Source: Verrucomicrobiia bacterium (GTDB lineage Bacteria; Verrucomicrobiota; Verrucomicrobiia; Limisphaerales; DSYF01). Taken from it: a stretch of 57,854 nucleotides of DNA. Shown piece after piece: positions 1 through 57,854 of the stretch. The notes beneath the pieces were generated by a model. It was given only the letters and a program-made list of their open reading frames with translations, ran no database searches and was not told where the DNA came from. Position 1 is the first letter of the stretch. The number at the start of each line of letters is the position of its first letter. Location: assembly GCA_035765895.1 (NCBI GenBank), contig DASTWL010000058.1:1-57854 (forward strand), given 5' to 3'. A program made the position numbers and the translations under genes.

Positions 1-1206
1 AATGACGGCCAGGAACACAATCAAGATGGGTTCAAGGAGGGAAGTCATGGCGCTCACGGCGTTATCCACGTCGTCATCGCACTGGTCGGCAATCTTCAGC
101 AGCATGTCGGGGAGCGCGCCGGTTTGTTCTCCCACATCCACCATGCCCACCTGGACAGGCGTAAAAACGCGGGACTGACGCAGCGGGGCCGTCACCGTAT
201 CTCCTTGTTTCACGCTCGCGTGAATTTGCTGCACCAGCCGGCCCACCACGACGTTGCCGGCCGTCTCCTTCACGATTGTCAGGGCCTGCAACACCGGCAC
301 GCCGCTGCTCAACAAGGTTCCCAACGTCCGCGTGAGCCGGGAAATGGCTGATTTCCGGAAGACCGGACCGAGGATTGGCGCCGCCAGTTTCAAGCGATCG
401 AAACTCCAGCGGCCCCACCGGGTGCGAACACCCAGCGCCATGGCGGTCACCAGCCCCAGCAGGAACAGGCCAACGAGCGGCGCCTGGTGCCGGAACAGAT
501 CACTCAGTTGCATGACAAACTGGGTAAAGGCGGGCATTGGGGCGCCGCCGAGCAGTCCGGCAAAAACCTCCTGAAAACGCGGCACGATGAAGACCATCAT
601 CAAGACCAGAATGCCCGCCGCCACGATCATGACGGACACCGGATAAAACAGGGCCGCTTTGATCTTACCTTTGATCTTCTGCGCCTTCTCCAGGAACTCG
701 GCCAGGCGCCGTAACGTTACTTCCAGGGCGCCACCCACTTCGCCGGCCCGGACGAGATTGACATACAACGCGTTGAAAATTTGCGGGTGCGCCGCGATGG
801 CCTCCGTCAGCGAGCCGCCGCCTTCGATGGCGGCGCCAATCTCGGTCAGCACGCGTCGGAGGCGGGGATGCGTTTCCTGTTGTTCCAGAATCCGCAATCC
901 GCGCAGCAGCGGCATGCCCGCATCGATCAAGGTCGCCAGTTGACGGGTGAACGAGGCCAGCGTCCGGGCCTTTACCCTGTTGAAGGGCAGCGGAATGCTC
1001 ACCCGGGTCAAGCGGACGAGCGTGGGGCGGCGTTCGGCCCTGCGCGGCGCGGCCGGAGCGGCGGGCGGTTCGCGTTGCGCCAGTTTGACGGGGAAGAGCC
1101 CCATGTCGCGCAGGCGCTGCAACGCCTCGCTCTGGCTGGCCACCATCAGGGTGCCGCGGAAGGGGTGCCCCGCGGCATCCACGGCTTGATAGGCAAAGTG
1201 ATTCAT
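1..1206 (-). CDS. GspF/PilC-family inner-membrane platform protein, 3' end cut by window
   Basis: This is the polytopic inner-membrane platform protein of a type II secretion or type IV pilus machine, which couples the cytoplasmic ATPase to pseudopilin assembly. The ATG at 1206 opens with MNHFAYQAVDAAGHPFRG, the usual short N-terminal GspF region. The first T2SSF domain follows (GMPLLRGLRILEQQ, then a membrane segment around residues 188-210). A second membrane segment lies near residues 242-258, and the second T2SSF repeat begins with RLTRTLGTLLSSGVP. The 402 codons visible run off the window edge, so only the last membrane segment appears to be missing. It is divergent from the hydrolase gene. 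The pseudopilin-like genes elsewhere in the window are possible substrates, but none is adjacent. Family assignment is secure; GspF versus PilC is not resolvable. Confidence 0.93.
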   Translation of the reverse strand, partial: MNHFAYQAVDAAGHPFRGTLMVASQSEALQRLRDMGLFPVKLAQREPPAAPAAPRRAERRPTLVRLTRVSIPLPFNRVKARTLASFTRQLATLIDAGMPLLRGLRILEQQETHPRLRRVLTEIGAAIEGGGSLTEAIAAHPQIFNALYVNLVRAGEVGGALEVTLRRLAEFLEKAQKIKGKIKAALFYPVSVMIVAAGILVLMMVFIVPRFQEVFAGLLGGAPMPAFTQFVMQLSDLFRHQAPLVGLFLLGLVTAMALGVRTRWGRWSFDRLKLAAPILGPVFRKSAISRLTRTLGTLLSSGVPVLQALTIVKETAGNVVVGRLVQQIHASVKQGDTVTAPLRQSRVFTPVQVGMVDVGEQTGALPDMLLKIADQCDDDVDNAVSAMTSLLEPILIVFLAVI

Positions 1207-1376
1207 AAGCGTGAGCGGGTTTGGCTTCGCACGGGCGTTTGTTCTTTCCTTTCGACCGGTCAAAACGCGCGGCCTCACGCCGGCGCCTTGCGGTTCCGGA
1301 ACGACCGTGAAAAAATCGAATCTCGCCGCCGGGTTGCGTTGTCCTGGAACGCCCGCCGGCGGACGCCGATTGAAGC

Positions 1377-2144
1377 ATGCTGTTGCGCTGGTTTGAACAT
1401 TCACTGACGTATCACCCGAGCCGGGCGCTCGTCGCCCACGGCACGGCGCTGGGGCGCGATTGGGAGGATGTGACTTTTGCCGCGAGTGACGGCGTGAAGC
1501 TGCACGGTTGGTTTTTTCCGGCAAATGTTCGAGGCGCGCGGCAGCTCGTCGTGCTCGTGTGTCACGGCAACGGCGGCAACATCAGCCATCGGCTGGAGCT
1601 TTGCCGCCTCCTGCTTGAACTGGGCGTCGGCGTTTTTGTGTTCGACTACCGGGGCTACGGGCGGAGCGAAGGGAAGCCGGATGAAGCGGGCACCTACCTT
1701 GACGCCCAGGCCGCCCATCATTGGTTGCAGCAAAAAGGCTTTGCCCCGGCGGACATCCTGGCGCTGGGCGAATCACTGGGCGGCGGCGTTGCCGCCGAGC
1801 TCGCGTGCCGCGAAACGTTGGCGGGCTTGGTCCTGCAAAGCACCTTCACCAGCCTGCCCGATGTGGGTGCGGAACTGTATCCGTTCCTGCCGGTGCGTCT
1901 TTTGGGTCGCATTCGCTACGACACCCGGCGCAAGCTGCCCCGCATCCACGTGCCGGTGCTCGTCATGCACAGCCGTGGCGACCGGCTGATCCGCTTTCAT
2001 CACGCCGAACAGAATTTTGCGGCAGCCAACGAACCGAAGTTGTTTTGGGAACTGACGGGCGATCATAATGACGGCGCGACGGAGGACTCCGGCTTCGCCG
2101 CCGGCATGGGGCTGTTCCTGCGCCAGCTGGGCGGAAATGCTTGA
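1377..2144 (+). CDS. Alpha/beta hydrolase, Bem46/YfhR-like serine hydrolase
   Basis: A 255-residue alpha/beta-hydrolase of the Bem46/ABHD17-like group. The oxyanion-hole motif HGNGGN is at residues 63-68. The nucleophile elbow is GESLGG with Ser133. The acid is probably Asp202 in HSRGDRL and the base His230 in GDHND, so the triad is complete. The hydrophobic N-terminus (MLLRWFEHSLTYHPS) resembles the short membrane-associating start of this group rather than a cleaved signal. Substrate is unknown; family members include esterases, thioesterases and depalmitoylases. It overlaps the next gene by 8 bases, suggesting co-transcription and coupling with the two genes that follow. Confidence 0.9.
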   Translation: MLLRWFEHSLTYHPSRALVAHGTALGRDWEDVTFAASDGVKLHGWFFPANVRGARQLVVLVCHGNGGNISHRLELCRLLLELGVGVFVFDYRGYGRSEGKPDEAGTYLDAQAAHHWLQQKGFAPADILALGESLGGGVAAELACRETLAGLVLQSTFTSLPDVGAELYPFLPVRLLGRIRYDTRRKLPRIHVPVLVMHSRGDRLIRFHHAEQNFAAANEPKLFWELTGDHNDGATEDSGFAAGMGLFLRQLGGNA

Positions 2145-2748
2145 GAGCATGGCACCGATCACCCATTTGCTGGCCAGTTGGATTGTCGCCGCGAAAACGA
2201 CCGACAATCCGCGCGACTGCCGGCTCGTGACGCTCGCCGGTCTGGCGGCGGATCTGGACGGGCTGGGATTGTTTTACGACGTGGCTCACAACGCCCTCAC
2301 GCACGGCGAATCGTTTCGTTATTACCAGACGTATCATCATTTTCTCCTGCACGGTCTGGCGGGCGGTTTGGCCATCGCGCTGGTGGCGGCGGCGCTGGCG
2401 CGTCGCCGCGGCCGGGTATGGCTGTTGGCGTTGCTGGTGTTTCACCTGCACCTGCTTTGTGACTGGTTGGGATCACGCGGTCCGTCGCCGCAGGATTTAT
2501 GGCCGATCTATTACTTTGGACCCTTTGCCAACGACCCAATGTGGATTTGGCGCGGACAGTGGCCGTTGGATGGCTGGCAGAACCGGCTGATTTCCGTGTT
2601 CCTGTTGGTTTGGTCCTTTCGCCTCGCACTGGTGCGGGGTGAGTCCGTGGTCGGCGTATTCAATCGACGGGCCGATGCCGTGTTCGTCGGCGTTCTGCGC
2701 AAATGGCAGACCGGCCTGACCGCCAAATTCAATTCCAGCCAGTCATGA
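2137..2748 (+). CDS. Membrane-bound metal-dependent hydrolase-like protein (YdjM/DUF457-like)
   Basis: A predicted polytopic inner-membrane protein of about 203 residues. It has a polar N-terminus containing an LAADLDGLG acidic motif, His-rich segments ([10 protein letters not shown] and [11 protein letters not shown]) and several hydrophobic helices. Acidic and histidine motifs embedded in or beside membrane helices are typical of the YdjM/DUF457 'membrane-bound metal-dependent hydrolase' family, whose substrate is not established. The start at 2137 overlaps the preceding stop; a second ATG at 2149 is equally possible. Its own stop overlaps the ATG of the methyltransferase gene (ATGA), so the three genes look like one coupled transcript. 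Confidence 0.75.
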
Positions 2749-3974
2749 ACGCCGCGCCAAAGCTTTCCACGCCCGCCCGGCCGCGCTTGAAGCTGACCAT
2801 CACCGCGGCCGCCGAAACGGCCGTGCGCGGTGGACATCCGTGGGTGTATGCGGACAGCATCCGCGCCCAAAACCGCGCCGGGCAGACCGGCGAACTGGCG
2901 GTGATTTACGACCGGAAGGACAAATTTCTGGCGGTGGGGTTGTTCGATTCCGGGTCGCCCTTGCGCGTTCGTGTGCTGCATGTGGGCAGGCCGCTGACCC
3001 TCGACGCCGCGTGGTGGCAGCAACATTTGCAGGCCGCCCTCGCGCGCCGGGTCGGCCTGGCCGACGCCCAAACCAACGGCTTGCGGCTCATCAACGGCGA
3101 AAGTGACGGCTGGCCCGGCCTGGTGCTGGACCGCTATGACACGACCTTGGTGATGAAGCTTTACACGGCGGCGTGGCTGCCGCGCCTGGCCGAGGTGCAG
3201 GCGTGGTTGCTGGCCTCGCTTTCGCCGGTCCGGCTCGTGTTGCGATTGAGCCGCAACATTCAGATGACAGCGGCACAACAGGGCGCACACGACGGACAGG
3301 TCCTGCACGGCCCACCCGTGGCCGGCGCGGTGATTTTCCAGGAAAGCGGTCTGCGTTTTGAAGCCGATGTGGTGCGAGGGCAAAAAACAGGCTTCTTTCT
3401 CGATCAACGCGAGAACCGGCGCCGCGTGGAAACCTTCGCGGCGGGCGCGGATGTGCTGAATGCCTTCAGTTTTTCGGGCGGCTTTTCACTCTACGCCGCG
3501 CGCGGCGGCGCGACTTCCGTGACGGACCTCGACATCAGCCCGCACGCCCTGGCGGCGGCGGCGCGGAATTTTCAATTGAACCAGGGGGATCCGCGAGTTG
3601 CGCGCTGCCGGCACACCGCCGTTCAGGCGGATGCCTTCCAGTGGGTCGAGCAGGCGCCGCCGGCCCGGTTCGACGTGGTGATTCTCGATCCGCCGTCCCT
3701 CGCGAAGCGTGAAGCCGAACGCGCGGGGGCCATTCAGGCCTACGGCAAACTGGCGGCCAATGGCATCCGGTTGTTGCGGCCGCGCGGCGTGCTGGTCGCG
3801 GCCTCGTGCTCCGCGCACGTCAGCGCCGGGGAATTTTTTGGCGCCGTGCGGGCCGCGGCGCGGTTGGCCGGCTGGCGATTTGAGGAATTGGCGACGACGG
3901 GCCACGCACCCGATCACGCCGCGACGTTTGCGGAGGCGCAGTATTTGAAGTGCATTTACCTGCGTTTTGCCTGA
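2745..3974 (+). CDS. rlmI: Class I SAM-dependent rRNA methyltransferase, RlmI-like
   Basis: A 409-residue RNA methyltransferase of the RlmI/YccW family, which makes 5-methylcytosine in 23S rRNA. It has an N-terminal PUA-like domain ([11 protein letters not shown] near residues 27-37) and then a middle domain. The C-terminal Rossmann fold carries the SAM-binding motif [18 protein letters not shown] followed by the acidic strand end TDLD. The family motif [11 protein letters not shown] and a SCSAHV segment carrying the candidate catalytic Cys follow. The start was chosen at the ATG overlapping the upstream stop; 42 bases of open frame lie further upstream, but they encode the end of the preceding gene in another frame. 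RlmI versus a close paralogue is inferred from overall architecture. Confidence 0.88.
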
Positions 3975-3991
3975 GCGGCAGGCTCCGGCGG

Positions 3992-4681
3992 TCAGCCCTT
4001 GTGCCGGGCCATCTGCCAGACGATGTGTCCGCCGTGGGCAAGCGCGATGACGAGGAGGATGAGGCCGGAGATGCGTTCCATGCGCAGGAGGCTTTGCGGC
4101 CGCAACCGGCCGCGGCCCTTGGCGCAGAGCCAGCTGAGGCCCGTAAACCAGCCGCCAATGCTCAACGCCACACCGCCGATGCACGCGAGCTTGCCCTGCC
4201 AGTCGGGGGTGACCCACTCGCGGGAAATGAAGTTCGCGGCCAGAATGATCCAGCCCAGCAGCACGCCGGGATTGCCCAGCACGTTGACGAAGCCAATCAT
4301 GAAGGCCGAGTGCGGGTGAAATTTTTCTTCGAGCCGCTGTTCGAGGGCGTCCGCTCGCTTGTTGATGTGCAGGGGCGCCTCCACGGTTTTGGCCAGCATG
4401 AATTTCAGCCCGATGGCGAGCATGAATACAAAGCTGCACAACTCCATCGCCGCCTTGACGATGCCGCGTTCAAAAAACGAGGCAAATCCGGTGAACGCAA
4501 AGAAACAGTAGATGACCTCCATCAGGGTTGCGCCCAGACCGATCATGGCCGCCCACTTGAACCCCCGGCGGGCGCCCTCGTTCATGATGGTGAGGTTCAC
4601 CGGCCCGACGGGGATGCACAGCACCAATCCGCTGATGAAGCCGGTCAGGCCGGCCAAAATCGTGGGATGCAGTTCATCCAT
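3992..4681 (-). CDS. LysE/RhtB-family amino-acid exporter
   Basis: A 229-residue integral membrane protein with about six hydrophobic helices. It has the LysE-superfamily N-terminal signature (FISGLVLCIPVGPVNLTIM) and a second conserved GFVNVLGNPGVLLGWI segment. Members export amino acids or related metabolites by proton exchange. A hydrophilic loop with charged residues lies near the middle (INKRADALEQRLEEKFHPH). It sits two bases downstream of pssA on the same strand and so probably ends the psd-pssA transcript, facing the RlmI-like gene tail to tail. The transported substrate cannot be told from the sequence. Confidence 0.88.
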   Translation of the reverse strand: MDELHPTILAGLTGFISGLVLCIPVGPVNLTIMNEGARRGFKWAAMIGLGATLMEVIYCFFAFTGFASFFERGIVKAAMELCSFVFMLAIGLKFMLAKTVEAPLHINKRADALEQRLEEKFHPHSAFMIGFVNVLGNPGVLLGWIILAANFISREWVTPDWQGKLACIGGVALSIGGWFTGLSWLCAKGRGRLRPQSLLRMERISGLILLVIALAHGGHIVWQMARHKG

Positions 4682-4683
4682 GA

Positions 4684-5559
4684 TCAGCGGCGGGGGGCGG
4701 GAGGTTCCGGTTCCTCTTCCTCATCTTCCTCCTCGATGGCGTGCTGGGCGCGGCGGGGAATCCAGGGCCGGACGAACCCGTAGAGGAGGTAGGTGACGAA
4801 CACGGCGGGCGCCAGAATCGGCAGCACCCGTTTCCACGTGATGACGAAGAAGCCGATGCTGATGACGATGATCAGCATTTTGAAGAAGCTCCGTTTGGCG
4901 CGGAAGTCGAGCGATTTGAAACTCGGGTATTTGACCTCGCTGACCATCATGGCCGAGAGAAACACCATGATCACGGGCAGGGCAAACCGCCATGGGCTGT
5001 GCGCGACTTCGCGGAACTGCTTTTCGTCCCACCACAACAGCAGAAGCGTCAACGACGCCACCAGTCCGGCGGCGGCGGGAATCGGGAAGCCGAGGAAATG
5101 CTTGCTGCCGCCCGAGCCGGACATGGCGGCCATGCAGTTGAACCGCGCGAGCCGGAACGCCCCGCAGATCACGTAGGCCGAGGCGATGAACCACGCGATT
5201 TCAGGGTGATCGGCAAACACCGGCTTCAGCACGATGCGATGCACCAGGAAGGCCGGCGCGACGCCGAATGAAACAATGTCCGCCAGCGAATCGAACTCCC
5301 GTCCGAACGGACTTTCCGCGCCACCCATGCGCGCCACACGGCCGTCCAGCAGGTCGAAAATGCAGGCCAGCAGGATGTAGAACAGGGCATGACGGATGGC
5401 GGTGTTGAAATCGGGCGAACTGAGGTTGGCCTCCACAATGCGGGTCAGGGCGAGGAAACCGCAGAAGAGGTTGCCCGCCGTCATCAGGTTCGGCAGAAAA
5501 TAAATCTTCAGCCGGGCGCTGCTTTCAACGTCCTCGGGAGCCGGAGCAGGAGAGGCCAT
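4684..5559 (-). CDS. pssA: CDP-diacylglycerol-serine O-phosphatidyltransferase
   Basis: Makes phosphatidylserine from CDP-diacylglycerol and L-serine at the inner membrane, the first committed step to phosphatidylethanolamine. The CDP-alcohol phosphatidyltransferase signature DG-x2-AR-x8-G-x3-D-x3-D is present as DGRVARMGGAESPFGREFD followed by SLAD. Several membrane helices follow, and the C-terminus is a very acidic tail (EEEDEEEEPEPPAPRR), unusual but harmless-looking. The ATG at 5559 (MASPAPAPEDV) lies four bases after the psd stop; the longer open frame upstream is the antisense-like shadow of psd and is rejected. Type II (membrane) PssA of about 291 residues. Confidence 0.94.
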   Translation of the reverse strand: MASPAPAPEDVESSARLKIYFLPNLMTAGNLFCGFLALTRIVEANLSSPDFNTAIRHALFYILLACIFDLLDGRVARMGGAESPFGREFDSLADIVSFGVAPAFLVHRIVLKPVFADHPEIAWFIASAYVICGAFRLARFNCMAAMSGSGGSKHFLGFPIPAAAGLVASLTLLLLWWDEKQFREVAHSPWRFALPVIMVFLSAMMVSEVKYPSFKSLDFRAKRSFFKMLIIVISIGFFVITWKRVLPILAPAVFVTYLLYGFVRPWIPRRAQHAIEEEDEEEEPEPPAPRR

Positions 5560-5563
5560 GAGG

Positions 5564-6250
5564 TTATTCCAGGACGGCCAGCACGGTTTCCCCGCCCACC
5601 GCGCGGTCCCCGAGCTTGACCTTGATTTTGGCCGACATCGGCAGATACACGTCCACGCGCGAGCCAAACTGGATGAGGCTGATGCGCTGGCCGCGTTCCA
5701 CCTCGTCGTCCGTGTCAATCCACGGCACCAGCCGGCGGGCGATGAGGCCGGCGATCAGGCGCACGCCCACTTTTTCGCCGCTGGGGTCGGTGGCGGTGAT
5801 GCCAATCAGCACGTTTTCGTTGTGTTCCGCGGATTCGGTCTTCAGGGCGTTCAGAAACTTGCCCTCCGTGTATTTGAAAAACGTGACCTTGCCGCTGACG
5901 GGCGCGTTTTGCACATGGACATTGAAGACGGAGAGAAAAATGGAAATGCGCCGGCACTCGCCGTCCATGAAGCGCGGTTCGTGAACGGTGTCGATGACAT
6001 CCACCTTGCCGTGTCCGGGGGAAACCACCAGGCCGGGCCCGCCGGGCACCCGGGGCTCCGGATCGCGAAAGAAATAAAGCGTGAACAGGACGAACGGCAC
6101 CCAGACCAGAAAGAGGCCGCAGGAGACGATGGTGAAAATCGGCGCGATCAGGATCGCGAGAATGCCCATCAGCACCATGGCCGCGAGGACCACAAAGGTC
6201 CAGAGGATCATGCGCCACGCGGCCTTGCGGGCCTTGCCAGAGTTTTTCAT
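5564..6250 (-). CDS. psd: Phosphatidylserine decarboxylase, short (type II/archaeal-like) form
   Basis: Decarboxylates phosphatidylserine to phosphatidylethanolamine and is self-processed to a pyruvoyl enzyme. It has two N-terminal membrane helices (within residues 15-60), the conserved FFRDPEPRVP motif, and the C-terminal self-cleavage site FGS in SLIQFGSRVDVYLP, where the Ser becomes the pyruvoyl group. At about 228 residues it matches the short Psd class rather than the ~320-residue E. coli type. The start MKNSGKARK at 6250 is preferred; 12 upstream in-frame codons (start 6286) are possible. It directly precedes pssA in the same operon, so the enzyme for step two is translated ahead of the one for step one. 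Confidence 0.92.
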   Translation of the reverse strand: MKNSGKARKAAWRMILWTFVVLAAMVLMGILAILIAPIFTIVSCGLFLVWVPFVLFTLYFFRDPEPRVPGGPGLVVSPGHGKVDVIDTVHEPRFMDGECRRISIFLSVFNVHVQNAPVSGKVTFFKYTEGKFLNALKTESAEHNENVLIGITATDPSGEKVGVRLIAGLIARRLVPWIDTDDEVERGQRISLIQFGSRVDVYLPMSAKIKVKLGDRAVGGETVLAVLE

Positions 6251-6326
6251 CGGCTTCAGCTTAGGCCGTTCATCCGAGCGCATCAAAGCGGAAAATGCGC
6301 CGCCGGTTCACTGCCGGGACGCCGGC

Positions 6327-8114
6327 TCATTCGAGGAAAAGCTCCGGCGCCGACTGGTGGGCGAGCGCCTGGCAGCGGCGCAGGATTTCCGCGGCGGATT
6401 CGCATTGCAGGGCAAATGCGGCAAGCTCGCGCGCCTCGCTGATCTTGAGCCGGCGGATGAGGAACTTGATCTGAGGCACCGTGGGCGGCGCGGCGCTCAA
6501 TTCATCGACGCCCAGCCCGAGCAGCAAAGGCACGAGCACGGGATCGCCGGCCATTTCGCCGCAGACACCCGTCCAGATCCCGGCTTGATGCGCGGCGTCC
6601 ACGGTCAGCTTGATCAGCCGCACGATGGCCGGATGGGTCGGCTCGTAAAGGTGCGCGATCTTCTCGTTGGTCCGGTCCACGGCCAGCGAATATTGGATGA
6701 GGTCGTTGGTGCCGAGGCTGAAGAATTTCACCCGGCGCGCCAGCGTGTCCGCGATGACGGCGGCCGACGGGGTTTCGACCATGATGCCAATTTCCAGCTG
6801 GTCATCGAACGGCAGCTTTTCGGCGCGCAACTGGGCCTTGCACTCTTCGAGCAGCGCATTCGCCTGCGTCAGTTCGTCCAGACCGGACACCATCGGATAC
6901 ATCATTTTGATGTTGCCGTGCGCGCCGGCCCGGAGGATGGCGCGGAGCTGGGCGCGGAACACATCCTTTTCCTCGAGGCAAAAGCGGATCGCCCGCCAGC
7001 CGAGGAACGGGTTCATCTCGTCCGGCACGTCGGTGTGGGAATGGAATTTGTCGCCGCCCAGATCCAGGGTGCGAATGACAACCGGGGCCGGCTTGAGCGC
7101 CGCGGCCACCGCCTGGTAGGACTCGTATTGTTCCTGCTCCGACGGCGGCTGCTCCTTGTTGATGAAAAGATATTCGGTGCGGAACAGGCCGACGCCCTCG
7201 GCGCCGCTTTCCAGAATGGCGGCCGAGTCATCCGGGTTTTCAATGTTGCCGGAAAGCGTGACCAGATGTCCGTCGAGCGTGACCGCCGGCTTGCGCAGGT
7301 TGTCGCGCAACCGCTCCTGCAGCGATTTCTGGCGCCGCGCAATCTGGCCATACTCAAAGAGTGTCTGGTCGGTCGGATTGACGATGATCAACCCGTTGAC
7401 ACCGTCCAGCAGCACGTAATCGCCGGTCTCCAGCGTTGCGGTGATGCTCTTGAAGCCGACCACGGCGGGGATTCGCATCGAGCGGGCCATGATGGCCGTG
7501 TGCGACGTGCGGCTGCCCACGTCCGTGGCAAACCCGAGCACCTTGTCGCGCTCCATCTGCGCCGTCTGCGAGGGGGCGAGATCATGCGCGACTACGATGC
7601 ACGGTTCCTTCAGCAGGTGCCGCAGGTCGCCCTCGTCGCCGTTGCCGAGGAGGTTGTTCAGCACGCGCGCGGCAATGTCCCGCATGTCGGCCGCGCGTTC
7701 GCGCAGATACTCGTCGTCCACGGCGGCGAGCGAGGCGGCGTAACGTTCGGCAATCGTCTGGTAGGCGTAATCCGCGTTCGCCTTCTCATTCTGGATGAGA
7801 TTCAGGACCTCGTTGTTGACTTCGGGATCATCGAGCACGAGCAGGTGGGCCTCGAAGATGCCGGCGTGTTCGGTGCCCATTTTTTCCGTCAGGCGCCGCT
7901 GCACGTCCAGAATCTGCTGCCGGGTCTGGACCAGCGCCTGTTTGAAGCGGTGAACCTCCTGCGGCACCTGGCTGTCGGGAATCTGCTGCCGGGCCGTCGC
8001 GGCGTGGGCCTTGCCCAGAACGATCACTCTTCCCTGGCATACGCCGGGGGAGACTGCAATGCCATGAAAGATTCTCTCACCGGATTGCGGATTGTCTGGC
8101 ATTGGCAAAAGCAT
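6327..8114 (-). CDS. ptsI: PTS phosphoenolpyruvate-protein phosphotransferase (enzyme I)
   Basis: Cytoplasmic enzyme I of the sugar phosphotransferase system, passing phosphate from PEP to HPr. The phosphorylated His lies in GSRTSHTAIMARSMRIPAVV. The PEP-utilising barrel carries LGGDKF, LGWRAIRFCLE and the second signature MVETPSAAVI with FSLGTNDLIQYSLAVDR. The length is close to the usual ~575 residues when started at 8114 (MLLPMPDNPQSGERIFHGIAVSPG) or at 8102. Neither start has a clear Shine-Dalgarno sequence. No HPr or enzyme II gene is in the window, so it may act in a regulatory (nitrogen-type or HPr-kinase) circuit rather than sugar uptake; that is inference. It is divergent from the PfkB kinase gene. 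Confidence 0.95.
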   Translation of the reverse strand: MLLPMPDNPQSGERIFHGIAVSPGVCQGRVIVLGKAHAATARQQIPDSQVPQEVHRFKQALVQTRQQILDVQRRLTEKMGTEHAGIFEAHLLVLDDPEVNNEVLNLIQNEKANADYAYQTIAERYAASLAAVDDEYLRERAADMRDIAARVLNNLLGNGDEGDLRHLLKEPCIVVAHDLAPSQTAQMERDKVLGFATDVGSRTSHTAIMARSMRIPAVVGFKSITATLETGDYVLLDGVNGLIIVNPTDQTLFEYGQIARRQKSLQERLRDNLRKPAVTLDGHLVTLSGNIENPDDSAAILESGAEGVGLFRTEYLFINKEQPPSEQEQYESYQAVAAALKPAPVVIRTLDLGGDKFHSHTDVPDEMNPFLGWRAIRFCLEEKDVFRAQLRAILRAGAHGNIKMMYPMVSGLDELTQANALLEECKAQLRAEKLPFDDQLEIGIMVETPSAAVIADTLARRVKFFSLGTNDLIQYSLAVDRTNEKIAHLYEPTHPAIVRLIKLTVDAAHQAGIWTGVCGEMAGDPVLVPLLLGLGVDELSAAPPTVPQIKFLIRRLKISEARELAAFALQCESAAEILRRCQALAHQSAPELFLE

Positions 8115-8278
8115 TGCGGAAATGCCCCGCCGTTGAAAAGCATTTCTTGGCCTTTTGGCCGTTTTTGAGGCGTTTGCGGCCGCCGGGGCGGCGGCTTCGG
8201 TGGGTGCCGCGGGAGAAATCACTTGCCATCTGTGGCCCAATGCGCGTTCACTTTGTAGCATTCCCGGAAAGGGTTTTC

Positions 8279-9328
8279 ATGAAAACCAAGCCTTCAACCA
8301 AACGGCACGGTCTGCTCGCCGGCGGTAACTGGATCATTGACCAGGTCAAACTCATCGACACCTATCCACCGCCGGAACGCCTCGCCAACATCATCGCCCA
8401 GCACCGCGGCAGCGGCGGGGCACCATATAACGTGCTGCTGAATCTGGCCCAAAGCGCCGCGCCGTTTCCGTTGTATGCCGCCGGGCTGCTGGGCAAGGAC
8501 GCCGCCGGTGCGGACATCCTCGCCGACTGCAAGCGGCACAAGATCGACACCAAACATCTCGGCACGACGCCCAAGGCGGCCACCTCGTTTACCGACGTGA
8601 TGACGGAGCAGGGGAGCGGTCGGCGCACGTTCTTCCACTCGCGCGGTGCCAATGCGTTGTGGACGGGCGACGATCTGAATTTTGCCAGCCACAAGGCACG
8701 GCACTTTCACTTGGGCTACCTGCTCCTGCTGGATGCGCTCGATGCGCCCGATGCAAAGTTTGGCACCAAGGCCGCCAAACTGCTCGCCGCGGCCGTCGCC
8801 GCCGGAATGAAGACCAGCGTGGACGTGGTGAGCGAGGAGAGCGACCGCTTTGCGAAAATTGTCGGGCCGGCACTCAAATTCACGGATTACCTCATCATCA
8901 ACGAACATGAGGCCGGCAAGATCACCGGGTTCAAGGTGCGCGAGCCGGACGGCAAGCTCGACACCGTCACGTTGCGACACGCGGCCGGCGCGCTCCTGCA
9001 ACAAGGCGTGCGCGAACTGGTCGTGCTGCATTTTCCCGAGGGCGCCTTCACCCGCACGCGCCGCGGCGACGATGTCTGGCATCCGTCGGTGAAACTGCCA
9101 CCCAAGGCCATCGCGGGCATGGCGGGCGCGGGCGACGCTTTCTGCGCCGGCTTCCTGCTCGGGGTTCACGAAGGCTGGGAAACAAAGCGTTGCCTCGAGG
9201 CGGGCGTCTGCGTGGCCGCCGCGTGTCTTGCCGAGCCAACCTGCACCGGCGGCGTAAAGTCATTGAACACCTCGCTCGCGTTGGGCAAGAAATACAAATT
9301 CCATCCACCGCTGGAGCCGGAGATTTAA
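8279..9328 (+). CDS. PfkB-family carbohydrate kinase
   Basis: A ribokinase-fold sugar or nucleoside kinase of 349 residues. It has the N-terminal GGNWIIDQV segment, a GSGGAPYNVLLNLA substrate-binding motif, and the C-terminal PfkB signature MAGAGDAFCAGFLLG with the catalytic Asp in GAGD. The ATG at 8279 is preceded by a purine-rich GGAAAGGG, a reasonable ribosome-binding site. The 177 bases of open frame before it lie in the ptsI promoter region and are not used. The exact sugar is unknown. It is divergent from ptsI and close to the glucan genes, which is suggestive only. Confidence 0.9.
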   Translation: MKTKPSTKRHGLLAGGNWIIDQVKLIDTYPPPERLANIIAQHRGSGGAPYNVLLNLAQSAAPFPLYAAGLLGKDAAGADILADCKRHKIDTKHLGTTPKAATSFTDVMTEQGSGRRTFFHSRGANALWTGDDLNFASHKARHFHLGYLLLLDALDAPDAKFGTKAAKLLAAAVAAGMKTSVDVVSEESDRFAKIVGPALKFTDYLIINEHEAGKITGFKVREPDGKLDTVTLRHAAGALLQQGVRELVVLHFPEGAFTRTRRGDDVWHPSVKLPPKAIAGMAGAGDAFCAGFLLGVHEGWETKRCLEAGVCVAAACLAEPTCTGGVKSLNTSLALGKKYKFHPPLEPEI

Positions 9329-9369
9329 TCCGCACGCGGCTGCCCTGCGATCCGGGTGGCCGGCGGGAG

Positions 9370-10644
9370 TCAGCCGTCGCGCGCTGGCCTGACGTCATTC
9401 GGGGCGGGCTGAGAATTGTCTGCCCTTCCTTCCGTCGGCTTTCCTGTTTCCGCCGATTCTTTCGGCAGTTCTCCCTTGGCCATTTGCAGGTGCGGCGCGG
9501 CGCCGTCCAGATCCTCGTGGAGGCGATAGACCCAGGCTTCGCCCCAGAAGAGGTTGCAGCTCGTCTCGGCGCGGAGCAGACGCCAGCGGGCCTGTTCAAG
9601 CGCGTGCGTGAACGCATGGGATTCGAGCTTGAGTTCCTTCGCCCGGGCTTCGGTCGCGTGCAAATTCGCGCTGAAATCGTGGAGGCGTTGCAGCGCGTCT
9701 TTCTGCAGCTGCGAGCCGGTCCACTGGAGAAAATCCACCCCGTGATGCCAGCCGGTATTCCACGCGCCGGTGCGCACGGTCACTTCGCCGTGCGCGCCGT
9801 ATTGGTCAAGGTAATCGTGGATGAACGTGGGTTGCACCTCGGTCTGGCCGGCGCGAACACGGTCGAGCAGCTCGCGGTAGCAGACATGCCAGAAATTTCC
9901 CTTCTCGCTCGTGTTGCGGAACCAGCCGCCGTTGTCGCCGTCGGTGGCGGTGAGGACGAGCGGTGGGAAGTCACAGAACTTCGTGCGCTCGTGCAGCTCG
10001 TGCATGAACCAGCCCGCGTCCATGCCGGAAAGCTGCGCGTCGGAAAGCTCACGGTCGCGCACGACGACAATGATTTCCTCGCCGCCGTAACGCGCGATGT
10101 GGGGACGGTAGCGCAGTTCCTCCCAACGCATCTCGCCGACGGGCTCGACGTGGTGGCTGTCCACCATCACGTAGCGGTAGCCCATGCGCTTGAGCAGCGG
10201 GATGAGCTCCATGCAGAAGCCCATCTCGGACGGCCAGAAGCCGTGGAAATCTTTCCGCCAGAAAACGTGCTCGGCGATGCCCCGCCAGCGTTTGAGCTGT
10301 TCCTCGCGGTCCGCCGCGGGAATCAACGCGAGCACGGGATGATAATAACCCGTGCCGAGGACATCGAAAAGCTGCCGGTTCTGGAGATGCCAGAGCAGGT
10401 CGCCGCATTTGACGATGCCGAAAACGCGTTCCTGAAATGTCGGATCAATCAATGTCTCCAGCAGCGTGCCGGACATGGCGAGGTGGACGCGCGCGACGTC
10501 TTCGTAGCCCCATAACGCGCGCGGCATGCGGTCGAGCGCCCAGAGGATTTCCTTGGCCTCCCACTCGTTGTTGTCGAGCAGCCACTGCAAATTGCCCGGA
10601 GGCTGATGCAGGTTCAGCGTGAGGGCGTGGAAGATTTTGCGCAT
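9370..10644 (-). CDS. Glycoside hydrolase family 57-like enzyme
   Basis: A 424-residue GH57-type protein. The start MRKIFHALTLNLHQPPGNLQ carries the family LHQPP motif. The segment FHGFWPSEMGF holds the likely catalytic Glu, and TATDGDNGGWF holds the likely catalytic Asp with the conserved following GGW. GH57 enzymes are alpha-amylases, branching enzymes or 4-alpha-glucanotransferases, which fits the glycogen neighbourhood. It is the last gene of the minus-strand glucan run. Its 5' end is duplicated by a 38-base direct repeat, and a RAYT gene separates it from the FRG gene, so its original promoter may have been displaced. Exact activity is not predictable. Confidence 0.85.
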   Translation of the reverse strand: MRKIFHALTLNLHQPPGNLQWLLDNNEWEAKEILWALDRMPRALWGYEDVARVHLAMSGTLLETLIDPTFQERVFGIVKCGDLLWHLQNRQLFDVLGTGYYHPVLALIPAADREEQLKRWRGIAEHVFWRKDFHGFWPSEMGFCMELIPLLKRMGYRYVMVDSHHVEPVGEMRWEELRYRPHIARYGGEEIIVVVRDRELSDAQLSGMDAGWFMHELHERTKFCDFPPLVLTATDGDNGGWFRNTSEKGNFWHVCYRELLDRVRAGQTEVQPTFIHDYLDQYGAHGEVTVRTGAWNTGWHHGVDFLQWTGSQLQKDALQRLHDFSANLHATEARAKELKLESHAFTHALEQARWRLLRAETSCNLFWGEAWVYRLHEDLDGAAPHLQMAKGELPKESAETGKPTEGRADNSQPAPNDVRPARDG

Positions 10645-10645
10645 G
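10608..10645. repeat. Left copy of 38-bp direct repeat covering the GH57 gene start
   Basis: These 38 bases, which contain the start codon and first dozen codons of the GH57 gene, recur exactly at 11663-11700. The match ends abruptly on both sides. Confidence 0.95.
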
Positions 10646-10695
10646 ATGAGGTGAAGTTAGAACGCACTGGGGCTGCGGCGGCGTGCAAATCGGCA

Positions 10696-10720
10696 GGAGC
10701 GCCGGTCTGTGACCGGCTTA
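10696..10720 (+). repeat. REP-like hairpin 1 (GGAG foot)
   Basis: Foot GGAGC followed by a perfect 7-bp stem GCCGGTC/GACCGGC around a TGT loop and a CTTA tail. It forms an inverted pair with the element at 10789-10813. Confidence 0.85.
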
Positions 10721-10768
10721 GGGGATTCAAACTGCCTTTGAGCGCACGCATTTGGTCGAAGGCGGGAG

Positions 10769-11626
10769 TCATTTGTTTCGCCACGGTCTAAGCCGACTAC
10801 AAGTCGGCGCTCCATCTCCTTGCGGGGCGCCACTCTTTGAGCGGCTTCGCGCTACCGGGTATTTCAACCGTCCAAGCTCATCGCGAAACCGCGCGCTACT
10901 CCAGGGCCATTCCTTCGCTTCACGCACGAGCCCGGCTTTCGCGGGATTGTTTTCGATGTAACTCACCGCCGTTCGGTGGTGTGCATTATTCTCGATCACA
11001 GTGTCGAGATACTCGCGTTCCCAGAATTCGCCGCGGCGTCCGAGCAGCTTGTTCGCTTCATGAGCGACAAAGGCCTTCCAACTCTTGATCAACTCCGACA
11101 GCGGCGTGTCCCAAACATCCACGAGCGCATGCAGGTGATTCGGCATGATGACCCAAGCGGCCAGTGCGTAACGTTGACCATCAAAATGGCGCAACGCACC
11201 CTCCGCCAGGCTGGCGATGGCGGGCTGGCGTAACCAGCAATCACCAAGGCTGCGATCCAGATACTCCTCCAGTTTTCGCCGCCGCTCGCGAAGATTCTCG
11301 ATTTGCAGCAAATGCTCCCATTCCCGACGACGGCTTGCTGGCAAAGAATCGGCGAGGCGTAAGGTGATGATTTGTGTGATGCCGGGCGCATCGTAATGAG
11401 GCAGATAGCTGCGTTGATGCCAGCCTAAGAATCCTTTTGCTTTGGCATCCTCATCAAGTGGGACTGCCCACGACTGCTTGCCGGTGACTAGCTGTTGCAG
11501 GCCGGGATTGTAAGGGGGTCGTGAAAGCTGCGAACACTTGGGAGCGCCGGCCTGTGACCGGCTTTGGGCGGGAATGCCTTGAGTTTTGTCCCGCTTAGTT
11601 TGCATCGCACGCGGGATGGTGGTCAT
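10769..11626 (-). CDS. REP-associated tyrosine transposase (RAYT, IS200/Y1-like)
   Basis: An HUH single-strand transposase-like protein. The metal-binding HUH motif is MPNHLHALV (His164, His166). The likely nucleophile is Tyr206 in FWEREYLDTV, followed by the family segment AVSYIENNPAKAGL and WPWSSARF. The upstream GWHQRSYLPHYDAPGITQ motif is also typical of RAYTs. The gene is bracketed by two inverted pairs of REP-like hairpins, and two of the four overlap its coding ends, so the N-terminal ~35 and C-terminal ~15 residues are partly repeat-derived. MTTIPRAMQT (11626) or the inner Met at 11605 could start it. RAYTs are usually single-copy domesticated enzymes that mobilise REPs; that role here is inference from context. 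The reading frame is intact. Confidence 0.88.
   Translation of the reverse strand: MTTIPRAMQTKRDKTQGIPAQSRSQAGAPKCSQLSRPPYNPGLQQLVTGKQSWAVPLDEDAKAKGFLGWHQRSYLPHYDAPGITQIITLRLADSLPASRRREWEHLLQIENLRERRRKLEEYLDRSLGDCWLRQPAIASLAEGALRHFDGQRYALAAWVIMPNHLHALVDVWDTPLSELIKSWKAFVAHEANKLLGRRGEFWEREYLDTVIENNAHHRTAVSYIENNPAKAGLVREAKEWPWSSARFRDELGRLKYPVARSRSKSGAPQGDGAPTCSRLRPWRNK
10789..10813 (-). repeat. REP-like hairpin 2, inverted
   Basis: Read on the minus strand it has the same GGAGC foot, with a 7-bp stem GCCGACT/AGTCGGC and the TAAG tail complement. It lies inside the 3' end of the RAYT coding region, encoding the GAPTCSRL residues. Confidence 0.85.
11541..11565 (+). repeat. REP-like hairpin 3
   Basis: GGAGC foot with stem GCCGGCC/GACCGGC (one mismatch) around TGT. 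It lies within the 5' coding part of the RAYT gene, encoding part of residues 20-30. Confidence 0.85.
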
Positions 11627-11632
11627 GAGGTT

Positions 11633-11657
11633 TAAGCCGACAACATGTCGGCGCTCC
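11633..11657 (-). repeat. REP-like hairpin 4, inverted
   Basis: Minus-strand copy of the same family, with stem GCCGACA/TGTCGGC around ACA. It is just upstream of the RAYT start and five bases from the right 38-bp repeat, and pairs with hairpin 3. Confidence 0.85.
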
Positions 11658-11662
11658 TGCGC

Positions 11663-11700
11663 GCAGGTTCAGCGTGAGGGCGTGGAAGATTTTGCGCATG
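11663..11700. repeat. Right copy of 38-bp direct repeat
   Basis: Exact duplicate of 10608-10645, lying immediately beyond the last REP hairpin (11633-11657). The two copies bracket the RAYT gene and four REPs, so the whole unit looks like an insertion that duplicated the start of the GH57 gene. Confidence 0.95.
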
Positions 11701-11731
11701 GGTTATCGGCAAAGTAAGCAGCCCAGAATGC

Positions 11732-12922
11732 TCATGGGAAAAATTGTTCCTTCAACGACCGGCACACTCCGTCAAGACCGGGGAAGAGCGATGCAGCGGT
11801 GACGCCCATGTAGGCAAGGTCTCGCATTGCAAACTCTCGCTCCAATCTTGGTATGTCGATGATTGTTAAATACTGCCTCTTGTTAATTCGTTCCCTAAAT
11901 CTAATCCATCCCTCAATGTCTTCGACGTTACTGAAGGCATGCACAGACTGCTGTGGCAGGTGTCTGGGGTTGTTGTGAGCCGGAAACTCTTCAACTGTGA
12001 TTACGGGTCGCGGGTCGGCGAAATGTAACGCTTGAGCCGTATCGTTCTTCCAAGCCGTTGCGTCCAAAACATAGATGCGATGATTGTCGCTTGCTGGTTC
12101 GGTTTTAAGGCGGCTCGACAGGGCAAAATATGCGGCCACATACGGCGACCATGACCAATCAAGGAGCGGAGTCGGGAACCCGTGGTGCTGCGCTAAACTG
12201 AGAAGCGCACCGAAGTCTGCCGGGTTGCTTCGGTTGTATTGGCGAAAGCTAGTTGCATTTATGTGCTGCTCCAATCGTTTACAATCCTCCTCATTGTATC
12301 GCAGTAAATCATACCGATTCTCGCGGTGAAACGAGGTCTTAAGCCGGTGATTGCTTGAAGCTTGGCCTCGGAAAATATATTTACCGCGCCCTTTGATTAA
12401 CTCTGCGGCGAACCGCTTAAACTCTTCCCATGATTGAATCTTGTCGGGTTGGCTAGGTTCGCTTTGCTTCAGTCGTGTCGCATTGAACGTGCCCGGTATC
12501 GACTGACCTCTATATTTCCCATGCCAGCTACAAGTCAGGGTTGTGGCGTCAATAAACCCTTCGTCGATTGTGATTTCTTCGAAATAAAAAACCTTGCCTT
12601 CCTGTCTGCGCACAGACTCCTCCACGGAGATGGTTTCGTTTTTCCTCCAATCGAAAACTATGGTGGAAGCTGACTGCCCTGTGATTCGATTGCCTGCTCC
12701 GATTTGCAGAGTGAAATCTTTCCGGCTCCCGTGGATTTGCTGCCCTTGATCAATACAGGCAAATCCGCTCTGGGGCCGATCTCGCTCGATATTGAACGTC
12801 GCAAAGCCGGGAAATGCAAACGATCCGTCTTGTGACGATTTACCCTCAAACTTTCCAATCCATTGACCAAAGATGGTTTCTGGTGCCTTGCCTTGATTGA
12901 GGTTGTTGGTGGACGCTTGCAT
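11732..12922 (-). CDS. FRG-domain protein with N-terminal beta-rich domain
   Basis: A 396-residue protein. Residues ~15-150 are rich in short beta-like strands (TIFGQWIGKFEGKSS, FATFNIERD), with no recognised family. A linker follows, and from about residue 165 an FRG domain contains its namesake YIFRGQASSN and a downstream LLDWSWSPYVAAYFAL segment. The FRG domain is widespread but its biochemical role is unsettled; it turns up in accessory and defence-type gene neighbourhoods. No signal peptide is seen. The base composition is visibly more AT-rich than the flanking glg genes, and the gene interrupts the glgB-GH57 order, so lateral acquisition is likely. Function unknown. Confidence 0.82.
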   Translation of the reverse strand: MQASTNNLNQGKAPETIFGQWIGKFEGKSSQDGSFAFPGFATFNIERDRPQSGFACIDQGQQIHGSRKDFTLQIGAGNRITGQSASTIVFDWRKNETISVEESVRRQEGKVFYFEEITIDEGFIDATTLTCSWHGKYRGQSIPGTFNATRLKQSEPSQPDKIQSWEEFKRFAAELIKGRGKYIFRGQASSNHRLKTSFHRENRYDLLRYNEEDCKRLEQHINATSFRQYNRSNPADFGALLSLAQHHGFPTPLLDWSWSPYVAAYFALSSRLKTEPASDNHRIYVLDATAWKNDTAQALHFADPRPVITVEEFPAHNNPRHLPQQSVHAFSNVEDIEGWIRFRERINKRQYLTIIDIPRLEREFAMRDLAYMGVTAASLFPGLDGVCRSLKEQFFP

Positions 12923-12965
12923 CTAGATTCACACCTTCGCCAGACTTCTTCTCCAGCAACGCCAA

Positions 12966-15212
<2,247 letters not shown>

Positions 15213-15284
15213 GATGTTCGTATTTGGTTCAATCGTGCTTCAGCCCGGTGCAAACAATTTCCACCGCTTCCTGCAACTCTCCGG

Positions 15285-15367
15285 ACCCACTCCCAACCCC
15301 TCCGCGGAGGCGAACAAGCGGCGCATCCGAATTCCGGCTCCCCTCCTCAGAGGGGTTGGGGGTGGGT
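15285..15367. repeat. Imperfect inverted repeat between glgA and glgB
   Basis: Two 18-base arms at 15285-15302 and 15350-15367 (ACCCACTCCCAACCCCTC and its complement with one mismatch) enclose a 47-base centre. It could form a long hairpin and resembles the GGGTGGG-type palindromic repeats seen elsewhere in the window. It may be an attenuator or a mobile repeat. It lies in the 163-bp glgA-glgB gap. Confidence 0.75.
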
Positions 15368-15375
15368 TGCCCCGT

Positions 15376-17433
15376 TCACTTCGCCCGGATGTAATCGTAA
15401 ATGTTCAGGTAATGCTGGCCCGGATGGTTCCATGAAAAATCCGACCGCATCGCGTTCAGCATCAGATGCCGGAAGTGTTCGGGATACTGATAATAGCACG
15501 CGATGGCGCGGTTCAGCCCGGACTCCATGCCGGCGTTGTCCGCATGGTCGAACACGTAGCCGTTGCGCTCATGCAATGGACGGTGCGAATGATCCTTGTC
15601 GAACACCGTGTCCACCAGGCCGCCGACGGCGCGCACGATCGGCACCGTGCCGTAGCGCATCGCGATGAGCTGTGTCAGGCCGCACGGCTCGTAGCGGCTC
15701 GGCACGATCATCATGTCTGCGCCGGCGTAGATGAGCCGCGCCAGTTCTTCGTGGTAGCCAATTTCGAGGTGGCAATCCGGGCTGTCGTTCAAATGCCGCT
15801 TCAACCCGAGGAAATGATCGTTGATGCCGTGCTCTGGGCTGTTGCCGAGCAAGACGAACTGCGCGCGATTGTTCAGCGAATGGAAAATCGCGTGGCGGAC
15901 GAGTTCCAAACCCTTCTGCTGGTCGAGCCGCCCGATGAACGCGACGATCGGCTTTTCATTGTCCGCGAGCCAGAAGCGCTGCCGCAACGCGCGCTTGTTC
16001 GCGTATTTCTGCTCGATGCTCTGCGCGTTGTAATGCGCCGGGATGTGCTTGTCCGTTTCCGGATTGAACTGCTCGTAGTCGAGCCCGTTTAGCACACCGC
16101 CGTATTTGCATTGATGAATGTGCAGCGTCGGTTCGAGGCCGAAGCCCTGCCCGCCGTCCTTGGCCTCCCACGCGTGCCGGGGCGACACCGTCGTGACAAA
16201 GTTCGAGTAAACGATGCCGCCCTTCATCAGGTTGAGCGCATGATGATTGTGGTTGTCGCGCAGGCGGTCGTAATGGAAGAAGTATTCAGGCCGGTTCAGC
16301 CCCGTGGCGCGCAGGATGTGTTCGCCCGTCGTGCCCTGGTGGCGGAAGTTGTGGATCGTGAAGCACACCCGCGGGTGCCGCATGCCCAGATGTTGATACA
16401 TCTCCCAGAGCAAAACCGGCACCAGCGCCGTCTGCCAGTCGTGGCAGTGGATGACATCCGGTTGCTTGCCCGTCTTGAGCATGAATTCGAGCGCGGCGCG
16501 GCAGAAGAACGCGAAGCGCAGCACGTCGTCGTTGTGGCCGTAATAGACGCCGCGATTGAAGAAGTTGTCCGCCGAGTGCGGCTCGATGAAGAAACACTTC
16601 CGCCCGTGGACGAACCCGAACCACACGCTCGTGTTGATGACGCCGCCATACCACGGCACCGGGAGATTCTCATACGTTTTGGTCAGACCCCAGACGTGGT
16701 CATAACGCATGTGGTTGTATTTCGGCAGAATGATCTCGACGGCGTTGCCGCGCAATTCGAGTTCGCGGGCGAGACCGTAGACCACGTCGCCCAAGCCGCC
16801 GACCTTCGCGACGGGCGCGAGTTCGGGTGAAATCATCATCACGAACATGGGCGGAGTGGATGGCTTCGGCGGAGCGGGAGCTTCGGCCACCGGTGCGGCA
16901 TCTTCCGCCTTTTCCTCCGGCAATTTCAACTCCGGAACTTCGCGGATGATTTGTTCTTCAGAGACGGGTGCTGTTCTGGCCGGTGAGGGTTTGGTTGCGA
17001 TGGGGGCAGATGCTGCGTGCGAACTTGCTTCCGGCGCGCCGGCGGGTTTGGGCTCGGCCTTTGTCGCTGGAGTTGCAGCAATCGGAGCCACAGGCGCCGC
17101 AACGGTTCGGGATTTCGCTTCTGGCCTCGGCTTAACCTCGGGCGAAGGCGCTGCAGGCTGTCGGTGGGGCTCCTTGGTGCTTTCCACCCGTGTCGGTGCG
17201 AATGATTCGGCCGGGGGTGTGGTGGCCTTGGGGAGAATCGCAGCCTCCAAAACATCGCTCAAGCTGGCGAGCCCAGCGGCCGGCGCCGGAGTGGCTGCCG
17301 GGGCGGTCGCTTTCACTGGATCGGGGGTGGAAGATTCTGGAGGTTGGCTCGCTGTGCTTGGCGCGGGTGCGCCGGAAGCGGGGTTGGTTTGTGCCGGCGA
17401 GCTGGGCGTTTTGGACGAGCGTTTCTTGGCCAT
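15376..17433 (-). CDS. glgA: Glycogen synthase (GT5) with ~195-residue Ala/Pro-rich N-terminal extension
   Basis: Elongates alpha-1,4-glucan from an NDP-glucose donor. The GT5 core starts at about residue 196 (MFVMMISPELAPVAKVGGLGD), with the nucleotide-sugar K-x-G-G-L motif. It ends with the C-domain SRYEPCGLTQLIAMRYGTVP and GGLVDTVFD. In front lies a low-complexity segment rich in Ala, Pro, Ser and Lys (MAKKRSSKTPSSPAQ onward), with no signal peptide and presumably disordered. An internal ATG at 16848 would give a standard-length enzyme, but the extension has an uninterrupted frame and strong coding bias, so 17433 is preferred. The gene is divergent from GWD across 160 bp, probably sharing a control region. 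Confidence 0.94.
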   Translation of the reverse strand: MAKKRSSKTPSSPAQTNPASGAPAPSTASQPPESSTPDPVKATAPAATPAPAAGLASLSDVLEAAILPKATTPPAESFAPTRVESTKEPHRQPAAPSPEVKPRPEAKSRTVAAPVAPIAATPATKAEPKPAGAPEASSHAASAPIATKPSPARTAPVSEEQIIREVPELKLPEEKAEDAAPVAEAPAPPKPSTPPMFVMMISPELAPVAKVGGLGDVVYGLARELELRGNAVEIILPKYNHMRYDHVWGLTKTYENLPVPWYGGVINTSVWFGFVHGRKCFFIEPHSADNFFNRGVYYGHNDDVLRFAFFCRAALEFMLKTGKQPDVIHCHDWQTALVPVLLWEMYQHLGMRHPRVCFTIHNFRHQGTTGEHILRATGLNRPEYFFHYDRLRDNHNHHALNLMKGGIVYSNFVTTVSPRHAWEAKDGGQGFGLEPTLHIHQCKYGGVLNGLDYEQFNPETDKHIPAHYNAQSIEQKYANKRALRQRFWLADNEKPIVAFIGRLDQQKGLELVRHAIFHSLNNRAQFVLLGNSPEHGINDHFLGLKRHLNDSPDCHLEIGYHEELARLIYAGADMMIVPSRYEPCGLTQLIAMRYGTVPIVRAVGGLVDTVFDKDHSHRPLHERNGYVFDHADNAGMESGLNRAIACYYQYPEHFRHLMLNAMRSDFSWNHPGQHYLNIYDYIRAK

Positions 17434-17593
17434 ATCGCTTCACGCACGACGGGGTTTGGCGCATGCGTTGCTCAAAGGCTAGCCCTGAGCGCGACGCGGC
17501 CAAAGCAAAAACCCGCCGGGGTCCGTAAAAATCGCTGCACAGCGCCCGGCGAAATAATTTGCACGCGTCGTCAGCGCCACTTACCAATCGTTT

Positions 17594-20500
17594 GTGCTGG
17601 ATGAGTTGATCAAAAATCGCGCCGACCTGTGGCTCGGGGTGGAAAAACGAAGCCACGGCGCCGAATTGGAGATCGTTCTGCGCCTCAAGGGTGCCGGGCG
17701 ACAGGTGCTGCATTGGGGCGTCGCGTCGCGCCGTTCCGGCCAATGGCAGGCGCCCGCCGAATCCGCCCGGCCGCCCGGCACCGTGTCCGCCGGCCAACAA
17801 GCCGTGCAGACACCGTTCCCGGCGGTGGAAGGCGAACGCTCCCTCACGCTGCGCTTCGCCGAGGCCGATGCCCCGCGCTTCCTTGTGTTCGTTTTGTTCA
17901 ATGCCGACGCCAACCGCTGGGACAACAACGGTGGGAAAGATTACTGGATCCAGCTCGTCGAGCGCCCCACCTCTGCGTTGCCGCTTTCGGCGTTGCAGGA
18001 GCGCATCGTTGCGGGCGAGATGGGGCCGCACGGCTGGACGCTCATGCACCGGTTCAACCTGTGCCACGAGTTGATTGACGAAGCAGGCGATGCGCGCGAT
18101 GCCTGGGCCACGTTGTTCGTCTGGCTGCGCTACTCGGGCATCCGCCAGCTCGACTGGCAGCGCAATTACAACACCAAGCCGCGCGAACTTTCCCACGCGC
18201 AGGACCGGCTGACCGCGCGGCTCGCGACCGCCTTCATCCAGCAACCCACCAACCGCGACCTCATCCGCGCCCTGCTCGCGTGCCTGGGCCGCGGCGGCGA
18301 CGGCCAGCGCATCCGGGATGAAATCCTCCAGATCATGCACCGCCACCACATCAAGGAGGTCGGCGGCACGTGGATGGAGCAATGGCACCAGAAGCTGCAC
18401 AACAACACGACGCCCGACGACGTCGTCATCTGCGAGGCGTATCTGGCGTTTCTCCACGCGAATGGCGACTTGCGGGCTTACGATCAAACCTTGCTCGCGG
18501 GCGGAGTAACGCGTGAGCGATTGGCCGGCTTCGAGCGGCCCATCACGCAAAATCCCGAGTGGCATCCGCACCTCAAGGACGCGTTGCTCCATGACTTCGG
18601 CAACTACCTCGTGCTGCTCAAGTCGGTTCACTCCGGCACGGATTTGTTCACGGCCATCAACGCGGCCGGTCACCTGCTTGATGGCGGCGCGCGCGACACG
18701 CTGGGCTGGCTGTTGCACAACTTCCAGAATCCGCACGTCGGCGTGACCGACCTGGTCAGCGGCATCACAAAGGTCCGCCAGACGCTGCACGCGCGGCTCA
18801 ATCACGAAGGTAACGCGGGCATCGTGAAGGAACTGCTTTACCTCGACCTCGCACTGGAACAGGCGTTGCGCACCGTCATCGAGCGCGCGATTCATTCCGG
18901 TTTCAGCGGGGAGCAACTGGTGGACCTCATCGCCCGCGCGACGGAGAACCTGCTGCTCGTAGCGCAGGCGTCCTCGCCCGCGAGTTCCGGCACCGTCCCG
19001 GTGCCGGACGGGAACGCTCGAACCGGCGGCGGGACGCCGCCTCCACTCGCAGCCGGGACGGCGGCGCCACCCGATGAACTTCCCCAATGCCAGCGCGAAT
19101 GGCAGCGGCTCCCGGCGGAGCAACGCTTCAGCCCGGATTGGGCGTTGCACGCGAAAGCAGCGCTTGACCGGCTGCGTCGCGCCGTCGAAGGGCAGATTGA
19201 TTCCGCCTACCAGCTCCTCCAGCCGAAAGCTGAGGTGCTGGGCAAAGCGTTCGAGGCCGACCAATGGGTCGTGAAACTTTTCTCCGAGGAAGTCGTGCGC
19301 GGACAGTCGGTCTTCCTGCTCTCAATGCTGATCCATCATTTCGATCCGGTGCTGCGCAAGCTCGCCAAACTCGGTGACTGGCAGGTCATCAGCCCGAGCA
19401 GCGCGATGGGTGAAGTGCTGGTGGTGGAGTCGTTCCGGGCGGTGCAAGGAAGGCGTTTTGAGCAACCCACCATAATCGTGGCGGAAAAAGTTTTCGGCGA
19501 CGAAGAACCACCCGAAGGCGTGCGCGCCGTCATCACGCCCAGCTCGGTGGATCTCGTGTCGCACGTCGCGGTGCGGGCGCGGAATGCCAACCTGCTCTTT
19601 GCGACGTGCTACGATCGCGCCTGCTTCGACCGGCTCAAGGCGATGCCGGGGCAGGTGGTTGAACTCCAGGTCAGCGCAACGGGCGATGTGTTGTTCGCCG
19701 CGTCCGCGGGGAAAATTCCCAAGACGCCGGCGCGCCGGAACGCGCGGCCCCAAGCCAGGGTGGCGCCCGCGAAGCCTTCGCTGGATGTGCTGACAATGGC
19801 GGAATTCACGAAGGGCCGCGTCGGCGGGAAGTCGTGGCACCTCAAGGAACTCAGCGCGAAGCTGCCCGACTGGCTGCGCACGCCGCGCTCGGTGGCGCTG
19901 CCGTTCGGCGTGTTCGATGCCGTGCTGGCGGACGAGGCGAATGCAGCAGTGGCCAGGCGTTATCAGGAACTACGGAAGTTGCTCGAACACTACAGCCAAC
20001 CCCTCACCCCGTCCCGCTCCCCATCCGATGGGGAGCGGGTGGCCGAAGGCCGGGTGAAGGGAGGCGTTGACAGTCCAGAAGACCGGTTGGCAGAGATGCG
20101 CGCAAGCTTGCTGGAGTTGGAAATTCCGGCGGCGTTACAGGCGAAGCTTCAGGCGCTGATGCAAAGGACTGGTCTTCCGGCAGCGAAAGACTGGGCCATT
20201 GCGGCAAAGCGCATCAAACAAGTCTGGGCGTCGAAATGGAACGACCGCGCGTATTTCAGCCGCCAGGCGCGCGGCTTTCCGCACGAGGCCGTGCAGATGG
20301 CGGTGTTGATTCAGGAAGTCATCGAAGCCGAGTTTGCGTTCGTCATTCACACGGTGAATCCATTCACGGGCAATCATGACGAAGTGTATGCCGAGGTCGT
20401 GCCGGGCTTGGGCGAAACGCTGGTGGGCAATTATCCCGGCCGGGCGTTGAGCTTCGTTTGCCCGAAGAAAAGCGGCGCACCAACCGTGCTGGCGTATCCG

Positions 20501-20809
20501 AGCAAGAGCGTCGGCCTGTTCGGCGCCGGGTTGATTTTCCGCTCGGACTCGAACGCCGAAGACCTCGAAGGCTACGCGGGCGCCGGTCTCTACGACAGCG
20601 TGCTGCTGACGGAACCGCAGGAGCGGACGCTGGATTACACTTCCGAGCGGCTCGTGTGGGACGTCGCGCAGCGCGCCGGGCTGCTCGGCCAGATTGCGCG
20701 CCTCGGTGAAGTGGTGGAGCAGGCGTTTGGCGCGCCGCAGGACATCGAGGGCGCCTTCAGCCACGGGAAATTCTTCGTCGTCCAGACCCGGCCCCAGGTG
20801 GGATTGTGA
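17594..20809 (+). CDS. gwd: Alpha-glucan, water dikinase (GWD/R1-like)
   Basis: Predicted to phosphorylate glucose units in a storage glucan using ATP and water (beta-phosphate to glucan, gamma to water) through a phosphohistidine. The N-terminal ~125 residues resemble a GWD-type starch-binding module (LHWGVASRRSGQW, NRWDNNGGKDY). A helical middle follows (WMEQWHQKLHNNTTPDD). The phospho-His domain has His657 in VDLVSHVAVRARN. The C-terminal ATP-binding domain has YAFVIHTVNP-like and GLGETLVG segments, FRSDSNAEDLEGYAGAGLYDS and QDIEG...VVQTRPQ, all closely plant-R1-like. The start is GTG at 17594; a TAA lies 39 bases upstream and no ATG intervenes. Two in-frame palindromic inserts are present (residues ~457-494 and ~803-824). 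At 1071 residues it is shorter than plant GWD because it has one N-terminal module instead of two. Confidence 0.92.
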   Translation: MLDELIKNRADLWLGVEKRSHGAELEIVLRLKGAGRQVLHWGVASRRSGQWQAPAESARPPGTVSAGQQAVQTPFPAVEGERSLTLRFAEADAPRFLVFVLFNADANRWDNNGGKDYWIQLVERPTSALPLSALQERIVAGEMGPHGWTLMHRFNLCHELIDEAGDARDAWATLFVWLRYSGIRQLDWQRNYNTKPRELSHAQDRLTARLATAFIQQPTNRDLIRALLACLGRGGDGQRIRDEILQIMHRHHIKEVGGTWMEQWHQKLHNNTTPDDVVICEAYLAFLHANGDLRAYDQTLLAGGVTRERLAGFERPITQNPEWHPHLKDALLHDFGNYLVLLKSVHSGTDLFTAINAAGHLLDGGARDTLGWLLHNFQNPHVGVTDLVSGITKVRQTLHARLNHEGNAGIVKELLYLDLALEQALRTVIERAIHSGFSGEQLVDLIARATENLLLVAQASSPASSGTVPVPDGNARTGGGTPPPLAAGTAAPPDELPQCQREWQRLPAEQRFSPDWALHAKAALDRLRRAVEGQIDSAYQLLQPKAEVLGKAFEADQWVVKLFSEEVVRGQSVFLLSMLIHHFDPVLRKLAKLGDWQVISPSSAMGEVLVVESFRAVQGRRFEQPTIIVAEKVFGDEEPPEGVRAVITPSSVDLVSHVAVRARNANLLFATCYDRACFDRLKAMPGQVVELQVSATGDVLFAASAGKIPKTPARRNARPQARVAPAKPSLDVLTMAEFTKGRVGGKSWHLKELSAKLPDWLRTPRSVALPFGVFDAVLADEANAAVARRYQELRKLLEHYSQPLTPSRSPSDGERVAEGRVKGGVDSPEDRLAEMRASLLELEIPAALQAKLQALMQRTGLPAAKDWAIAAKRIKQVWASKWNDRAYFSRQARGFPHEAVQMAVLIQEVIEAEFAFVIHTVNPFTGNHDEVYAEVVPGLGETLVGNYPGRALSFVCPKKSGAPTVLAYPSKSVGLFGAGLIFRSDSNAEDLEGYAGAGLYDSVLLTEPQERTLDYTSERLVWDVAQRAGLLGQIARLGEVVEQAFGAPQDIEGAFSHGKFFVVQTRPQVGL
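18964..19075. repeat. Palindromic repeat inserted in frame in GWD (insert 1)
   Basis: A GC-rich block encoding a low-complexity Ser/Pro/Gly/Ala stretch (ASSPASSGTVPVPDGNA...). It contains a perfect 9-bp hairpin stem CCGGCACCG/CGGTGCCGG at 18987-18995 and 18999-19007, and GGCGGCG/CGCCGCC-type palindromes after it. It lies between the helical middle and the phospho-His domain. Confidence 0.8.
19997..20065. repeat. Palindromic repeat inserted in frame in GWD (insert 2)
   Basis: A perfect 12-bp stem CCCGCTCCCCAT/ATGGGGAGCGGG (20013-20024 and 20028-20039) is flanked by CCCTCACCCC on the left and CGGGTGAAGGG on the right. The outer sequence matches the start of the larger repeat at 28409-28560. 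It encodes PLTPSRSPSDGERVAEGRVK in the linker before the ATP-binding domain. Confidence 0.85.
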
Positions 20810-20810
20810 A

Positions 20811-21644
20811 ATGAAACTGCGCATTGGCAACCAGACCGCGCACTCGGCGAGTTCGATGTTGGAACCGTTTGAGTTCGCCCTGGCCAACGGCTTTACCGCA
20901 TTCGAGTTTTTCCCGGATCGCGGGCCGATGGACGCGGGCGGATGGGATGAACGGGAGGTGGATGCCGCGGCGCGGCGGGCCATCCGGCAGAGCGCGCAAG
21001 CCCAGGACGTGATGCTCACGGTGCACGCGCCGCTGGACTTCAATCCGCTGCGGAATCCCGAGGACGGCCGGCTTTACAGCACCATTGAATTCGCGCACGC
21101 CATCGGCGCGACGTTGGTGAACGTGCATCTGGATGCGCGGGACGGCGCCGGGCATTTTGTGCGCGCGCTGCGGCCGGCCTTGGTGCTGACCGCCGAGGCC
21201 GGTCTGAAACTGGCGGTGGAGAACACCGTCTGGACCGGGCCGGAGGATTTCAACGCGCTGTTCGACGCCCTGCGGCAATGTGCGGACGTGCCGACGGCGC
21301 ATGTGGGCATGTGTTTTGATCTCGGCCACGCCAATTTGTTTGAAGCCACACGCAACAACTACTGGCGCTATTTCGACGCGCTGTCGCCACGCGTCCGGGT
21401 CATTCACCTGCACCTGCACGAGAACCACGGCGACAAGGACAGCCATCTGCCGCTCTTCACCGGGCCGTCGGGCTACAACGCCACCGGCCTGGCGGGACTG
21501 TTGCGGCGGCTGCAGCAGCGGAATTTTGACGGTTGCGCGATTCTGGAGCAATGGCCCCAGCCGCCGTCGCTTCTGGTAAACGCGCGTGACGGATTGCTCA
21601 ACTTGCTTCATGCTGTGGGGGCAGCGGAGGCAAGTTTTGCATGA
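20811..21644 (+). CDS. Sugar phosphate isomerase/epimerase-like TIM-barrel protein
   Basis: A 277-residue xylose-isomerase-like (AP endonuclease 2 superfamily) barrel. Metal-ligand candidates are seen in LAVENTVW, CFDLGHANLFE, HLHLHENHGDKDSH and the C-terminal ILEQWPQ. The first strand is RIGNQTAHS. These proteins isomerise or epimerise sugars or act as related lyases; the substrate is not predictable. It starts one base after the GWD stop and its end overlaps the GH13 start (ATGA), so it is co-transcribed and probably coupled with both. Its position argues for a role in glucan-derived sugar metabolism. Confidence 0.85.
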   Translation: MKLRIGNQTAHSASSMLEPFEFALANGFTAFEFFPDRGPMDAGGWDEREVDAAARRAIRQSAQAQDVMLTVHAPLDFNPLRNPEDGRLYSTIEFAHAIGATLVNVHLDARDGAGHFVRALRPALVLTAEAGLKLAVENTVWTGPEDFNALFDALRQCADVPTAHVGMCFDLGHANLFEATRNNYWRYFDALSPRVRVIHLHLHENHGDKDSHLPLFTGPSGYNATGLAGLLRRLQQRNFDGCAILEQWPQPPSLLVNARDGLLNLLHAVGAAEASFA

Positions 21645-22915
21645 TCATCTACAACCTTTTTCCATTGTTGGCCGGCAATGTCCGGAACTGGACGCCGCAT
21701 CTGCAACGCGCCGCGGACCTGGGCTTCGACTGGGTGTTCATCAACCCGGTTCACTATCCGGGCTACTCGGGCAGCCTGTATTCGGTGAAGGATTATTTCC
21801 GGCTCAATCCGTTGTTCGTGGAAGGCACCACGCCGCGCCAGCAGGCGGCGGAATTCAAGCGGATGGCGGCGACCGCAAAGAAGCTGGGCCTGAAACTCAT
21901 GGTGGACCTCGTCGTGAGCCACTGCGCGTTTGATTCCGATCTGATTCGGCAGCATCCCAAGTGGTTCAAACACGAGCACGGCAAAATTGCGCATCCCTGG
22001 TGCATGGAGGGGGAGAAAAAGGTCGTCTGGAAGGATCTCGCGCAGTTCGATCACAAGCACACGCCGGACAAGGAGGGGTTGTTCCGGTATTTGTTCGAGG
22101 TGGTGGAGTTTTTGATCAGCCTCGGCGTGCAGGGATTTCGCGCGGACGCGGCTTACCAGGTGCCGGACGTCTTCTGGCAACGGCTCATCACCGAGACGCA
22201 CAAGAAACATCCGGGGGTGGTGTTCCTCGCCGAAACGCTGGGCTGCTCGCCGGCGCAGACGGCGCAGACCGCGCGCGCAGGTTTTGAATACATTTTCAAC
22301 AGCTCGAAATGGTGGGACTACACGAGCCCGTGGCTGCTGGAGCAATACAACCTCACCCGCGCCTTCGCCAAATCCGTGAGCTTTCCCGCCAGCCACGACA
22401 CGCCGCGGCTGGCGGGAGATTTGCCCGACGACCTCGCGGCCGTCAAACGGCAGTATCTGTTCAGCGCGCTGTTCTCGGCCGGCATCATGATGCCGATTGG
22501 CTTTGAATTTGGCTTTCGCCGCCGGCTGCATGTCGTGGACACGCGGCCGACCGATTGGGAGGAAACCGGCGTGGATTTGTCGCCGTTCATCCGCGCCGTC
22601 AACCACATCAAGGCCGCCAATCCGGTTTTTCAGGAAGACGCGCCAACCGAGGTGCTGGCGACGCAGAATCCGAACATTTTATATCTGTGGAAGGGTTCGT
22701 TGTCGGCCCGGCAGGAGGCCCTGATCATTCTCAACAAGGACCGCGCGAACAAACAGCACTTCGCCACGGACAACTTGTATCGCGACATCCAGGGCAGCGG
22801 TCCGCTCTACGACGTGTCGCCGGAATATCCGTTGGATTACCTGCCCACGCCTTACGAATACGGTTTGCGGCCGAGCCAGGTCATCGTGCTGGTCACCAAA
22901 CCGGGCAAAGCGTGA
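21641..22915 (+). CDS. Alpha-amylase-family (GH13) enzyme
   Basis: A 424-residue GH13 barrel without a signal peptide, so cytoplasmic. Motifs are GFDWVFINPVHYPGYSGSLYSV (start of barrel), MVDLVVSHCAFDS, the nucleophile Asp in GVQGFRADAAYQVP, the acid Glu in VFLAETLG, and the third carboxylate in ASHDTPRLAG. A short C-terminal beta domain follows. Members of this fold hydrolyse or transfer alpha-glucan chains. The barrel opening (LAGNVRNWTPHLQRAADLG) resembles intracellular maltosyl- or glucan-transferring GH13 subfamilies, but no specific activity can be claimed. It is the third gene of the GWD operon, so a role in remodelling phosphorylated glucan is plausible inference. Confidence 0.88.
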   Translation: MIIYNLFPLLAGNVRNWTPHLQRAADLGFDWVFINPVHYPGYSGSLYSVKDYFRLNPLFVEGTTPRQQAAEFKRMAATAKKLGLKLMVDLVVSHCAFDSDLIRQHPKWFKHEHGKIAHPWCMEGEKKVVWKDLAQFDHKHTPDKEGLFRYLFEVVEFLISLGVQGFRADAAYQVPDVFWQRLITETHKKHPGVVFLAETLGCSPAQTAQTARAGFEYIFNSSKWWDYTSPWLLEQYNLTRAFAKSVSFPASHDTPRLAGDLPDDLAAVKRQYLFSALFSAGIMMPIGFEFGFRRRLHVVDTRPTDWEETGVDLSPFIRAVNHIKAANPVFQEDAPTEVLATQNPNILYLWKGSLSARQEALIILNKDRANKQHFATDNLYRDIQGSGPLYDVSPEYPLDYLPTPYEYGLRPSQVIVLVTKPGKA

Positions 22916-22948
22916 AAGACAGCGCGCCAACGCCTCAAGCGGGGCAAC

Positions 22949-22966
22949 GGCCGGGCGATCCCGGCC
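22949..22966. terminator. Short hairpin between convergent GH13 and ygiQ
   Basis: A perfect 7-bp stem GGCCGGG/CCCGGCC around CGAT lies between two convergent genes. No T-run follows on either strand, so termination is only suggested by position. Confidence 0.35.
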
Positions 22967-22969
22967 GGC

Positions 22970-24784
22970 TCACCAGTTCGGGGCGTCTTCCTCGTCGTCC
23001 GTGGCCATGACGGCCAGCGGCTTTTTCGGCCACGCCGGCTTGCGCTGGCCGGCGCAGGCGCTGCCCGTTCGCTGATTCGGCGCCAGTGCCTGCCGTTGGC
23101 GGTAACGTTCACCCGCGTTGCGCGCGACGGTGATCGGCTTGCCGGTGTCGTAGTCGAGCCCGGTCACATACATCGCGGTCGCGGGCATCAATGGCAGCGG
23201 AATGAAGTCCTGCACCTGCTGGAGATTCCAGTTGGACTTCTTCAGGAATTTTTCCACCACGCCCATTTCCTGGTCGCCGCAGCCGGGAAAGCTCGAAATG
23301 AAATACGGCACGAGGTATTGCTCCTTGCCCGCCGCCTTGCTCTCTTCGCGAAACAGTTCCTGAAAGCGTTCGAAGGGAACGGCCGGCTTGCGCATGCGTT
23401 TGAGCACGTCGGGATGCAGGTGTTCCGGTGCGACCTTGAGGTGGCCGGAAACGTGGTGGTGGATGAGTTCCTTCAAATACTCCGGTGTGCGGAACGCCAC
23501 GTCCATGCGGATGCCGGACTGGATGTGAACGTGCTTCACGCCTTCGGCCTGGCGGGCCGCGCGCATGAGCTGGATGGCCGGGTCGCTCTCCACGTGGAAC
23601 TTGCTGCAGATCGTCGGATGCAGGCAGCTTGGGCGCCGGCAGACTTTGCACGCGTCCTCCACGTCGTTTTCGCAGCCGTAGAGATTGGCCGTCGGCCCGC
23701 CGAGATCGGAAATGGTGCCGCGAAAATCCGGTGATTCGCTCATCTGCCGGACCTCCTTCAGGATGGATTCCTGGCTGCGGCTCGTGAGGAATTTGCCCTG
23801 GTGCACGCCAATCCCGCAGAATGTGCAGCCGGCCGGACAGCCGCGCACGACCGTCACGGAATCCTTGATCATTGTGAACGCCGGAATCGGCTTCTGGTAG
23901 ATGGGGTGCGGCCGCCGTGCGAAGGGCAGGTCATACAACGCATCCATCTCCGGACCTTTCAGCGGGAACGCGGGGGATTCGATGACCACCGCGCGGTCGC
24001 CGTGTCGCTGCACCAGCACCCGGCCGTTGAACGGGCTTTGCTCGCGCTCGACGATTTTGGTGATGGGCGTGATGAGGTTCTTGTCCTGCAGCAGCGCGTC
24101 GTAGCTGGGCAGCTCCAGCAGTTTGCTGAAATCCAGCGCCGCCGTGGCCTTGGCGCCGAGCAACCGTGCCGTGCCGCGGATGCCCGCGAGGTCCCGTCCG
24201 GCGTTCAGCCGCTGGGCGATTTCCCGCGCCGCATTTTCGCCCATGCCAAAGACGAGCAGGTCCGCCTTGGCATCGAGCAGGATCGAAGGTTTGAAGCCGT
24301 CGGACCAATAATCATAATGCGCCACGCGCCGCAGGCTGGCCTCGACGCCGCCGAGCACGATGGGCAGGCCGGGGAACGCGCGCCGGGCGAGCTGGGCGTA
24401 AACGACGGCGGCGTGATTGGGACGCTGGCCAATCCGACCTTCCTCACTATAGGCATCCTCGCGGCGCTTGTGGCGCGCGGCGGTGTAGTTCGACACCATC
24501 GAATCCAAATTGCCCGCCGTGACGCCGCAAAACAAGCGGGGCCGGCCCATCACTTTCAAGGCTTCGGCGTTGCGCCAGTCGGGCTGGGCGATGATGCCGA
24601 CGCGGAAGCCATCCGCTTCCAGCACGCGCCCGATGACGGCCGCGCCAAAGCTCGGATGATCGATGTAGGCGTCCCCGGTGATGAGGAGCACATCGAGCTG
24701 TTCCCAGCCCCGCGCGTCCATGTCCGCGCGCGAGATGGGGAGGAATTGGGGGGTTCCGGCTGGCATTGAATTCAACTTCATCAT
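22970..24784 (-). CDS. ygiQ: YgiQ-family radical SAM protein
   Basis: A 604-residue radical-SAM enzyme of the YgiQ group. The N-terminal domain ([22 protein letters not shown]) is B12-binding-like in fold. The radical-SAM cluster motif is [13 protein letters not shown], with the expected C-x3-C-x2-C spacing. Cysteine-rich segments follow ([20 protein letters not shown]), then the family end [21 protein letters not shown]. The C-terminal tail is basic then acidic (DDEEDAPNW). The reaction catalysed by YgiQ is not established. Two adjacent Met codons (24784, 24781) could start it. Confidence 0.93.
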
Positions 24785-24878
24785 CCTGCAATAACGGGCT
24801 TCAGCCTTGCACAGGAATGAAGTTATTCCAACTCACAATCGCGGGAAAAGGCGGCCGGGCCAAACCCTTCATCACCGG

Positions 24879-26330
24879 TTACTTGCCCGCCGACAACGCC
24901 TGGAGCGCGGCTTCGTAAACCATCCTAAGCGGGACGCCGGCTTGGGCAGCCGCCGCGCGGCACGACTCAAATTCCGGTGCGGCCTGAACGATTTCCTCGT
25001 TCAGCCGTCCCAGCTTGACGGTGATTTCGCCGTAGGGCGTCGCCGCCTGGATCAACTCGCGCCGCAGCTTGCGCCGCTCGGCCAGCGTGCGTCGCACCCC
25101 AAAGGCGGTCGTTTCGCGCAGGAGCATTTCCGAGAACCGGTCGGCATCCGCCTCCGCACACAGCACGGTCAGCAACACGGCGGGCCGGTTCTTCTTCATC
25201 TGGATCGGCGTGTGGAACACATCCAGCGCGCCGGCGGCCAGCGCCCTTTCCACGAAGGCGCCGAGCCATTCGCCGCTGATGTCGTCGAGATTGGTCTCAA
25301 GCACCGCGATGGTGTCGGTCTCCCAATCGATCGCGGCGGGCGGATTGAGGCGGGCGGATGCCGCGGGCGAAGTTTCCGTTACCCAGGGCGCGGGCGCCGG
25401 GCTCTCGGGCTGTTCGGCGTCCGGCGTTTCGGGTTCCGCGCGGTGCGTTTCCCCCAGCACCGCCCGCAGCACATTGGGGCGCGTCTGGTTGTCGCGCGTG
25501 CCGAGTCCGAAGCCGACCTTTTCCGCGACCAGCTCCTGCATCGGCCCGAAGCTTTCGGCGAATTCGGCCAGCAGCGCGGCGCCGGTCGGCGTGACGAGTT
25601 CATGCGGCTCCTCGCATTGCGTGACGGAAATGCCCCGCGCGCCGAGAATGCCCAGCGTTGCCGGCGTGGGCAGCGGAAACCGGCCGTGCGCGCAATTCAC
25701 CCAGCCGCTGCCTTCCTGCACGGGCGCGGCCAGCACGCGCGGCCGGCCGAGCAGTTCCAGCGCGATGCACGCGCCCACAATGTCCACGATGGAATCCACG
25801 GCGCCGACTTCGTGAAAGTGCACCTGTTCCGGCGGTTTGCCGTGCACCTGGCCTTCGGCCACCGCGATGCGATGGAAGACCGCGATGGCCTTTTCCTTAA
25901 CCCATTCCGAAAGCGCGCTGCGCGAGATGAGCTCGCAAATATCGGTGAAGTTGCGTTCGTGCGAATGCTCAGGTTGGGCCGGGCTGGTGGCGACCGGATT
26001 GTATTTGGTGAAGGAGGCGTTCAAAATTTTCGCCCCGCTGCGTTTCGGCTTGGCGGGCGGATGCACGTGCGGCACTGCATGTGGATGAGGATGGGGATGC
26101 GGGTGCGCGTGAGAATGGCCATGATTGGCGGGCGATTCCAGATGGACGTCGAATTTGGTGCCGGCGATGCCGGACTTCTCCTTCCGGGCGACGCGCAGGT
26201 GATAACCGTTCACCCCCAGCTTGGCGATTTCGTGTTCGAGCTGGTGCGCATCCACGCCCAGATCGATCAGCGCGGCAATGAACATGTCGCCGCTGATGCC
26301 GCTGAAGATGTCGAGGTAGAGGGTTTTCAT
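24879..26330 (-). CDS. larC: Nickel-pincer cofactor biosynthesis protein LarC
   Basis: Inserts nickel into the pyridinium dithiocarboxylate pincer cofactor, using CTP in the characterised enzyme. The N-terminus LYLDIFSGISGDMFIAALIDLG is the LarC signature. A His-rich stretch (HGHSHAHPHPHPHPHA) near residues 70-90 is the expected nickel-binding loop. The HFHEVGAVDSIVDIVG-like core and the C-terminal PYGEITVKLGR follow. In some lactobacilli LarC is made by a programmed frameshift, but here it is a single 483-codon frame. A Pro/Ala/Thr-rich linker lies near residues 295-340. It lies downstream of larB on the same strand. Confidence 0.95.
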   Translation of the reverse strand: MKTLYLDIFSGISGDMFIAALIDLGVDAHQLEHEIAKLGVNGYHLRVARKEKSGIAGTKFDVHLESPANHGHSHAHPHPHPHPHAVPHVHPPAKPKRSGAKILNASFTKYNPVATSPAQPEHSHERNFTDICELISRSALSEWVKEKAIAVFHRIAVAEGQVHGKPPEQVHFHEVGAVDSIVDIVGACIALELLGRPRVLAAPVQEGSGWVNCAHGRFPLPTPATLGILGARGISVTQCEEPHELVTPTGAALLAEFAESFGPMQELVAEKVGFGLGTRDNQTRPNVLRAVLGETHRAEPETPDAEQPESPAPAPWVTETSPAASARLNPPAAIDWETDTIAVLETNLDDISGEWLGAFVERALAAGALDVFHTPIQMKKNRPAVLLTVLCAEADADRFSEMLLRETTAFGVRRTLAERRKLRRELIQAATPYGEITVKLGRLNEEIVQAAPEFESCRAAAAQAGVPLRMVYEAALQALSAGK

Positions 26331-26424
26331 GGGAGGGGTGAATGAGTTGCAAAAGCGAAAGGTTTAATCAGTCCAATGGCGGATGCAGTCGGCATGACTC
26401 AGGCAACTCTTTCGCTCATGTAAC

Positions 26425-27201
26425 TCATTTAACTGCTGCACTGTTTTGGCTGGCCGCCAGCGCATTGACCTGGCTGGCGGCGAACCCGGCGCCAAAGCCG
26501 TTGTCAATGTTCACCACGGTCACGCCGCTGCCGCAACTGTTCAGCATGCCCAGCAACGCGGCCAGTCCGCCGAAGCTGGCGCCGTAACCGATGCTCGTCG
26601 GGACGGCGATCACGGGCCGGGCCACCAGGCCCGCGACCACGCTTGGCAACGCACCTTCCATGCCAGCGACCACGACGAGGACGTTTGCGCGCTGGATGGT
26701 TTCCAGCCGGGCCAGCAGGCGATGCAACCCGGCGACGCCAACATCCCAGATGCGTTCAACCCGATTGCCCATGATCTCGGCGGTAAGTGCCGCCTCCTCG
26801 GCCACGGGCAAATCGCTGGTGCCCGCGCAAATCACGGCCACCGTGCCCGGGCGTTTGGGCAGGGGCGTTTTCTCAATGGTGAGGCAACGGCCCACTTCAT
26901 GGTGAACGGCCGCCTTGAACTTGCGGCAAACGGCCCGGGCTTGCTCGGGCGTGACGCGGGTCACCAGCACGCGGCCGTTGTGCTCCACCAGCTTGGCGGC
27001 GATTTTCACGACCTGCGCCGGGGTTTTGCCCGCGCCAAAGATGACCTCGGGAAACCCGTTGCGCAGCGCGCGGTGCGTATCGACGGAGGCAAAGCCGAGA
27101 TTCGCCACGGGCGCGGCTTGAAAGGCTTGGAGCACGGTTTCGCGGCTGGCCTGGCCCGCACGAAACTTCTCGAGCAACTGGGTGGCTTCAGATGTCGTCA
27201 C
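26425..27201 (-). CDS. larB: Nickel-pincer cofactor biosynthesis protein LarB
   Basis: Carboxylates and hydrolyses nicotinic acid adenine dinucleotide, the first step of pincer cofactor synthesis. It has an N-terminal helical segment (ATQLLEKFRAG) followed by a PurE-like Rossmann domain: AVICAGTSDLPVAEEA, VVAGMEGALPSVVAGLV, AVPTSIGYGASFGGLAALL and NIDNGFGAG. The start is uncertain. The GTG at 27201 gives 258 residues, typical for LarB; a TTG 18 codons upstream is less likely. The 223-base open frame reaches back into nothing conserved. The larB-larC order is conventional; larA and larE are not in the window. Confidence 0.94.
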   Translation of the reverse strand: MTTSEATQLLEKFRAGQASRETVLQAFQAAPVANLGFASVDTHRALRNGFPEVIFGAGKTPAQVVKIAAKLVEHNGRVLVTRVTPEQARAVCRKFKAAVHHEVGRCLTIEKTPLPKRPGTVAVICAGTSDLPVAEEAALTAEIMGNRVERIWDVGVAGLHRLLARLETIQRANVLVVVAGMEGALPSVVAGLVARPVIAVPTSIGYGASFGGLAALLGMLNSCGSGVTVVNIDNGFGAGFAASQVNALAASQNSAAVK

Positions 27202-27287
27202 GCGCGCACCATGCCACAGCTTACGCCATCGGTCACGCTGCAAACTCGCCGCCAAAACGACGGCGGCCGCACCAGTTCGTGGGGCGG

Positions 27288-28265
27288 CTACGCCTGCCGA
27301 AACTCCTGCACGCTGCGCACGAAATCATCCGGGACACCGAAGTCAAAGCGCTGGGCGCTGGTCATTTCGAGGGCGAGATAGCCTTCGCGCTGGCGCTGGA
27401 TTTCCTGGGCGCGCGTCAGTTGGAATTCGCCGTTGTCGCGCACGTTGTCGCGGATCATTTCGGCGAGGATGTCGTAGATGCTGGGCGCGAGCAGGTGCAT
27501 GCCGAACCAGCCCAGCCACGTCCCGGCGGGCAAACCATCCACGTGCAACTGCTGCTTCGCCACGGCCACGGCGGGCTTCTCGATGATGAGCGAAATGTCA
27601 ATCAATCGCGGATTCTCAGCGCGCCGTCTGCCGGCGATGGTGCCGTAGCCTTTCAACTCTTCCGTCGAAATGCGGTTCACCGCCGACACCGAACGGCCGC
27701 CGCTGACGCCGGCCATTTGCGCCAGTTCGACGAAGGGTGAAACGATGCTTGTTTCAGGGAGCGGAGCGCGGCCGTCCTCGGCCGCAGCGGTTTGATTGCA
27801 GTTGGACGTGCTGCGGCTGGGGACAGCCGCGGTCCGTTTCGCACGGAACAGGTGATCGCCGAGGCAAAGGAGGACAGGTTCGCCGTTCGCAAAAGCTTTG
27901 CTTTGGAACACGGCATGACCGTAGCCGTCCTGCGTGGTTTGCACCGCGAACGAGACACGCTGGGCAAAGCCGCGCATCTGCTCGGCTTCGCGCAGGAGCG
28001 CCGGATATTTGGCGAGGCGCTTGAGGTAATCGTCGCCGGGGCCGTTCAAGTAGGCGCGGATCATCTCGTCCTCGCCGGGCTGGACGATGATGCAGAGCTC
28101 GCGGATGCCGGCGGCTTCGAGTTCCAGCAGGTGGTAATGGAACAGCGCGCGCGCGATGCCGTCGGGGCCGACGACGGGGAACAGTTCCTTCTTCACCGCG
28201 TGCGACGCGGGAAAGTGGCGTGTGCCGAGTCCGGCCACGGGGATGACGGCTTTGCGGATGATCAT
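27288..28265 (-). CDS. galU: UTP-glucose-1-phosphate uridylyltransferase (GalU-like) with repeat-derived insert
   Basis: Makes UDP-glucose from glucose-1-phosphate and UTP. The N-terminal nucleotide-binding motif MIIRKAVIPVAGLGTRHFPASH is the bacterial GalU signature, followed by KKELFPVVG, IIVQPGEDEM and LLCLGDHLF. Immediately after this strand about 30 residues (KRTAAVPSRSTSNCNQTAAAEDG...) have no counterpart in usual GalU and are encoded by two inverted REP-like hairpins. The rest (EELKGYGTIAG, LIIEKP, GWFGMHLLAPSIYDIL) is normal. The start at 28265 is at the conserved motif. Whether the insert impairs activity cannot be told; its place matches a surface loop. Total 325 residues. Confidence 0.9.
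   Translation of the reverse strand: MIIRKAVIPVAGLGTRHFPASHAVKKELFPVVGPDGIARALFHYHLLELEAAGIRELCIIVQPGEDEMIRAYLNGPGDDYLKRLAKYPALLREAEQMRGFAQRVSFAVQTTQDGYGHAVFQSKAFANGEPVLLCLGDHLFRAKRTAAVPSRSTSNCNQTAAAEDGRAPLPETSIVSPFVELAQMAGVSGGRSVSAVNRISTEELKGYGTIAGRRRAENPRLIDISLIIEKPAVAVAKQQLHVDGLPAGTWLGWFGMHLLAPSIYDILAEMIRDNVRDNGEFQLTRAQEIQRQREGYLALEMTSAQRFDFGVPDDFVRSVQEFRQA
27763..27835. repeat. Inverted pair of REP-like hairpins inside galU
   Basis: Element one (27763-27788) has a GGAGC foot and stem GCGGCCG/CGGCCGC. Element two (27810-27835, opposite strand) has a GGACC foot and stem GCGGCT/AGCCGC. Read in the same direction the two are near-identical in layout, so they form a pair like those beside the RAYT gene, with similar foot and hairpin length but a different stem. 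Confidence 0.8.
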
Positions 28266-28290
28266 GGGAAGAATGAGGAAGGGGGAAGAT

Positions 28291-28368
28291 CCAACATCGA
28301 ACAACCAACAACCAACTTCCAAGGGGTGTTGCGCGCCGCGATGGAATTCACTGGATGTTCGATGTTGG
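28291..28368. repeat. Inverted repeat of CCAACATC-type low-complexity sequence
   Basis: The 13 bases at 28291-28303 (CCAACATCGAACA) have their exact complement at 28356-28368. Degenerate CCAAC/GTTGG units extend both arms. It is AT-richer than its surroundings, lies directly upstream of galU, and resembles a short non-coding repeat. Confidence 0.75.
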
Positions 28369-28408
28369 ATGTTGAGTGTTGGATGTTTTCCAGAGGGTTG
28401 AAACGCTC

Positions 28409-28560
28409 GCCCTCACCCCGGCCCTCTCCCCCGGGGAGAGGGAGAATCGTGCGCCGGTTTTGGGAAATGCTGGAAGCCGGAGCTGGCTCGGTGAACTTAC
28501 GCCAAGCGAAAACGTGCGATGGCTGTTCCCTCTCCTGGGGGAGAGGGTCAGGGTGAGGGC
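28409..28560. repeat. MITE-like element with 24-bp imperfect terminal inverted repeats
   Basis: Arms at 28409-28432 and 28537-28560 (GCCCTCACCC... and its complement, two or three mismatches). Each is backed by an inner hairpin (CTCTCCCCCGGGGAGAG and CTCTCCTGGGGGAGAG). No open frame of interest is inside. The arms resemble the flanks of the insert at 19997-20065 in GWD. Together with 28291-28368 it fills most of the 412 bases between galU and the toxin remnant. Confidence 0.8.
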
Positions 28561-28600
28561 GGGCGGCACTCCATCTCCTTGTGCCAACGCGACCGCGCGC

Positions 28601-28669
28601 GTGCGATGCGGGAAGGTGGCGCGTGCCGAGTCCGGCCACGGGGATGACGGCTTTGCGGAGGGTCATGGG
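28601..28669 (-). pseudogene. Partial copy of a galU 5' end (second copy)
   Basis: These 69 bases match 28200-28268 at all but about six positions and encode MTLRKAVIPVAGLGTRHLPAS on the minus strand, the nucleotide-binding start of a GalU-type enzyme. The similarity ends there: the frame runs on into the repeat element. It is a remnant of a duplicated or second galU, not a working gene. Confidence 0.75.
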
Positions 28670-28677
28670 GAATTGGA

Positions 28678-28946
28678 TTAAAGCGACCTGATCAACTTGT
28701 CGTAATCGGCGTGCGAGCCGATGAAAAACCAAAGCGATGTTTCGTCAGTGCGGACACAAACTGCCCGCCAGTCCAGGCCGATGCGAGCGGAGAAGATGGG
28801 GCGGGTGGCGTGAACCTGTTTGAACTGAAGACTCGGATGCCACGGGTCGCGCAACCACGTGCCAAAGGCTTTTCGCGCCTGCCGCCGGAGTGAGGCGGCA
28901 ATTCCGCGAGATGCTTCCGGAACTGTTTAGTCGTTCGGGAAGTCAC
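28678..28946 (-). pseudogene. RelE/ParE-superfamily toxin gene with one-base frameshift
   Basis: The minus strand from GTG 28946 reads VTSRTTKQFRKHLAELPPH. After a shift of one base near 28890/28891 it continues LRRQARKAFGTWLRDPWHPSL, then PIFSARIGLDWRAV and WFFIGSHADYDKLIRSL, stopping at 28678. Joined, the parts give a typical ~89-residue RelE/ParE-like toxin with the usual HPSL, Y/FSxRIGL and WFxIGSHxEYDKLI motifs. The locus is 269 bases, one short of a whole number of codons. The start overlaps the antitoxin stop by 20 bases, as expected for such modules. A sequencing error cannot be excluded. Confidence 0.75.
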
Positions 28947-29157
28947 GCTTTACATCCAGGGGCTGCGTCTTGCCGTCCGCCAGTTCGCGCAGCGCGCCGT
29001 CCGCCAGCCGGGACAGCTCGTCCTGCGAGGAGGCAAACGACTGCTCCCAGCGCCGTTCCGATTCCAGTTCCGCCAGGAGCAGCGAGGCCACGGCATCCTG
29101 CTCAGATTCGGACAGCTTTGAAGCTTCCTTGAAAGCGCGTTCAAGCAGTTGCGTCAT
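28927..29157 (-). CDS. Antitoxin of a RelE/ParE-type toxin-antitoxin module
   Basis: A 76-residue acidic helical protein: MTQLLERAFKEASKLSESEQDAVASLLLAELESE, then RRWEQSFASSQDELSRLADGALRELADGKTQPLD. This is a familiar small antitoxin pattern in which the C-terminal part wraps and neutralises the toxin encoded just downstream. No DNA-binding fold is obvious in this short chain. The gene is intact although the toxin frame is broken, a frequent decay order. The start ATG at 29157 has no upstream gene in the same operon. Confidence 0.85.
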   Translation of the reverse strand: MTQLLERAFKEASKLSESEQDAVASLLLAELESERRWEQSFASSQDELSRLADGALRELADGKTQPLDVKRDFPND

Positions 29158-29191
29158 GGCGGAAAAATAGGCCGATTAACGGTCTGGAGCA

Positions 29192-29244
29192 AGGAGGAGC
29201 GCGGAGCCGATACCGGTCACGGGGATGACGGCTCTGCGGATGGT
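29192..29244 (-). pseudogene. Partial copy of a galU 5' end (third copy)
   Basis: The minus strand reads VTIRRAVIPVTGIGSALLLA, a degenerate version of the GalU start (RKAVIPVAGLGTR). On the plus strand the shared core is CACGGGGATGACGGCT. It lies just upstream of the antitoxin, so the toxin-antitoxin pair sits between the second and third galU-start remnants. Confidence 0.6.
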
Positions 29245-29258
29245 TACTTGCGGCCTGG

Positions 29259-29492
29259 TCATCGAATTGGCTTTTCCAGTTTGCTCACCACGAATGCCAG
29301 AACGCAAATGAACGCGGCGATGAGGGCACAGGCACCAACGCCCACAAAGATGACAAGGAGAATACTTGGATCGTCGTCGTCCGTATCGTAGTGCTCCAAT
29401 GCGAACCACAAAGCCGTATAAAGTGCGACAAGCACCAGTGTCGTAATGGCCGCCCGCTTGGCGACCAGTTGGGTTGTGGTGCTTTTACTCAC
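29259..29492 (-). CDS. Small two-helix membrane protein, unknown function
   Basis: A 77-residue predicted membrane protein with two hydrophobic helices (AAITTLVLVALYTALWFAL, and the stretch LLVIFVGVGACALIAAFICV) separated by an acidic loop (EHYDTDDDDPS). The GTG at 29492 is the most economical start; an ATG 21 codons upstream has an unconvincing leader. No family is recognised. It lies between the third galU-start remnant and the GHMP kinase gene on the same strand. Confidence 0.5.
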   Translation of the reverse strand: MSKSTTTQLVAKRAAITTLVLVALYTALWFALEHYDTDDDDPSILLVIFVGVGACALIAAFICVLAFVVSKLEKPIR

Positions 29493-29561
29493 GGCATGCG
29501 GATCTGAGTTAAGCTGAAGCCTCCCCCGACATGAGCGAAGTCCAGCGCCATGCATTTGCCT

Positions 29562-31010
29562 TCAAACCTCCCGCCGTTGCCACCCGTGCGCGCCGAAGAC
29601 GTAACGGCGGGCGCCGAATTCCAGCGCGCCGGGCGACGTGCCTTCAAAGATGTCCGGCATCACGCCGATGCGGCGCGAATACTCGGTGGCGATCTGCGGG
29701 ATGTATTCCTTGAGCGCGTCGAGCTGGCCAAAGACGGCCACGGTGCCGCCGGTGCCGCCGCCGGTGATCTTCGCGCCGTAAAGCCCCGCCTTGGCGCCGC
29801 GCTTGTGCACGGCTTCGACGAGAAAATCCACCTCCTCGACGGAAAGATGGCAGTTGTCCTTGTAGCTGGCGTGCGCGCCATACATGCATTCGCCGGCGGT
29901 GATGAGCGCCCTATCGTCGCCGGCCTTCGCGGCGCGGAGGGCGTCCATGAATTTCAGCACGCGCTCGTTTTCCTCGATGGGATGGCGCGTCGGCCCGACG
30001 ACCGAATACGTTGCGTCGGGCTGGATGGTGGTGACGGGATCGTCGTGCGTCTTGAAGCGGTTGAGGAATTCCGAGCCGACGATTTCCTGTGGGATTTCCT
30101 TTTCGTAACCCTCGCGGAATTCTTTCGAGGAAAGTTCCGTGAGGTAGTTCAACGCCGCGCGACCGGTGCGGGCGCGGATTTCGTTGATCATCTTCTTGCC
30201 CATGAACGCGCCGATGCGGGTGTCGCTGTAGGGATTGCCGGCGACGGAATGGCGGACCATCGAGTTGATGCCGACAAAGCCGGCGCCCGGCGGAATCTCC
30301 ACTTCGCCGACGACCTGCCCGGGCCGGCAGAGAATGTGCGTGAGGCGGTTCTGGTGGCCGCACGTGATGGCGGTTTGGTCCATGATGCCGCAGGGCGCGC
30401 CCACGACGTGGTTTTCCGCCATCTGGCCGAGCCGCGCCAGCCGTGCGGCATCCAGCTGGAGGCCGAGATACGCGTTCAGGCATTGCAGCGTGCCGATTTC
30501 GACGGCGGCCGAACTGCCGATGCCGACGTTCATGGGCACGGCGCTGAGGAGCAGCATGCTGAAGCCGTAGGGCAGCTTCACCGATTCTTCGCGCAACAAC
30601 GTGAAGATGCTGCCGCCAATGTAAGCCGCCCAGGAAATCAGCGGATTGGCCTGGCACAACGCCCGCACCTGGGCGTAGTCCGCCAGCCCGTCGCCCGAGG
30701 CGAAGTAATCGAGCGGGATGCGCGTCTCCACCGGCAAACTGCGCTGGCCCGCCTGCATCGTGCGGATGCGCAGCGTGCGGTCCGTGCGCGGCTGGAGCGC
30801 CATCAACATGCCCCGGCCGAGGACGGCCTCGCAGACGTTGGCGCCGGAGTAATCGGCAATGCCGCCCATCACGTCGAGCCGGGCCGGCACGCGTGACACC
30901 CAGATTTCGCCGCTGTTGAAGAAGCTCGCGAAGCCGGTGGGGTCGCTGTTGGGTTTGCGCAGCAGGTGCTCGAATTCGTGCAGCTCAAAAGGCAGAGATT
31001 TGGTTTCCAT
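29562..31010 (-). CDS. GHMP-family sugar kinase, arabinokinase/galactokinase-like
   Basis: An ATP-dependent sugar-1-kinase of 482 residues. Motif 1 is VPARLDVMGGIADYSGANV, the variant seen in plant L-arabinokinase and its bacterial relatives rather than the GRVNLIGEH of classic galactokinase. The phosphate-binding motif 2 is AVPMNVGIGSSAAVEIG, and motif 3 is AKITGGGTGGTVAVFG. The start at 31010 (METKSLPFEL) is preceded by the remainder of an open frame with no conserved sequence. A sugar-1-phosphate from this enzyme together with GalU would feed nucleotide-sugar synthesis; the sugar is not determined. It is on the same strand as galU but separated by the repeat mosaic. Confidence 0.88.
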   Translation of the reverse strand: METKSLPFELHEFEHLLRKPNSDPTGFASFFNSGEIWVSRVPARLDVMGGIADYSGANVCEAVLGRGMLMALQPRTDRTLRIRTMQAGQRSLPVETRIPLDYFASGDGLADYAQVRALCQANPLISWAAYIGGSIFTLLREESVKLPYGFSMLLLSAVPMNVGIGSSAAVEIGTLQCLNAYLGLQLDAARLARLGQMAENHVVGAPCGIMDQTAITCGHQNRLTHILCRPGQVVGEVEIPPGAGFVGINSMVRHSVAGNPYSDTRIGAFMGKKMINEIRARTGRAALNYLTELSSKEFREGYEKEIPQEIVGSEFLNRFKTHDDPVTTIQPDATYSVVGPTRHPIEENERVLKFMDALRAAKAGDDRALITAGECMYGAHASYKDNCHLSVEEVDFLVEAVHKRGAKAGLYGAKITGGGTGGTVAVFGQLDALKEYIPQIATEYSRRIGVMPDIFEGTSPGALEFGARRYVFGAHGWQRREV

Positions 31011-31109
31011 GATTCGCGTGCGTCGTCGCTTCGGATGCGGCGGAAAAATGCCAAGCCCGGGCCGGCCGGTCACGCGGGAAAACCAGTCCGGCCGGTGCGC
31101 CGGCCCCGT

Positions 31110-31619
31110 TCACGCCCGCGGTTTCGGGTGGTGATGGCGGAACAACTTGTCGCGGCAGGCAATCAGGTAGGCCACGATCACGACGTTCCCCGCGAGCAGG
31201 CTGAACATGGCCCAGCTGAACTTGCCCAGCAGTTCGAACATTTCGAGCGGGATGAAAAAGGCCGTCTCCGCGATGGCGAACCAGACGGCCCACCACGAGC
31301 GGCGAATCAGCCCGAAGCCTTCAATCGCGAGCAGCAAGGCGTAGAGCAGGCTGCCCGATGCCAGCCAGCGCAGGTTGGTGGGGGTGATTTTGGCGAGGTT
31401 TTCGCCGACGCGCGCGAAGAAGCGGTGCTCCGGATCGATGCGCACGAAGCGCAGCACGTTGTCGAACACCTGGCCGACGTCCTTGCCGATGAGCGAGGCA
31501 AAGCCCGCCGCGAGCAGCGCCAGCAACAGCGCCTTGCCCAGCTTGACGACAATGATGGCCCAAAGCGTCGGGGCACGGCGCCGGATGAACGACGTCTCCA
31601 CTTGGGCGGACGCAGGCAT
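31110..31619 (-). CDS. DUF2127-family membrane protein
   Basis: A 169-residue protein with four hydrophobic helices. The first spans roughly residues 20-42 (IIVVKLGKALLLALLAAGF). An amphipathic region (VLRFVRIDPEHRFFARVGENLAKI) and a second pair of helices with the conserved EGFGLIRRSWWAVWFAIAET follow. This matches DUF2127, a family of unknown function. Its ATG overlaps the glyS stop by one base, so translation is likely coupled to glyS, though no functional link is known. Confidence 0.8.
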   Translation of the reverse strand: MPASAQVETSFIRRRAPTLWAIIVVKLGKALLLALLAAGFASLIGKDVGQVFDNVLRFVRIDPEHRFFARVGENLAKITPTNLRWLASGSLLYALLLAIEGFGLIRRSWWAVWFAIAETAFFIPLEMFELLGKFSWAMFSLLAGNVVIVAYLIACRDKLFRHHHPKPRA

Positions 31620-33238
31620 CAGCGCACCCGGGCCAGCAGCCAGCCGGACAGTTCGCTGATGGGCAGCCGCTCCTGCCGGCCGTCGTCGCGGTGGCGGATG
31701 GTGACGGTGTCCTTCAACTCCGGCTTCTCGCCGAGTGATTCAAAATCAATCGTCACGCAGAATGGCGTGCCGGCTTCGTCCTGCCGCGCGTAACGGCGGC
31801 CGATCGACCCCGCATCGTCATAGAACGCATTCATCTGGCCGCGCAACAACTGATAGACCTCGCGCGCCTTGGCCACCAGTTCGGGCTTGTTCTTCAGCAA
31901 CGGCAGCACGGCCACCTTGGTCGGCGCCACGCGCGGATGGAACTTCATGATGATGCGCGTCTCGCTCCTGCCCTTGTCGTCGGTCTCGGTGACTTCCGTA
32001 TAGGCGTTGGCGATGAGCGCGAGGATGAGGCGGTCTACGCCGGCTGACGGTTCGATGACGTGCGGAACGTATTGGCCCTTCGCGAGACCGTTCGCATCGT
32101 CGGTGGCCTGCTTCGCGGCGGCTTCCGCTTCCACGCCGGATTTTTCCAGGTAGCGTTTGCGGTTCTCGTAGTAGCGGCGCCAGAGGTCATCCTGCTTTTC
32201 CTTGGGCAGCTTGCCCCAGGCCGTGCGCAGTTCCTCGTCGAACACGCCCATCGGCTTGCCGGAGAACCGCGCGTGCTGGCTCAGGTCGAAATCACTGCGT
32301 GCCGCGATGCCTTCGAGTTCCTCGCCCTTCAACTCGCCCTTTTCGTCGCGCTTGCTGAACGGGAACTTGAACAGGATGTCCACCGTGGCCCGGGCGTAAT
32401 GCGCCAGTTCCTCCGGCTTCTGCCAGTATTCGACCAGTGTGTGGCGCGGCAGGCCGATGCCTTCATAAAACCGGAGGCGTTCCTCGACCCAGTATTGATG
32501 CCAGAGCTGCCAGCCCCAGTTGGGCTGCGGTTCGCCCGGATGACCGGGGCCGCCCGGCGTGGCGACGGCGCCGCTGATCGCTTCGATTGCCTCGTCGGGC
32601 TTGATGAAGAACTCCAGCTCCATCTGCTCGAATTCGCGCGAGCGGAAGGTGTAATTGCGCGGCGTCACCTCGTTGCGGAACGCCTTGCCGATTTGCGCGA
32701 TGCCGAACGGCACCTTCTGGCGCGACGTTTCCAGCACGTTCTTGAACTGCGCGAAAATTGCCTGGGCGGTTTCGGGGCGCAGGTAGGCAATGGCCGAATC
32801 ATCCTGCACCGGGCCCACGTAGGTCTGGAACATCAGGTTGAAGGCGCGCGGCGCGGTCTTCTCGCCGTGGCAGTCCTTCACGCACTTGCTGGGCTTTTGC
32901 GGGCAGGGGATTTCGTCAATCTGGTCCGCGCGGAAACGGCCCTTGCAGGTTTTGCAATCAATCATCGGATCGCTGAACGTCGCCACGTGGCCGGAGGCCT
33001 TCCAGATGTCTGGCGACATGATGATGGTGGCTTCGAGGCCGGCAACGTCGTCGCGCTGGCGGATCATGGTATTCCACCAGAGCTCCTTGACGTTGCGCTT
33101 GAGTTCGGCGCCGAGCGGACCGTAATCCCAGAAGCCGTTGATGCCACCGTAGATTTCCGACGACTGGAAAATGAAGCCACGACGTTTGCACAAGGAGACG
33201 ATTTTCTCCATCAACACATTTTCTTTCGGCTCGGCCAT
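31619..33238 (-). CDS. glyS: Glycyl-tRNA synthetase, single-chain (alpha2) type
   Basis: Charges tRNA-Gly with glycine. It is a class II synthetase of 539 residues of the homodimeric form (not the alpha/beta type). The N-terminal catalytic part has FIFQSSEIYGGINGFWDYGP, a Cys-rich insertion (CKTCKGRFRADQIDEIPC), motif 2 (FRNEVTPRNYTFRSREFEQME) and motif 3 (YVPHVIEPSAGVDRLI). It ends with the anticodon-binding domain (PTKVAVLPLL and RRYARQDEAGTPFCVT). The start MAEPKENVLMEKI at 33238 was chosen because the 155 upstream codons are not conserved and overlap the next gene. Confidence 0.96.
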   Translation of the reverse strand: MAEPKENVLMEKIVSLCKRRGFIFQSSEIYGGINGFWDYGPLGAELKRNVKELWWNTMIRQRDDVAGLEATIIMSPDIWKASGHVATFSDPMIDCKTCKGRFRADQIDEIPCPQKPSKCVKDCHGEKTAPRAFNLMFQTYVGPVQDDSAIAYLRPETAQAIFAQFKNVLETSRQKVPFGIAQIGKAFRNEVTPRNYTFRSREFEQMELEFFIKPDEAIEAISGAVATPGGPGHPGEPQPNWGWQLWHQYWVEERLRFYEGIGLPRHTLVEYWQKPEELAHYARATVDILFKFPFSKRDEKGELKGEELEGIAARSDFDLSQHARFSGKPMGVFDEELRTAWGKLPKEKQDDLWRRYYENRKRYLEKSGVEAEAAAKQATDDANGLAKGQYVPHVIEPSAGVDRLILALIANAYTEVTETDDKGRSETRIIMKFHPRVAPTKVAVLPLLKNKPELVAKAREVYQLLRGQMNAFYDDAGSIGRRYARQDEAGTPFCVTIDFESLGEKPELKDTVTIRHRDDGRQERLPISELSGWLLARVR

Positions 33239-33312
33239 AGGGTGCGCAGTGTTCTGAATGGGCGGAAACAAGTCAAGGAAGGGGGAACTGCGAGGCGGAT
33301 TGCCCGCACCGT

Positions 33313-33522
33313 TCAAAGCTCGTCCTCGCGCTCGGCGTAGAACAACTGCCAGGCCCGGTCGTAATCCGCCTCGGGCACGAACACGTGCGTCTCGCGGCTG
33401 AGATCGCCGTCGTCCGGCTGGCTGGGATCGGCAAATTCTTGCGTGGCGGCGATGCCATGCTTTTCCAGCATCACGACCAGCAACTCGGCCTTGATGACGG
33501 GCCCGGTGAAGAAACGCTTCAT
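33313..33522 (-). CDS. DUF2007-like small protein
   Basis: A 69-residue protein: MKRFFTGPVIKAELLVVMLEKHGIAATQE... FVPEADYDRAWQLFYAE. The pattern (a short beta-alpha-beta unit in which residues move from A/ELL to a hydrophobic pair and a D/A-x-x-L end) matches DUF2007, 'putative signal transducing protein', often encoded near translation genes. The ATG at 33522 is preferred to one 6 codons upstream. Role unknown. Confidence 0.7.
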   Translation of the reverse strand: MKRFFTGPVIKAELLVVMLEKHGIAATQEFADPSQPDDGDLSRETHVFVPEADYDRAWQLFYAEREDEL

Positions 33523-33540
33523 GCCCGCAAGATGACGCAA

Positions 33541-34206
33541 CTACTCCGGCATGGCGAGGCGGAGGATGGCGTTGGTGTGTGCTTCCAGGTTCAGTCTCAG
33601 TGCGTTGGTCACGACCTCCTGGAGTTTGGCCGAGTTCATTTGCTGCACGCTGCCATCGGCCAAAGCCATATTGCCGCCGCCTTGGTGGCCCTGGCCAGCC
33701 CACGTGGGGACGTCGTTGGATCGGATGGTCAGAATCTTTTGGACCGTCGGGTGGCCCGTTGTAAGGAAACGGTCGCCCGCGAGCGGAAATTCCGGCAGAA
33801 CCTCTTCGGCCTCCAAGGCGATGAAATAGCTGATATTGGTGTTCGCGAGCGTGCTGAAATTGGCTGCGGGCCGGCGTGAATCAGCCGGACAGGCGAGAAT
33901 GAACGGCGTGCCCAGTTCATTCGACAGGACTTGAAATGTGCGCCACACCTCGTTGGCGAACTCAAGCGTTCCTTGCCGGTTCGTGGAGCGCGCCATCGGG
34001 AATTTATCGTCGCTGTCAGGGCTCCAAATTCGGAATGACAGGCCGATTTGCTTCAAATACGAGACGCAGTGAATGCGCTGCGCCCTTTGCCGTGCGTGGA
34101 TGAGGCCGGGAATCAGGACTAAAGCGAGCAGGATGATGGTGCCGACCAGAACGATCAGTTCAATGACGGTGAAGGCCGGGCGATTGGCTTTTGAACTAAA
34201 TCGCAT
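33541..34206 (-). CDS. Prepilin-type cleavage/methylation domain protein (pseudopilin-like)
   Basis: A 221-residue secreted protein. The N-terminus FTVIELIVLVGTIILLAL has the prepilin peptidase pattern with Glu5, preceded by a short basic leader (MRFSSKANRPA). The position before Phe is Ala instead of Gly. The rest (SYFIALEAEEVLPEFPLAGDRF, NMALADGSVQQM) is the Verrucomicrobia DUF1559-like C-terminal domain with its final DGSV-type core. It is paired tandemly with a second, degenerate homologue (34213-34890), 6 bases away. These proteins are thought to be assembled or secreted by a pseudopilus machine such as the GspF one, but the true role is unknown. Confidence 0.85.
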   Translation of the reverse strand: MRFSSKANRPAFTVIELIVLVGTIILLALVLIPGLIHARQRAQRIHCVSYLKQIGLSFRIWSPDSDDKFPMARSTNRQGTLEFANEVWRTFQVLSNELGTPFILACPADSRRPAANFSTLANTNISYFIALEAEEVLPEFPLAGDRFLTTGHPTVQKILTIRSNDVPTWAGQGHQGGGNMALADGSVQQMNSAKLQEVVTNALRLNLEAHTNAILRLAMPE

Positions 34207-34212
34207 GGCCAG

Positions 34213-34890
34213 TCAGGGAATCGCTAGACGGAACGCCGTGTTCGTGGTGGCGGCGTAGTAGGCGGCGAGTGCGTTGGTGGCGGAACGATTTAGCCCGGCA
34301 TTGTTCAATTGTTGCACGCTGCCATCAGCAAAGCAGAGGTTTCCTTGGTTGGTGTGAATCTGAGCCGTCCAATTCAACTTCAGATTGGTTCGCAACATCA
34401 GCACCCCTCGGGCAGACCGCAAGCCGTTGGTCGAAATGTTGCGATCTCCGGAAAGCCACATGTCGGGCAATATTTCATCCGCCTCCGGCACGACGAAGTA
34501 ACTCACGTTGGCATCGCGCAAGGCGGCAAAGTTGGTGGCGCTTGTGCGACCTGAATCGTTCGGACAAACGAGGTCTCTCGGGGTGCCCAGTTCATTCGAC
34601 ATGACCGCGAAATGCGGAAAGACAACGCCAGATCGAACGCATTCCATCGTGCCACCATTATTGGTGGAAACCTGCATTGGATATTTGTCGCCGTTGTCGC
34701 CGCTCCACAAGCGGAAGGAGAGCCCAATTTGTTTCATTTGAAGGACGCAGTTTACTTGGCTCGACGTGGTGTGCGCCCGGGCGAAATAGCTGAGGCCCAC
34801 CATTGCTACGATCACCGCTGCGATAAGCATCACCAACAGATCAAGAGCACTTGTGTCGCCGCGTTCTGAAGAATGGCTCCTCGTTTGCAT
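34213..34890 (-). CDS. Pseudopilin-like protein with degenerate prepilin peptidase site
   Basis: A 225-residue homologue of the neighbouring gene. It shares CVLQMKQIGLSFRLWSGDNGDKYPMQ, MSNELGTPRDLVCP, SYFVVPEADEILPDM and FADGSVQQLN, so it is a tandem duplicate. The N-terminal hydrophobic segment (LDLLVMLIAAVIVAMVGLSYF) remains, but the cleavage motif G/A-F-T-x-x-E is not recognisable: the sequence is DTSALDLL with Asp where Glu is expected. It may be exported or anchored without normal processing, or be non-functional; the frame is intact. Confidence 0.8.
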   Translation of the reverse strand: MQTRSHSSERGDTSALDLLVMLIAAVIVAMVGLSYFARAHTTSSQVNCVLQMKQIGLSFRLWSGDNGDKYPMQVSTNNGGTMECVRSGVVFPHFAVMSNELGTPRDLVCPNDSGRTSATNFAALRDANVSYFVVPEADEILPDMWLSGDRNISTNGLRSARGVLMLRTNLKLNWTAQIHTNQGNLCFADGSVQQLNNAGLNRSATNALAAYYAATTNTAFRLAIP

Positions 34891-34980
34891 GGTCCCGCCA
34901 ATTGTGAATTTTACCCGACTGACATCTGGAACACTGTCATTCTAGCCGGAAACCAAGCGGATGGCGAGCGAGGGGTTTTG

Positions 34981-35014
34981 AAGAGCGCCGACCAAACAAG
35001 GCCGCAGCGCTCTT
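34981..35014. terminator. Hairpin downstream of the ECF operon
   Basis: An 8-bp perfect stem AAGAGCGC/GCGCTCTT (34981-34988 and 35007-35014) lies 25 bases beyond the end of the 35039 gene in its direction of transcription. The tail is not T-rich, so it is a weak terminator or simply a hairpin. Confidence 0.35.
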
Positions 35015-35038
35015 GCGTTCAGGTATCGAGTTCCGACT

Positions 35039-35542
35039 TCAGCGCGCTTCCGGCGGAGTGGCGGAAGGAACGTTGGTTTCGGGCGCGTTCGGCGTCGGCC
35101 GCAGTCGTTCGCGGGGCGGCTGCTCGCCGGCGCGGCCGGCCTGCCGCGCCGTGCGCTTCATCAAGTCCTCGAACTTGCGCCGTTGTTCGGGCGAGAGTTC
35201 GGCGCGGATTTTTTCCCGCACGGATTGGAGTTCCTTGCGCATGTCCGGCGCGACGCTTTCCCAGATCTTGCGGCTGCGTTCCTGGCCGTCACGGAGGATT
35301 TTCTCGATGCGTTCGCGCTGTTCGGTGCTGAGGTCCAGTTCCCGGTTGGCGCGGACGAGAAATTCAAGGCGCTGCAATTGCGCGGGCGTGACGTTGGCGG
35401 CGGGCGCGTTGGTGTTGCCGCTGAACAGGCGCGGCGGGCGAATCTTGACCGGCGTGGCAACGTGCCGGACCAGCAGGCCGCCGGTGATCACGCCGGCGCC
35501 GAAGATCACCATCGTGGCGAGAATGACTTTCCAGGAATTCAC
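35039..35542 (-). CDS. Spy/CpxP-like periplasmic helical protein (membrane-anchored)
   Basis: A 167-residue protein with an N-terminal membrane anchor (residues ~5-25, VILATMVIFGAGVITGGLL) and a charged helical domain, LSTEQRERIEKILRDGQERSRKIWESVAPD then LSPEQRRKFEDLMKR. The LTxEQ..I..IL / LSPEQR..F..LM pattern is that of Spy/CpxP-type stress or metal-responsive chaperones and of related heavy-metal-binding proteins. The start is a GTG overlapping the previous stop (GTGA). It is the third gene of the ECF sigma/anti-sigma-like operon and so probably part of that envelope-stress circuit. Confidence 0.7.
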   Translation of the reverse strand: MNSWKVILATMVIFGAGVITGGLLVRHVATPVKIRPPRLFSGNTNAPAANVTPAQLQRLEFLVRANRELDLSTEQRERIEKILRDGQERSRKIWESVAPDMRKELQSVREKIRAELSPEQRRKFEDLMKRTARQAGRAGEQPPRERLRPTPNAPETNVPSATPPEAR

Positions 35543-35847
35543 CAGGCGGAATTGCCGTCCTGGGTGACGGCGACGAGCAGGGTGTTTTCGAGCTGTTGCG
35601 AGAGGTCGGTCGAATTCGTGCTGCCGGCGGGATTGAAGGCGGCCCACGCGCACAACAGCAGGGCGATGGCGACGCACGGCGCGGCCGCCCGCCACAGCGC
35701 CTGCGACCACGCGGCCCACTGGTCCACCCGGCGCAGGTTGCCGAGCTGCGCCATGATGCGCTGTTCAAAGGCGTAAGGCACCGCGTCGGACGGCGGATGG
35801 GCCCGCGCGGCGGAGATGAGTTTGCGTTCGAGTTGGGTTGCCTTCAT
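35539..35847 (-). CDS. Small membrane protein, candidate anti-sigma factor
   Basis: A 102-residue single-pass protein. It has a cytoplasmic N-terminus of ~55 residues (MKATQLERKLISAARAHPP... IMAQLGNLRR), a membrane segment near residues 55-75 (APCVAIALLLCAWAAF) and a short polar C-terminus. It directly follows the ECF sigma gene (38-bp gap) and precedes the Spy-like gene with overlapping stop/start. That order and topology are what one expects of a membrane-tethered anti-sigma factor, but no zinc-binding anti-sigma motif is present, so the role is inferred from position. The ATG at 35847 is preferred over a GTG two codons upstream. Confidence 0.6.
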   Translation of the reverse strand: MKATQLERKLISAARAHPPSDAVPYAFEQRIMAQLGNLRRVDQWAAWSQALWRAAAPCVAIALLLCAWAAFNPAGSTNSTDLSQQLENTLLVAVTQDGNSAW

Positions 35848-35884
35848 ACGCACAAAAATTCAGACGCCTCCGTGGGAGGCCCGG

Positions 35885-36460
35885 TTACAAATACTTGTCC
35901 CGGGCGATTCTGGCCAGAATCTTTCGCATTTCGGCCCGGGCCCGGAACGCGCGCACCTTGACCAGCGGCACGGACCAGCCGGTGAGCCGGGCGATTTCCT
36001 TGACCGGCCGGTCTTCAATTTCCAGCAGCGTGATGATGGTGCGCGCGGCGGGCGAAAGTTGCTCCAGCACGCGCTCGATCAACTGCCTGGCTGCTGCGGC
36101 GTTTTCCGGGGCGCCGGCGGGATCCGTCACAAAGCGGTCCAGCCAGTCCGCCTCGGGTTCCGTCAGGTCGGTGAAATTCGATTCGCGGTTGCGCTGGTGG
36201 GCGCGGAGAAAGTCGTAACACGTCCGCACCGCGAGCCGCATCAGCCAGTGCTCGAAGGGCGCATCACCGCGAAAGGTGCCCAGCTTCTGGTAGGCCTTCA
36301 GCCAGATTTCCTGGACGATGTCCTGCACCTCGTCCTCGCGCCGGGCGTAACGGCGCGCGGTGGCGAACAGGCGCGGGGAATATTTCTGGACCAGCGTCTC
36401 GAAGCCGGCTGGGCTGCCTTGCAGCACAGCCGCAATGATTTCCGCATCGGTCAGGTCCAT
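35885..36460 (-). CDS. ECF RNA polymerase sigma factor
   Basis: A 191-residue extracytoplasmic-function sigma factor. Region 2 (FETLVQKYSPRLFATARRYA, then VQDIVQEIWLKAYQKLGTF) binds core polymerase and the -10 element. Region 4 (LSPAARTIITLLEIEDRPVKEIARLTGWSV) holds the helix-turn-helix for -35. A linker of ~50 residues joins them and there is no region 3. It leads an operon with a candidate anti-sigma and a Spy-like secreted protein. It may also control the similar secreted protein gene at 36557-37195 just upstream, but no promoter match can be shown. Confidence 0.93.
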   Translation of the reverse strand: MDLTDAEIIAAVLQGSPAGFETLVQKYSPRLFATARRYARREDEVQDIVQEIWLKAYQKLGTFRGDAPFEHWLMRLAVRTCYDFLRAHQRNRESNFTDLTEPEADWLDRFVTDPAGAPENAAAARQLIERVLEQLSPAARTIITLLEIEDRPVKEIARLTGWSVPLVKVRAFRARAEMRKILARIARDKYL

Positions 36461-36556
36461 GCCGCGGGCACTATGCCAAAAACCCGGAATCCGCCAAAGG
36501 GCAAAGCCACTGCCGGAGCAGTGGCTTGCCGCACAACGTCAGGTGGGATGGCAACC

Positions 36557-37195
36557 TCACGGCTTGGCCGGGGGAGGCAGATCGTTTTCGTCCCGCAAAC
36601 CGGCGGGCGGGCGCGGCGCAGGTGTTTTGGCCGGGCTTTGCGGTCCGCGAATCAGGTGGCGGGGTGCCGCCGGGCTTTTGAGTTGCTCAATTTGCTCGGC
36701 GCTGAGCGGCGGTTGGAGTTTGGACACGGCCCGGGCGCGAATCAGGTTCAACTGCACCTCGATTTGGGCGGCCGCTTCAAGTTTCTGCCGCACCACGGTT
36801 TCGTCGTAATTCGTGCCGAGGGTTGCCGTGAAGGCGTCCTGCCGGGCGGTGCGCAGTTGTTCCTCCAAAGCGTGAATGCCCTCACGGCTGTCCGCCAGCA
36901 GCTTGCGCATTGACTCGCGCTGTTCCGGAGTGAGCACGGCAAACACCCGCTCGATTCCGTCGCCCGGACCGGGGCGGTTGACTTGTCCGATTTGAGGGCG
37001 AACCGGATTGGGAAACTGTTGGCTGCGCAGTTCACTGAGCTTGGCCTTGCGCTCTTCGGGCGTCATGTTGCGCAGTTGCTCGCGCAATTCCTCCCAGTTG
37101 GGCTTGTCCGGTTGGGGCGCGGCATCTTGAGCCGGCAAAACGCCGGGCCAGCCCATGCCGATCAGGAGACTGCACAGCAGCACTTTGGTTTTCAT
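36557..37195 (-). CDS. Secreted helical protein, Spy-like, unknown function
   Basis: A 212-residue protein with a clear signal peptide (MKTKVLLCSLLIGMGWPGVLPAQ). Its helical domain has repeated LTPEER/LTPEQR blocks (NMTPEERKAKLSELRSQQF, VLTPEQRESMRKLL, PLSAEQIEQL). The C-terminus is Pro/Ala-rich. These motifs place it near the same CpxP/Spy-like group as the 35039 gene. It lies upstream of the ECF gene on the same strand after 96 bp and may belong to the same regulon. Start alternatives at 37201 or 37204 exist. Confidence 0.65.
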   Translation of the reverse strand: MKTKVLLCSLLIGMGWPGVLPAQDAAPQPDKPNWEELREQLRNMTPEERKAKLSELRSQQFPNPVRPQIGQVNRPGPGDGIERVFAVLTPEQRESMRKLLADSREGIHALEEQLRTARQDAFTATLGTNYDETVVRQKLEAAAQIEVQLNLIRARAVSKLQPPLSAEQIEQLKSPAAPRHLIRGPQSPAKTPAPRPPAGLRDENDLPPPAKP

Positions 37196-37278
37196 CACCA
37201 TCACAAACAGCGTTGTTGAGTTAAAGTTGCACCAAAAGAGACGTTCTGACCGGGGCGGGGGTTACGAACCGGCGCGCT

Positions 37279-37530
37279 TCAGCGCGTGATTTGGAGGGTT
37301 TTCTCGAACGCGGCGGAAAACTCCTTGATCTGGGCGGTGATTTTGGCGGGCTGCTCGATCAACCGGCCAAGCATCTTGTCCGTCAGGTCAGGCTTCAGCC
37401 GGGCGAGTTCGGCCGCCGCCATCATCAAGGCGAGGTTATTGTTAATGTCGTGTCGCATTTTGGACAGTTTTTCGTTCAACTCCCCGACTTGTGCGGGCGT
37501 TAACATCACCGGTTGTTCAGGCAAACCCAT
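37279..37530 (-). CDS. Small protein resembling a stand-alone histidine-kinase dimerisation (DHp) helix pair
   Basis: An 83-residue all-helical protein: LNEKLSKMRHDINNNLALMMAAAEL, then a second helix TDKMLGRLIEQPAKITAQIKEFSAAF. The MRHDINNNL segment resembles the H-box of histidine kinases (HD/E-x-N-x-L), where the His is phosphorylated. No ATPase domain, receiver or transmembrane segment follows. It could be a phosphotransfer module or an unrelated helical protein; the similarity is by motif only. There is no obvious partner next to it. Confidence 0.5.
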   Translation of the reverse strand: MGLPEQPVMLTPAQVGELNEKLSKMRHDINNNLALMMAAAELARLKPDLTDKMLGRLIEQPAKITAQIKEFSAAFEKTLQITR

Positions 37531-37640
37531 CAGCGCACGATTCGGGAAACTTCCGGCAAAAGCAAGTCACAAGCTGGCACCCGCAGCGCGAGGTGCGCCT
37601 TTTGCGTGGCAGAGGCACGGGACTCCGCTAAAATCGGAAC

Positions 37641-38216
37641 ATGCAACGCATTGGCGTCTATGGCGGGTCGTTTGATCCGGTGCATCGCGGGCATCTGCTC
37701 GTCGCGCAGGCGGCGTTCGAGGAACTGGCGCTCGACCGCTTGTTCTTCGTGCCCGCGGCACAGTCGCCATTCAAGCAGGCGTCGCGTCCGGCTTCGGGGC
37801 CGCTGCGCGCCCGGATGCTGCGCCTCGCGCTGGCAGGCCTCGCGTGGTGTGAAGTGGACGAACAGGAACTGCGCCGCGAAGGAGTTTCCTACTCGGTGGA
37901 TACACTGCGCAGCTATGCGGCCCGCTTTCCGGGGGCGGAACTGTTTTACCTGATTGGCGCCGACAACGTCGCCACGCTGCCGCAGTGGCGTGAGGCTGGC
38001 GAGCTCGCGCGGCTCGCTGAATTCGTCGTCATTCCCCGGCCGGGCGAAGCGGCGGCACCGGTTCCGGCGCCGTTTCGCGGGCAGACGCTGCGGGGCTGGC
38101 CATTGGGCGTTTCGTCGTCGGAAATTCGGGCGCGCGTCCGGGCCGGTCAGACCGTGGCGCACCTGGCGCCGGCGCCGGTGGCCGAGGTCATTGCCAACAA
38201 TGGGCTTTATCTCTGA
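37641..38216 (+). CDS. nadD: Nicotinate-nucleotide adenylyltransferase
   Basis: Adenylates nicotinic acid mononucleotide to make deamido-NAD. At 191 residues it has the nucleotidyltransferase signature YGGSFDPVHRGHLLVA with the HxGH motif, FFVPAAQSPFK, LFYLIGADNVATLPQW and the C-terminal ISSTxxR-like VSSSEIRARVRAG. This is the usual NadD pattern. It precedes rsfS by 35 bp on the same strand, a common bacterial pairing. Confidence 0.95.
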   Translation: MQRIGVYGGSFDPVHRGHLLVAQAAFEELALDRLFFVPAAQSPFKQASRPASGPLRARMLRLALAGLAWCEVDEQELRREGVSYSVDTLRSYAARFPGAELFYLIGADNVATLPQWREAGELARLAEFVVIPRPGEAAAPVPAPFRGQTLRGWPLGVSSSEIRARVRAGQTVAHLAPAPVAEVIANNGLYL

Positions 38217-38251
38217 CGGCCCCTGCGCCAAGCTGCCCCGCAATCGAAGCA

Positions 38252-38626
38252 ATGGATTCCAAAAAACTCGCCCTCTTGTGCCGCAAATTGGCCGACGACA
38301 AGAAAGCGGAAAACATCGTCGTCCTGGACGTGCGAAAAATCTCCTCGGTCACGGATTACTTCGTGCTCGCCTCCGGTTCCAGCGAGCCGCATCTGCGCGC
38401 CATTGTGGATGAGATCACGGACCGGTTGCGCGAGGACCACGACGTTGTGCCGAGCGGCAAGGACGGGACGATCAACACCGCGTGGGTGGTGCTCGATTAC
38501 TTCGATGTCATGGTGCACATCATGCGGTCCGATATGCGCGAGCATTACAATCTCGAAGGGCTGTGGAACGATGCGCCCCGGGTCAAGCCCCGCGCCACCA
38601 AAAAGAAAACAGCGCCGGCAACCTGA
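38252..38626 (+). CDS. rsfS: Ribosome silencing factor RsfS
   Basis: Binds uL14 on the 50S subunit and blocks subunit joining when nutrients are low. A 124-residue RsfS/YbeB/Iojap protein with ENIVVLDVRKISSVTDYFVLASG, SEPHLRAIVDEI, and TAWVVLDYFDVMVHIM near residues 75-90. The C-terminus is basic (PRVKPRATKKKTAP). It lies just after nadD. Confidence 0.94.
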   Translation: MDSKKLALLCRKLADDKKAENIVVLDVRKISSVTDYFVLASGSSEPHLRAIVDEITDRLREDHDVVPSGKDGTINTAWVVLDYFDVMVHIMRSDMREHYNLEGLWNDAPRVKPRATKKKTAPAT

Positions 38627-38659
38627 GTTGCGGCGCTGGCTGAAGACGGGTCTCGGGGT

Positions 38660-38947
38660 TCAAGCTTCCGGTTTGGGCGGGATTTCACCGGCGGCCTTAA
38701 CCATTTCCTCCACAATCCGCTTGAAGTCGTCCAGGCCAGGGGCCGGCACGATGATGTTGTCCCGCCGCCCGCCGACATCTTCGGTGATCCGCAGGAAGCG
38801 GCCGCGGGGATTTTCCTTCAAGGTGAAGATGAAGGTTTTCCGCTCAACCTGGATTTTCTCGGTCTTCAGTGTCTCCTCGTTCATGGGCGGTCGCGGCTGC
38901 CCGTAAGAACGATTCCCATAAGGCGACGGTCGTTCGTTTGAGATCAT
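38660..38947 (-). CDS. PUR-family (PurA/DUF3276) DNA/RNA-binding protein
   Basis: A 95-residue protein with a single PUR repeat: KIQVERKTFIFTLKENPRGRFLRITEDVGGRR, then NIIVPAPGLDDFKRIVEEMV. Such repeats bind single-stranded purine-rich DNA or RNA and occur in Bacteroidota, Spirochaetota and Verrucomicrobiota. The N-terminus is a short polar extension (MISNERPSPYGNRSYGQ). An internal ATG (MNEETLK) is a possible alternative start. It is convergent with rsfS. Its in vivo role is unknown. Confidence 0.88.
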   Translation of the reverse strand: MISNERPSPYGNRSYGQPRPPMNEETLKTEKIQVERKTFIFTLKENPRGRFLRITEDVGGRRDNIIVPAPGLDDFKRIVEEMVKAAGEIPPKPEA

Positions 38948-39018
38948 ATCGCTAACCCTCGAAGACGCCTCAGTGCGCCGCTGAAGGATGCCGCAACATC
39001 GCGCACCCGGCGGGGTTG

Positions 39019-39555
39019 TCAACCCCGGAATTGCGGCGGGCGGACGAACCGGGCGGTTTCCGGCGGTTGACTCATCCGCAGCACGTAAACCACCAGCCCG
39101 CCCAGCACGAACACGTTTACCACCTGCGACGCGGCATGCCAGAGCTTGAAGCTCCGTTCGGCGGCCTGCCGCTGGGCGACCGGATAGTTGGTGGCATACT
39201 TGATGGCGTGCAGCCGGCGCATCTTGGGCAGCAGCCAGTAGTTGCCCAGCAGCGTGAACGCGAAAATCACCAGGAGCAAATTCAGCAGCAGCCGGCGGCC
39301 TCGGCGCGGCTGATACAACCACTCCGCGGCCAGATGCGCCAGGGCGAGCACACAGCAGACCAGTTGAAACGTGAAGAAGCGCGCCACGCCAATCTGGGCG
39401 ATCGCGCCGGAGAAATAAGGAAAGTAGTCCGGACCGAGCAGCCGCCGCATCTCGCCTGAGAACGGCATGGTGCCGGCCACGAAGGTGAAGAAGATGGATC
39501 CGCCAAACCAGATGGCCGCATTCAAGAAGCCAAAAAATCTCAGAATGCCCGTCAT
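39019..39555 (-). CDS. DUF4149-like membrane protein
   Basis: A 178-residue protein with four hydrophobic helices (FLNAAIWFGGSIFFTFVAGT; ARFFTFQLVCCVLALAHLAAE; LLLNLLLVIFAFTLLGNYWLL; VVNVFVLGGLVVYVLRM) and a small soluble stretch. The spacing and WFGGSI.. / HxxSxxVNxxxL pattern is like DUF4149. Function unknown. It lies downstream of the zinc-ribbon gene on the opposite strand. Confidence 0.65.
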   Translation of the reverse strand: MTGILRFFGFLNAAIWFGGSIFFTFVAGTMPFSGEMRRLLGPDYFPYFSGAIAQIGVARFFTFQLVCCVLALAHLAAEWLYQPRRGRRLLLNLLLVIFAFTLLGNYWLLPKMRRLHAIKYATNYPVAQRQAAERSFKLWHAASQVVNVFVLGGLVVYVLRMSQPPETARFVRPPQFRG

Positions 39556-39666
39556 GCGGCCACCGTAGGCGGAAAGGCAAACCGTGCCAAGCCCGGGTTA
39601 TTCACGAGGCGCCGGTGCACGGTTGACATTCCCGGGCGTTCAGGCCAAGGAAGAGCTGCCCGAACC

Positions 39667-39912
39667 ATGCCCTTTTACGAATACGAACTCTGCGAAGGGG
39701 ATTGCAAAGTCTGTGGCGGCCGCTTCACGTTGATGCGCCCGGTGAGTGCGCCGCCACTAACCCAGTGCCCCGCGTGCAAGAAGCCCGTCCGCAAGGTGCT
39801 TTCCACCTTCAGTTCGCCGCAGAAGCTCAAACCACTTTCCATCACCGACGCCAAAAAAGCTGGCTTTACCGTGCTCAAGAAATCGAGCAAGGGCGAATAC
39901 GAAAAGCAGTGA
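39667..39912 (+). CDS. FmdB-like zinc-ribbon protein
   Basis: An 81-residue protein of the FmdB-type zinc-ribbon family: MPFYEYELCEGDCKVCGGRFTL, then CPACKKPVRKVLSTFS. The four Cys (CKVC and CPAC) form the zinc ribbon; the first Cys pair is shifted by an extra CEGD segment relative to the standard CxxCG. The C-terminus (GFTVLKKSSKGEYEKQ) is basic. These proteins occur as putative regulators, but the function is untested. Confidence 0.8.
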   Translation: MPFYEYELCEGDCKVCGGRFTLMRPVSAPPLTQCPACKKPVRKVLSTFSSPQKLKPLSITDAKKAGFTVLKKSSKGEYEKQ

Positions 39913-39983
39913 GGGCAGGGCGTGTCAGCGGCCAAAATCTTTTCCCCCGGCCCGGGCACCAGTTGCAAACCATCAGGGGCGCA

Positions 39984-41438
39984 TCACTGAATGTTCAGTT
40001 CGCGCGTGATGCCGAATTTCTCGATGCGTTTGCGCAGCGTGGCGCGGGTGATCCCCAGCAGCTTGGCGGCCTGCACCTGATTGTTGTTCGTCTCGCGCAA
40101 CGCCTCCATCACCAGCACGCGCTCCACGGCCGGAATCACCTTCAGCTTTGGATCCTTGCGGGCCAGCTTGAACATCTGCATTGCCAGCGGGCCAAGGTCG
40201 CCCAGCGCCGCGGGCGCCGGGCCGCCGGCCGTTGCCGCGCTCACGATCGTGGGCGCCGCCGCCGGGCCGGCGATTTCAGGCGGCAGATCGGAGAGCAGAA
40301 TGGCGTCGCCTTTGGCCACCACGAGCGCGCGACGGACAACGTTCTCCAGCTCGCGCACGTTGCCGGGCCAGTGGTATTTTTCAAGCGCGCGCAGCACGCC
40401 GGCGGAAAGCGACTTGGGTTGCGTTTGCTGCTCACGCGCCAGCTTGCGCAGAAAATAATCCACGAGCAGCCGGATGTCCTCCTTGCGCTCACGCAGCGGC
40501 GGCATCGGAATGCGCACGACGTTGAGCCGGTAAAACAAATCCTCCCGGAACTGGCGCGCGGCCACGGCCTGTTCCAGCGGCTTGTTGGTCGCGGCGATGA
40601 CGCGCACGTCCACCTTGAGGGGCGTGTTGCCGCCCACGCGCTCGAAGGTGCCGCTTTGCAGCACGCGCAGGATTTTGGTCTGTGTGGCGGGTGTCATGTC
40701 GCCGATTTCATCGAGGAAGATGGTGCCGCCGTTGCATTGCTCGAATTTGCCGATGCGCTGGCCGGTGGCGCCGGTGAATGCGCCGCGTTCGTGACCGAAC
40801 AGCTCGCTCTCGAGCAGTTGCTCGGGAATGGCCGCGCAGTTGATGGCGAGGAACGGCTGCTGGCTGCGGCCGCTGTGGCTGTAGATCGCCCGGGCCACAA
40901 GTTCCTTGCCCGTGCCGCTCTCGCCGGTGATGAGCGCGGTGGCGTCGCTGGCGGCCAGCTGGCCGATCAGCTTGAAGACCTGTTGCATCGGCTCGGTGCG
41001 GCCGACGATGCCGAGTTCGTAATCCTCATTCTCCAGCAGCGGCGCAACGGACACCACCTGGCGCATGTCGCGCGCGGCCTTGAGCGCGTTGCCGACCAGT
41101 TCCTTCAGCTTCGGCACATCGAATGGCTTGAGCAGGTAATCGTAGGCGCCGAGCTTCATCGCCTCGATGGCAGTTTGCGTGGTGCCGTAGGCGGTCATCA
41201 GGATGACCAGGAGTTTTTTGTCGGACTCGCGGATTTTGCGCAGCGTTTCAAGGCCGGTCAGGCCGCCCATGCGCACGTCCATCAACACGAGGTCGGGCTT
41301 GAATTGGGGAATGACCCGCAATCCCTCCTCGCCACTGGAGGCGGTTTCGATCTCGAGGTCGGGAGAATCAAAAATGCGGCGGAACGAATATTGCACGTCC
41401 GCCTCGTCATCGATCAGTAGCAGCTTGCTTTTGTTCAT
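39984..41438 (-). CDS. NtrC-family sigma-54 activating response regulator
   Basis: A 484-residue three-domain regulator. The receiver domain has acidic pocket D10/D11, phosphorylation site Asp54 in LVLMDVRMGG, Thr at LMTAYG and Lys at LLKPFD. The AAA+ domain has Walker A GESGTGKE, the sigma-54-contact GAFTGA loop and Walker B LDEIGD. The C-terminal Fis-type helix-turn-helix contains QAAKLLGITRATLRKR. The start at 41438 (MNKSKLLLIDDE) is at the first strand of the receiver domain; the longer frame is rejected. No histidine kinase is next to it, so it is an orphan in this window. It makes sigma-54 promoters relevant to this genome. Confidence 0.95.
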   Translation of the reverse strand: MNKSKLLLIDDEADVQYSFRRIFDSPDLEIETASSGEEGLRVIPQFKPDLVLMDVRMGGLTGLETLRKIRESDKKLLVILMTAYGTTQTAIEAMKLGAYDYLLKPFDVPKLKELVGNALKAARDMRQVVSVAPLLENEDYELGIVGRTEPMQQVFKLIGQLAASDATALITGESGTGKELVARAIYSHSGRSQQPFLAINCAAIPEQLLESELFGHERGAFTGATGQRIGKFEQCNGGTIFLDEIGDMTPATQTKILRVLQSGTFERVGGNTPLKVDVRVIAATNKPLEQAVAARQFREDLFYRLNVVRIPMPPLRERKEDIRLLVDYFLRKLAREQQTQPKSLSAGVLRALEKYHWPGNVRELENVVRRALVVAKGDAILLSDLPPEIAGPAAAPTIVSAATAGGPAPAALGDLGPLAMQMFKLARKDPKLKVIPAVERVLVMEALRETNNNQVQAAKLLGITRATLRKRIEKFGITRELNIQ

Positions 41439-41503
41439 TGGCGCCGCCCCATGAACCCACGCCCGGCGCGAAACTGCAAGCCGATTGGCGCCGCGGTGCG
41501 GCG

Positions 41504-42868
41504 TCACCGATCCTTGCCCAACTGCGCCCGCACCCAGTCCAGGGCCGCGTCGCGCGAGGTCAGTTCCTCGGCGAGTTGTTGGTCGCGGATTTCCGTCAGC
41601 AACGCCCCCAAGCCCGGGCCGGCGGCGACGCCGAGGGCCTTCAAGTCTTCCCCGGTAACCAGCGGCGGGAGGATTTGCGGCTGCCGCGCCAGTTCCGCGG
41701 CTTGGGCGACGAGGAAGTCGTAAATGTCCAGCCGGCCGTGGGACCCCAGGCAGTCGAGCCGGTGCAGCGCGAGTTCCAACGCGAACGTCGGCCGCAGCAG
41801 CAGTCGGCGCAGTGTCGCCTTCCGCATCTGTGGCGCGTCCTTGAACTGCATGTGAAACCGAACTGCGGTGGCCACGTCCTCGATTTGCTTTTTTGGAAAG
41901 CGCAGCCGCGTCATGATGGCGACCGCCAGGTCCGCGCCGAGCTTTTCATGACCGTAAAAATGAATGCTGCCGGTGGCGGGATCGCGTTCGGCCGTCAGCG
42001 GTTTCGCCACGTCGTGCAGCAAAACGGCCCAGGCGAGCAGCGGGTCGGCGTCGTCGGGCAGGTTTTGGAGCATCAACACCAGATGCTGGAACACCGTGCC
42101 CTCGGGATGAAAATCCGGCGACTGCTCGCACGTCGCGCACGCGGCAATCTCCGGGAGCACTTCGCCGAGCAAACCGCTTTTGTGGAGCAGCACGAGCCCG
42201 CGGGCCGCGATGGTTTGCACGGCGCCTTTGGCGCGGCCGGGCTGGAAGAGCTTCGCCAGTTCATCTCGCACGCGTTCCGGGCTGATGGCTTTGATCTTGG
42301 GGGCGAGGGCGCGCACGGCCGCGAGCGTGGCGGGCTCGATGGTGAAGTCCAGTTGGGCGGCGAAGCGCACCGCCCGCAACAGGCGAAGATGATCCTCGGC
42401 AAAGCGCTCCGCCGGGTGGCCAATGGTGCGAATGACCCGCCGTTCCAGATCCGCCTGACCGCCGACCCAGTCGCGCAATGTGGCTTGGACCGGATCGTAG
42501 AAAAGGCCGTTGATGGTGAAGTCGCGTCGGGCGGCGTCGGCCTGTGGATCGCCAAAGGTGACCTCACTGGGATGCCGTCCGTCGCGGTAATCGGATTCCG
42601 CGCGGAAGGTGGCCACTTGAAATTGGGCGCCATTTTCGACCACCACCATCACGCCGAACTTGCGGCCGACGGCGATGGTCTTGGGAAAGAGCCGTTCAAT
42701 TTCATCAGGCACGGCGTTGGTGGCGATGTCGTAATCGCCCGGCTCGCGGCCGAGCAAAAAGTCCCGCACGCAGCCGCCGACCCAGAAGGCCGCGAAGCCC
42801 GCTTCCTGGAGGTGCCGCACGATGATGGTGGCGGTGTGACGCAGGATGTCTGGCGTGGTGTGGGTCAT
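41504..42868 (-). CDS. cca: tRNA nucleotidyltransferase/poly(A) polymerase family (CCA-adding) with HD domain
   Basis: Adds or repairs the CCA end of tRNA. The class II nucleotidyltransferase head has VGGCVRDFLLGREPGDYDIAT and the motif RRDFTINGLFYDP. The neck/body has VIRTIGHPAERFAEDHLRLLRAVRFA. A C-terminal HD domain follows (HLVLMLQNLPDDADPLLAWAVLLHDVAKP), and the length of 454 residues agrees. Whether it adds CCA or only A residues cannot be told from the sequence. It follows the NtrC-like gene upstream on the same strand, 66 bp apart. Confidence 0.93.
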   Translation of the reverse strand: MTHTTPDILRHTATIIVRHLQEAGFAAFWVGGCVRDFLLGREPGDYDIATNAVPDEIERLFPKTIAVGRKFGVMVVVENGAQFQVATFRAESDYRDGRHPSEVTFGDPQADAARRDFTINGLFYDPVQATLRDWVGGQADLERRVIRTIGHPAERFAEDHLRLLRAVRFAAQLDFTIEPATLAAVRALAPKIKAISPERVRDELAKLFQPGRAKGAVQTIAARGLVLLHKSGLLGEVLPEIAACATCEQSPDFHPEGTVFQHLVLMLQNLPDDADPLLAWAVLLHDVAKPLTAERDPATGSIHFYGHEKLGADLAVAIMTRLRFPKKQIEDVATAVRFHMQFKDAPQMRKATLRRLLLRPTFALELALHRLDCLGSHGRLDIYDFLVAQAAELARQPQILPPLVTGEDLKALGVAAGPGLGALLTEIRDQQLAEELTSRDAALDWVRAQLGKDR

Positions 42869-42971
42869 GGTCGTGCGGAATGTTTGGCACGAACCTGGTC
42901 AGTTGACACGCCGCGAATTTTCGTCCGGCCACGCCCTCAACCGGCCACTGGTTATGGCGTGCCGCAATCCG

Positions 42972-44360
42972 CTAATTAACACGGATTGCGGCATCGCGCT
43001 GCGGATGGGCGGCTTCACCCGTGAAGCGTGAGAGTTGCAGGTTGGCAACATTCCCGGCCTCCAGCGCGTGCGTGAAGTAATCCGGCGCGTTGCCGCCCCA
43101 GCGCACGCGGCAGTTCCGGAGCGTGATACGGGCCGCATTGTGCAAGGCAAAGCCGGGATTGCCTTGCGCCGGCACCGGCTCGTCCACCTTGGTCGGGCGA
43201 TTGTCGAACAGGCCCCCGGGGTATTTCGTCCAGCGGTTCAGCTTCACCGAAACGTTGTCGAAGCGGACGTTCTCAATGTGACCGGGTTCGGTGCCATAAA
43301 CGCGGATGCTGTTCTCCGCCACGCCGCGGACGTTTTCAACCCGCACCGCTTGAATCTTCCCCAGCCGGGTGTCGCCGGTGCGGGGAATGGCGGTGAAGGA
43401 AATCGCCTCGCCGCGTCCCCACCACGGATCGGAATAGTAACGCGCGGTGAATTGGATGTCGCGGAACACAATGTTGGAAACGCTGCCTTCGTCGCGGAGC
43501 TGGATGGTCAGGCCGCGGCTGCTCGTGCGGATTTTGCAGCGTTCAAAGACAATGTTGCGGATGTCGCTGGTGGTTTCGGTGCCGATTTTGAGGCCGGAAT
43601 CCTGCGTCTCGATCACGCAATCCTGCACGTGGATGTCGGCCGAGGGGCCGTAGTCCTGCGCCTGCCGCGTGGCCTTGATGACGATGGCATCGTCACCGCT
43701 GCGGATGTCGCAGTTCTTGATGAGAACGCCGGTGCAATGGTCCGGGTCGATGCCGTCGCAGTTCGGCACGTCGAGGTGGTTGCGAATCGTGATGCCGTCC
43801 ACAAGCACGCGGTGACAGCCAAGCAGGTGCAGGCCCCATTCCGGGGCGTCGCCGAAGGTGAGGTCGCGCACGATGAGGTTCGTGCAGCCGGTGAGGACGA
43901 ACATCTTGGGCCGCCAGTCCTTGAACAGCCACCATTCGCCCTGCGCGTCATAACGGGTCATGAACGACAGGGCCCGGCCCAGGAATTTTCCCCGGCCGCT
44001 GAGGGTGAGGTTTTCCGCGTTGCGCGCCGTGAGCACGCCATCGCCTGCGTAGTCGGCGCGGTTGGTGCTGATGACCAGTTCCGCGCCGGCCTGCAGGTGA
44101 AAATCGATGTTGGCGCGCAGCACGAGCGTGCTGATGAGGAACGTGTGGCCCTTCGGAATGAGCACGCGCGCACCGTTGCCTGTCGTGGCGGCCGCATCGA
44201 TGGTTTGCTGAATCGCTGCGGTGTCGAGCGTCACGCCATCGCCCTTCGCGCCGTAATCCAGCACGTTGAAAATTTTTTGCTCCGCAGCCGGACAACGCAA
44301 GGCCAGCGTCAGACTGAGAGCGACGAGGGCCGGCAGGGAAATGATGAAGGGGAGTTTCAT
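42972..44360 (-). CDS. Glycoside hydrolase family 28 (polygalacturonase-like) secreted enzyme
   Basis: A 462-residue right-handed beta-helix enzyme. The signal peptide (MKLPFIISLPALVALSLTLALRCPAA) is followed by NVLDYGAKGDGVTLDTAAIQQTID, the usual GH28 entry. The catalytic patch NCDGIDPDH...IRSGDDAIVIK supplies the conserved Asp residues (N-x-D and D-D). The expected G-H-G follow-up is not obvious (ETQDSGLKIGTET instead), so activity could be on a related pectin or another glycoside. The start at 44360 is preferred over a longer frame with a basic leader. It lies near a secreted PKD protein and a TIM-barrel isomerase-like gene. Confidence 0.85.
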   Translation of the reverse strand: MKLPFIISLPALVALSLTLALRCPAAEQKIFNVLDYGAKGDGVTLDTAAIQQTIDAAATTGNGARVLIPKGHTFLISTLVLRANIDFHLQAGAELVISTNRADYAGDGVLTARNAENLTLSGRGKFLGRALSFMTRYDAQGEWWLFKDWRPKMFVLTGCTNLIVRDLTFGDAPEWGLHLLGCHRVLVDGITIRNHLDVPNCDGIDPDHCTGVLIKNCDIRSGDDAIVIKATRQAQDYGPSADIHVQDCVIETQDSGLKIGTETTSDIRNIVFERCKIRTSSRGLTIQLRDEGSVSNIVFRDIQFTARYYSDPWWGRGEAISFTAIPRTGDTRLGKIQAVRVENVRGVAENSIRVYGTEPGHIENVRFDNVSVKLNRWTKYPGGLFDNRPTKVDEPVPAQGNPGFALHNAARITLRNCRVRWGGNAPDYFTHALEAGNVANLQLSRFTGEAAHPQRDAAIRVN

Positions 44361-44380
44361 GGTGGGTGGAGGGTTGAAAT

Positions 44381-45469
44381 TTATTTCACGGCGACGTCCC
44401 ACACCCTGGCCATGCGGGACTTTCCGGCCGGGCCTTCAATCCACAGCACCACGACATATTTGCCGCCGGCCTTGTAAGTGTGGAGCGGGTTTTGTTCGGT
44501 GGACGTTTCACCGTCGCCGAAGTTCCACCGCCACGAGGTGATTTTGCCCGCGGACAGATCCTTGAACGCGACGAGACGGCGGTCCATGTCCACGACCTGG
44601 AAGGACCACTGGGCAGCGATGGGCTTGCGGAAGGGCGGCTCCAACGGCATGAGCCGGAAGGCGCACAGTTCGCTGGCGTTGCCATACATCGTGTGTTTGC
44701 GCGAGAGATTCCAGAAGCCGTTGTTCTGCCCGCCGGAATGGACGTCGTCGTAATCAATCACGGCCCAGCACAGGCCGATGAGCTTGTTCTCCTTGAGCAC
44801 GGATTCCACGGCGCGTTGCGGCCCCTCGGCGCCGGCGTAATCGAACGGGGTGATCCAGAATTCGAGGACGAGGTGGCCGCGTTCGCCCGGCTGAAAATGG
44901 TAGTCGCACGCCGCGTTGGCGTAGGGCAGTTCCTTGATCCACTGCGCCGGTCCCCAGGCCATGCACCAGTCCTTGCCCGCCGCGGGCGTGAAGATGTGGT
45001 AGTTCTGCGCGTGGGCGCCGTGGAACGTGAAGTAAGCCTCGTTGGTCCCGATGAGGCTCAACGCCGGATCCCATTTCTCAATGAACGGCCCGCCGGACAG
45101 GTCGCCGTCCACGGCTACTTCAAACGTGTCGTTGTGCAGGTCGGGCTGGGAAAAATCCCAGTAGTTGTCGTCGGCTTCGTAAAGAAAGTAGAGCCGGTTC
45201 AACCCCTTCACCCAGCCGACGCGCACGCGAACGTTGAGGGTGTTGGTGTCCGGCGCGGCAAAACGGCCCGTGTCATCCACCAGCTGGTCGGTGCCGATGA
45301 CGTAATGTTCGGGCACGATGTCCCAATCGTTGGTTTTGCCATCGATGGTCGGGATCTTGTCCGCCGGGAACTGAAAGATGGGGAAAATGGTGTTGGTGCG
45401 TTCGAGCGCCTGCGCCGATCCGGCCACGAGCAGCACCGCGGCAAGGCAAAAGGGGAGGGCGTGTTTCAT
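44381..45469 (-). CDS. Secreted sugar-binding-like protein with C-terminal PKD domain
   Basis: A 362-residue protein with a signal peptide (MKHALPFCLAAVLLVAGSAQA). The CBM9-like domain of about 220 residues begins IPTIDGKTNDWDIVPEHYVIGTDQLVDD, the classic opening of family-9 carbohydrate-binding modules with the DGxxxDW start. It ends with a PKD domain (RLVAFKDLSAGKITSWRWNFGDGETSTEQNPLHTY), whose WNFGDG is diagnostic. It may bind polysaccharide at the cell surface. It is 20 bases upstream of the GH28 gene on the same strand, so they are likely one transcript for pectin or plant-wall use. Confidence 0.8.
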   Translation of the reverse strand: MKHALPFCLAAVLLVAGSAQALERTNTIFPIFQFPADKIPTIDGKTNDWDIVPEHYVIGTDQLVDDTGRFAAPDTNTLNVRVRVGWVKGLNRLYFLYEADDNYWDFSQPDLHNDTFEVAVDGDLSGGPFIEKWDPALSLIGTNEAYFTFHGAHAQNYHIFTPAAGKDWCMAWGPAQWIKELPYANAACDYHFQPGERGHLVLEFWITPFDYAGAEGPQRAVESVLKENKLIGLCWAVIDYDDVHSGGQNNGFWNLSRKHTMYGNASELCAFRLMPLEPPFRKPIAAQWSFQVVDMDRRLVAFKDLSAGKITSWRWNFGDGETSTEQNPLHTYKAGGKYVVVLWIEGPAGKSRMARVWDVAVK

Positions 45470-45601
45470 GGGACAAAAATGAACGCGCCAACTCTGGCAG
45501 AGTTGGCGGTTCAAGTCAGTCAGGAATCGTGGTGCTGCCCCGGCCGGCTTCGCGCGGGGCGCAGGAGCGACCGGTCCGGCCCGCACCGGCCTTGGCGGGA
45601 A

Positions 45602-46369
45602 TTACCACCAGAAGACCGGCACTCCCCCTTGAGTGCGGGGAAACGTCAGCTTGAAATTTCGCCATTCGACATGGCTGTCGAGCATCGCCAAGTTGCCGCC
45701 GGCGGGAATGCTCTGGTTCAAGTGCGGTGAATTGTGCTTCTCCGACCAGCCGCCCGGGATCTGGGTGTATTGATACCGGTCGCGGAGGGCGGGGTTGTTC
45801 TGGCCGGGCAGGGACAATGTGGCATCGGCCAGCATGACGCGGTCCGACGTGGCCGGGGCGGGCATCGTGACGCCCGTGGTGGGATCCTTGATGGCTTGCG
45901 TCAGAATCTTCACGTTCTCGTTGGTTTTGATGAGGCTGGGCGCGCCGGGAAACGTCGTGGCGTAACCGATGACGCGGAAGCCGAGGTTTTGGAAGCCGGC
46001 GACCCCGCCCCACAACTCGTCGTTGTCCTGCTGCTTGAAGGAGGGGCAATACATGATGTGCCGTTGGGCGCCGTTTTGCGTCATGGCATCCACGATGGAC
46101 ACCTGCATGTCCCAGAGCCAGCTGCCGGTGGCGAGCGGCGGCAGGTTGTTGTTGTTGTCGTTTGCGTAAATCTGGCAGGCCAGTCCGAACTGCCGCAGGT
46201 TGCTGGCACACTGGGTGCGTTTGGCCTTTTCCTTGGCCTTGCTCAGGGCTGGCAACAGCATGGCGGCGAGAATCGCGATGATGGCGATGACGACCAGGAG
46301 TTCAATCAGGGTAAAAGCGTGCCGGCGGCGCGCGACAACAATTGGGTGGTTGGGTGACGTTGGGTTCAT
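45602..46369 (-). CDS. Prepilin-type cleavage/methylation protein with DUF1559-like C-terminal domain
   Basis: A 255-residue protein with a textbook prepilin leader: basic leader ([18 protein letters not shown]) and [16 protein letters not shown], cleaved by PilD-type peptidase. The mature part [30 protein letters not shown] is the Verrucomicrobia/Planctomycetota DUF1559 pattern. The C-terminal core HVEWRNFK-like segment is close to the H-X9-DG domain end, although the DG is not plain. Its position beside the CBM9/PKD and GH28 genes suggests a secretion or surface role in carbohydrate handling; this is context only. Confidence 0.88.
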
Positions 46370-46440
46370 AATTACTTAACAAACCTAGTCAATAAACCCG
46401 CGCTTCGCAATTACCCGAATGGGTGAAGTGCCAGCTGGAC

Positions 46441-47358
46441 TTACTGGGCTTCGCCCCAGAGTGACTTCAGGTGGCGCACACCGGCCTGCACCTCGTCCAC
46501 GGTGAGCCGGGGGCTCAGCTCGAAGACTTTGATGTGGTGCGGTTTAACAAATGCCTTGAGCGCGGCAAAATCCACGTTGCCGGTGCCGGGCGGGCAATGG
46601 TCACGTCCGGGCGGCTGCACGTCGTGCAGGTGCCAGCCGGCGTGGCGCGCCTGCAACGACTCAACCTGGAGCAGGTGGCTGATGAAACCGAGGTTCTCCT
46701 TGATTTGGGCGTGGCCTGTGTCGTGCCAGTAGGTCACGGCCGGGCTTTCAAACCCGGCCAGAAACCGGGGCAGATCGCTGTCGAGCGGTATTTCCTCCAA
46801 GGCTTCGCGATTTTCGATGCCGAGCCGGAGGTTGCGCTTTTCCGCTTCGGGCACGAGCTGCTTGAGGAATTCAGTGGTGCGCTCGACGAAGGGGCCTTTT
46901 TTTGCCTCGCGCTTCGCGTCCACTTCGGCGCAGAGCATCTGGTATTTGGGCGTGTCGTTTTGGCCGGCGGCCACGAGGCTCAACAACTTATCGTTGTAAT
47001 CCTTCATTTCGATGCAGCCCAGGTGGAGCACGACGAGGGGGGCGTTCACGCGTTCGGCAAACTCAAGCGTCTTGAGGGTGTAACGCATGGCCAGTTCGCG
47101 CTCACGCGGGCGCTCGGCCGAGAACTTGTAGAGGTTCGGCGCGGAGCCGTTTACGCCCATGGGCAGCGGACAGAAATTGTGCAGGCTGGAAATCCTGATT
47201 TCGCCGGCGTCCACAGCTTCGAGAATGCCGGGCACGAGGCTGATGCGCGTGCCGTGGCTGAGCTCGGCGAATTCAAAGCCCAAGTCGCGGATTTCCCGCA
47301 ACATGGCCCGGCCGTCCGTGTGACGGTGCGAGTTCCAACAGGTTGAAAGTGAATACAT
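46441..47358 (-). CDS. Sugar phosphate isomerase/epimerase-like TIM-barrel protein
   Basis: A 305-residue xylose-isomerase-like barrel. Metal-ligand candidates lie in VVLHLGCIEMKDY, LGIENREALEEIPLD, YWHDTGHAQIKE and AGWHLHDVQPPGRDHCPPGTGNVDF. The start MYSLSTCWNSHRHTDG at 47358 is at the first strand; the upstream open frame is not conserved. It is a different subfamily from the protein at 20811-21644. Substrate unknown; the GH28 neighbourhood would fit a uronate or pentose step, but that is inference. Confidence 0.85.
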   Translation of the reverse strand: MYSLSTCWNSHRHTDGRAMLREIRDLGFEFAELSHGTRISLVPGILEAVDAGEIRISSLHNFCPLPMGVNGSAPNLYKFSAERPRERELAMRYTLKTLEFAERVNAPLVVLHLGCIEMKDYNDKLLSLVAAGQNDTPKYQMLCAEVDAKREAKKGPFVERTTEFLKQLVPEAEKRNLRLGIENREALEEIPLDSDLPRFLAGFESPAVTYWHDTGHAQIKENLGFISHLLQVESLQARHAGWHLHDVQPPGRDHCPPGTGNVDFAALKAFVKPHHIKVFELSPRLTVDEVQAGVRHLKSLWGEAQ

Positions 47359-47462
47359 GACGTTCGGGAGCTTCGAAATACACGAACCCCGGACGCGTTG
47401 GAAGTTGAAGGTTGCGCCGGGCGTGATTTTGTCGGCGATCGGGGCGGGAGGCAAAAACCAAA

Positions 47463-47494
47463 AACCGGCTGCCGTTCGAAGACGGCAGCCGGTT
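47463..47494. terminator. Rho-independent terminator downstream of rpsU
   Basis: A 13-bp perfect stem, core ACCGGCTGCCGT/ACGGCAGCCGGT, encloses a 6-base loop. Read on the minus strand (rpsU direction) it is followed by a T-rich run (TTTTTGGTTTTTG) and lies 20 bases after the rpsU stop. Confidence 0.85.
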
Positions 47495-47514
47495 GTGAAA
47501 GTCAACGGATGCGA

Positions 47515-47709
47515 CTAGTCGGCGTAACGGCGGGCCAGCATGGCGGAGAAGCGCGAAACCTTCTCCTTGCGGCGACGGCGCTCGCTCGGCTTCTCGTAAT
47601 GCCGGTGGGCGCGGACGGTGCGCAGCGTGCCTTCGCGATCCAGCCGCTTCTTCAGCCGGCGCAGCGCCTTTTCGATCGGTTCGCCCTTCTTGAGTTTGAT
47701 CTCAGTCAT
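47515..47709 (-). CDS. rpsU: 30S ribosomal protein S21
   Basis: Small basic 30S protein that binds near the anti-Shine-Dalgarno region. A 64-residue protein: MTEIKLKKGEPIEKALRRLKKRLDREGTLRTVRAHRHY, then KPSERRRRKEKVSRF. The conserved ALRRLKK and HYEKPSERRRRK segments are diagnostic. It is followed by a strong terminator and is divergent from efp across 227 bp. Confidence 0.97.
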   Translation of the reverse strand: MTEIKLKKGEPIEKALRRLKKRLDREGTLRTVRAHRHYEKPSERRRRKEKVSRFSAMLARRYAD

Positions 47710-47860
47710 TCAATGTCACATCCCTTCCAACGACCTCGTGACGCATGGTTGAATGCGCCCGCTCCGGTCAGGGTCGGACAGTGTAAGGCTGGCGCCGGGC
47801 TTGTCAACGAGGCATCCGGGCCAACCGGGCGCGACGACTGGATTCGGCGCAATTCAAAGC

Positions 47861-47888
47861 TTGCATTGAGCCTGACTTTTCCTAGTTT
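47861..47888 (+). promoter_or_regulatory. Candidate sigma-70-type promoter of efp
   Basis: TTGCAT (47861-47866) and TAGTTT (47883-47888) are 16 bases apart and about 50 bases before the efp start. The match to consensus is partial and the site was picked by eye. Confidence 0.35.
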
Positions 47889-47936
47889 GCACGGCTCCCC
47901 AACGGGGAAAGCAAACAGATCAACAGCATCCAAGTT

Positions 47937-48497
47937 ATGGCAGTCAACGCAAACGACCTTCGCCGCGGCATGGCGGTGGATTTCAACGGTGACATCTGCG
48001 TCGTCCTCGACGTGCAACACCGCACCCCCGGCAACCTGCGCGCTTTCGTGCAGGCCTCCCTGCGCAGCATCCGCACCGGCAAGTCTTCCGACATCCGTTT
48101 CAGCTCCTCCCAGAAGATCGAAGTGGTCCCGATGATGACCACCAAGATGGAATACAGCTACAAGGATGGTCAGGATTTTGTTTTCACCAATCCGGAAACC
48201 TACGAGACCGTGACGCTCACGCCCGAACTGGTCGGCGACGCCAGGAACTACCTCGTCGAGAATGCACCGGTCACGGTCACGTTCATCGAGGACAAGGCAG
48301 TTTCCGTTGAAGTGCCTGCCAGCGTGGTGCTCACGGTGACCGATGCGCCGGAAGGCATCCGCGGGGACTCGGCCAACAACGTGCAGAAGCCGGCGACGCT
48401 TGAAACCGGCATTTCCGTGCAGGTGCCGCTGTTCATCAAGACGGGCGAGAAAATCAAGATCGACACGCGCACCGGCAAATACATGGAGCGCGCCTGA
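47937..48497 (+). CDS. efp: Translation elongation factor P
   Basis: Relieves ribosome stalling at polyproline. The protein is 186 residues long with three domains in the usual order: KOW-like domain I (NDLRRGMAVDFNGDICVVLDVQH), domain II and the OB-like domain III (VQVPLFIKTGEKIKIDTRTGKYMER). The loop that normally carries a modified Lys or Arg (E. coli K34) reads RTPGNLRAF, so Asn33 sits at that tip position and no Lys is at the exact site. The efp gene ends in a good terminator. It may act unmodified, or by a modification not known from the classic systems. Confidence 0.94.
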   Translation: MAVNANDLRRGMAVDFNGDICVVLDVQHRTPGNLRAFVQASLRSIRTGKSSDIRFSSSQKIEVVPMMTTKMEYSYKDGQDFVFTNPETYETVTLTPELVGDARNYLVENAPVTVTFIEDKAVSVEVPASVVLTVTDAPEGIRGDSANNVQKPATLETGISVQVPLFIKTGEKIKIDTRTGKYMERA

Positions 48498-48517
48498 ACG
48501 GTTGCTCATCCCTTTGC

Positions 48518-48545
48518 AAGCCCGCCGTCCGGCGGGCTTTTTTTA
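48518..48545 (+). terminator. Rho-independent terminator after efp
   Basis: GCCCGCC/GGCGGGC stem with a GTCC loop, extended by A-A/T-T pairs, followed by a run of seven T. It starts about 20 bases after the efp stop and overlaps the stop of the convergent LysR gene. Confidence 0.9.
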
Positions 48546-49466
48546 TTCCCGTCCGCCGGTCGTGCGCATCGGCGACGTGGCGGATTCACACAAACCGATG
48601 AACGTTTCCTCGGCGAGGTTTAGTCGCTTGCCACGCCAGTGGAGAATGCCCCAGCGGCGTTGCAGCTTGCGCCGGCCGAGGGGCAGGGCGACGAGCGAAC
48701 CCTCCTCAATTTCCTTGCGCGCCACCCACGGAGCCAGAATGCAGATGCCGAGTCCCAGCTTCACCAGTTCCTTCGTGGCTTCCATGCTGCCCAGCTCGAT
48801 CACGGTGTTCAGCACCATGTCTTCGCGGCGGAAATATTCCTCCGTCAGGCGGAACGTGACGCTGTTCTTGCTGTAGAGGATGTAGTTCTGGCGGGGAATC
48901 TCCGCCCGTTCCACGCGTCCCGCCCTGGCCCATGGATGCAGGGCGCCCACGAGGAAGTGCAGTTCGTCGGTGAACAACGGCTGAAAGTCCAGTTGCGGTT
49001 CGTTCTGTGGTTCCAGCGAGAGCGCGAGGTCAACCCGATGTTGCAGCAGCGCGTTGACCAGGGCGGGCGTGTCACCCGGCTCGATGGTGATGACGTGTTC
49101 GGGAAAGCTTTCCTTGAACTCCCGCAGCACCGGCGGGATGAGATGCTGGCAGGCGGTCGTGCTGGCGCCCAGACGAAGGCGTCCGCGACCCCACTTGCCG
49201 AGATGCTCGAGGGATTCGCGGGCTTGTTCCATTTCCTGCAAAATTTTTGACGCATGGTGCAGCAACTGTTCGCCTGCCTGAGTAAGGGCAACCCTTTTGC
49301 CCAGCCTGTCCAAAAGACGACAGCCAACATCGCGCTCGAGCGCCTTGATTGAGTGGCTGACGGCGGATTGGGTGAGGTGCAAATCACGCGCGGTCTGCGT
49401 GAAGCTGCCCGTGTGCGCGAGTGTGCAGAACGCGCGAATCTGTCTGCTGTCAAGCGGTGTGTTCAT
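48543..49466 (-). CDS. LysR-type transcriptional regulator of the nitrate cluster
   Basis: A 307-residue LysR regulator. The N-terminal winged helix (residues 5-64) has QIRAFCTLAHTGSFTQTARDLHLTQSAVSHSIKALE. It is followed by the linker helix (LLHHASKILQEMEQARESL) and the periplasmic-binding-protein-like effector domain (VITIEPGDTPALVNALLQHRVDLALS). Pairing with nitrate genes resembles cyanobacterial NtcB, but the effector is unknown. The start at 49466 is preferred; its ATG lies within the palindromic operator at 49461-49483, so it likely autoregulates and controls the divergent NasS-like/Nrt operon. Confidence 0.9.
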   Translation of the reverse strand: MNTPLDSRQIRAFCTLAHTGSFTQTARDLHLTQSAVSHSIKALERDVGCRLLDRLGKRVALTQAGEQLLHHASKILQEMEQARESLEHLGKWGRGRLRLGASTTACQHLIPPVLREFKESFPEHVITIEPGDTPALVNALLQHRVDLALSLEPQNEPQLDFQPLFTDELHFLVGALHPWARAGRVERAEIPRQNYILYSKNSVTFRLTEEYFRREDMVLNTVIELGSMEATKELVKLGLGICILAPWVARKEIEEGSLVALPLGRRKLQRRWGILHWRGKRLNLAEETFIGLCESATSPMRTTGGRE

Positions 49467-49483
49467 CCATGAACCTCGTTCAT
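49461..49483. promoter_or_regulatory. Palindromic LysR-type operator with three half-sites
   Basis: GTTCAT at 49461-49466, ATGAAC at 49469-49474 and GTTCAT at 49478-49483 alternate in orientation. The inner ATGAAC-CTC-GTTCAT contains T-N11-A, the LysR consensus shape, and the outer pair is GTTCAT-CC-ATGAAC. It overlaps the LysR start codon. Confidence 0.7.
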
Positions 49484-49533
49484 TGTTTCCATGGGAAATA
49501 ACCAGAGCATTCATTGCGCCATCGGACGCCGGC

Positions 49534-49549
49534 TGGCACACGCATCGCT
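49534..49549 (+). promoter_or_regulatory. Candidate sigma-54 promoter of the nitrate operon
   Basis: TGGCACACGCATCGCT keeps the invariant GG and GC dinucleotides of a -24/-12 promoter at the correct 10-base spacing and matches TGGCAC-N5-TTGC except at two positions. It ends 32 bases before the NasS-like ATG. Confidence 0.5.
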
Positions 49550-49581
49550 TGAGAGGCGGTCGTTGAGATTGGGAAAGCGCC

Positions 49582-50691
49582 ATGAGCAAACCACAACAGT
49601 CAACCTTCACGCCCCTCAAAACGCGCGCTTTGCGCGTGGGCTTTGTGCCGTTGACCGACTGCGCGCCACTCGTAATGGCCGCCGAACTGGGCCTGTTTCG
49701 CAAATACGGTCTGAACGTCATGCTCAGTCGGGAGCTGGGCTGGGCCACCATTCGCGACAAGATCATTTACGGTGAACTGGATGCCGCGCATGCGGTGGCG
49801 GGCCTGCCCATGGCCGCCACGCTGGGACTCGGCTCCGTTCCTTGTGAGTGTGTGACCGGCCTGGTGCTGAACCTGCACGGCAACGGCATTACGTTGTCCA
49901 ACGAACTGTGCTGCCGTGGTGTGACCGACGCCGCCACGCTGCGAACACAGATCAAGCTGCCGCGGTCCGGACGCGCGCTGACTTTCGGCATCGTTTCCGC
50001 CGTTTCCTCCCATAACTTCCTGCTGCGTGGCTGGCTGGCGGCCGCAGGGATCAATCCGGACCGAGATGTGCGGATTGTGGTGGTTCCGCCGCCGCAAATG
50101 GTAGCCAACCTCAAATCGGGCAATCTTGATGGCTTCTGTGTTGGCGAACCATGGAACTCGGTCGCGGTGCAGGCGCGCGCAGGCGTCTGCGTTGCCGTAA
50201 GTTCTCAACTGGAGCCGGGCCACCCGGAAAAAGTGCTCATGGTCCGGCGCGAGTTCGCCGAAAAACGCGAACCGGAACATTTCGCGTTGATGGCTGCATT
50301 GCTGGAAGCCTGCGCGTTTTGCGACGAGCCCGCCAATCACGAGCTGCTCGTTGAAGTGCTCGCCCGGCCGCAATACGTGGGCGCGGCGGCCGCAGCCCTG
50401 CGGTGCGGCATCATGGGAGAATTCGCCCTGGTCGGCGGGCAGCCTTGCCGTGTCGCGGACTTCAACGTCTTTCACCGGAACGATGCCAACGAACCGGGCG
50501 GGGACAAGGCGGCCTGGGTGCTCCAGCACATGCGCAGCTGCGGTCAGCATCAGGAGCCGTCCGATTTTAATTTTGCCCTCGGCCGCCGGGTTTTCCGGAT
50601 TGACCTGTTTGAGCAGGCACTGCGGCTGCGCGAGGCCAATGCCGCTCCAATTCACCATGAACAACCCAACAATGAACTCTCCTTTGCGTGA
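49582..50691 (+). CDS. NasS-like soluble nitrate/nitrite sensor (NrtA homologue without signal peptide)
   Basis: A 369-residue periplasmic-binding-protein-fold protein related to the neighbouring NrtA but with no signal peptide ([35 protein letters not shown]). The shared core includes [62 protein letters not shown] and FNVFHRND. This makes it like NasS, the cytoplasmic nitrate sensor that normally holds the antiterminator NasT. No NasT (ANTAR) gene is present, so its partner here may be the divergent LysR or something outside the window. It starts at ATG 49582. Confidence 0.85.
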
Positions 50692-50692
50692 A

Positions 50693-52042
50693 ATGAAACT
50701 CCTGCGAATGCCTCGAATGGTCGTGCGTTGCGTTACCGTTTTGATGCTGTCCTGGCTGACGCCGCTGCTGCTGTCGGCGGCACCCGGTAAATTGGAAACC
50801 ACTGAACTCAAATTTGGCTTCATCAAGCTGACCGACTGCGCCCCGCTGGTCATCGCCAAGGAAAAGGGTTTCTTCGATGACGAAGGCCTCGACGTGACGC
50901 TGGAAGCCCAGGCGAATTGGAAGATCCTTCTGGATCGCGTGATCTCCGGCGAACTCGACGGTGCGCACATGCTCGCCGGCCAGCCGATCGCCGCGACCAT
51001 CGGCTTTGGCACCAAGGCCGATGTCATCACCGCGTTCAGCATGGATCTCAATGGCAACGGCATCACGGTCTCAAAAGATATTTGGACCCAGATGCATGAG
51101 GCGAATCCCGCGTTGAAAGGCGACCAGATTGCGCGCCCGGTCAAGGCGGACACGCTTAAGCCAATCGTCCAAAAATACAAAGCGGACGGCACGCCGCTGA
51201 AACTCGGCATGGTGTTCCCGGTCTCAACGCACAATTACTATCTGCGCTACTGGCTCGCCGCGGGCGGCATCAAGCCCGGCTACTACACGCCGACGGACAT
51301 CAGCGGCACCAGCGATGGTGACGTGTTGATTTCCGTCACGCCGCCGCCGCAGATGCCGGCGACGATGGCGCAGGGCACGATCCAGGGTTATTGCGTGGGT
51401 GAACCGTGGAATCAAAAGGCCGTGTTGAGCGGCATCGGCGTTTCCGTGGTGACGGACACTGAAATCTGGAAGAACAATCCGGAAAAAGTTTTCGGCGTCA
51501 CCGCCGCCTGGGCTGCGAAAAATCCCAAGACGCATCTGGCCGTGGTGAAGGCGCTCATCCGCGCCGGCAAATGGCTGGACGCCAGCCCGGAGAACCGCAA
51601 GGAAGCCTGTAAGATTCTCTCCATGCCGCAATACGTCGGCGCGGATTACAAAGTCATCGCCAACTCGATGACCGGCACCTGGGAATACATGCCCGGCGAC
51701 ACGCGCGACGTGCCGGATTTCAACGTCTTCTTTCGCTACAACGCCACCTATCCCTATTACAGCGATTGCATCTGGTTCCTGACGCAGATGCGCCGCTGGG
51801 GGCAGATTTCTGAATCCAAGCCGGACGCCTGGTATGCGGAAACTGCCAAGAAAGTTTACCGCCCCGACATCTATCTCGCCGCCGCCGAGGCGCTGGTGAA
51901 GGAAGGCAAACTCACAGCCGACGAAGTGCCGAAGACCGACGGCTACAAGCCGGCGACCGCCGACTTCATTGACGGCATCGAATTCGACGCGCACCAGCCG
52001 AACGCCTACATCGGCAAGTTCGCCATCGGCCTGAAAGAATAA
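50693..52042 (+). CDS. nrtA: Nitrate ABC transporter substrate-binding protein
   Basis: A 449-residue NrtA/CmpA-type periplasmic binding protein. The signal peptide ([21 protein letters not shown]...LLLSAA) precedes [23 protein letters not shown]. The ligand-site motifs are [71 protein letters not shown] and [24 protein letters not shown]. The ATG at 50693 overlaps the preceding stop by a few bases; upstream in-frame ATGs (50657, 50672) are less likely. No lipobox Cys is seen. Nitrate is the likely ligand from context; bicarbonate (CmpA-type) is the alternative. Confidence 0.9.
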
Positions 52043-52063
52043 TTCCCGACGGTTTTTAACGAA

Positions 52064-53080
52064 ATGAGCGCCTTGATCCAAACCTTTGAAAATGTCGGAC
52101 TGAACTGGTTCATCCCGTTTCTCCGGCTCCTGCGCGGCGAAAGTCCGAGCGAACAATTCCGGCAGATCCTGTTGAACATCGGCGTGCCGATCCTGGCCAT
52201 GCTGATCTTCCTCGGCGCGTGGAGCTGGGTGGCCGGCCACGTGAAGGTGAGTTTCGGGTCCGTGCCCGGACCGGCGGCGGTCTGGGCGCAGGCCGGCGTC
52301 ATGTGGGACGCCTACCGCGCCGACCGCGCGAGCGAGGCCGATTTCTATGTGAAGCAGGCGGAGAAGAAAAAAACCTTCCTCGCCGAGAATCCCGGCGGCA
52401 CGTGGAAGGAGCGCAAGTATTCCGGCGCGCCGACCTACATTGACCAGATTTTCACCAGCCTGAAAACGGTTTTCGCCGGCTTCCTGATCGCCGCGTTCGT
52501 CGCGGTGCCGCTGGGCATCATCTGCGGCTTGAGCAAGGTGTTCAACAACGCGATGAATCCATTCATCCAGTTGTTCAAGCCCGTGTCGCCGCTCGCCTGG
52601 CTGCCCATCGTGATGATCATGGTCAGCGCGCTCTACAATCCCAAGGACCCGATGTTCGAGAAATCGTTCATCAGCTCGGCGTTCACCGTGGCGCTCTGTT
52701 CGCTCTGGCCTGCGCTCATCAACACCTCGCTCGGCGTGGCGCAGATTGACAACGATTATCTCAACGTCGCCCGCGTGCTGAAACTCGGCTGGTGGAAGAA
52801 GATCACCAAGATCGTCATCCCGTCCGCGTTGCCGCTCATCTTCACCGGCCTGCGCCTCTCGCTCGGCGTCGGCTGGATGGTGCTCATCGCGGCGGAAATG
52901 CTCGCGCAAAATCCCGGCCTCGGAAAATTCGTCTGGGACATGTTCCAGAACGGCAGCAGCGACACGCTCGCGCAGATCATGGTGGCCGTGTTCACCATCG
53001 GCATCATCGGTTTCATTTTGGACCGCATCATGATGATTCTGCAGCGCGCCGTCAGTTTCGACAACGCCACCATCCGTTGA
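52064..53080 (+). CDS. nrtB: Nitrate ABC transporter permease
   Basis: A 338-residue inner-membrane permease with six membrane helices, the binding-protein-dependent transport signature ([45 protein letters not shown]), and [13 protein letters not shown] ~60-residue hydrophilic insertion ([26 protein letters not shown]...) after the first helix is longer than in cyanobacterial NrtB. It sits 21 bp after nrtA. Together with the two ATPases it completes the transporter. Confidence 0.92.
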
Positions 53081-53083
53081 ATC

Positions 53084-53992
53084 ATGGCCTTTCTTGAATT
53101 AAAAAGTGTTTCCAAAGGCTACGGTCTTGGTGCCAAACGCGCCGAGGTGCTGCACGGGATCAACCTCAGCATCGCCGAGGGCGAATTCGTGGCCATCGTT
53201 GGCTATTCGGGCGCGGGCAAGACCACGCTGATGTCGCTCATCGCCGGGTTGCAACGCCCGGATACCGGGACGGTCACATTGCGTGAGGAGGAAGTGAAAG
53301 AGCCATCGCCGGACCGCGCCATCGTGTTCCAGAACTACTCGCTGCTCCCGTGGTTGAGCGTCTATGAAAACGTCGCGCTGGCCGTGGATGAAGTTTTCCC
53401 ATCCTGGCCCAGAGAAAAACGCCAGGAACACATCTTGAAATATATTGCGATGGTCAATCTGACGCCGGCCCGCGACAAGAAGCCGCGCGAACTTTCCGGC
53501 GGCATGAGACAACGCGTTTCCGTCGCCCGCGCGCTGGCCATGAATCCCCGCATCCTCCTGCTCGATGAACCGCTCTCCGCGCTCGACGCGCTGACCCGCG
53601 CCACGTTGCAGGACGAAATCGAGCGCATCTGGGAATCGGATCGCAAGACCGTTGTGCTCATCACTAACGACGTTGACGAGGGTATTTTGCTGGCCGACCG
53701 CATCATCCCCCTGAGCGCCGGCCCGCGCGCCACGCTTGGCCCGGAAGTGAAGGTGGACATCGAACGCCCGCGCAACCGCAAGAAGCTGAACCACGATCCG
53801 CGCTTCAAGGAAATCCGCAAGGAAGTCATCAGTTATCTGCTCGGCGCCGGCGGCCATCAAAAGCCCCAGCTCACGCGCAAGCTCGTCCTGCCGGAAGTCG
53901 AACCGGAAGACTTGAACCTGCCGCGCTCAATGATGGGAGGCCGCGCCCGCCGCAAGGGCGAGGAGAAATCCGAAACCGTGGAGGTGTCATGA
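53084..53992 (+). CDS. nrtC: Nitrate ABC transporter ATP-binding protein (NrtC-like)
   Basis: A 302-residue ABC ATPase: Walker [11 protein letters not shown]-loop [11 protein letters not shown], signature [15 protein letters not shown], Walker [15 protein letters not shown] and the H-loop replaced by NDVDEGI (Asn-Asp instead of His). The C-terminal ~60 residues ([17 protein letters not shown]...) are extra, but the large NrtA-like sensor domain of cyanobacterial NrtC is absent. The next gene starts within its last codons (ATGA). It pairs with the second ATPase as a heterodimer, probably. Confidence 0.9.
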
Positions 53993-54792
53993 GCGATTAC
54001 GTCGAGCTTTCCAACCTGTCGAAGATCTACCAGACGCCCAAAGGCCCGGCGATCATCGTCAAGGATTTCAACCTGCGCATCAAGAAGGGCGAATTTGTCA
54101 CGCTCATCGGCCATTCCGGCTGCGGCAAGAGCACGGTGCTTTCGATGCTCGCCGGGCTGAACGACATTTCCGACGGCGGCATCATTTTGGCCGGGCGCGA
54201 ACTTTCCGGTCCCGGCCCGGATCGCGGCATCGTTTTCCAGTCACCGTGTTTGCTGCCGTGGATGACGGCGTTTCAAAACGTCATGCTCGGCGTGGACCAG
54301 GTGTTTTTCACCGCCAGCCGCGCGGAACGCCGCGAAATCGCGGAATACTATCTCACCGTCGTCGGCCTCGGCGAATCCATGCACAAGCGCACGAAGGAAT
54401 TGAGCCAGGGCATGCGCCAGCGCGTCGGCATCGCCCGCGCCTTTGCACTCAAGCCCAAGATGCTCCTGCTCGACGAGCCATTCGGCATGTTGGACGCGCT
54501 CACGCGCATCGAGCTGCAACAGGTGCTTCTCGAAGTCTGGGGCCGCACCCAGCTCACCGCGCTCATGGTCACGCATGACGTGGACGAGGCGATCTTTCTT
54601 TCCGACCGCGTGGTGATGATGACCAACGGTCCGGCGGCAGAGGTGGGCGAGATCATGGACGTGCCCTTTCGGCGGCCACGCGACCGGGCGGCATTGTTGG
54701 AGGACCGCGAATATTACCGGTGTCGCGAGCGCTTGATCACATTTCTGGAGGACCGGGCCCATCACCGGTCCAACTTGGGCAGGGCGGCCTGA
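53989..54792 (+). CDS. nrtD: Nitrate ABC transporter ATP-binding protein (NrtD-like)
   Basis: A 267-residue ABC ATPase: Walker [11 protein letters not shown]-loop [11 protein letters not shown], signature [15 protein letters not shown], Walker [16 protein letters not shown] and an intact H-loop His in [13 protein letters not shown]. It differs from the upstream ATPase mainly in having that His. The ATG at 53989 overlaps the preceding stop, so the two ATPases are translated together. It is the last gene before a 206-bp gap with a candidate promoter for the porin. Confidence 0.92.
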
Positions 54793-54945
54793 CGCAACGC
54801 CATGACTTTTCCCAAGGCAACCGGTTTGGTGAGCCGTGGCGCGACGGTGGTCGTTCGTTTGGGGCGGTGCGGAATGAGGTTGCCCAAGTGCTTTTTGGAA
54901 CACGATGCTGAAGCCGGCCCGCGACGTCCCCGTCACTCGATGAAG

Positions 54946-54974
54946 TTTCCACCCAACATCAAACCTGTTACAAT
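54946..54974 (+). promoter_or_regulatory. Candidate sigma-70-type promoter of the porin gene
   Basis: TACAAT (54969-54974) is a good -10 box; the -35 position 17 bases upstream reads TTTCCA (54946-54951), a weak match. It lies about 25 bases before the porin ATG. The remainder of the 206-bp gap shows no gene. Confidence 0.4.
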
Positions 54975-54998
54975 CGGAACATTCCTACCCTATCACGC

Positions 54999-56369
54999 AT
55001 GAAAAAACATCACCTGCCTTGCAATCCTTATATCACCGGGAGCGCGTTTGTGCTGGCCGCGGCGGCGGCGGTCTTTGGCCAGGACAAACCGGCGCCGGCC
55101 ACGCCGCCGGTCACCAACGCTCCGGCGCTGACGGCCACCAACACGCCGGCCGAGCCCGGTGCACTGGACAAATTCTTCAACGGCACCATTCCCGCGGCGT
55201 TCGCCAAGGGGAAATTCAACCTCAACGTCCGCGCCCGCTATGAGTTCGTGAACCAGGACGGTTACACGGATGATTCGCACGCCGCGACGATCCGCACGCG
55301 CTTCGGCTTTACCACCGCGCCCACGTATGGGTTTCAAGGCATGATCGAAGGCGAGAATGTGGCCGCGATCGGGCCGGAGGGAAATTACAACGCGGCCGGC
55401 TCGAACGGCAAAGGCTACAAGCCGCCGGTGGCGGACCCGCCCACGACGGAATTGAACCAGGCCTGGCTGAGCTACAACTACACAAATCTGTTTGCCATCA
55501 AGGCCGGCCGTCAGCAGCTCGTGCTCGACAACACGCGGTTCGTCGGCGATGTCGGCTGGCGCCAGAACATGCAGACGTTTGATGCCGTGGGCGCGACGTT
55601 CAAGCCGGTCAAGGACTTCAGCCTCTATTACGGCTATCTCTGGGAGGTGAACCGTGTCTTTGGCGACGTGGCCGGTCTGCCGGCCGGCTTCACCGACTTC
55701 AGTTCCAAGTCGCACCTGATCAACGCGTCCTACACTGCCTGCGGATACGCCAAAGTGGTTGGCTATGCCTATCTGCTCGATCTGCAAAATGCCGCGGGCC
55801 CGAACAACTCGTGCGCAACTTACGGGGGTTATGTCACCGGTGCCGCGCCGCTCAGCGACCAGTTTAAGCTCAACTATCGCGGCGAGGTGGCCTGGCAATC
55901 GGACTACGCCGACAGCACACAGAACTACGACGCGCTGTATTACGACCTCGAACTGGGCGCGACCGTGAAGCCCTTCGCGTTCGGCGCGGGATACGAAGTG
56001 CTCGGCAGCGACAACAACGTCGGCTTCAAGACGCCGCTGGCCACGCTCCACGCGTTCAACGGCTGGGCAGACGCGTTCCTCACGACGCCCAACGCCGGCC
56101 TGCGCGACCTCTACGCCTACGGCCAGGTCACGCTGCCGGCCGAGATGCCGCTGCGTGTGGCGTATCACAAGTTCGACGCGGACAGTGGCAGCGGCGACTT
56201 CGGACAGGAGGTTGACGCGGTGATCTCGAAGAAGTTCGGCAAGCACTGGAACGCCCTGCTCAAATACGCGTATTACATGGGCGAAGACGCCGCCGCAGGG
56301 AGCACCATTCCCGTCGCCGCCAACGTGGACGCCCAAAAGTTCTGGGCCCAGGTCGAATTCAACTTCTAA
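54999..56369 (+). CDS. Outer-membrane beta-barrel porin, alginate-export-like
   Basis: A 456-residue outer-membrane protein with a cleaved N-terminus (MKKHHLPCNPYITGSAFVLAAAAAVFG), then a Pro/Thr/Ala-rich stretch. About 16 amphipathic strands typical of the AlgE-like/porin fold follow (NVRARYEFVNQDGYTDDSHAATIRTRFGF, AWLSYNYTNLFAIKAGRQQLVLDN), and the C-terminal strand ends in Phe (VEFNF). Co-location after the nrt genes suggests that it lets nitrate cross the outer membrane; the sequence itself does not prove the solute. A hairpin follows its stop. Confidence 0.82.
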   Translation: MKKHHLPCNPYITGSAFVLAAAAAVFGQDKPAPATPPVTNAPALTATNTPAEPGALDKFFNGTIPAAFAKGKFNLNVRARYEFVNQDGYTDDSHAATIRTRFGFTTAPTYGFQGMIEGENVAAIGPEGNYNAAGSNGKGYKPPVADPPTTELNQAWLSYNYTNLFAIKAGRQQLVLDNTRFVGDVGWRQNMQTFDAVGATFKPVKDFSLYYGYLWEVNRVFGDVAGLPAGFTDFSSKSHLINASYTACGYAKVVGYAYLLDLQNAAGPNNSCATYGGYVTGAAPLSDQFKLNYRGEVAWQSDYADSTQNYDALYYDLELGATVKPFAFGAGYEVLGSDNNVGFKTPLATLHAFNGWADAFLTTPNAGLRDLYAYGQVTLPAEMPLRVAYHKFDADSGSGDFGQEVDAVISKKFGKHWNALLKYAYYMGEDAAAGSTIPVAANVDAQKFWAQVEFNF

Positions 56370-56681
56370 ACGACCGGTAAAGTTCCTCCGTGTTGTTTAT
56401 CAGGCGCACCGGTTCCCCGCGGGCCGGTGCGCTCTTTCGTTTGAACGAACCGCAACAGGTTGGGCAAAAAACAACACGCTGATTCGCGAGCGCTTTAGAA
56501 AAGGTGTCATTTCCGCCGAACCATGGGCCCCATCGCCTGCCACGTTTAGCCGCCCGATGGCGGGCCTTCGCCGCGGCTTGGTGCGACGCATCAATGGCAT
56601 TCATGGAGTGGGCGAAAACAATTCAATCCATTCACAGTGGGTTGACCGCGTCGTGGCATCGTGGCTGCACCATGCCCGCTC
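56370..56681. other. Intergenic stretch without a convincing gene
   Basis: Between the porin and the Fe-S/anchor gene are 312 bases. They hold a terminator-like hairpin at 56404-56432 and no further open frame that looks coding. A weak promoter could lie here, but none is clear. Confidence 0.6.
56404..56432 (+). terminator. Terminator-like hairpin after the porin gene
   Basis: GCGCACCGG (56404-56412) pairs with CCGGTGCGC (56424-56432), followed by TCTTTCGTTT. Nine perfect pairs, with a moderately T-rich tail. Confidence 0.65.
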
Positions 56682-57854
56682 GTGGATGCCAGTGCATCAT
56701 GGCGATTGGAGGCCGGTGGCTCCGGCGACGGCTTGACGCTGATTGACGACCTGCTCGGTGAGCAGCGGACGTTGACAGCGGTCGAGCGGTTTGCGCGCGC
56801 CCATGACCGGCGTGAGCTGCCCGCGCTGGAAAGACACTACCGCCGCCTGTTGCCGGCCAGTGCGCCCGGGCCGGGCCAGCAATACGCCTTCGAAGTGGAC
56901 CTCGACAAATGCAGCGGCTGCAAGGCGTGTGTCACCGCCTGCCATTCGCTGAACGGACTCGATGAAAGCGAGACCTGGCGTTCGGTTGGGCTGCTGGTCA
57001 ATGATCCGGCGCCGCGTCCGGCAAGCCGCCTCTCCTATCAACAACACGTCACCACGGCCTGTCACCATTGCGTGGACCCCGGCTGCCTCAACGGCTGCCC
57101 GGTGCTGGCCTACGATAAGGACCCACTCACGGGCATCGTGCGGCATCTCGATGATCAATGCATCGGCTGCCAATACTGCGTCCTCAAGTGCCCCTACGAG
57201 GTCCCGCGCTACTCGAAGGAGCGCGGCATCGTCCGCAAGTGCGACCTGTGCGCCAACCGCCTGGCCGTCGGCGAGGCCCCTGCATGCGTTCAGGCCTGCC
57301 CGCACGAAGCCATCAAAATCACCGTCGTGGACCAGGCCAAGGTGCGCGGCAAATATCGTGCGTTGCCAACGCTTAATTTGGAAAAGGAGAAGCGGGGAAG
57401 GGGAGGGAAGGAAAAATCTCCCGGTGGCTTGTTCCCCTTTTCACCTCCACCTCTTTTTCCCGCTGCAAACACCTTTCTGCCCGTGACGCCCAACCCGGCG
57501 ATCACATTGCCCACGACACGCTTTGTTTCGGCCAAGCCGCTGCCGGAAATCCTGTTCGCAGGCGATGACGCCTTCGTGCGACCGGCGGAGTCGCATCTGC
57601 CACTGGTTTTTCTCCTCGTGTTCTCGCAGTTCGCCGTCGGGGCGAGCGTCGCGGCGCTGGTTATGAACTCGGCTGCGTGGTTGCTGGTGGTGGCGGCGGT
57701 GACCGGCGCCTTTGCGTTGGGCGTGGGCACGCTGCATCTCGGCCAGCCCATGAAGGCCTGGCGTGCGTTCCTCGGGTGGCGGACGTCCTGGTTCAGCCGC
57801 GAAGTCATTGTCTTTGGTGTTTACGTGCTCCTGGCGGCGATGACCGCCGCCTGC
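56682..57854 (+). CDS. Fused four-cluster ferredoxin (DmsB-like) and DmsC-like membrane anchor, 3' end cut by window
   Basis: A 391-codon partial protein joining an electron-transfer and a membrane-anchor subunit. After ~65 N-terminal residues come four Cys clusters: CSGCKACVTAC, CHHCVDPGCLNGCP, CIGCQYCVLKCP and CDLCANRLAVGEAPACVQACP, i.e. four 4Fe-4S sites as in DmsB/NrfC. A linker of ~45 residues, unusually Lys/Gly- then Pro/Phe-rich, precedes the start of a DmsC-type hydrophobic domain (LPLVFLLVFSQFAVGASVAAL, then GTLHLGQPMKAWRAFLGWRTSWFS). It would pass electrons from quinol to a molybdoenzyme, here perhaps the nitrate reductase. The start is not certain: GTG 56682, TTG 56706 or TTG 56733 are in frame after a TGA at 56643. 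Confidence 0.85.
   Translation, partial: MDASASWRLEAGGSGDGLTLIDDLLGEQRTLTAVERFARAHDRRELPALERHYRRLLPASAPGPGQQYAFEVDLDKCSGCKACVTACHSLNGLDESETWRSVGLLVNDPAPRPASRLSYQQHVTTACHHCVDPGCLNGCPVLAYDKDPLTGIVRHLDDQCIGCQYCVLKCPYEVPRYSKERGIVRKCDLCANRLAVGEAPACVQACPHEAIKITVVDQAKVRGKYRALPTLNLEKEKRGRGGKEKSPGGLFPFSPPPLFPAANTFLPVTPNPAITLPTTRFVSAKPLPEILFAGDDAFVRPAESHLPLVFLLVFSQFAVGASVAALVMNSAAWLLVVAAVTGAFALGVGTLHLGQPMKAWRAFLGWRTSWFSREVIVFGVYVLLAAMTAAC
57381..57466. repeat. Purine/pyrimidine-asymmetric insert in the Fe-S/DmsC linker
   Basis: A 36-base nearly all-purine run (57381-57416, AAGG/GGGA blocks) is followed by a mostly pyrimidine run (57429-57463, CCCCTTTTC, CTCTTTTTCCCGC). The two halves are partly complementary, so they could fold. 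It encodes the KEKRGRGGKEK...PFSPPPLFP linker and is probably an in-frame insertion like those in GWD and GalU. Confidence 0.5.

Follow-up and report, generated by a model that had tools for sequence, protein, structure and literature searches.

How did a transposase gene and its cognate repeats come to lie between two identical copies of the start of a neighboring gene? The question arises in a 57,854-nt stretch of DNA from a Verrucomicrobiia bacterium (GCA_035765895.1, contig DASTWL010000058.1, positions 1-57,854, forward strand), hereafter the window, whose source genome is a 4.64-Mb draft of 96 contigs. The minus-strand order of the genes is glgB, an FRG-domain gene, a gene for a REP-associated tyrosine transposase (RAYT), and a gene of the GH57 family. 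The initial annotation placed the RAYT unit precisely between exact 38-bp copies of the GH57 gene start and, as HUH/Y1 transposases normally make no target duplication, called for another explanation, such as replication slippage, template switching, or a different insertion route. The features of the locus are:

9370-10644, minus strand: GH57-family gene (Pfam PF03065, E 8e-18); its first codons are the duplicated sequence
10608-10645: left copy of the 38-bp direct repeat, covering roughly the first 12 codons of GH57 and 1 bp more
10646-10695: spacer of 50 bp between the left copy and the first REP
10696-10813: REPIN downstream of RAYT, 118 bp, with REPs at 10696-10719 and 10790-10813
10769-11626, minus strand: RAYT, 285 aa, HUH and Tyr motifs intact
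11541-11657: REPIN upstream of RAYT, 117 bp, with REPs at 11541-11564 and 11634-11657; oriented like the downstream REPIN
11663-11700: right copy of the 38-bp direct repeat, read as a displaced GH57 5' end
between the GH57-start copy and the FRG gene: flank GGTTATCGGC, adjoining the right 38-bp copy
11732-12922, minus strand: FRG-domain gene (Pfam PF08867, E 6e-22), between the right 38-bp copy and glgB
12940-12952: box CCAGACTTCTTCT, a near-match to a box lying upstream of GH57 in the relatives G002 and G003
12966-15212, minus strand: glgB, which directly adjoins GH57 in G002

The transposase frame had been described as complete with HUH and Tyr motifs, and the protein comparisons bear this out. 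Its product is recognized by two family models, Pfam Y1_Tnp (E 3.7e-6) and NCBIfam REP_Tyr_transpos (80.6 bits against a cut-off of 80), and a profile of the family matches TnpArep of PDB 4er8 (E 6e-12). Across nine aligned homologues, no variation occurs in the HUH motif, PNHLH (H164 and H166), or in the tyrosine, Y223; the Y1 domain thus carries both the motif and the catalytic tyrosine that define RAYT/TnpAREP (REPtron) proteins. The four GGAG-footed REP hairpins reported around the gene were also found, in the inverted flanking arrangement typical of this family, with one correction: they form two REPINs, each an inverted REP pair, which share one orientation and are therefore direct repeats of each other, and the RAYT ORF runs into both. 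The start and stop codons of RAYT fall inside the two REPINs, between the REPs of each, so that REP sequence is translated at both ends of the protein; the same holds for the closest relative, L095 (2917-3718). When the whole inverted pairs were folded as DNA, the left one beat 200 of 200 shuffles (z -4.1), while the right one was weaker (z -2.1). The genome search for REPs of the same pattern that had been proposed returned 47 matches, compared with 3 for a reversed control pattern. The cognate REPs are dispersed, as expected of a RAYT system, and lie mostly in inverted pairs, giving about 20 REPINs (pair units) in the genome. The GGAG foot departs from the canonical GTAG/GTGG, which is typical but not universal, some subclasses having other feet or atypical hairpins (PMC6006769); membership thus rests on the protein family and the remaining features. 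The same genome encodes a second RAYT (G000:C72:40773-41489; L049, L091), which is 44% identical to that of the window and is flanked by a different REP family, GGAGCGCGGCTGTCCCCAGCCGC.

The repeat, GCAGGTTCAGCGTGAGGGCGTGGAAGATTTTGCGCATG, is exact: its two copies are identical, where the chance expectation for a direct repeat of this length is zero. A common interspersed family, which would have refuted the original observation, was rejected, because a search of the 4.6-Mb genome that tolerated three mismatches returned the 38-mer at these two places only. The unit does not, however, fit "precisely" between the copies. Fifty base pairs intervene on the left and 5 bp, from the last REP to the right copy, on the other side, and the 50-bp spacer has no match elsewhere in the genome or in the relatives' GH57 upstream DNA. 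The window also holds another local direct repeat, of 37 bp and 89% identity, at 28224-28260 and 29206-29242, about 1 kb apart.

A comparison with close relatives, suggested at the outset as a search for the empty site, pointed to the ancestral state. The GH57 homologues of G001 and of G002 and G003 are 85% and 71% identical, respectively, to that of the window. In G002 a single GH57 start lies next to glgB, across a spacer of about 145 bp (from the alignment), with neither a RAYT nor an FRG gene, and this relative, too, leaves the original observation unrefuted; G001 has mutS (read from its ORF) upstream of GH57 instead of glgB. A box, CCAGACTTTTTC, found upstream of GH57 in G002 and G003, is kept with one change beside glgB at 12940-12952 of the window. 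Thus, the FRG gene and the RAYT unit are both additions to one ancestral spacer. The FRG gene, a second insertion in this once-short glgB-GH57 spacer, is probably foreign: its G+C content is 50% against 62% for the window, no homologue was found in the family's other genomes, and homologues are rare in the order. When we looked for the ancestral flank of the 38-mer by comparing the spacer with those of G001, G002, and G003, no signal emerged except the 12940 box.

To ask whether the REP/RAYT machinery duplicates its targets, we examined the approximately 19 other REPIN units of the genome. Within 90 bp of their edges, no direct repeat exceeds 8 nt, showing that the machinery does not normally make one, as had been expected from RAYT chemistry. 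This agrees with the known behavior of the IS200/IS605 family (PMC2817692).

RAYT loci were then gathered from relatives and from the order. Removal of identical cores left 219, a set that still counts some loci twice, and dropping the records present in both collections left about 200; in 170, each flank measures 600 bp or more. The comparison genomes are drafts, one per species. Repeats were searched with hairpins masked, and a wider scan compared bracketing with non-bracketing repeats. Most bracketing repeats are the REPIN spacers themselves, and these, like paralogous genes, were left out of the count (L025, L103, L206, and others). Host gene ends equivalent to that of the window bracket the RAYT in about six more of the approximately 200 loci, involving thrS in four, a WYL-type gene, and a hypothetical gene:

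L098: thrS 3' tail, about 120 bp, 82% identity
L263: thrS 3' tail, 120 bp, 82%
L240: thrS 3' tail, 75%
L270: two further thrS 3' tails
L185: 3' tail of a WYL-type gene (read from its ORF), about 290 bp, 96%
L097/L215: 5' part of a hypothetical gene, about 266 bp

These loci share one topology, in which a gene body with its end is followed by the unit and then by a second copy of that end. Here, as in the window, the acquired DNA is followed by an anchor-gene end that has been displaced, a feature of the footprint of homology-facilitated illegitimate recombination. At L250, the RAYT is bracketed by a repeat of about 30 nt from the 3' end of a tRNA-Glu gene.

In 7 loci, a RAYT has thrS no more than about 3 kb away, against an expectation of 0.1 to 0.3; this figure takes each genome to have about 4500 genes and was calculated once the pattern had been noticed. 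We searched 196 genomes for the thrS C-terminus and then fetched the regions. In many families of the order, an intact thrS is followed by one to three displaced in-frame 3' tails, with 1 to 5 kb of unrelated genes between them (L337, L338, L339, L340, L341, L342, L344, L346, L347, L349, and L351). Most inter-tail gaps have no RAYT match, and tails bracket unrelated genes without any RAYT in G187, G084, G028, G148, G083, and others. The cargo includes acetyltransferase-like, AAA-type ATPase-like, and very long surface-protein-like ORFs, labels that were read from the ORFs with no family-library test; a reading of the listed ORFs of the arrays, likewise with no family-library scan, revealed no apparent integrase. 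A distant RAYT-like match (E 2.8e-10) lies inside the thrS locus of L196, where short thrS fragments follow the intact 3' end. Because the breakpoints of L098, L263, and L240 nearly coincide, about 120 bp from the stop codon, we considered a site-specific att site in thrS, but the breakpoints of other arrays span codons 458 to 648, and it was rejected as a general rule.

The displaced thrS ends bear signs of horizontal origin. Several are closer to the thrS of another family than to their own: 87% versus 73% at L344, 85% versus 82% at L263, and 91% versus 89% at both L340 and one tail of L337. At L263, the differences between the copies by codon position number 6, 3, and 13; since most are in the third position, the copies diverged as genes before being brought together. 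In these cross-family cases, the sequence comparisons indicate that the two ends derive from separate genomes and were joined via DNA acquisition anchored in thrS. Other tails are closest to their own thrS (97% at L338, 95% at L341), and local duplication may also occur there. Between the identical window copies there are no differences on which to run the codon and phylogenetic comparisons that support different origins at L263, L337, L340, and L344. The RAYT and REPINs of the window belong to an already known kind, and the displacement of thrS gene ends is the more interesting by-product of their study. We suggest, with considerable doubt, that cargo has been added recurrently, perhaps with the assistance of dedicated machinery, at conserved gene ends of this bacterial order, Limisphaerales-like Verrucomicrobiota to judge by the named relatives of the RAYT, above all at the 3' end of thrS, leaving arrays of displaced ends and spreading RAYT/REPIN units between genomes.

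For the window itself, our preferred reading, held tentatively and at somewhat less than even confidence, is that additive recombination, anchored by homology, brought in the RAYT unit and left behind a displaced GH57 end. The incoming DNA would have consisted of a GH57 5' region, a 50-bp leader, and the REPIN-RAYT-REPIN unit. One of its ends would have recombined homologously within GH57, while the other was joined illegitimately inside the recipient's GH57 start. This would have added the unit together with the 50-bp leader native to it and displaced the first 38 bp of the recipient's gene to a position between the unit and the older FRG insertion. The 50-bp spacer would then be the leader of the donor, the FRG gene the earlier upstream neighbor of the recipient, and the RAYT a passenger, not the maker of the duplication. 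We infer such a displacement as the source of the 38-bp repeat from several lines of evidence. The spacer is one-sided, which is what a donor's own leader would give, and the FRG gene beyond the displaced end resembles the thrS arrays, in which further cargo lies beyond further displaced ends. Homology-facilitated illegitimate recombination has been invoked to explain T6SS and Rhs displacement (PMC5361080) and is reported to have been demonstrated in experiments with transformable bacteria and with E. coli conjugation (PMC3240628). Against capture, the window fragment is a short 5' head, whereas most comparison cases are longer 3' tails, and no mosaic pattern is visible in GH57 relative to G001. 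G001 differs from the 38-bp copies at 4 of 39 positions; because the copies are identical over 38 bp, either the donor was closer than G001 or the duplication was local. Thus, the slippage, template switching, or other insertion route first proposed may yet account for the window, but the wider sample favors gene-end displacement during additive, homology-anchored acquisition.

Given the identical copies, local templated duplication is a serious rival for the window, and we regard it as possible, if on balance doubtful. In this scenario, the insertion of the unit upstream of GH57 would have duplicated nothing; its right edge would later have suffered a break or a fork stall, perhaps when the FRG gene arrived, and the repair would have copied in the 38-bp GH57 start from nearby. 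The copies lie only 1 kb apart, the FRG gene begins right beside the right copy, and the thrS tails closest to their own gene fit such a process. The junctions, however, as read from the sequence, show no clear microhomology, and local duplication leaves unexplained both the recurrence of gene ends around RAYT units and the tails closer to another family's thrS.

Target duplication is unlikely. Here a linear REPIN-RAYT-REPIN fragment, flanked by 50 and 5 bp from its donor, would have entered a staggered break, possibly one made by RAYT nicks on both strands, and the 38-bp overhang would have been filled in. Such an event would suit the identity of the window copies and the X-T-E-T-Y topology of several RAYT loci, including L098 and L185, where the copies abut the unit. 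A target-site duplication, though, has a constant short length at every copy, and these repeats vary in length between 38 and about 290 bp. They are also seen where there is no RAYT, the diverged copies of L263 keep codon structure, and the approximately 19 REPINs lack any flanking repeat, although REPINs are thought to be mobilized by the same machinery as the RAYT unit. A classical RAYT-made target-site duplication was therefore rejected as the principal explanation.

Single-crossover integration of a circle carrying the unit and the GH57 start would result in the same two direct copies, and the serial thrS tails also fit repeated additions of this kind, but it is improbable: it requires the unit and the GH57 start to have been together beforehand, and 38 bp is a short homology for RecA-dependent exchange. 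Least probable is a false join in the metagenome-assembled contig, for although the genome is a 96-contig draft, the repeat belongs to no interspersed family and has unique flanks, and other genomes, assembled independently, contain structures comparable to it.

RAYT/REPIN units are usually regarded as immobile. There is no evidence that RAYT genes move themselves (PMC8266576). The displaced ends beside them record physically how some, at least, were acquired, and make RAYT acquisition testable by strain comparison; the thrS arrays hint at a route by which genes are acquired more generally in this little-studied group of bacteria. Like the described TnpAREP systems (Nunvar 2010, PMC2817692; Bertels and Rainey 2011, PMC3116915), the window has a Y1 HUH gene between inverted REPs, with cognate REPs dispersed through the genome as inverted pairs. 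It differs from them in its GGAG foot, in place of GT[AG]G, in having a whole REPIN on each side with the ORF running into both, and in the host-gene repeat around the unit, which is not part of the described family. With IS200/IS605 elements it shares the HUH fold, the single catalytic tyrosine, and, judging from the other REPINs of the genome, the lack of target duplication; unlike them, it has no adjoining TnpB gene, is single-copy, and carries REPINs in place of subterminal hairpins. The closest parallel to the displaced ends is the gene-end displacement of T6SS and Rhs loci (PMC5361080), where new cargo also arrives beside a conserved gene and the old end is displaced beyond it, forming arrays. 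In the bacteria studied here, the anchors are instead housekeeping genes (thrS and GH57), RAYT units are among the cargoes, and the part displaced in the window is a 5' head rather than a 3' tail.

Follow-up and report, generated by a model that had tools for sequence, protein, structure and literature searches.

The window (the whole stretch of 57,854 nucleotides that we analyzed) contains a gene for an alpha-glucan, water dikinase (GWD; 17594..20809, + strand), recognized from an ORF of 1071 aa, Pfam and a match to plant GWD structures. One nucleotide past its stop codon begins the gene for a 277-aa TIM-barrel protein of family PF01261, a candidate phosphoglucan phosphatase (20811..21644, + strand), and this gene is overlapped over 4 nt by one for a GH13 alpha-amylase-superfamily enzyme (21641..22915, + strand). 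On the minus strand lie a second glgA of starch synthase IV (SSIV) type with a Pro/Ala-rich N-terminal extension (15376..17433), the branching enzyme gene glgB (12966..15212; 978 bits) and a gene for a GH57 enzyme (9370..10644). The sequence between glgA and GWD spans 160 bp (17434..17593), and both promoters presumably lie within it. Because the GWD/TIM and TIM/GH13 junctions read TGAaATG and ATGA, we interpret GWD, TIM and GH13 as an operon. The original prediction had placed GWD divergent from glgA and in one operon with the TIM-barrel and GH13 genes, and the 160-bp spacing, the 1-nt gap and the 4-nt overlap bear this out. Among relatives, a GH13 enzyme gene is kept beside the GWD locus in six loci, and a GH57 gene adjoins GWD in three. 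A glucan synthase (GT5/GT4) and/or a branching enzyme (GlgB/GH57) was found near GWD in the window and in eight relative loci.

The GWD ORF starts with GTG and ends with TGA at 20807-20809. Its N-terminus matches PF23166, the GWD N-terminal Ig-like domain, in a single copy (77.2 bits, residues 8-121; 17615..17956). We equate PF23166 with CBM45 and therefore call this predicted glucan-binding domain CBM45-like; H40, W41, W51 and W109 are conserved. The central helical domain (residues 148-591; 18035..19366) matched the plant GWD central-domain structures 9ha9/9qvi (277 bits, E about 1e-81, phmmer) with about 42% identity over 400 columns, and it contains the invariant motif WHQKLHNN. Next comes the phosphohistidine swivel domain (PF22973, GWD1_pHisD, 117.5 bits against a cut-off of 27; residues 596-700; 19379..19693), whose fold matches the Enzyme I N-domain (Z 8.5, 103 residues). 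Its catalytic His657 (19562-19564) is invariant across every relative whose sequence spans the position. The C-terminal ATP-grasp nucleotide-binding domain (19817..20806) matches PF01326 (PPDK_N; 101.7 bits, residues 742-945) and the ATP domain of rifampin phosphotransferase (Z 25, rmsd 2.5, 280 residues). It bears FRSDSNAEDLEGYAGAGLYDS at 20537-20599, and the core FRSDSN(A/G)ED..GAGLY(D/E)S is kept in bacterial relatives that span the motif. The dN/dS of the gene against relatives is about 0.15-0.2, so it is under purifying selection, and we rejected a pseudogene reading.

Judged by its sequence, the gene at 17594-20809 (+ strand) encodes a full-length GWD and not a PEP synthase or PPDK. The phosphohistidine domain (596-700) precedes the ATP-grasp domain (742-945), the opposite of the order in PEP synthase and PPDK. 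The Pfam scan found no PEP/pyruvate-binding domain, and none of the NCBIfam PEP synthase models attained its cut-off. All GWDs formed one clade (99/100), split from PPDK/PpsA (96/97), on a tree in which the PPDK/PpsA branches are very long. We ruled out a PEP synthase or PPDK identity on these four grounds. The original prediction had made the same call from a phosphohistidine motif with His657, a C-terminal motif and a GWD-like N-terminal module. Both motifs are present, with His657 and the core conserved in relatives, and the module is the PF23166 domain. Pfam, the solved-structure matches, the tree and the sub-cut-off PEP synthase scores likewise favor GWD, and the placement within PEP synthase/PPDK that would have told against it was looked for and not found. 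Family membership is thus established, and the enzyme activities discussed below are what we infer from it.

We compared the neighboring GlgA with solved structures. The window protein is closest to plant SSIV (6gne, 452 bits), against 225 bits for bacterial GlgA, whereas the ordinary GlgA of the same genome (G000:C78) scored 270 bits with SSIV and 353 bits with bacterial GlgA. By these similarity scores, the window gene is a second glgA, one that resembles plant SSIV more than it does bacterial GlgA. A genome of the same family (G002) has the SSIV-type glgA, glgB and GH57 and shows neither GWD nor the TIM barrel; the dikinase/TIM module is therefore not required for making the glucan.

About 20 bacterial GWD relatives were found, in Verrucomicrobiota, anammox Planctomycetota, Nitrospirota, Fibrobacterota, Myxococcota and Omnitrophota. 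A phylum-wide PF22973 survey gave a single positive in 388, which was the genome of the window itself; the GWD gene is therefore rare and patchy. With a custom HMM, the N-terminal match was of double length in 11 of 20 bacterial GWDs, which we read as two tandem CBM45-like copies; Pfam itself reports two stretches in one of the relatives (L013). In some relatives the gene next to GWD on its downstream side, or the one next after the TIM gene, encodes a second dikinase (phosphohistidine plus ATP-grasp). Viral contigs held no relative of GWD or of the second dikinase. One cultured strain, Luteolibacter (now Neoluteolibacter) marinus NBU1238, carries a bacterial GWD locus (L022), which holds GWD, the TIM gene and a second dikinase. 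Because a few bacterial GWDs already appear in a 2018 tree (PMC6260743), the presence of GWD in bacteria is not entirely novel; its surroundings here, an SSIV-type glgA and a TIM barrel, are new to us. We found no functional study of a bacterial GWD in the open-access literature, and subscription work may exist.

The TIM-barrel gene is tightly associated with GWD. Among 58 relative genomes, its subfamily scored >400 bits in precisely those 7 that have GWD (next best, 59 bits). Of 21 loci able to show it, 20 have the TIM gene immediately or a short way downstream of GWD. The exception (L014) has GWD and no TIM gene on its 12-kb contig. In 7 of the loci the barrel is fused to a second dikinase. 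The structure model (pLDDT 93) has MJ1311 as its nearest solved structure (Z 26.8), and many ketose 3-epimerases are among its fold neighbors (Z 22-23.6). PF01261 also includes many isomerases, and a rather doubtful but serious alternative is that the protein isomerizes, epimerizes or modifies the ring of sugars derived from the glucan and is no phosphatase. The fold search alone did not separate phosphatase from epimerase; the ligand alignment did. Each of the nine ligands of the trinuclear zinc site in E. coli Nfo (endonuclease IV) aligned with an identical residue in the TIM protein (hhalign; H72, H106, E137, D170, H173, H201, D210, H212 and E246), and the nine are invariant in 17 TIM sequences, whereas the epimerase UlaE lacks those at 106, 173 and 212. 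The solved chains matched by the TIM profile include endonuclease IV, and the dikinase fusions suggest phosphate chemistry. Because sugar epimerases share the barrel fold at similar Z, only the ligand pattern indicates phosphoester chemistry. From this context, a phosphoesterase acting on the glucan phosphorylated by GWD is our tentative assignment, somewhat short of an even chance. A DSPc-type phosphatase encoded elsewhere in the same genome counts against it. The TIM protein may be the missing phosphoglucan phosphatase, in place of plant SEX4/LSF2, again as judged from gene context. The features listed by the original prediction are confirmed, including the TIM barrel, and its interpretation as a GWD is supported, with glucan phosphorylation itself a predicted activity. 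It had overlooked the plant-SSIV type of the second glgA, the endonuclease-IV metal site of the barrel with its perfect co-occurrence with GWD in the relatives and its fusion to a second dikinase, the spread of GWD over several bacterial phyla, and the bacterial GWDs that an earlier published tree already shows (PMC6260743).

We have direct support for the family assignment, for intact catalytic residues, for the layout of the operon, for the co-occurrence and for the nine metal ligands. On this footing we propose that the locus is probably a self-contained bacterial module that builds an alpha-glucan, adds phosphate to it and takes the phosphate off again. By analogy with the plant family, the window GWD very likely phosphorylates an alpha-glucan, and we consider it likely that this is the storage glucan of the cell itself. 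The SSIV-type GlgA would lengthen chains with ADP-glucose and GlgB would add branches. The CBM45-like domain would dock GWD onto the polymer, where the ATP-grasp domain would move the beta-phosphate of ATP to His657, releasing AMP and passing the gamma-phosphate to water. The swivelling His domain would then hand its phosphate to a glucosyl hydroxyl, probably at C6 as in the plant family. Phosphate on the glucan may make the chains pack less tightly and so expose the polymer to degradation. The co-transcribed TIM barrel would strip the phosphate again, the role of SEX4/LSF2 in plants, so that exo-acting GH13, GH57 and phosphorylase could go on.

It is improbable that GWD and the TIM barrel instead serve the breakdown of imported or environmental starch. 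GH13 and GH57 genes do accompany GWD, and CBM45-like domains occur on secreted GH57 enzymes in Bacteroidetes; the constant partners, however, are synthesis genes (glgA, glgB, or GT4 with a GH57 branching enzyme), the annotated adjacent genes include no transporter, and ATP-dependent phosphorylation requires a cytosolic substrate. Recent acquisition of the GWD gene from a plant or alga is very improbable. GWD and SSIV-type glgA are best known in plants, and lateral transfer has been suggested for some bacterial GWDs (PMC6260743). Against this, the plant sequence sits on a long branch outside all bacterial GWDs (one plant sequence, a PDB central domain, in an unrooted tree). Every bacterial GWD is about equally distant from it (35-44% identity), the gene has no intron, and its GC of 0.647 compares with 0.622 in the window as a whole; we rejected a recent plant origin on tree position, equal distances and GC. 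Least probable of all is a dikinase for a non-glucan acceptor, of the kind that PEP synthase and rifampin phosphotransferase represent. The nearest solved structures of the ATP-grasp domain are indeed those two enzymes, but the N domain is predicted to bind glucan, the GWD-specific central domain is 42% identical to plant, the gene sits in a glucan locus, Pfam finds no PEP-, pyruvate- or drug-binding domain, and the same genome encodes a distinct 935-aa PPDK_N protein (G000:C77).

Published work has described GWD as occurring only in organisms that accumulate starch and as dating from the origin of the primary plastid (PMC6260743). Whether bacterial glycogen is phosphorylated was still only a matter of speculation in a paper of 2025 (PMC13011383). 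With bacterial loci in which GWD is joined to the cell's own glucan synthase, such phosphorylation becomes directly testable, including in cultured NBU1238. Some bacteria may control stored glucan as plants control starch. If the TIM barrel is a phosphatase, it would be a new enzyme class for glucan phosphate removal, relevant to starch engineering and to understanding excess glycogen phosphate. That GWD is linked to an SSIV-type synthase is also relevant to the origin of plant starch metabolism. We offer, as an unlikely conjecture, that several bacterial phyla hold a full glucan phosphorylation/dephosphorylation cycle (GWD, sometimes a TIM-fused dikinase, and a new TIM phosphatase family). 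Because this cycle is tied to an SSIV-type synthase, such bacteria, and not early algae, could be the source of plant GWD and SSIII/IV.

Compared with known systems, the window GWD has the same order of CBM45-like N-terminal, central helical, phosphohistidine and C-terminal ATP-grasp domains as plant and algal GWD (GWD1/R1, EC 2.7.9.4). It has one CBM45-like domain, whereas plant GWD has two well-separated CBM45 domains (PMC6243121), and it belongs to a bacterial operon that has a synthase and a candidate phosphatase of its own. The redox motif CFATC, found in land plants only and not defining, reads LFATC in the window GWD; its first Cys is missing in all aligned bacterial GWDs, and CFATC is also lacking in green and red algae (PMC11986951). 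PWD/GWD3, which we compared by description, resembles the second dikinase of some relatives. Its N-terminal mark is CBM20; the window GWD has no CBM20 match and carries PF23166 there instead, the fused second dikinases scanned have the TIM barrel in that position, and the window genome has no second dikinase. Plant starch synthase III/IV, for which a derivation from chlamydiae has been published (PMC4041918), has its counterpart here in a bacterial gene within a GWD locus. The TIM barrel shares all nine Nfo trinuclear ligands with the endonuclease IV/CbiR/MJ1311 branch of the AP endonuclease 2 superfamily, within which it stands apart as a strongly conserved subfamily linked to glucan dikinases. 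It scored 49 bits with the model for the cobamide phosphodiesterase CbiR (NCBIfam NF041277), below the cut-off of 105; CbiR is itself an earlier case in which context led to the discovery of a phosphodiesterase from this superfamily (PMC7733943). SEX4, LSF2 and laforin share the job proposed for the TIM protein, taking phosphate off glucan, but they are cysteine-dependent dual-specificity phosphatases, whereas the TIM protein is an unrelated metal-dependent barrel.

The GWD gene (alpha-glucan, water dikinase; 17594-20809, +) encodes a protein of 1071 aa. Pfam placed three domains in it, all far over cut-off: a GWD N-terminal Ig-like domain (residues 8-121), GWD1_pHisD (596-700) and PPDK_N (742-945). 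No further domain was found in this whole-protein Pfam scan. Residues 148-591 matched the plant GWD central-domain structures 9ha9 and 9qvi (E about 1e-81), with 42% identity to plant GWD over 400 columns. The domain order predicted from sequence, with the His domain before the ATP-grasp and without a PEP-binding barrel, is that of a GWD, unlike the order in PEP synthase and PPDK. The NCBIfam models for PEPS matched only the ATP-grasp, far below their cut-offs. These data bear out the original prediction of a GWD rather than a PPDK or PEP synthase, including its GWD-like N-terminal module. The AlphaFold model (mean pLDDT 81) agrees with this reading: residues 727-1071 matched the ATP domains of rifampin phosphotransferase and PEP synthase (Z 25.5, rmsd 2.5, 280 residues), residues 595-707 matched the His domain of Enzyme I (Z 8.5), and residues 1-123 the beta-sandwiches of isoamylase and CBM56. 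The land-plant redox motif CFATC was missing, with LFATC in its place; red and green algae are reported to lack CFATC as well (PMC11986951).

We scanned one genome per species for relatives and observed about 17 full-length and several partial GWDs (42-70% identity) in Verrucomicrobiota, Planctomycetota, Nitrospirota, Fibrobacterota, Myxococcota and Omnitrophota. The Planctomycetota carriers, Scalindua and Anammoxibacter, are both anammox bacteria. The family is rare and patchy, as it was present in 7 of 58 close relatives and in 1 of 388 genomes drawn from the phylum, the window's own. In the central-domain tree phyla were intermixed: Nitrospirota grouped with Anammoxibacter (96/95), and the Pedosphaera-like group of the window also took in Luteolibacter marinus (99/95). 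This mixing suggests that GWD spread horizontally among bacteria. A recent transfer from a plant is unlikely, because the sole plant sequence compared was a long branch outside all bacterial GWDs, which were about equidistant from it (35-44% identity). In the relatives' alignment 177 window positions were invariant, including His657, and dN/dS against three relatives was about 0.15-0.2, indicating that the gene is maintained.

The TIM-barrel gene (20811-21644, +) starts one base past the stop codon of GWD and shares four bases with the GH13 gene, as expected from the predicted operon of these three genes. Of the 21 loci in which the arrangement was visible, 20 had a TIM barrel directly 3' of GWD (gap about 0.8 kb in L026); L014 was the single exception. 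In seven of these loci it makes up the N-terminal region of a second dikinase, about 1150-1220 aa long, which has pHis and ATP-grasp domains of its own (seen by Pfam for L013, L016, L021 and L023; by blastp and alignment for the others). Two further loci, L018 and L022, have a separate TIM gene followed by a second dikinase. Among the 58 relatives, the TIM subfamily (>400 bits) occurred in exactly the 7 GWD genomes (best score elsewhere, 59 bits); these are related, with three in one family, so a chance estimate from the counts alone overstates the case, but they span five families. Directly 3' of the fusion, three loci from three phyla (L013:17411-18478, L021:8815-9888, L016:6481-6939) also encode a conserved protein, about 356 aa long, that has no Pfam match. 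In Scalindua, an endonuclease/exonuclease/phosphatase-family gene (PF03372; L013:8605-9885) ends just upstream of GWD and is possibly another phosphoesterase of the module.

A fold search with the TIM-barrel model (pLDDT 93) returned a fold common to ketose epimerases and endonuclease IV. Using hhalign with a 17-sequence profile, all nine established zinc ligands of E. coli endonuclease IV (Nfo), namely H69, H109, E145, D179, H182, H216, D229, H231 and E261, fell on identical, invariant residues (H72, H106, E137, D170, H173, H201, D210, H212 and E246). In the epimerase UlaE, by contrast, positions 106, 173 and 212 are occupied by Ala, Asn and Lys. It is thus the predicted active site, unlike the fold, that separates the TIM barrel from epimerases. 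Endonuclease IV uses such a three-metal site to hydrolyse phosphoesters. CbiR, a phosphodiesterase of the same superfamily, was likewise found via gene context (PMC7733943). Based on the endonuclease-IV-type site and the CbiR precedent, we propose that the TIM barrel takes phosphate off glucan. Alternatively, it may be a phosphodiesterase acting on another phosphorylated sugar.

The window genome has two GT5 synthases, only 35% identical. The one at C78 is an ordinary bacterial GlgA (353 bits to Agrobacterium GlgA vs 270 to plant SSIV), whereas the GWD-adjacent glgA (15376-17433, -) is of the starch-synthase-IV type (452 bits to SSIV vs 225 to bacterial GlgA). Its close relatives (61-90% identity) adjoin GWD or share its genome in other Verrucomicrobiota, Fibrobacterota (L021) and Omnitrophota (L027); in L027 the two reading frames overlap. 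Other GWD loci have a GT4 synthase with a GH57 or GlgB branching enzyme (L011, L038), L038 in the order synthase, glgB, GWD, TIM, GH57. After the TIM barrel, synthesis genes are therefore the partners that accompany GWD most regularly. In a close relative (L036, G002:C84) the SSIV-type glgA, glgB and GH57 genes were kept and GWD and the TIM gene were not seen; the phosphorylation part is thus a unit that can be lost or absent as a whole. In GWD loci, DUF4912 adjoins the glucan synthase or is fused with it (L017:7153-8274, L011:8385-10139), a placement that suggests a glucan-related role. Chlamydiae are members of the PVC group, as is the window genome. Plant SSIII-IV genes have been traced to chlamydiae (PMC4041918).

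Several neighbouring or related genes were observed. An FRG-domain gene (11732-12922, -) is inserted between the glgB and GH57 genes and adjoins a gene for an IS200-like transposase-domain protein (10769-11626). Genes for a nickel-insertion protein (PF01969, LarC-like) and an AIR-carboxylase-domain protein (LarB-like) lie side by side at 24879-27255 (-), arranged as in lactate racemase cofactor synthesis. Bacteroidetes proteins (L028:7982-10846, L030:8042-10495) combine a GH57 domain, a CBM45-like domain (PF23166) and a Por-secretion tail, the former also with CBM26; L029:1117-3501 is of the same kind by blastp only. This glucan-binding module thus also occurs outside dikinases in bacteria.

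Known GWDs transfer the ATP beta-phosphate via His to glucose C6 and the gamma-phosphate to water, and the residues required all appear intact here. By analogy with plants, glucan phosphate would disrupt helix packing and would have to come off again before exo-enzymes can proceed. The operon would provide both phosphorylation and phosphate removal. A second dikinase was not found in the window genome, so the cycle there would run on GWD and the TIM barrel alone. An alpha-glucan phosphorylase is encoded elsewhere in the genome.

According to PMC6260743, GWD had been found in starch accumulators only; the same paper remarks that some bacteria could have gained it by LGT. Our search of the open-licence literature turned up no work on the function of a bacterial GWD. 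As far as we searched, the module of GWD with an SSIV-type synthase, an endonuclease-IV-site TIM barrel and a TIM-dikinase fusion is undescribed. The bacterial GWD itself is a further member of a known family, whose tree includes some bacterial and cyanobacterial sequences (PMC6260743, 2018, Fig. 9).
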